A DNA stretch of 22,518 bases from a virus: IMG/VR virus record IMGVR_UViG_3300017763_000220, positions 1 to 22,518 of that record, one strand, 5' to 3'. Under the pieces are notes generated by a model. That model had not been told where the DNA came from. It searched no databases and saw only the letters and a program-made list of their open reading frames with translations. The position numbers were made by a program, and so were the translations under genes. Shown one piece after another: positions 1 to 22,518 of this stretch (the stretch's first letter is position 1; each line of letters opens with the position of its first letter).

Positions 1-1
1 A

Positions 2-340
2 GCGACTACTCAGCAAATCAGCGACAAAGTAATAAAGCTTTTACAAATCAACGGACAGTTAAAGGCAGTCATCAATACCGGCAGCTATGCCAACAAAATG
101 TGGACCCGCGTTCAGAACACAACCGCAGGAGCGACATGGTCACTGGTAAACACAGGTTTAAGTGAGTCCTGGGAAAATCTGCCTGTCACAGCGTGGGTAT
201 TTAATGCACGCTTAGATCCAGTCACTTGCCCTGTATGCAGACCGCTTCATCTGCAGAAACGAGCAACTAGAACTGGGTTTCCTATACAACCACCAATCCA
301 CGCAAATTGTCGTTGCTCAATAATTCCTCTACTAGGCTAG
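2..340 (+). CDS. Phage head morphogenesis protein, C-terminal part (Mu gpF / SPP1 gp7-like)
   Basis: The reading frame is open from base 2, so the 5' part lies outside the window and the Met at 98 is internal. About 112 residues are visible. The diagnostic part is the C-terminus: RLDPVTCPVC, then PPIHANCRC about 25 residues later. This matches the D-x-x-TCxxC...P-x-HxNCRC ending of the Mu gpF/SPP1 gp7 family. Those proteins are minor head components bound to the portal, with a role in DNA packaging or ejection. The paired CxxC and CRC cysteines suggest metal binding or disulfides (inference). Position just upstream of scaffold and capsid genes agrees. The family call is confident; the exact role in this phage is not. 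Confidence 0.8.
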   Translation, partial: ATTQQISDKVIKLLQINGQLKAVINTGSYANKMWTRVQNTTAGATWSLVNTGLSESWENLPVTAWVFNARLDPVTCPVCRPLHLQKRATRTGFPIQPPIHANCRCSIIPLLG

Positions 341-364
341 TTTGAGTAAACAAGCAAGTAAGTA

Positions 365-535
365 ATGGCGTGTTGGATCCCCGGCCCTGCAAACATGTGT
401 TGGCCAGCCAAGCCTGAGCAGTTTGCTAAATGGAGAAACGGACGAATCGAGGAGCCTGCACCACAAAAGGAAGAGCCCAAACGTCGCCGCCGGGCTCCAG
501 GGGGATCCTCAAGTCAATCTGCCGCATCTAGCTGA
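365..535 (+). CDS. Small hypothetical protein, 56 aa
   Basis: An ATG at 365, 25 bases after the head morphogenesis stop, opens a 56-codon frame ending TGA at 533-535. The product begins MACWIPGPANMCWPAKPEQF. It continues with an acidic/proline stretch, a KRRRR basic run around residue 40, and a Ser/Ala-rich tail, which is a natural-looking C-terminus. I do not recognise a family. There is no good ribosome binding site. Plus-strand position behind the head morphogenesis gene fits a small virion or assembly protein, but that is inference. A competing frame (423-614, TTG start) overlaps it, and only one of the two can be a conventional gene. If this entry is wrong, 341-550 holds nothing else I can support. 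Confidence 0.45.
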   Translation: MACWIPGPANMCWPAKPEQFAKWRNGRIEEPAPQKEEPKRRRRAPGGSSSQSAASS

Positions 536-550
536 GTACGCAAGTAGCCA

Positions 551-712
551 TCACTTGCTGACACGCTTATTAGACGAAGCAAAGGAGACTTTTAACAATT
601 TAAGAACAATCTGAAGAAGGCTGTTTTCTTTTAACCGGCTCATTCCGATGATTTCGCTAGCGGCATAAAGGCCAATTGAGACCATGGCACTTGTGTTTGG
701 ATCGAGTTGCAC
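551..712 (-). CDS. Small hypothetical protein, 53 aa, minus strand
   Basis: Read on the minus strand, a GTG at 712-710 opens 53 codons ending in TGA at 553-551. An alternative ATG lies at 685-683. The protein runs MQLDPNTSAMVSIGLYAASE, then IIGMSRLKENSLLQIVLKLL, then a basic Ser/Lys tail. Two hydrophobic or amphipathic helices are likely, around residues 9-23 and 32-45. The pattern 'ASEIIGM..LKENS..Q..L' reminds me of small uncharacterised cyanophage proteins, from memory and unchecked. I prefer the GTG because the LDPNTSA segment looks coding. There is no clear Shine-Dalgarno site. It lies 26 bases downstream of the other minus-strand gene, so the two probably share a transcript. Function unknown; a membrane or lysis role is possible. 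Confidence 0.5.
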   Translation of the reverse strand: MQLDPNTSAMVSIGLYAASEIIGMSRLKENSLLQIVLKLLKVSFASSNKRVSK

Positions 713-738
713 GAGCGTACAAGGAAGCTAAGTAAATG

Positions 739-936
739 TTACTTGCCTTGCTCCAAGGCTCTAAGCCGTAATTCGTGATCATCAATCCGCTCTTTAAAGT
801 CTTGCCGTAGGAGTGTGATCTGCTCCAAGACGATGGTAATCCTGGCATCCATTGCACTAGAACGTTTGTCAAGACGCCATAATGCACCTACCCCCGTAGA
901 GATTATTACCGTCGCAAGACCCGAAAAGAAGTCCAC
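739..936 (-). CDS. Small membrane protein with coiled coil, 65 aa, minus strand
   Basis: A GTG at 936-934 on the minus strand opens a 65-residue protein. Residues 3-20 (FFSGLATVIISTGVGALW) form one membrane segment. A basic residue pair follows, then a charged heptad-rich helix over about residues 28-62 (e.g. VLEQITLLRQDFKERIDDHE). One N-terminal transmembrane helix plus a coiled coil is the layout of XhlA-like and other small phage membrane proteins, so a holin-associated or envelope role is possible; nothing proves it. The frame is far more protein-like than the overlapping minus-strand frames. It is transcribed against the surrounding structural genes and lies directly upstream of the 53-aa gene. 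Its promoter would have to lie in 937-1059, where I see no convincing -35/-10 pair. Confidence 0.6.
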   Translation of the reverse strand: MDFFSGLATVIISTGVGALWRLDKRSSAMDARITIVLEQITLLRQDFKERIDDHELRLRALEQGK

Positions 937-1059
937 GGATCGTCAAAAAATATCTAAAGAAAGCATAGTCGAAACAGATTGATAAACCTACAGCAGTATC
1001 TACCTGCAAGTTAATAACATAATTAAGCACTATATTTAATTCGTTACCTCCACTTTTTG

Positions 1060-1809
1060 ATGCCAGAGGACATTCCAACAACCGAGTCCGTGACCGGTCT
1101 AGAGGTGGCTGTGCCACCTAATCCTCCCCAACCCGTACAACCTTCTTCTGACCCCCAAGAAATTGAGGGTTTACGTCACAAACTCGGCCTGGCTAATCAC
1201 CATGCCAAGCAGGCAAAGAAGGAAAAAGAAGGGTTGCAAAGACAGATCCAAGAACTGTCAGAACAACTCAACTCAGTACAGGAGGCACAACAGAGCGCAG
1301 TCAGGGAAAACCTGGAAGGGCAGGGTGCATACAAAGAGCTGTATGAGCAAGAGCGTGCTCGGGCCAAAGAGCTTGAGACCACGCTTTTAGCGGAGCGAGC
1401 GCAAAGCGCACAACAACTTGAGTCAGTGACTCAGGAACGTGCTCAGGAACGACTGAAAAGTTCAGCAATTTCTGCAATCAGTCAATCCAACGCGCTGAAT
1501 CCAAACCAGCTCTACACATTGTTGTCACCATCATTGCGACAAAACGATGAGGGAAAGGCAGTTGTTCTTCAATCGGGCGTCGAACAACCGCTGTCTGAGT
1601 ACCTCGGCAATTTGAAGCAATCGAATGAATGGCAGCATCACTTTGGAGCTGTGCAAGGACGAGGCATCGGCTCCGCACCAGCAGCTTCTTCAGTAGCACC
1701 AGGGATGGCAAATCCCTATGTCACCAGGAACCTTACAGAACGACTGCGACTGGAGGTGGAGAACCCCGGATTAGCTCAGCAACTTAAAGCTGAAGCAGGA
1801 CGTGGGTGA
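1060..1809 (+). CDS. Capsid scaffolding protein, 249 aa
   Basis: A hydrophilic protein directly before the major capsid gene. Residues 1-30 are Pro-rich. A long charged coiled coil spans roughly residues 33-130 (e.g. QIQELSEQLNSVQEAQQSAV). The C-terminus (NPYVTRNLTERLRLEVENP, then GLAQQLKAEAG) has the 'NP...NLTE..RL..ENP.LA..L' ending common to siphophage scaffolds. Such proteins assemble inside the procapsid, guide coat polymerisation and are removed before packaging. I chose the ATG at 1060 over the TTG one codon earlier. No Shine-Dalgarno site precedes either. Instead, bases 1045-1051 read TACCTCC, which resembles the 16S anti-SD itself. No protease domain is visible in this protein. Confidence 0.85.
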   Translation: MPEDIPTTESVTGLEVAVPPNPPQPVQPSSDPQEIEGLRHKLGLANHHAKQAKKEKEGLQRQIQELSEQLNSVQEAQQSAVRENLEGQGAYKELYEQERARAKELETTLLAERAQSAQQLESVTQERAQERLKSSAISAISQSNALNPNQLYTLLSPSLRQNDEGKAVVLQSGVEQPLSEYLGNLKQSNEWQHHFGAVQGRGIGSAPAASSVAPGMANPYVTRNLTERLRLEVENPGLAQQLKAEAGRG

Positions 1810-1836
1810 CTCACGGTAAACCCAACCTAAAGGATC

Positions 1837-2898
1837 ATGAGCGCAGCTTTCCAAAACTTCTCTGGAGGAACTTTCCTCGGAGATCTGGTCACAAAACCCC
1901 AATTCAGGGACTACATCAACCAAGAAATCTATGAGCGTTGCTCATGGATTCAGTCGGGTGTTCTTACCCGTAACTCTGCACTTGACGCCCGCGATGGTGG
2001 CGTAAGGGTTGAAGTTCCATTTTTCAAGCCTGTAACTGAGTCCGAAACCACAATCGGATCTTCAGCCACTTGGAATACAAATGGCTACCTAATTCCTGAC
2101 AACATCACCGCTGGCTCACAAGTGGCCACAATCCTCCATCGTGGTGGTGCTTTTGCCGCAGATGACCTCGCAAAGCTGGGCGCTGGAGCTGATCCGATGC
2201 AAGCTGTAGCAGGTTATATGAGCAAAACATTGCTCAAATTGCGTTCACGGACGCTGCTTGCCATGCTGGATGGCATCTTTGGTAGTGCTCTTTCAAGCAA
2301 CACCATTGATGTTTCTCAGGCAACTTCTGGTGCTGCAGAGGCTAACTTCCTGAGTGCAGCAAGTGTCATCAAGGCTCAGAACGTGCTTGGTGAGCGTGGT
2401 GACGAGCTAAGTGTGATTGCAATGCACTCCCACGTCGCAAACTATTTACGCCAGATCGGTGCACTGACCTTCAGCACCAGCGCCCTCTCAACCGGAGGGG
2501 CCGTGACCTGGGGTGGCGGCGGGCTGGGAGCTCAAGCAGAGCCCACTCAGTTCATGGGTCTTCGCGTAATTGTTGATGACCTTCTGGCACCAACTATCAA
2601 CGCTAGTGGTGCTGATCAGTACCCAGTAATGCTTCTCGGCAGCGGAGCAATTAACGAGGGTGTGCAACAGGAAACCCGATACGAATACGAGCGGAACATC
2701 CTCTCGAAACAGTCAGTGATGAGCTGGGACCACCACTACTGCTTCGCCCTTGGTGGGGTCTCGTGGAACTCCTCCAGCGACAACCCTGAGAACAGCGCAC
2801 TGTCAACTTCCAGCAACTGGGCTCTCCGTTATACGGATGCACGTCTAATCCCTGCTGTGAAGCTCACAGTTAATTCACCTTTCGCAGCTAACGCTTGA
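1837..2898 (+). CDS. Major capsid protein, 353 aa
   Basis: The main coat protein, by position after the scaffold and by sequence. The N-terminus (GGTFLGDLVTKPQFRDYI, then ERCSWIQSGVLTRNSALDAR, then GGVRVEVPFF) follows the 'SG....R...LD...GG....VPFF' pattern of HK97-fold coats of the gp13-like group. That subfamily assignment is from memory. An ATG at 1837 is preceded by AAAGGA only two bases upstream, a tight but usable spacing. The length is normal for an HK97-fold coat without a large delta domain, which agrees with a separate scaffold gene. A strong rho-independent terminator follows 25 bases after the stop, as expected for the most abundant virion protein. Confidence 0.9.
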   Translation: MSAAFQNFSGGTFLGDLVTKPQFRDYINQEIYERCSWIQSGVLTRNSALDARDGGVRVEVPFFKPVTESETTIGSSATWNTNGYLIPDNITAGSQVATILHRGGAFAADDLAKLGAGADPMQAVAGYMSKTLLKLRSRTLLAMLDGIFGSALSSNTIDVSQATSGAAEANFLSAASVIKAQNVLGERGDELSVIAMHSHVANYLRQIGALTFSTSALSTGGAVTWGGGGLGAQAEPTQFMGLRVIVDDLLAPTINASGADQYPVMLLGSGAINEGVQQETRYEYERNILSKQSVMSWDHHYCFALGGVSWNSSSDNPENSALSTSSNWALRYTDARLIPAVKLTVNSPFAANA

Positions 2899-2923
2899 CC
2901 TAGCCTGGTTGCGATGGGGACCG

Positions 2924-2956
2924 AAGGGAGGAGGGTAGTTACCTCTTCCCTTTTTT
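2924..2956 (+). terminator. Rho-independent terminator after the capsid gene
   Basis: Bases 2924-2934 pair with 2942-2952 in an 11-bp stem containing a single G-U, closed over a 7-base loop. The right arm runs into six T residues at 2951-2956. It lies just behind the major capsid gene, so it probably sets off capsid mRNA from the connector genes. Read-through, or a promoter further on, must supply the next operon. Confidence 0.9.
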
Positions 2957-2995
2957 ATTACTCACTTAATTAGAGTGGGGAGAGAACTTAGCTGC

Positions 2996-3133
2996 ATGGT
3001 CGGTTTGGTGAGAATGCACTGCTACCGATCAGGAGTGTTTTGGCTCTGTGATGTTCCACAGGCAGAAGCAAAACGCAAGCGTCTTGAGTTATCGCGACAG
3101 GGTTGGGTCGTTACTTATTCGGAGGTTGTCTAA
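2996..3133 (+). CDS. Small hypothetical protein, 45 aa
   Basis: An ATG at 2996 opens 45 codons ending TAA at 3131-3133. The last A is also the first base of the next gene's ATG, so the two are translationally coupled. The product, with YRSGVFWLCDVPQAEAKRKR in the middle and GWVVTYSEVV at the end, reads as a compact alpha/beta peptide, not random sequence. A second ATG at 3014 is possible. The GGAGG that serves the next gene is embedded in its last codons. I do not recognise the family. Position between capsid and connector genes suggests a minor head or regulatory role (inference). Confidence 0.55.
   Translation: MVGLVRMHCYRSGVFWLCDVPQAEAKRKRLELSRQGWVVTYSEVV
3121..3125 (+). promoter_or_regulatory. 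Ribosome binding site (GGAGG) fixing the start of the connector gene
   Basis: A perfect GGAGG lies seven bases before the ATG at 3133. It rules out the longer non-ATG extension of that frame back to 3103. Confidence 0.85.
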
Positions 3134-3678
3134 TGACTATCGACGCAACGATTGGGGGAGCATCAGCAAACTCTTTCGTCTCACTGGTTGAGATGACCAG
3201 TTATGCCGCGACACAAAGCTGGGCAAGTGCTTGGACTGCTTACACCGAAAGTGAGAAGGAAGTGAGCCTTATCTCAGCATGTAAGTGGCTGGACACCTTG
3301 ATTTACAAGGGCTCACGAAACGCAACTACACAGAGACTTTCCTGGCCTCGCACGGGAGCAACATTCGATGGAATTACCTCACCCACTGACGCAATACCTG
3401 TCCGGATACAAACAGCTCAAATGGAATTGTCTTGGCAGCTATTACAAAAACCAGACACCCTAATCACTAGCGGGACTGCGCCACAGGGCACCTATTTGGC
3501 TGAATCCAAAATTGGTGATCTAGTGCAGAAGTACCAGCAGTTCACAGGCACAAATGCGGCTGCAGTTGACAACGTCAATGATCCAACAGTCCTAATTAAA
3601 TTTCCCTGGCTGCGCGATTTAATCGGTGGTTGGCTTGGTGGTTTGACGGGCGGTGTCGGCCTTATGTCGAGAAACTAA
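3133..3678 (+). CDS. Head-tail connector, DnaT_2-like adaptor, 181 aa
   Basis: The start at 3133 is set by GGAGG at 3121-3125 and by the one-base overlap with the preceding stop. The protein opens MTIDATIGGASANSFVSLVE, the 'G...A.S.v.v.e...y' start of siphophage adaptors often annotated as DnaT-like (DnaT_2). The motif SWPRTGATFDGI near residue 70, followed by IPVRIQTAQMELSW, is typical of the family. These proteins form the first ring on the portal after packaging. The 'DnaT ssDNA-binding' name is a database label, not a role implied here. The C-terminal segment (PWLRDLIGGWLGGLTGG) is hydrophobic and glycine-rich. The stop overlaps the next start by one base. Confidence 0.75.
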   Translation: MTIDATIGGASANSFVSLVEMTSYAATQSWASAWTAYTESEKEVSLISACKWLDTLIYKGSRNATTQRLSWPRTGATFDGITSPTDAIPVRIQTAQMELSWQLLQKPDTLITSGTAPQGTYLAESKIGDLVQKYQQFTGTNAAAVDNVNDPTVLIKFPWLRDLIGGWLGGLTGGVGLMSRN

Positions 3679-4049
3679 TGAGCAAAATTGATGATGTCTT
3701 TGGAGCAATACCTGGACCTGCCATCAAAGAGTGGGGCACCAGTTGCACCTTTATAAAAAAGGGTGAGGGCACCTATGACGCTGTCACAGGACAGGTATTA
3801 AACACGGGCGTTACCTACGCAGTCATGGCGGTAATGCTGGACTTGGACAAGACGACCTCAAACCTGTACCAGGAAGAGGATTTTAAGATTCTGCTGGATG
3901 CTGAACAGATTGGTGATCAATACATGACCACAAACGATTTATTTAGAATCACCTTTGACGGAGTATCACGGGATTGCAAGATCGTTGACATTAAAACGTA
4001 CAGAGGTGACAAACCAATTTTCTTTACCTGCATCGTGAGGCCACAATGA
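3678..4049 (+). CDS. Head closure / head-tail joining protein, 123 aa
   Basis: The ATG at 3678 shares its A with the TAA of the connector gene, so I prefer it to the longer frame from 3630. A central beta-rich region includes YDAVTGQVLNTGVTYAVMAV followed by EEDFKILLDAEQIG, resembling stopper proteins of the SPP1 gp16/HK97 gp7-type joint group. The C-terminal IVDIKTYRGDKPIFFTCIV completes a small beta-barrel-like pattern. Family evidence is weak at the sequence level. The call rests mainly on size, predicted fold pattern, and position between the adaptor and the gp10-like gene. The last four bases overlap the next gene (ATGA). Confidence 0.6.
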   Translation: MSKIDDVFGAIPGPAIKEWGTSCTFIKKGEGTYDAVTGQVLNTGVTYAVMAVMLDLDKTTSNLYQEEDFKILLDAEQIGDQYMTTNDLFRITFDGVSRDCKIVDIKTYRGDKPIFFTCIVRPQ

Positions 4050-4528
4050 CTAGAAACATTACACAAATTGTCCCAGACATCCGCCAAGCTCTACAGGAGG
4101 TCTTGGAAGAGAGTGTTCAAGCAGTTTATGAAGACCTATTCAAGGCTGGTCCTTACTGGAGTGGTCAGTTCGCTACGAACTGGGAAGTTTTACCAGGCAA
4201 GAAATCAATCAAAGCGAACATATCAACGGTTGACCGACCAAAACAACCAAAAACGAGACCATTACCAGAACAAATACACATCCCAGACTCACCAAACCTT
4301 GGAGGTTACTCACTAGGTAACAGGGCAAAGTATCGGTTGTATGCAATGGACATTAAACCAACTCCAACGGGGCGTAGATCACCAACGTTTAAGCGATCTG
4401 ATGGAACAGCCGTAAACCTGACGAGTGGATCACCCCCCATAAAGTTTTGGTATGACAAGTATCTAAACGCAAGAATTGATACGACCATAAAGAAGCAGAT
4501 TCAATCCGTTTTTAGGAAATACCAATGA
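4046..4528 (+). CDS. HK97 gp10-like neck / tail completion protein, 160 aa
   Basis: The ATG at 4046 overlaps the previous stop by four bases; GAGG lies five bases upstream. The N-terminal amphipathic helix is followed by YWSGQFATNWEV and later YSLGNRAKYRLYAMD. The 'SG.f..nW.v...' and 'l.N.a.YA..' motifs mark HK97 gp10-like joint proteins, which sit at the tail-proximal end of the connector. The stretch around residues 60-85 is unusually rich in Lys, Pro and Gln. The C-terminus (ARIDTTIKKQIQSVFRKY) is a basic helix. The protein belongs to the overlapping connector set 3133-4956. Confidence 0.65.
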   Translation: MTRNITQIVPDIRQALQEVLEESVQAVYEDLFKAGPYWSGQFATNWEVLPGKKSIKANISTVDRPKQPKTRPLPEQIHIPDSPNLGGYSLGNRAKYRLYAMDIKPTPTGRRSPTFKRSDGTAVNLTSGSPPIKFWYDKYLNARIDTTIKKQIQSVFRKYQ

Positions 4529-4956
4529 CCCTACAAGCCATCCGCTACAAAATCGAAGGCCCATTGGCACAGGCACTTGCAACACAGGGTGTGAGCCATT
4601 ACGGAGAGAATCAGACGCCAACCAACCTGCAAGCGGATGAGCAGTGGGCACGAACCAGTGTGTCATTTGGATCGATGACGGAAAACGGTCTTAATCGAAA
4701 CTTCGAGCACATCCGGGGCTCGATCGTTATTGAGTTGTTTGTACCAAAAAACCAAGGACCAGCGGCAGCGCAAAATAGCGTCACGCCATTGATGCAAGCA
4801 TTAAACGATATTAATAACGCCAACGATGACGGAGCAGCAGCAAGTGGAGCAACAGTCTGGGTAAGAGACGTTCGTGGGCCGGACTTTATGGAGATGGACG
4901 AAGGGCCATTTTTCATGGCGCGAGTCAACGCAGGTTTCACAGCTAGTTACACTTAA
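4525..4956 (+). CDS. Tail terminator-like protein, 143 aa
   Basis: The start overlaps the previous stop by four bases, with AGGAA six bases upstream. The N-terminal helix (IRYKIEGPLAQALATQGVSH), then the strand/loop pattern RTSVSFGSMTENGLNRN, an IVIELFVPKNQGP strand, a helix, and a final FFMARVNAGFTASYT strand, fit the gpU/DUF4128-type tail terminator fold. These proteins cap the tail tube when it reaches the length set by the tape measure and dock the tail to the head. Its position directly before the tail tube gene is the standard one. Sequence evidence alone would not be decisive. Confidence 0.65.
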   Translation: MTLQAIRYKIEGPLAQALATQGVSHYGENQTPTNLQADEQWARTSVSFGSMTENGLNRNFEHIRGSIVIELFVPKNQGPAAAQNSVTPLMQALNDINNANDDGAAASGATVWVRDVRGPDFMEMDEGPFFMARVNAGFTASYT

Positions 4957-4979
4957 TTAAGTCGAGTCTGTGACCGACT

Positions 4980-5000
4980 GACGCCCGAAAGACGCCCGAA
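4980..5000 (+). repeat. Short tandem repeat upstream of the tail tube gene
   Basis: GACGCCCGAA occurs twice in tandem at 4980-4989 and 4991-5000, separated by one A. A 5-bp hairpin (4960-4964 with 4975-4979) precedes it. Both lie in the 67-base gap before the tail tube start. They may be regulatory or may be chance; no T tract follows. Confidence 0.5.
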
Positions 5001-5023
5001 CCGTCCTTCGCTTTTAAAAGAAA

Positions 5024-5794
5024 GTGCCAGTCCAAACAGGCAAAAGTGTGCTCACTGGAAACAGTGGAAGCATTAGTTTCAAACCAGCCGCAACTGATCT
5101 CGGCCTAGCAGATTTCAGTGATTTTCCTGGCGGCGATCTCATCACTGTGCCTTTGGGGCATGGTTATCGCATTGGCGACAAAGTTCGTTTCGAGGAGAAA
5201 GACAGCGGTCACATTGACTCTGCGCTAACTCTCGCAACTGACTACTACGTCAAAGCAATCTCCTCCGCAACAATCACAGTATCAGCCACATCTGGTGGTT
5301 CTGCTGTCACGCTTGCAGGCGACGGTGGCACGGGGTCAGCAAACACTCAGGGTTACATTCGGATTTTTCTCTCCGAATTCACTGCTGTGGCGAACGTTGC
5401 CTCATTCGAACTCTCATTGGAGAGGGACCAGTTGGAAACTACGTCGCTTTCAACAGGCGCGAGTTCTAATGATGGTTTGGCTCAGTTCAAGACCTATCAA
5501 GCTGGTTTCATCGATGGCACCGGCTCTATGGAGGTGCAATTCACTTCCGACCAAGGGAGCATGGCCTCACGACTGCTCGATTCTTCACTGAAGACTGAGC
5601 AATCTGGTGCTGAGGTAAAGCTCTACATCAACACCATTGCTGCTGCTGGCGGTGGTACTGACGATAATGCTTCTGCATACATTGAAGCTCCAATCACAAT
5701 TCTGGGATTCAATTTCTCTGTATCACCAGAAGACGTGACTGTTGCAACCTTGAATTATGCACTGTCGGGCCAGCCGACAACTTTCAAGCTGTAA
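5024..5794 (+). CDS. Major tail tube protein, 256 aa
   Basis: I take the GTG at 5024 as the start; AAAAGAAA just before it is a weak ribosome site and no ATG offers a better choice. The protein forms the stacked rings of the tail tube. The tube signature is ASFELSLERDQLETTSL at residues 126-142, followed by GTGSMEVQF and a C-terminal FSVSPEDVTVATLNYAL strand. Residues about 38-105 appear to be an inserted beta domain: TVPLGHGYRIGDKVRF, then LATDYYVKAIS and ITVSATSGGSAV. This is a 'GHG...GD.V.F...YYV' module that I recall in other phage tail proteins and that may decorate the tube surface. The signature recurs in two genes further on. A terminator lies directly behind the gene. Confidence 0.85.
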   Translation: MPVQTGKSVLTGNSGSISFKPAATDLGLADFSDFPGGDLITVPLGHGYRIGDKVRFEEKDSGHIDSALTLATDYYVKAISSATITVSATSGGSAVTLAGDGGTGSANTQGYIRIFLSEFTAVANVASFELSLERDQLETTSLSTGASSNDGLAQFKTYQAGFIDGTGSMEVQFTSDQGSMASRLLDSSLKTEQSGAEVKLYINTIAAAGGGTDDNASAYIEAPITILGFNFSVSPEDVTVATLNYALSGQPTTFKL

Positions 5795-5807
5795 ATTACA
5801 GCAACCT

Positions 5808-5834
5808 AGCCCCGTTACCATGCGGGGCTTTTTT
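5808..5834 (+). terminator. Rho-independent terminator after the tail tube gene
   Basis: AGCCCCG at 5808-5814 pairs perfectly with CGGGGCT at 5823-5829 over an 8-base loop, followed by a run of six T residues. It is placed like the terminator behind the capsid gene, after the second very abundant virion protein. Confidence 0.9.
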
Positions 5835-5849
5835 ATTTAGGTAGTATTA

Positions 5850-5870
5850 ATGCAACTAAGTACGTTGCAT
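5850..5870 (+). promoter_or_regulatory. Perfect inverted repeat covering the chaperone start codon
   Basis: ATGCAAC at 5850-5856 pairs exactly with GTTGCAT at 5864-5870 over the loop TAAGTAC. The right arm includes the first two bases of the ATG at 5869. No Shine-Dalgarno site is visible here. If it folds in the mRNA, the hairpin would hide the start codon and could limit chaperone translation. That role is inference. Confidence 0.45.
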
Positions 5871-6228
5871 GTCAACAGGACTTGACCAGCTTAAAAAGGC
5901 TGCAAACCTCAAACCGATCAAGAGAACAATCACTCTTAGCGACGGAAGTGAGTTTGAGTTTTACGCTTCGCCCTTAACAATGGCTCAGCGAGAGCGAGCA
6001 AACCGTGATTCAAAGTCAGATGACATCAACGTGTTTGCTCTCCACCTGCTGGTGAATAAAGCACAAGACGGAAACGGAACACGTCTATTCGGCCCTGGGG
6101 ACATTGCTCAACTCAAGAACGATGTTCGTGATGAGGACTTGCAAACGTTGATGCTTGCGGTTCTACAAAATCCTGACGAAGAGGAGGACCAAGACATCGA
6201 TCTCAAAAGCACTCGAAAAGGATCTTGA
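5869..6228 (+). CDS. Tail assembly chaperone, gpG-like frame, 119 aa
   Basis: This is the zero-frame product of the tail assembly chaperone pair. It lies between the tail tube and tape measure genes, where lambda has G/T. The protein starts MSTGLDQLKKAANLKPIKRT, then ITLSDGSEFEFYASPLTMAQ, a normal 'v.l.dG....v...t..er' chaperone beginning. It ends in a very acidic run (NPDEEEDQDIDL) and a short KSTRKGS tail at TGA 6226-6228. In the family this short form is the main product. A minority of ribosomes change frame near the end to add a C-terminal domain that binds the tape measure protein. The start ATG has no Shine-Dalgarno site and sits in a 7-bp hairpin. Confidence 0.8.
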   Translation: MSTGLDQLKKAANLKPIKRTITLSDGSEFEFYASPLTMAQRERANRDSKSDDINVFALHLLVNKAQDGNGTRLFGPGDIAQLKNDVRDEDLQTLMLAVLQNPDEEEDQDIDLKSTRKGS

Positions 6229-6400
6229 GCGTGACAACTGGATGATGCTGTCTTTTGGGGTGGCAAAAGAGCTGGGTATGACTATCCAGCAGTTGCACGA
6301 GAATGTCACCCAAGAGGAGCTATTAGGCTGGTCTTGCTACTTCAGTATCTTAAATAAACGCCAGGAGGCAGCATTACAAGCAAGCAAGAGGCGTCGATAG
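6155..6400 (+). CDS. Tail assembly chaperone, frameshifted C-terminal extension (gpT-like)
   Basis: This frame is open from 6152 and is +1 relative to the upstream gene. Its coding-like part begins near 6206. It carries NWMMLSFGVAKELGMTIQQL, then ENVTQEELLGWSCYFSIL and a basic end. The LAKELG...L.E..T.EEL..W..Y pattern fits the gpT/DUF4035-type domain. There is no good independent start: only a TTG at 6155, or an ATG at 6240 without a ribosome site. I therefore read it as the extension of the preceding protein, made by +1 (or -2) frameshifting, giving about 176 residues if the shift is at 6205-6208. The coordinates given are the open frame, not a separate protein. Confidence 0.75.
   Translation: MRFYKILTKRRTKTSISKALEKDLERDNWMMLSFGVAKELGMTIQQLHENVTQEELLGWSCYFSILNKRQEAALQASKRRR
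6182..6228 (+). other. Predicted programmed frameshift region
   Basis: Within the overlap, frame one reads CTC AAA AGC ... CGA AAA GGA TCT TGA. Two sites allow a lysine tRNA to move one base forward and still pair: AAA-A at 6205-6208 and AAA-G at 6217-6220. The stop context TCT-TGA is a third candidate, resembling the CUU-UGA logic of the RF2 shift. A perfect internal AGGAGG at 6182-6187 precedes them; such sites stimulate frameshifting in known cases. Which site is used cannot be decided by reading. Confidence 0.55.
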
Positions 6401-6426
6401 ACTAAATAAAGTAACGGGGAAGGAAA

Positions 6427-9400
6427 GTGGCTGCTTATAACGCTGATATTCGCATTGGCGTAGTAGGCAAGGCCGAACTCAACAACCTGCAGAAGCAGCT
6501 TGATAAGGCTTATGGAACAGTAAATAAAATAAACAAGGCGATGGTCTTCAAAGGCCGGACCCAAACAATCAAGCTAAATACGAAGGGCGCAGCAGCACAA
6601 TTAAGGCAACTCGAAAACCAGCTTAATAAGTTGGGGCGTGTCACCGTAAGAGTCCGCACAAGCGAAGAGAAAGGTAAAGGCAAGTCAGGGAACAGCACTG
6701 TTATTACTAATAATTCCAACCAAGGTCCAGGCGTAGCTTTGGCAGCCCTGAATCGTCAGGTAAGCGTTAAGAGAGAAATGACGGCAGTCACTAAAGCAGA
6801 AACTGCCTCATTGCGAGTTAATGCTCAAATCCGAAGCGAAATTGAGAAAATTGATGAAAAAATTCTAAAAAATAGAGAGGAGCAAGCAAGACTAAATAAA
6901 ACACTTCCTGGGACTCGCGGCCAAAGGAAACTCACAAACAAGGAAAAAGTCGAGCAGCTTGCTGCCGGTGGACAACTAAACAAAAAGCAACTTAAGGAGC
7001 TTGAAGGTCTCAGAGGCAAGGCAGCTACCCTCGGCCCTGCAAAAACAAATAAAAAATACAGAAGGTTTTACAAAGATGTAGAAGATATGAACGAAAAAAT
7101 GGTGAACGGTCACAAAAGACTGGCTGGGATGCAAGCAAAAGCAGAAAATGCCACCCGCGAACATGTTGGAGCAAAAATAAGAGAGGAACAAAAACTTTTA
7201 GCTCGCAGGACTCAACTGCAAAATCGGGGCAATGCTGCAGAAATAGCAGGGGCCAACAAAGTAACAGAGGCACACAAGCAAGAACTTAGAGAACGACAAG
7301 CTGCCTTCGACGAATTTCACAGGAAGAAGATGTACCGTAATAACCAAATTTTGAAGCGCGATGCCTTAAGAGCTAAAAAGGCGAGAGGTCAAAATTTTCA
7401 AAAAGGCGCAATTGGAGCAGGCGGTGTCGCAGCCTCTTCCGCACTTAGTGCGATTCCCGGTCTAAGTGGCGCATCCACTGGAGCTACTGTCGGATTTTTT
7501 ACCGGTGGTGTGCCAGGCGCGATCGGTGGCGCATTAGCTGGCGGTGCTGTTGAGGGGGTTGCAGCATTAGCCGCACTAGGCAAGGAGGCTGCGGTCACCC
7601 GCGCCGAGTTTGACAAGCTTCAAATATCACTGGAGTTAGCGGCAGGCGACGACTTTGGAAAGTCGGTAAAGGCAATTCAAAAAGTTGTCGATGACTTCAA
7701 TGCACCTCTTGTCGATACAACAGAACAGTTCACCAAACTGTATGCCTCAGCCCAAGGTTCAGGCATAACATTTAAAGAGTTGGAAACCCTATTCGTAGGT
7801 TTATCTGCAGCAAATAAAGCCTACGCAGGTGACGCAGAAGACCTGAACGGAATACTTAGAGCCTTTACCCAAATCATATCTAAGGGTACCGTTCAGAGTG
7901 AAGAATTGAAGGGGCAAGTCGGTGAACGTCTTCCAGGTGCCTTTAAGAAAGCCGCTGACTCACTGGGATTAACGACCGCTCAGTTACAAAAAGCTCTTGA
8001 AGACGGCGATGTTAATAGTGCTGACTTTGTCAAGAAGTTTGGCAAATACATGCTGCAATACGAGGATGACGCAAAGACTATTGCCAAGTCACCTGCTGAA
8101 GCAGGAGCGCGGCTGAAGACAGCGATAGATAAATTGCTAGTGAGTTTAGGACCAGTGTTTGCTTCCATGGGCTCAGCCTTCCAAGACTTTGCAACGTCTG
8201 CGATTAACTCTCTAATACCGCTAGCAAAGTTCTTAAATACTATGTTTGCTAAGATTAGCGAGGCTCCTATTGCAATAGCAAAAGCGCAGAGAGATAGTGC
8301 TTTAAGAAAATATAGAGAATCAGATAGTACTAGATGGAATCATGAAGGGCGAAAGAAAAACTTAGACAGAGCAGTATCAAACTTAAACACCAAATTAGCT
8401 GAAAGGGATGCACTAGAAGCTGCATTGGAGCGTCGAGCCAAACGAATGACAGAAAATGACGTAACAACAGTTCTTGATGAGGAAGACAAAACCAAAGGAG
8501 GCGCTGGCGGTCCTAAACCCGCCAAACCACAAGACACGGTTGCGGAAACCCGTTTGCAGATTGATCACCAAAGAACACTTTTAGGTATTGAGCGAGAAAA
8601 GTTTGACCTGATTGGACAGGAGTCGAGCCTGCAACAAATTACCTTACAACGCGAAGCAGCGAAGTCTCAGTTAAATGTTGATCTTCTTAAAATCCAACAA
8701 CAAAATCTAACTGCACAAAGCAAAGTCGAACAGACCGTGCTCCGCCAACTGCAACATCAAACGGAAATGCAAGGACTGGCTAATCAAGAGCAGCAATTAA
8801 TTGTGGATCGAACCAAGGCTTTTGAGGAGCAAGTCGAAGGTTTAGAACGTGCCTTTGCTCTAGAAAGCGCAACCACCGAAGAAAAACGCCGACAGGTTGA
8901 GCTGGAACACGCACTGGCGGATGTTAAAAATGATGATGCTTTAAGTGACGATCAGAAAGCCACGCTTAACAGGTTACTTAATGACCGCAAAGAGCTAGCC
9001 GACCGAAACGCAGATCCAATCTTCCAGTACATGAACCAACTGGAACAGAGCATCAACGATACCCGTGGACAGATTGCATCACTAGCTCAGACGATTGAGT
9101 CAGAGCTTGCGACAGCAATGAGTAGCGCCGTCACTGGATTAATCGATGGGACAAGCACGGTGGAAGAAGCAATGAGTTCAATGCTCAAAAATATCGGACA
9201 GGCGTTTATCGATATGGCGACAAGGATATTGGCGCAGAAGGCAATATTTGCAATTTTGAGTGCCTTTGGGGGTGGTGGCGGTGGCGGTGGTTTTAATAAT
9301 CCAAACGATTTTAACAGCATTATTCAGTTGCCTAAGTATGCGTTAGGTGGACCAGTGACGGCTAAGAAGCCTTACATCGTGGGCGAAACCGGACCAGAAC

Positions 9401-9798
9401 TTTTCATTCCTTCAGAAGCAGGTCGAATCGGAACCAACGGAATGTTTGACGCAGCTACTGGAGCACTTGGTTCCGGTAATGCAACCACCAGTTCTGAGGG
9501 AGGCGATGACGGATTTGCAGAAAGTGCCTTTAGCGCGGCTGCTGGTGCATTGATAAGCACCACAAATAATCGTGAGTCTTCGAGGGTGGTCGAGATGCAA
9601 ATGGCACAAGTGGCGGCAATTGAAAATCCAGAACCTATTGATGTGAGGTTCCAAAGCACAGTCATCAACAACACCAGCTACGTCTCAGTTGAGGAGTTCC
9701 AAACCGGACTGGCTCAAACAGCTAACCGTGCAAGGTCAATGACCCTTAAAGACCTCCGACAGAAACCAGCAACCCGCCGTAGTACAGGAGTCGCCTAA
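6427..9798 (+). CDS. Tape measure protein, 1123 aa
   Basis: A GTG start at 6427 has GGGGA six bases and AAGGA two bases upstream. The protein sets tail length and helps DNA ejection. The N-terminal 320 residues are a basic, helical, coiled-coil-rich region. A hydrophobic glycine/alanine stretch occupies about 328-388. The conserved tape-measure domain follows over about 390-575, with LVDTTEQFTKLYASAQGSG, LNGILRAFTQIISKG and EELKGQVGERLPGAF. A second coiled-coil region spans about 705-900, and a run of eight glycines lies near 950. The end has GGPVTAKKPYIVGETGPELF at about 974, the common tape-measure C-terminal motif. If the usual 0.15 nm per residue holds, the tail would be about 170 nm long (inference). 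The TAA overlaps the next ATG by one base. Confidence 0.93.
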   Translation: MAAYNADIRIGVVGKAELNNLQKQLDKAYGTVNKINKAMVFKGRTQTIKLNTKGAAAQLRQLENQLNKLGRVTVRVRTSEEKGKGKSGNSTVITNNSNQGPGVALAALNRQVSVKREMTAVTKAETASLRVNAQIRSEIEKIDEKILKNREEQARLNKTLPGTRGQRKLTNKEKVEQLAAGGQLNKKQLKELEGLRGKAATLGPAKTNKKYRRFYKDVEDMNEKMVNGHKRLAGMQAKAENATREHVGAKIREEQKLLARRTQLQNRGNAAEIAGANKVTEAHKQELRERQAAFDEFHRKKMYRNNQILKRDALRAKKARGQNFQKGAIGAGGVAASSALSAIPGLSGASTGATVGFFTGGVPGAIGGALAGGAVEGVAALAALGKEAAVTRAEFDKLQISLELAAGDDFGKSVKAIQKVVDDFNAPLVDTTEQFTKLYASAQGSGITFKELETLFVGLSAANKAYAGDAEDLNGILRAFTQIISKGTVQSEELKGQVGERLPGAFKKAADSLGLTTAQLQKALEDGDVNSADFVKKFGKYMLQYEDDAKTIAKSPAEAGARLKTAIDKLLVSLGPVFASMGSAFQDFATSAINSLIPLAKFLNTMFAKISEAPIAIAKAQRDSALRKYRESDSTRWNHEGRKKNLDRAVSNLNTKLAERDALEAALERRAKRMTENDVTTVLDEEDKTKGGAGGPKPAKPQDTVAETRLQIDHQRTLLGIEREKFDLIGQESSLQQITLQREAAKSQLNVDLLKIQQQNLTAQSKVEQTVLRQLQHQTEMQGLANQEQQLIVDRTKAFEEQVEGLERAFALESATTEEKRRQVELEHALADVKNDDALSDDQKATLNRLLNDRKELADRNADPIFQYMNQLEQSINDTRGQIASLAQTIESELATAMSSAVTGLIDGTSTVEEAMSSMLKNIGQAFIDMATRILAQKAIFAILSAFGGGGGGGGFNNPNDFNSIIQLPKYALGGPVTAKKPYIVGETGPELFIPSEAGRIGTNGMFDAATGALGSGNATTSSEGGDDGFAESAFSAAAGALISTTNNRESSRVVEMQMAQVAAIENPEPIDVRFQSTVINNTSYVSVEEFQTGLAQTANRARSMTLKDLRQKPATRRSTGVA

Positions 9799-10247
9799 TG
9801 ACAGTCGCTATCGGAACCTATGTCGAGATAGGAACGGAGTATTACTTCCAGAATTTTCACCACGCTCAAAAACGTGGATTCAACGGCTATGCCTACGACT
9901 TTGCGGGCTTTGGCTACACCGGCACAACAGTCGATTTAGAAGGAGCAAACGTGGATGCTCAACTGGTTTTTGCAAACAATGAAATATCCATGGCGATAGC
10001 AAAAACTCATGCTGACCTCCGATCAATAGTCAAGGTTCATACGGTGGTTTTGTCAGCAAGCTTGGGAGAAACGGCGGACTTCACAACCGACATATTCATG
10101 ATGACGGGATTTAGTAATGACTTATCTAGGATCGCTTTTAGGCTTTCAAGCCCGTTAGATGCAATTACTGCGGATGTTCCCAGACGTAGACTATCTGCAA
10201 AGATTGTCGGCGCTTTGCCGTCAACTGGATCTGTGAATCTGCTGTAA
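9798..10247 (+). CDS. Minor tail protein (distal tail hub component), 149 aa
   Basis: Starts with an ATG that shares its A with the tape measure stop, with AGGAG seven bases upstream. The sequence is beta-rich: TVDLEGANVDAQLVFANNEI, then VHTVVLSASLG. It ends SSPLDAITADVPRRRLSAKI. The 'l.sPld....vPrr.l' ending is seen in minor tail proteins placed before J-like tip proteins (gpL/DUF1833-like). That family assignment is tentative and the iron-sulfur cysteines of lambda gpL are absent here. Its position between tape measure and tip protein supports a ring at the distal end of the tail. Confidence 0.55.
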   Translation: MTVAIGTYVEIGTEYYFQNFHHAQKRGFNGYAYDFAGFGYTGTTVDLEGANVDAQLVFANNEISMAIAKTHADLRSIVKVHTVVLSASLGETADFTTDIFMMTGFSNDLSRIAFRLSSPLDAITADVPRRRLSAKIVGALPSTGSVNLL

Positions 10248-13200
10248 TGCTTGATCCGAAAGCCCGTCGAGTATTACTTCCTCAAGACAGAGAGATAATT
10301 GCCCTTACCGGCATGACAGAGGAGCAATACATACAGTTTTTGGACTATTGCGCTGTAAAGAACAGGTTTGAACCTGGCGAGATCGTTGCGTTAGAGCCGT
10401 TTACGATCATCATGATCAACTTGGCTATCGGTCTACTCCTGACCGGTGCATCGATGCTGCTGGCTCCAAAGCCCCAAGAGCCAAAGACTACAAGCCTTGA
10501 CGAAGAAAAAATTGACGGGCAGGACATTGTTCGGAAAGATCGTTTTGCCCCAAAGTCAGGCTTCGACTCTATTCAAAACGTAGTCAACCTAGGGAGCGTC
10601 ATTCCGATTGTTTATGCCAAGCGGGAGACGATCAGTGGTAATCAATACGGTGGGATTCGGATCAACACGAATATGATCTGGTCTCAATTGCAATCAATTG
10701 GGGGCGGTCAGTTTTTCCGAGGCATTTTTATGGTCGGAGAAGCCTCAAACGTACCCACCGTGCCAGAAGGCCCGATAGTTGATTTTGCTCAGACAGCACT
10801 GGGGAATAACACGCTAGCGAGTTACTACTTAACACCAGATCAAACGGCAGGTCGAGCAACTATTTACTACTCACCAGGGAATGGCCGAATTGAAGGTGGA
10901 AGAAACGGAAACTACTACCAGTTAGGCGTTGTGCCTGAATTTGATCCAGGCAACAAGGAAGAAAACACCCCCACAGCCGGTGCAGATGTTTACTGCATAG
11001 AAAGCAATTCAGAAACGCCCACACCTGCTTTTTGTCAGGCAATTATTCCAAGTAACCAATCAACATTCGGAGTTTACGGATTTTGTGCGAACAGGTTTGC
11101 GTTTAAATTAGGTGAACGGTTTGAGGCGTTAACGCAGTGGCAGTCCCGCGCCGATGGTGAGTATGAGCGACAAGACAGTAATCAAAAAGTTTGCCAAAAC
11201 CTCAAAGAGCGCGACCAGTTTGCATGTCGTGCAGGCTTTACAGATTTAGATCGTGAAGACTTTACAGGTCCATCAGACGAACTTGAAACAGTAGAGCCAG
11301 GTGATACATTAACTTATTCAATATTTGCTTCAAGCGATCTCGATCATGTTTTTACTGCGAGTGGAAGCAGTAGCGGAGGTGAAGATCCTAGTGAAATAAA
11401 CTGTAAAGATGTAGCAACAACGATTGCCAGCCTGCAGCGAGGTTATGACGAAAGAATAAACGTAGGAGACCTATACCGAGCGGGGAGTGCATTAGTCATC
11501 TGCACGTCAAGGTCTGCAGTACCTTTTAAAAGCGATGCTGACGTACAAAGCGCAGGCAGTGGGACATCAGTAACTCATCAATTTAAAGTATTAGAAGGTG
11601 GTCAAATCCACGTATGGCAATCAAGCACCTTACAAAATGGGCCTAATGAGGTCAATGGTAGGACAGCCACAGAATCAAGCCATCTATTACAAACGGCAAT
11701 TGCTTCTTTTTCCTTAGAAAGACCAGCCAGGACTATCGAAATTGGCTTTAAGTCTGTGTTAGGGCTTAAAAGTTCTGGCATTGCAAACTTTAATTCTTTG
11801 ACAATCCCAAGCAATTATTCAGGAGAATACGACCAGTATCAGGAGTATGTCGATTCGGAGTTTTGTGGTGGCCAAGAGGATGGGGATGACCCAGAAGATG
11901 ACTCGTACCGTAAAGAAATTTTAGCGGGCAAATATTCAAGTACAGATGATCGATATAGCTTTTTTCTCATTCAATATTTAGATTCAGATGAGGATAGTTA
12001 TGTAACTGTAGACAGGGTTTTTGGGATCCGAAGCCAAACAAGCCAACCTGTCTATAACTATTTACGGATTCGTTTTCCGGATAGTCAAAGACGCGAGATG
12101 AGATTTATCCCAGTGTCCGGTTGGGAGATACGGAATTCTATCGGTGGAGCGGCATCAGACCTGTGCATCCTAGATCCGCATATAGAGGAAAAAATTACAA
12201 TAACAACCAGTGATGGTGCTAGTTTTATATTCAATGGAATCGACGGGCTAGCTAGGACATCTCAGAGCCTAGGTATTAACGCTTTTGGCAACCTAAATTC
12301 CGGTAAAACATCAGAGATTACTAGCACAGTCGTTGAAGACGCAGGTAGTGGATATCCACCAAATTTAGTTAATAGAGGTGATATTTCCTTGGTCGAACAT
12401 GCGACAGGCACGACTACAGGAAGGCAAGCAAAATGTCGCATTTCTACTAATGCCGGTGGTACTATAACGACAAGCCCGATTACAAGATCAGGAGAAGATT
12501 ATAGCGTTGATGATCTCTTAACAGTTAGCACAAGCGACTTGGGATTTAATAATTTACCTGTAAGTGATCCAAAGTCAAACCCCTTTACCGGTACTGCTGT
12601 AAAGATCCGTGTTACCGCTGTTGCGGGTTCATCTCGAAATCCTATCGGTACTGCTGAAGAAGATGATGGAAGTTATTACGTGGATGCCTTTGCGCGTGTT
12701 GCAGAAGCTTTTTGGTATAGCGAAGTCACCAATACTGCAAACCAACCAGAAAACTCAATTAGCTATGTCAACATTATTGATGACAATGAAACGACCCCTG
12801 AGTACGAAGGTGTGGCCATTCTCGGCTTAAATATTCGTAGCACTAAAGAAATTTCCAGTCTGAATCAAGTCAGTGTTTATATCGAACGGGGTGTAATTGA
12901 TTCCCATTTATTTCCTGATGTATTTACAGACCTCCTAACCAATTCTGTCTACGGCGTTGGTGGGTACTTTGATCGAGCACAAATCGATACAGATTCTTTT
13001 TCGTCTGCAGCAACTTACACCAATGATCGTAAATACTTTTTTGATGGCGCGATAAGTGAAAAGATAAATTTAAGAAGCTGGGCTTCTGACATGGCCAGCA
13101 ATTTTTTACTAGATCTCGGAATTAGTGGAGGAAGATTCACCCTTTCACCAGTTGTCAACTTTACTGGACCAGAGACCGTTACTGCACTAATGACTGCAGG

Positions 13201-13891
13201 CAACATCATCGAAGGAAGTTTTGAAGCTAATTACTTCGACACAAAGGATCGTCTACTGCCTCGCGTGTCAGTTAAGTGGCGCGAAGAACGGCGAAACTTA
13301 AGCATTGTTGACCGTGGATTGTTCCCACAAATACGTGAGGTATTAGTCACCCGTACTGATGCTGGAGACGTAGCGCCGACAGAACAGATTGATATGAGCG
13401 CATTTTGCACAAATGAAAATCATGCAATCGATCGTGCGAAGTGGCTTAGCCAACAGCGCAAATACATCACACACTCGATTCGATTTAAAACTATACCTAA
13501 TGAGGCTGCGTTTCAGGTAGGGAGTGTGATCAAGGTAGCCATCGAGACCATCACTTACCAGCCAGCCACAAACGGCGCGATCAACGAAACCGGTGTAATT
13601 ACATCTTGGGAATATCTCCCTGACGGCATCCACACCGTTTTGCTTTGGAATGGCATTGAACTACAAGAAAAAGAAATAACAGTAGAAAATCAGAAAACAA
13701 ATGATGCCGTATCTAGTGTTTTTTGTTTAAAAAGTAGCGATAGCAAGGCAGAGGGCTACAAGGTGCAAAGCGTTGCATTTGACGAAGATGGCAACATTGA
13801 CGTAACGGCTATCTACTGGCCGTTAGATGAAAATGATCACAGTATGCTGAAGTCAGATTTTGCCGACAATTTCTTCACCATAGAACGCTGA
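10247..13891 (+). CDS. Tail tip protein, J-like (phage-tail hub / host specificity), 1214 aa
   Basis: The ATG shares its A with the preceding stop. Residues about 52-72 (FTIIMINLAIGLLLTGASML) are a strong hydrophobic segment followed by LAPKP, as in gpI-like or J-type N-termini. Residues 109-140 carry VVNLGSVIPIVYAKRETISG, the 'GS.vPivYGr..vgg' motif of J-like proteins. Much of residues 240-680 is unrecognised and cysteine-containing. Residues about 690-785 hold a repeat-like module (VVEDAGSGYPPNLVNRGDIS and ITRSGEDYSVDDLLTVSTSD) that I recall as a decoration in cyanophage proteins. From about 870 to 1110 (SVYGVGGYFDRAQID, LPRVSVKWREERRN) lies the baseplate-hub-like phage-tail_3 region. The protein should form the central tip opened on adsorption. 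The TGA overlaps the next ATG. Confidence 0.82.
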   Translation: MLDPKARRVLLPQDREIIALTGMTEEQYIQFLDYCAVKNRFEPGEIVALEPFTIIMINLAIGLLLTGASMLLAPKPQEPKTTSLDEEKIDGQDIVRKDRFAPKSGFDSIQNVVNLGSVIPIVYAKRETISGNQYGGIRINTNMIWSQLQSIGGGQFFRGIFMVGEASNVPTVPEGPIVDFAQTALGNNTLASYYLTPDQTAGRATIYYSPGNGRIEGGRNGNYYQLGVVPEFDPGNKEENTPTAGADVYCIESNSETPTPAFCQAIIPSNQSTFGVYGFCANRFAFKLGERFEALTQWQSRADGEYERQDSNQKVCQNLKERDQFACRAGFTDLDREDFTGPSDELETVEPGDTLTYSIFASSDLDHVFTASGSSSGGEDPSEINCKDVATTIASLQRGYDERINVGDLYRAGSALVICTSRSAVPFKSDADVQSAGSGTSVTHQFKVLEGGQIHVWQSSTLQNGPNEVNGRTATESSHLLQTAIASFSLERPARTIEIGFKSVLGLKSSGIANFNSLTIPSNYSGEYDQYQEYVDSEFCGGQEDGDDPEDDSYRKEILAGKYSSTDDRYSFFLIQYLDSDEDSYVTVDRVFGIRSQTSQPVYNYLRIRFPDSQRREMRFIPVSGWEIRNSIGGAASDLCILDPHIEEKITITTSDGASFIFNGIDGLARTSQSLGINAFGNLNSGKTSEITSTVVEDAGSGYPPNLVNRGDISLVEHATGTTTGRQAKCRISTNAGGTITTSPITRSGEDYSVDDLLTVSTSDLGFNNLPVSDPKSNPFTGTAVKIRVTAVAGSSRNPIGTAEEDDGSYYVDAFARVAEAFWYSEVTNTANQPENSISYVNIIDDNETTPEYEGVAILGLNIRSTKEISSLNQVSVYIERGVIDSHLFPDVFTDLLTNSVYGVGGYFDRAQIDTDSFSSAATYTNDRKYFFDGAISEKINLRSWASDMASNFLLDLGISGGRFTLSPVVNFTGPETVTALMTAGNIIEGSFEANYFDTKDRLLPRVSVKWREERRNLSIVDRGLFPQIREVLVTRTDAGDVAPTEQIDMSAFCTNENHAIDRAKWLSQQRKYITHSIRFKTIPNEAAFQVGSVIKVAIETITYQPATNGAINETGVITSWEYLPDGIHTVLLWNGIELQEKEITVENQKTNDAVSSVFCLKSSDSKAEGYKVQSVAFDEDGNIDVTAIYWPLDENDHSMLKSDFADNFFTIER

Positions 13892-14262
13892 TGGCAACTG
13901 CTTTTCCAACAATTTCACCCACCAGTCGAAGGTACACACCAGGGGAGTTCCCCACCAAAAGATTTAGTGCAATCAACGGTGCAGGGGTTACACGTTTGTT
14001 TGGTGATAAGGCATTCAATGCTGAACTCGACTGCGACTTCATACTTACTGATTTACAGCTAACCGAACTATTGAACTGCTATACAGACGCGAAAGGAGGA
14101 AACGACAGCTTAATTCTTCCGACTGCAATATTTAGCGGTATGGATTCTTCTGCATTCCCGAACTACCTAAGCTGGAGGTGGGCAGAGACACCATCAATCG
14201 AAACTGTCCAAGGCGGCCTATCCAAGGTTTCCGTCAGATTGATCGCAACCTTGGAGGTTTAA
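13891..14262 (+). CDS. Tail-associated structural protein, 123 aa
   Basis: The ATG shares its A with the tip protein's TGA. The protein begins FPTISPTSRRYTPGEFPTKR, continues NGAGVTRLFGDKAFNAELDC, and ends SIETVQGGLSKVSVRLIATL. The 'fP...Pt.R.ytPG.fp....' opening is one I recall from conserved uncharacterised proteins in cyanophage tail modules. No enzymatic motif is visible. Tight coupling to the tip gene, with one virion-type gene directly behind, makes a minor tail or tip component likely. The precise role is unknown. Confidence 0.6.
   Translation: MATAFPTISPTSRRYTPGEFPTKRFSAINGAGVTRLFGDKAFNAELDCDFILTDLQLTELLNCYTDAKGGNDSLILPTAIFSGMDSSAFPNYLSWRWAETPSIETVQGGLSKVSVRLIATLEV
14253..14257 (+). 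promoter_or_regulatory. Ribosome binding site (GGAGG) before the second tail-tube-like gene
   Basis: GGAGG seven bases before the ATG at 14265 selects that start over the longer frame from 14178. It is one of the strongest ribosome sites in the window, suggesting substantial expression of this protein. Confidence 0.8.
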
Positions 14263-14264
14263 AA

Positions 14265-14654
14265 ATGGGAGTTCTTACAGGTTCAGACGGGCAACTGAAA
14301 CATAACAATGCTGTTGTCGCCAAGTGCCGAAATTGGTCTCTCACTATCAGCAGAAACAGTGTTGAGACCACCAGTCTTGGAGCGGCAGATCGGAGTTATA
14401 CCCCCGGTGTCAAAGGTGCAACAGGAAGTGCATCACTCTTCTATGACCCCGAGGACAGCACCACCACCGGCTTCTTAAACACGATCATGTCCGATACCAG
14501 CCAAGCGGTCGAATTTGTGCTGGACAAAATTAATGGTCAGAAGGTAGGTGGTTCTGGTTTTATCACCTCCATTACACCAAGTGTGTCTGTGGGAGAAGCG
14601 CAAGCCTGTGAAATTGCGTTTCAACTCAGTGGAACCCTTGACATGAATTTCTGA
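14265..14654 (+). CDS. Tail tube-like protein, 129 aa
   Basis: The start is fixed by GGAGG at 14253-14257. Residues 24-38 (NWSLTISRNSVETTS) match the signature of the major tail tube protein at 5024 (FELSLERDQLETTSL), with the same W/F-x-L-x-[IL]-x-x-[DN]-x-[VL]-[ED]-T spacing. GATGSASLFYD and SGFITSITPSVSVGEAQAC then follow, again as in tail tubes. It is a minimal single-domain version, without the inserted domain of the major protein. Since the main tube gene is present upstream, this copy probably forms a terminal or transitional ring near the tail tip. That role is inference; the family match is convincing. The last A of its TGA begins the next gene. Confidence 0.7.
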   Translation: MGVLTGSDGQLKHNNAVVAKCRNWSLTISRNSVETTSLGAADRSYTPGVKGATGSASLFYDPEDSTTTGFLNTIMSDTSQAVEFVLDKINGQKVGGSGFITSITPSVSVGEAQACEIAFQLSGTLDMNF

Positions 14655-15793
14655 TGGCAGTTCTCGGTGTAGGCGGACGCTTAAAACTCAAACGCCTTCC
14701 GGTCAAAAAGACGGTGGTGCTCGATGGTGGTTATCTGGACACACTTTGTGATCGGATCAAGGGTGCTCCCGATTGGCTTTGGAACGGCGATCGAGTCCAG
14801 GTTCAAGGCTTCCCAAACATCTGTGGAACAACCGGTATCCCTGGCAAGGTCAGTGGATTCGGTATGTATGCCAAAAGCAAGTGGTATTTAGGACCGAATC
14901 GAAACCACGTCCTTAATAAAGACGACGGCTACTACAAGACAGGTACTGAGTCATATCCATCAGGCGAAACAGAAGACGACGCTAATTTCTATGCAAAAAA
15001 CCTAGTAGGCGGAGTCCCTGAAAATTGCAGCGAGCAGGACTATTACGTTAACGCCGATCAGTTTGGTTTTCTCAGTTTCTACACGACAAGGTGCCAGGCT
15101 TTCACCGGTTCTCCCATGGATCGAGTTGAAGTCGCAAACGTTTACGGGGATATAACAGTCACTGCCTACGGCACAGTGCCTTACAACAATGGCTACTGGG
15201 AGTGCTACGACGGACCATGTTCAGGCGCAACGTCTGACTATTGGTTCAGTGACATTCAAGATGACGCAACTAATGAAAGCATCTGCGAGCACGAACCGAC
15301 ATACGACAAGCCAGTTGCAGGGTCGGGAGACTACGAGAACGCAGACATACAACCCAGAGTGGGAGCCGGTTTCCCCGGCTGGCAAGTGATCGCCGGACTT
15401 CGTGAATGGAATCTTGAGTTGGCAGCAGACCAAGTCGATACCAGCAATGTGGGCGAACGGTTTGGCACAGCCGTGAAGTCGATGGTGAATGGCGGTGGTC
15501 AAATGGAGTATTTCATTGACCGTGGATGTTTTGATGTGGATGACGATAATGCGCTTGCATTAATGCAGCTACTGCTCATGACCGAGAAAGGCTGTGAAGC
15601 GGATGCTGAATTCTGGATGATGAACGAGAAGCTAAACCCAGATTTGCGAAGATCACGAATTGGCGGTGGTTTGTTCTACACAGCCAAGTTGCTAGTTACG
15701 CAGACAGCAGTAAATGTTAGACCCACTGAATTAGTCGCAGGGTCAGCACGATTCGTCACTACAGGAGACATTAGACTCAGACAAACCTCTTAG
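14654..15793 (+). CDS. Tail tip protein with C-terminal tail-tube-like domain, 379 aa
   Basis: The ATG shares its A with the preceding TGA. It begins MAVLGVGGRLKLKR. Residues about 40-235 are a beta-rich, Tyr/Asp/Gly-rich region with cysteines at 32, 57, 125, 147, 184, 189 and 211. The last 138 residues resemble the tail-tube fold: REWNLELAADQVDTSNVGER at 250-269, QMEYFIDRGCF, and a final AGSARFVTTGDIRLR strand. Cysteines 292 and 314 lie in this part. It therefore looks like a tube-type ring subunit carrying a large N-terminal decoration. I recall similar uncharacterised proteins in cyanophages. A virion location is likely; binding partner and ligand are unknown. Confidence 0.65.
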   Translation: MAVLGVGGRLKLKRLPVKKTVVLDGGYLDTLCDRIKGAPDWLWNGDRVQVQGFPNICGTTGIPGKVSGFGMYAKSKWYLGPNRNHVLNKDDGYYKTGTESYPSGETEDDANFYAKNLVGGVPENCSEQDYYVNADQFGFLSFYTTRCQAFTGSPMDRVEVANVYGDITVTAYGTVPYNNGYWECYDGPCSGATSDYWFSDIQDDATNESICEHEPTYDKPVAGSGDYENADIQPRVGAGFPGWQVIAGLREWNLELAADQVDTSNVGERFGTAVKSMVNGGGQMEYFIDRGCFDVDDDNALALMQLLLMTEKGCEADAEFWMMNEKLNPDLRRSRIGGGLFYTAKLLVTQTAVNVRPTELVAGSARFVTTGDIRLRQTS

Positions 15794-15804
15794 GTAGTTG
15801 GCGA

Positions 15805-18800
15805 GTGACTGAGATTAACCGCGCTGGTGAAAACAACTCGCTCGGCCACATTGATACGTCGCAGGGACACTTCCGTTCACAGATTGATGCGCTGACTGAT
15901 GCAGTTCGTCAGCTAGGTGGTAACGCTGAAATTAAAGAGAGTGGCAGCGTTGTCAATGATCCTCTTAATGCTCCGTACCAGCTATATGTCAACCCGTATA
16001 TCGGTAGCGACACTTTTGTTACTGGTGATTACGCCACCGCTGACGACGGCACTTTTGAGCAGAAGATGCGGCGCATCAGCCTGCAGCGATTGGAATGCGG
16101 CTATACCGAGGCCAGGCCGTTCAAGACGATCAACCGTGCGGTTATTGAAGCCGCGATCATTACCAGCAGGGACTATCTAAATCTCCCTGGCAACCTTTGT
16201 GGTGATCTGGTTTCGATCAACATTGCGCCAGGTGTCCATACAATTGTTAATGATCCAGGTATTGCTTATACATCGGCAGATTTTCCAACGTGGTCAGACG
16301 GTTATGAACCGACAGTTAGTGATTTAGCAAAGTTCAACGCAGTTGACGGTGGCGTCATCTTGCCAAGGGGTGTGAGCCTCTGCAGCATCGACCTACGAAA
16401 GTGCAACCTGCGACCAAACTATGTTCCAGGTCAACCAGGCGACTCGCTTCCTTTAAATGAAGCGGCTGACTACTCCAACCGTCGTCCGATCTTCCGCGTT
16501 ACAGGGACGGGCTTCTTTTACGGTTTCACGTTTATTGACAAGCTCAATTATGAGAAGACCCACCACTTGCTCGATACGTTCTCGTTTACAGGACGGACCA
16601 GGGCTGATGTGTTTTATGAAAAGATCCTAAGTTCCTTTGGTGCTCACGGTGGAATCAGTTCAACCTTTACTAAAACAAGAGACAGCGAAGTAATTATCGT
16701 TGCACCAGCACCAGCCCCTGGTTTACAGACGATTGCTACAGACGGGGTATCATCTGCCAGCCCTTATATATACAATTGCTCCATTCGCTCAAAGTATGGA
16801 ATGTGTGGCATATTTGCCAATGGCGATGATGTTGAAGGCTTTAAATCTATGGTCGTGGCGCAATATACGGCTATTGCACTTCAGCGTGATATGCGTTGCT
16901 GGGAGCGATATGTTTCTGGTGCTTGGCAACAAATTACGGCGGATAGCGGAAACCCTCACGACAACTACAGCACTTACATTGCAGAACAGCCAGATAATCT
17001 CCGCCAAAATACTTCACGCAGAACCTTCCATATTCGCTGCGTAAATAAATCTATTATTCAAGAAGTAAGTGTCTTCGCGATTGGACAATCGGTGCATCAT
17101 TGGGTTGAATCAGGAGGCGAACTTACGGTCACTAATAGTAACTCTAACTTTGGGGGTTGCGCTTCTTTAGCAGAAGGATTTCACGACGAAACTTATGCAA
17201 CAGACACCGACTGGTCTCTGCATACTATCAACGTTGCGCGAGACATTACACCTCTTCGCAACAAATTTGCCACCTACCAGTTAGGTGAGATTGTTGCAGG
17301 ACAGAGCAATACAGCGACCAGTATTCAACTTACGTCGCCCCTTGATGGTGACGAACTTAACAAACCCAGAATCCTGGCAGTAAACGGATATTCACTAAAT
17401 AATTATGGCACCACAAACTACGTTTGGATCGAAAATACCAATGGCAATGACTACTATGCACCACTAGCAGACGTTGCATGGGAAACGAGTGCCCCAGATA
17501 CACTTAACTTTTCATCTGCATTTGTAGCAGTAGGTGGATCGCCACCGACCGATTCTCCAGCCGGAAATCTGCCTCCTATCGCAGGATTGCGGGTTTACGT
17601 CAGAAGGCTTCGCGATGTTCGCAATCTGGAAGAGCGCACTTATTCAATCACCTGTAACAACACCAGCACACAGTCACGCAATATCGTTCGTGACTACGGC
17701 ATCCAGACAGACATAGCCGAAACATCCATAGACACATACATCAGCGACGACGAACCAATCATTGTCGGCAAGGTCTCTGTTTTAGCGCCACAGGGTAGTG
17801 GTGTCATTCGTCGAAATAAGGTCGAAATCCGCAGAGCAGCAGCATCTGATGATTGGGATAACAGAGGGGAATATCGCTCCGGTTATCACGCCACCAATAA
17901 TTACTACCGGCCTGGCGACGTAGTTCGTTATTTGAACAAGCACTACAAGTGCATCGTCGAGCATATCGCCACCTCCACTTTTGAGACTCAGTATTGGGAT
18001 CAGGCATTTGTCCACATGCCTTCCAACTATGCGCCGGAGGATTTCTTCAAAAACACGAAGAAACCGATTGTCTTCGACCGAGATAAAGACACCACCAACG
18101 AAGATCCCTTCCTGGGTTATGTAAACAGTGATTTATGGCAAGATGAGCAACTTTACCGGCAACTTCGCACAAATAGCGATTACCTCGGGCTGTATTCACT
18201 CCTCAGAAGTCTTGGATTTACTAACACCAACGCCCACAAGATTTTACGGCCAAAAGATACAGCAGACCGCGAAAGAAATCCTGGCACTTCCTTAGACAGT
18301 ATTGCAAATCCAAGTGGTGCTGCAAATACATGGGACAACTGGTCGTTAACAATGAGGCGTCCTTCAAATATAAGATTGTTTGGTCACGCATTTGAATGGG
18401 CTGGACTGAATAACTATTCAAAGGCATTACCTAAGTACCAAAAAGATCTGACCGCAAGTAATAAATTTACCTTCTTCTTTACCAACTCCGCAGGCGGTCG
18501 CGTTTATCTAAACGGATTTAATGAGGAGGGCTTCCAGGTCACGGCCGCAGGTTTAATCGACCTGCAAACGGGGGAGGTATTGTCGCCCGAAGGCTTGGGT
18601 TCAGATGACGCATCAACAGACAACGTCATTTTCCCTGGAGATGTAACGGTTGAAGGAACGTTGACAGCGAACACCCTTCAAACAGACCAGCAGGCACTCG
18701 TATTTATTAAACATGAAACTGACAATCCAGCACCTCCGAGTGCAGGGCTTGGTCTCGCCTACATCGCGCCAGCCACTGCGATCACGGGAATGCACAATAA

Positions 18801-20853
18801 CGGCACACCAATACCGGAGGCTGCAACTTTTGACACAAACAATGAAGAGGGAACCGTTACGAATGGTTCATCATCACTAGCAACTAACAAAGGGTACTCC
18901 GGTCCCCATTTTGTAACACCAGCATGGATAGACCTGTGGAAGGGCAAAAATGGCTTACTTGGTGTTGTATCAGGAAGTGTCAACATCTTTGTTAATCCGC
19001 GTGCAATACCTCCTGTTAATCCAGCATTAGTAAATTCAATAGCACTCGAATCGCTTAATCATGACGCCGACATTACCCAGCTCATCGGCACCCCTCCACT
19101 CTCACCCGAAACCGCTTGTCCGAGTTTAAAGCTTGCAATCGAGTTTGCGAACCTTGCGGTATCCACTACGACCCGTGTTAATTATTACCTGGGATGTGGT
19201 GTTTACAGCGATGACTGTGTCACTCATGATTTTAAACATCCAGTCTTGCTGCAGGGTTACAGCTTTGAACTAAATCAGCTTAGTTCCGATGGTCGCGGAG
19301 GCGGTGGCCACAAGTTCATGGCTGACTCGATTTCAGAGGGCGATTGGAATTCAGGGCGCGGGATTGGGTGGACAGCCGCAGAGGGTGGAGTAGGAAATGG
19401 TGGCGGTAAAAACAAGTTGGCGTTAGATAGCCTTAGCGGCGGTAACAATGAAATTGATGCAGGAGGAACACTTGAATCAACATTTAAAAATGCAACTCTG
19501 GCACCATGTTTTATAACAAACGTCAAAGTACGTCTAAGAAATGCAGGACAATGGGCAACGGTTGATTTTGCAAGCACAAGATTCGTATTTAGAAACGAAT
19601 CAACAATTCAGGGTATGCACGTTTGGGGCGCGACTACAACTGCAGAGATGGGTGCGGGTACTCGTGATAACACCGGCAAAATGTATGTACCAAACGAGCA
19701 CTTCGGACTTACATCAACAAGTGTGGAAAAAATTAGAACACAGACAGACCGACGCAAGGTCTTGAATGCGTGGGTCTACCAGCAGTGCCAACTCTTAGGC
19801 GTAAGCGTGCTGCGACAAGTGCAATCCAACAGCACATTTCAGTTCCAAAACCAACTGGTGTGCAGAGATGTTGCGATTTCAGCGACTGATCTGCCGTATA
19901 AAAACGCCGGTCAAGGTGACGACCAGCCGCTGTTCAACTTCATTGACAACGCAACGCTACACATGGCCGGTTGCTATTTGATCGGCAATAACACCCTGGA
20001 TGATCAACAGTTTGACGGAAACACAGGAGGTTCGCTGCAGTGGGGCAGTTCTAACAACTTTGATTTCTTTGGATTTACAAATGCCTTTATGTCAATTAAC
20101 GATCGATCGCCAAATGCCGTTGCAACCGTTAAGTTCGGTCACGGGAGAGCGATTGTTGATGCTGCCAGCGATTTTGACAGAAACTTAGTAGAAAATAATA
20201 TTCACCTTCTAACGTCTAACTATCGATACATGGAGACCTCACACCGTGCAGCGGAAGAGGCTTCTGCTGCGGGCGCAGCCTTCTTCGCTGCAACACCCGA
20301 TGATAAGTACAAGCAAGGACCAGCTTTTGGTGCTGTCTACGGAAATTCCGCAAAGGGTCGAAGAGTTGACCGCCACAACTTTACAGATTACCGCGTTAGT
20401 CGGGACTGGAAATGTTCAGGTGTAGTGGGCTTTTTTGGCCTATACAGATTTAGACGTGGTGGTTCATACAGTGCTTTTAGACAGATGGGCTTGAGTGTTC
20501 TTGATAATGCTGCAGCACAGAAGCCAGGGAGCACAACTGACGGAAATCCAAATAGCGCAATTGTTGCCGGAACTAATTTTGATTGGGAAGCGACCCGAGG
20601 ATTTTTATTCAGGCGTAATGGTCTTGATCAGTTTATAGCTATTACTGGTGCGATCACCTCTGTAGGACCAGGTGTAGTGAGGCATCCAATTTTTTCACAA
20701 GCATGGGGTTTAGGCATGGGAGGAGTAACACCCGAGCTTTATGCGCTAAATCTTAAATACGCGGTGATTAAGCCAGGTATCGATTTTGGGCATAGTGCCG
20801 CCCTATCCAACAACGCGGGCCCCTATAGTTCAAATAACATGATATTGGGCTAA
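15805..20853 (+). CDS. Giant virion structural / tail spike-like protein, 1682 aa
   Basis: A GTG at 15805 follows the previous stop by 11 bases; the ribosome site is weak. It opens MTEINRAGENNSLGHIDTSQ. At about 98-120 lies ECGYTEARPFKTINRAVIEA, then VSINIAPGVHTI at 137, the usual entry to a right-handed beta-helix (pectate-lyase-like) domain. Residues 693-733 hold a CBM5/12-like pattern: YRPGDVVRYLNKHYKCIVEH, later a Trp. Residues 870-918 (NYSKALPKYQ, GGRVYLNGFNEEGFQV) and a DVTVEGTLTANTLQT linker near 946 resemble large structural proteins of cyanomyoviruses, from memory. A second half (about 1110-1682) repeats the helix-entry pattern. A host-surface binding spike or side fibre is the likely role. 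No catalytic residues can be assigned. Confidence 0.72.
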   Translation: MTEINRAGENNSLGHIDTSQGHFRSQIDALTDAVRQLGGNAEIKESGSVVNDPLNAPYQLYVNPYIGSDTFVTGDYATADDGTFEQKMRRISLQRLECGYTEARPFKTINRAVIEAAIITSRDYLNLPGNLCGDLVSINIAPGVHTIVNDPGIAYTSADFPTWSDGYEPTVSDLAKFNAVDGGVILPRGVSLCSIDLRKCNLRPNYVPGQPGDSLPLNEAADYSNRRPIFRVTGTGFFYGFTFIDKLNYEKTHHLLDTFSFTGRTRADVFYEKILSSFGAHGGISSTFTKTRDSEVIIVAPAPAPGLQTIATDGVSSASPYIYNCSIRSKYGMCGIFANGDDVEGFKSMVVAQYTAIALQRDMRCWERYVSGAWQQITADSGNPHDNYSTYIAEQPDNLRQNTSRRTFHIRCVNKSIIQEVSVFAIGQSVHHWVESGGELTVTNSNSNFGGCASLAEGFHDETYATDTDWSLHTINVARDITPLRNKFATYQLGEIVAGQSNTATSIQLTSPLDGDELNKPRILAVNGYSLNNYGTTNYVWIENTNGNDYYAPLADVAWETSAPDTLNFSSAFVAVGGSPPTDSPAGNLPPIAGLRVYVRRLRDVRNLEERTYSITCNNTSTQSRNIVRDYGIQTDIAETSIDTYISDDEPIIVGKVSVLAPQGSGVIRRNKVEIRRAAASDDWDNRGEYRSGYHATNNYYRPGDVVRYLNKHYKCIVEHIATSTFETQYWDQAFVHMPSNYAPEDFFKNTKKPIVFDRDKDTTNEDPFLGYVNSDLWQDEQLYRQLRTNSDYLGLYSLLRSLGFTNTNAHKILRPKDTADRERNPGTSLDSIANPSGAANTWDNWSLTMRRPSNIRLFGHAFEWAGLNNYSKALPKYQKDLTASNKFTFFFTNSAGGRVYLNGFNEEGFQVTAAGLIDLQTGEVLSPEGLGSDDASTDNVIFPGDVTVEGTLTANTLQTDQQALVFIKHETDNPAPPSAGLGLAYIAPATAITGMHNNGTPIPEAATFDTNNEEGTVTNGSSSLATNKGYSGPHFVTPAWIDLWKGKNGLLGVVSGSVNIFVNPRAIPPVNPALVNSIALESLNHDADITQLIGTPPLSPETACPSLKLAIEFANLAVSTTTRVNYYLGCGVYSDDCVTHDFKHPVLLQGYSFELNQLSSDGRGGGGHKFMADSISEGDWNSGRGIGWTAAEGGVGNGGGKNKLALDSLSGGNNEIDAGGTLESTFKNATLAPCFITNVKVRLRNAGQWATVDFASTRFVFRNESTIQGMHVWGATTTAEMGAGTRDNTGKMYVPNEHFGLTSTSVEKIRTQTDRRKVLNAWVYQQCQLLGVSVLRQVQSNSTFQFQNQLVCRDVAISATDLPYKNAGQGDDQPLFNFIDNATLHMAGCYLIGNNTLDDQQFDGNTGGSLQWGSSNNFDFFGFTNAFMSINDRSPNAVATVKFGHGRAIVDAASDFDRNLVENNIHLLTSNYRYMETSHRAAEEASAAGAAFFAATPDDKYKQGPAFGAVYGNSAKGRRVDRHNFTDYRVSRDWKCSGVVGFFGLYRFRRGGSYSAFRQMGLSVLDNAAAQKPGSTTDGNPNSAIVAGTNFDWEATRGFLFRRNGLDQFIAITGAITSVGPGVVRHPIFSQAWGLGMGGVTPELYALNLKYAVIKPGIDFGHSAALSNNAGPYSSNNMILG

Positions 20854-21035
20854 TGGCCAGAACAGAACCAGTTCCCGAAGCGAAGGTGTTTGAAGAGTAT
20901 GACGACTATGACGAAGTCGGGAACTTGGGTTTAGACGAAAATGGGGCTACCCGTTTTACCGCAGACAAATACTTTATATTTGATGCCACCACAGAAGAAT
21001 GGGTAGAGCAGGCGACTATGCCTTTTTATGTTTGA
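20853..21035 (+). CDS. Small acidic hypothetical protein, 60 aa
   Basis: The ATG shares its A with the stop of the giant protein, so translation is coupled. The product is acidic: PEAKVFEEYDDYDEVGNLGL in the first half, then FTADKYFIFDATTEEWVEQA. No family is recognised. The 'YFIFDATTEEWVE' part is reminiscent of the 'lyiYDgt.W' ends of the two fibre-anchor genes behind it, which may reflect a shared small beta motif. A chaperone or attachment role for the spike or fibre is possible but unproven. Confidence 0.6.
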   Translation: MARTEPVPEAKVFEEYDDYDEVGNLGLDENGATRFTADKYFIFDATTEEWVEQATMPFYV

Positions 21036-21103
21036 GCACTAACTGCTTGCATACTTCCTAGACTTTGAATACCCCGTATGTGGGCGTTCTTCGCTAAATA
21101 GCA

Positions 21104-21376
21104 ATGGCCGCAAAGCTGATTCACAAGTCTTCTAGCGTCCAATATAAGAACGTCCGTAGCAATCAGATTGAAAGCTCAGAGATAGCTATTAACTACCACG
21201 AGTCAGGCCCTTACCTGCAAGTGAAAGATTCCGGCGGCGAAATTGTCCAGGTTGGTGGAATCTTTATCGGTACGCAGGCACCTACCAACCCGCTTGTAGG
21301 AAAAATGTGGCTAAACAATGTCGCTGGAAATCTCTATATCTACGATGGGACAAGTTGGATCAACGTGTCTGTCTGA
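21104..21376 (+). CDS. Stand-alone fibre anchor-like protein, 90 aa
   Basis: An ATG at 21104 has no clear ribosome site and follows a 68-base gap with no convincing promoter. The whole protein aligns without large gaps to the first 90 residues of the next gene: LIHKSSSVQYKN against LIHKHSNNAYTN, HESGPYLQVK in both, PTNPLVGKMWL against PTNPLKGKFWL, and YDGTSWINV against WNGTAWVIC. It is therefore a fibre attachment domain without a shaft. It could share the anchor ring with the fibre, cap unused positions, or be a remnant of duplication. Confidence 0.7.
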   Translation: MAAKLIHKSSSVQYKNVRSNQIESSEIAINYHESGPYLQVKDSGGEIVQVGGIFIGTQAPTNPLVGKMWLNNVAGNLYIYDGTSWINVSV

Positions 21377-21402
21377 TCTAAGCCCTACCGGAGATAAACA
21401 CG

Positions 21403-22518
21403 ATGACCGTCAAGCTTATTCACAAGCACTCGAATAACGCATACACAAATGCGAGTTCGACCGATCTTGAGTTTGGGGAGATTGCGGTAAATAACCACGA
21501 ATCGGGGCCGTACCTGCAGGTCAAAGGGACTGATGGAAATGTCTACGAAGTAGGTGGAATTTATTACAACACTCATTCACCAACGAACCCACTAAAGGGA
21601 AAGTTTTGGCTTGATCAGACGACCGATCAACTGCGAGTTTGGAACGGGACCGCATGGGTCATTTGCGCTGGTGTGTCTGGTCCAGCCGGTCCAGGCTTTA
21701 CCGGTGGAAGTTACGACCCGAGTACGGGGCAAATCTCATTTACGTCAGATGATGGGATCGGTTTCACCACAGGAGATTTAAGAGGTGCCGATGGTGATGA
21801 CGGCGCAGGTTTTACAGGCGCTAGTTATGACCCAGCAACCGGGCAAGTCACTTTCACGTCAAACGATGGGCTCGGTTTCGTTACAGGAGACATAAGAGGA
21901 GCTAATGGTTCGGACGGTATTGATGGAGATGGTTTTACCGGTGGTACTTATGACGCCACTACTGGCGAAGTCACCTTCACATCAAATGACGGGCTTGGTT
22001 TTAGTACCGGAAACCTAAGAGGTGCGGCCGGTGATCAAGGACCACAAGGCGTAGCGGGCGAGGACGCTGATGGTTTTACTGGCGGCTATTATTCAACCTC
22101 AACCGGTCGAGTATTTTTTACATCCGACGACGGACTGAGTTTCTCGACGGGCGACTTAAGGGGTGCGACAGGACCACAAGGTCCAATCGGAAATACTGGC
22201 GCTCAGGGAGAGCCAGGCCCACAAGGCCCGGTGGGACCACCAGCCGCTACAGATCTGAGTTACACGGCTTCTGCTCGAACAATCAACTCATCAACTGGAA
22301 CTAACACGACACTGCCAAATGTTGTAGCTGGTGGTAACTCCGGCCTGATGACAGGAGCAGATAAAACCAAGCTCAATGGCATTGAAACTGCTGCAACTGC
22401 AGACCAAACGGGCGCAGAGATCAAAGCCGCCTATGAAGGTCAAGCCAACACCAACGCTTTTACCGACGCAGATCACACCAAACTCGATGGCATTGAATCT
22501 GGCGCAACTGGTGATCAA
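21403..22518 (+). CDS. Tail fibre with collagen-like and tandem repeats, 5' part (372 codons visible)
   Basis: An ATG at 21403 has GGAG nine bases upstream. The frame stays open to the window end, so the protein continues beyond it. Residues 1-90 are the anchor domain shared with the preceding gene. Residues 98-254 contain four 31-residue repeats (GFTGGSYDPSTGQ, then FTSDDGLGFTTGDLRG), joined by Gly-rich linkers of increasing length. Residues about 254-280 are a pure collagen-like G-x-y run (GPQGPIGNTGAQGEPGPQGP), which should form a triple helix. From about residue 320, 37-residue units of the 'TKLDGIESGATGDQ' type begin, common in phage fibres. The protein should be a trimeric receptor-binding fibre; the tip lies outside the window. 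Confidence 0.85.
   Translation, partial: MTVKLIHKHSNNAYTNASSTDLEFGEIAVNNHESGPYLQVKGTDGNVYEVGGIYYNTHSPTNPLKGKFWLDQTTDQLRVWNGTAWVICAGVSGPAGPGFTGGSYDPSTGQISFTSDDGIGFTTGDLRGADGDDGAGFTGASYDPATGQVTFTSNDGLGFVTGDIRGANGSDGIDGDGFTGGTYDATTGEVTFTSNDGLGFSTGNLRGAAGDQGPQGVAGEDADGFTGGYYSTSTGRVFFTSDDGLSFSTGDLRGATGPQGPIGNTGAQGEPGPQGPVGPPAATDLSYTASARTINSSTGTNTTLPNVVAGGNSGLMTGADKTKLNGIETAATADQTGAEIKAAYEGQANTNAFTDADHTKLDGIESGATGDQ
21694..22164 (+). repeat. Four 31-codon repeats in the tail fibre
   Basis: Units lie at 21694-21786, 21808-21900, 21931-22023 and 22072-22164. Each encodes G-F-T-G-G-x-Y-D-x-x-T-G-x-V-x-F-T-S-x-D-G-L-G-F-x-T-G-D-L-R-G with few changes. Linkers between them are 7, 10 and 16 codons and Gly-rich. 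Synonymous differences are frequent, so the copies are not recent identical duplicates. Confidence 0.9.
22360..22518 (+). repeat. 37-codon fibre repeats, truncated by the window end
   Basis: DKTKLNGIETAATADQ at 22360-22407 recurs as DHTKLDGIESGATGDQ at 22471-22518, with 21 residues between (TGAEIKAAYEGQANTNAFTD and one Ala), giving a 111-base period. The window ends at the last codon of the second motif, so more units may follow. Confidence 0.8.

Follow-up and report, generated by a model that had tools for sequence, protein, structure and literature searches.

Tail assembly chaperone genes of phage lambda (gpG/gpGT) and of HK97-type phages encode a short G protein followed by a T extension in another frame, which in lambda is reached by a -1 shift at a heptamer such as GGGAAAG. 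A model for the roles of G and T in lambda tail assembly is available (PMC5009743), and one study of two other phage chaperone genes measured 6-7% frameshifting (PMC3711429). For the tail chaperone pair of the Halorubrum virus HSTV-2, an archaeal myovirus, the shift is thought to be +1 (PMC5009743, PMC8211752). In siphophage tail genes, +1 shifts are described for the Listeria phages PSA, A118 and A500 and for SPP1, where CCC is followed by a stop codon or by UCC, and homologous Listeria capsid genes differ in shift direction. Outside phages, the bacterial prfB site CUU_UGA_C shifts +1 by P-site re-pairing and needs both a stop codon in the A site and a Shine-Dalgarno sequence adjacent to the E site, while the yeast sites of Ty1 (CUU_AGG_C), EST3 (CUU_AGU_U) and Ty3 (GCG_AGU_U) share an A-site codon beginning with AG, which at Ty1 competes with an abundant +1 codon (PMC5009743).

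Here we analyzed a 22,518-base virus record with a head and tail module (hereafter, the window), in which two overlapping frames, G and T, lie immediately ahead of the tape measure gene. Like lambda and the HK97-type phages, the locus combines this gene place with a short G, a T extension in a different frame and a predicted chaperone fold for G (2OB9); unlike lambda, the frames would be joined by a +1 shift at AAA_AGC, and -1 heptamers are found only in some members of the family. The direction matches that proposed for HSTV-2, a likeness by description. The Listeria capsid genes resemble the present family in their differing shift directions, but the Listeria and SPP1 cases involve a proline codon in genes for the tail shaft, tail tube or capsid, whereas here a tail chaperone carries AAA_AGN. 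As at the yeast sites, the A-site codon begins with AG, and as at Ty1 a commoner codon would compete in the +1 frame; those sites, however, are read by eukaryotic ribosomes and have other P-site codons, and the phage does not use AGC rarely (the window has 16.9 AGC per 1000 codons, compared with 38.3 for the +1 codon GCA). Re-pairing in the P site would be shared with prfB, but the A site here holds a sense codon and the nearby AGGAGG lies 17 nt away from AAA.

Reading frames and protein identities of G and T

The genes at and around the locus are as follows:

5024..5794, plus strand: gene at the expected location of the major tail protein gene, assigned by position only, as for the S-2L gene annotated as major tail protein
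5869..6228, plus strand: G, tail assembly chaperone open reading frame (zero frame), 119 aa; phrog_20784, E 4e-34; best PDB match 2OB9
6152..6400, plus strand: T, open stretch in the +1 frame, from open reading frame analysis; phrog_26456 and phrog_337
6427..9798, plus strand: tape measure protein gene; phrog_2335, E 1.3e-39, and Pfam TMP_3

The G/T pair is therefore flanked upstream by the presumed gene for the major tail protein, which had no PHROG or Pfam match and is a tail tube gene by place only, and downstream by the tape measure gene. G starts with ATG and the T frame ends with a stop at 6398-6400. The initial annotation had described a gpT-like frame lying +1 to a gpG-like frame and overlapping it over 6152-6228 (77 nt), and both the relation and the overlap were confirmed in the window. 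Its statement that no -1 heptamer would join the two frames also held: no X_XXY_YYZ heptamer in the window does so, as the frame relation is +1. Translated T is expected to begin at GCA 6209 and to add 63 aa past the shift.

The profile match of G was strong, and its AlphaFold2 model was modest (mean pLDDT 74.8). When this model was searched with Foldseek, the HK97 tail assembly chaperone 2OB9 occupied ranks 1 and 2 (probability 1.00, E 3.9e-3, TM about 0.5) and YqbN was the third PDB match, suggesting, at the level of a modest model, that G has the chaperone fold. Pfam Phage_TAC_13 was matched weakly by G in 7 of 54 relatives. The T frame of the window matched phrog_26456 with an E value of 4.5e-8, and in most relatives (35 of 39 members of the family) T had matches to phrog_26456 and to phrog_337, a family labelled "tail protein". 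Folded separately from G rather than as a G-T fusion, T was modeled as a small helical domain (pLDDT 89.9) that gave no convincing match in the PDB. Judged by their place, the predicted fold of G and the layout of the two frames, G and T are a tail assembly chaperone pair like lambda gpG/gpT.

Conservation of the frame relation and of AAA_AGN

To this pair we added relatives from viral contig searches, the single-cell virus AG-345-A17 and three isolates (KBS-S-2A, S-2L and MED4-184). The family is large and consists mostly of marine viruses related to cyanobacterial phages: G was present at 377 loci, and the set contained 274 distinct G/T junctions. T was in the +1 frame relative to G in 147 of these junctions and in the -1 frame in 127, and in no case were the two in frame. 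The +1 junctions came from many metagenomes plus one single-cell virus record (L084), and scans of bacterial genomes yielded no prophage relatives. Because T is conserved at the protein level and as many as 147 distinct junctions show the +1 relation, the G/T arrangement is, on these sequence comparisons, far beyond chance. In the GenBank records of KBS-S-2A, S-2L and MED4-184 (L082, L083 and L085), no gene is annotated over the T frame that separates the chaperone gene from the tape measure gene, though this frame is conserved.

Four elements in the window overlap had been put forward by the initial annotation, all at positions that proved correct:

6182..6187, plus strand: AGGAGG, Shine-Dalgarno-like, within Glu codons
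6205..6210, plus strand: AAA_AGC, the proposed +1 shift site, listed at first as AAA-A at 6205
6217..6220, plus strand: AAA_G, a second lysine codon that could re-pair
6223..6228, plus strand: TCT TGA, a stop context

An in-frame AAA_AGN stands at the opening of the T frame in all 147 +1 junctions (AGC in 136, AGT in 8, AGG in 2 and AGA in 1). Over the last 12 codons of G, an in-frame AAAAG was present in 147/147 +1 members versus 0/127 -1 members. In 79 of the 147 junctions AAA_AGN holds the sole codon able to re-pair, and many +1 members have a T frame that opens directly behind a stop, which itself overlaps the codon preceding AAA (ATG-A, TTG-A or TTA-A); since G/T overlaps run down to 8 nt, there is no room for a shift upstream of AAA_AGN. 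After +1 re-pairing, the new A-site codon would be GCN in 136/147.

Synonymous codon choice was counted in 15 representatives at 80% identity. The lysine of the site is always AAA, compared with 51 of 125 among other Lys codons, a share that is in part built in, since AAA-A served to locate the site, yet no +1 member is without one. The site serine is AGC or AGT in 14/14, versus 16/56 among other Ser codons. When the main +1 clade was sampled by 36 representatives, 63 conserved degenerate columns could be compared, and of these the AAA column alone was free of synonymous change.

The comparison of the overlap in related phages that the initial annotation had proposed thus singled out AAA_AGC at 6205, and AAA_G at 6217 and the TCT_TGA stop context dropped out, neither being conserved among the +1 relatives. 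With AAA_AGN in every +1 member and AAAAG in no -1 member, the candidates are narrowed to AAA_AGC at 6205-6210, which is supported as the putative shift site of the window. The motif is not avoided in the structural genes of the window, where it occurs in frame eight times versus about seven expected from codon counts, and shifting at AAA_AGN therefore probably depends on context. At window positions 11528 and 14873, structural genes contain two further in-frame AAA_AGC hexamers, where a shift would not be useful; they are natural controls for the context that the site needs.

Proposed route from G to T and its alternatives

We consider it very likely that a +1 frameshift at AAA_AGC joins G and T into a pair of the lambda gpG/gpGT type, as the initial annotation had suggested in outline; the frame relation and the site in 147 relatives support this. 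The majority of ribosomes would terminate at the G stop and release the 119-aa protein, and a minority would shift +1 at AAA_AGC. With AGC in the A site, the peptidyl-tRNA-Lys would leave AAA (6205-6207) and re-pair fully with AAA (6206-6208), after which GCA (6209-6211) would be read. The product would be a G-T fusion of 176 aa, with 113 residues from G and 63 from T. If the pair works as in lambda, the tape measure protein would be coated by G, and the tail tube protein would be recruited by the T part. The perfect re-pairing of the P-site AAA one base on, together with the conservation of the site in 147/147, fits +1 P-site re-pairing. We infer that slippage occurs, and likewise its order of events, how efficient it is and what the products do. 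Such use of +1 at AAA_AGC would differ from the known -1 recoding of gpG/gpGT. We found no report of shifting at AAA_AGC or of +1 shifting in a cyanophage tail chaperone in the literature covered, which included few subscription journals and did not extend to Xu et al. (2004), the principal survey of frameshifting in tail chaperones.

Several other explanations could place T one base out of register with G. A one-base sequencing or assembly error that split a single gene would give a like picture in any one sequence, and the initial annotation had named such an indel as a possible refutation; the recurrence of the +1 relation in 147 distinct junctions, with G and T in one frame in 0/274, excludes it to the point that we assign it virtually no probability. 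A -2 slip, as known in phage Mu (PMC5009743), reaches the same frame with one extra residue, and "+1 or -2" had been left as a pair of possibilities. At AAA, however, -2 movement would put tRNA-Lys onto TCA in the window and onto TGA or TAA in most relatives, and the following codons offer no -2 re-pairing. The +1 half of that pair stands, and the -2 half, having no re-pairing partner, is highly improbable. The 77-nt overlap of the window would also permit a +1 slip elsewhere, for example at AAA_G 6217, which can re-pair as AAG, or at TCT_TGA 6223, but a tRNA on TCT would pair poorly with CTT and both sequences are absent in many relatives where AAA_AGN is universal, which makes a different +1 site very unlikely.

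T could instead be a separate protein made from its own start or by re-initiation. The T frame of the window contains a TTG at 6155, ahead of which we saw by eye no Shine-Dalgarno sequence, and in 59 of the 147 +1 relatives at least one ATG, GTG or TTG lies in the stretch from the T-frame stop to the conserved T domain. The remaining 88 have none of these codons there, so that an independent start is unlikely, and a separate start would leave the exact correspondence of site and frame unexplained; overall, we regard it as scarcely probable. The earlier claim that T has no usable start needs a small amendment for the TTG at 6155 of the window. Slippage during transcription was also considered and rejected. 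Transcript slippage needs longer A runs than four, and the longest A run at the site in the window is four A.

The AAA_AGC site is thus our preferred point of shifting, and we searched its surroundings for stimulators. An internal Shine-Dalgarno sequence stimulates -1 shifting from a distance of 8-11 nt, and +1 shifting if it adjoins the E site (PMC6321510); at 17 nt upstream of AAA, AGGAGG fits neither position, and its spacing varies among relatives, being unfixed outside one clade (L084 and L167-L246; the L084 clade). AGGAGG, which the initial annotation had offered as a +1 element, is therefore probably not a stimulator. GAG enrichment near the site was absent in the main clade, and no conserved 3' structure emerged from RNAalifold on 26 +1 sequences (-0.19 kcal/mol, six poorly kept pairs). 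Between +45 and +105 there was weak evidence of folding, which was discarded as a stimulator, being too far from the site and inside conserved T coding sequence. In the clade of the window, examination of Shine-Dalgarno spacing and 3' folding identified no adjacent stimulator.

The L084 clade presented a different picture. Here, a 12-nt element, GAGGCTAAAGCC (GAG GCT AAA GCC), at -18 to -7 from AAA was invariant in 65/65 distinct sequences, although outside the element those genes favour GAA over GAG, 189 to 20. The stretch can fold as GGC-UAAA-GCC, with -3.5 kcal/mol and 97% of the ensemble in an 18-nt piece, and would sit six bases behind AAA. This hairpin has 3 bp only and in a 33-nt context was no better than many shuffles, and covariation is uninformative because the element is invariant. 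Since +1 shifting in a 70S system is enhanced by stable hairpins immediately upstream of the site (PMC6321510), the 5' mini-hairpin of the L084 clade is, by analogy, a candidate stimulator; an alternative reading of the element is a Shine-Dalgarno-like GAGG at a fixed 14 nt.

Shift direction in the family

Standard -1 heptamers were present in 58 of the 127 -1 members, and the remaining 69, all MED4-184-like, carried an A_AAG-type site. The KBS-S-2A junction carries A_AAA_AAC and is predicted to shift -1. In the MED4-184-like phages (L085, L288-L367), A_AAG GAA TCY TAA RGGGGGA is nearly invariant across the G stop, with no heptamer. We infer that A_AAG is probably the -1 shift site of these phages, acting with a further conserved element. 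As close relatives use ordinary -1 heptamers, the frameshift direction, as read from these sequences, is not fixed in the family.

We placed the direction label on a tree built from G minus its tail (97 columns). With many forks weakly settled, the number of changes is approximate: six with all rows and four without long branches. A single clade of +1 rows was rejected by the AU test (p = 0.011). Direction changes between related genes are known from Listeria phage capsid genes and Trichomonas viruses (PMC5009743), and so repeated change of direction within this family is plausible and not without precedent. More tentatively, and with somewhat less than even confidence, we suggest that AAA_AGN may be a compact +1 motif that has arisen repeatedly from, or reverted to, -1 heptamers like A_AAA_AAC, and that the 5' mini-hairpin of the L084 clade is paired with it. 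If true, the L084 clade would provide an example, from phages in nature, of +1 shifting stimulated by an upstream duplex.

The +1 sites of bacteria and phages have no general consensus, and this family supplies a universally conserved AAA_AGN. As AAA_AGN members occur together with close -1 relatives, sequence rules for shift direction become testable on near-matched natural pairs. The AAA_AGN rule is also a simple way to locate the T half that is unannotated in KBS-S-2A, S-2L and MED4-184.
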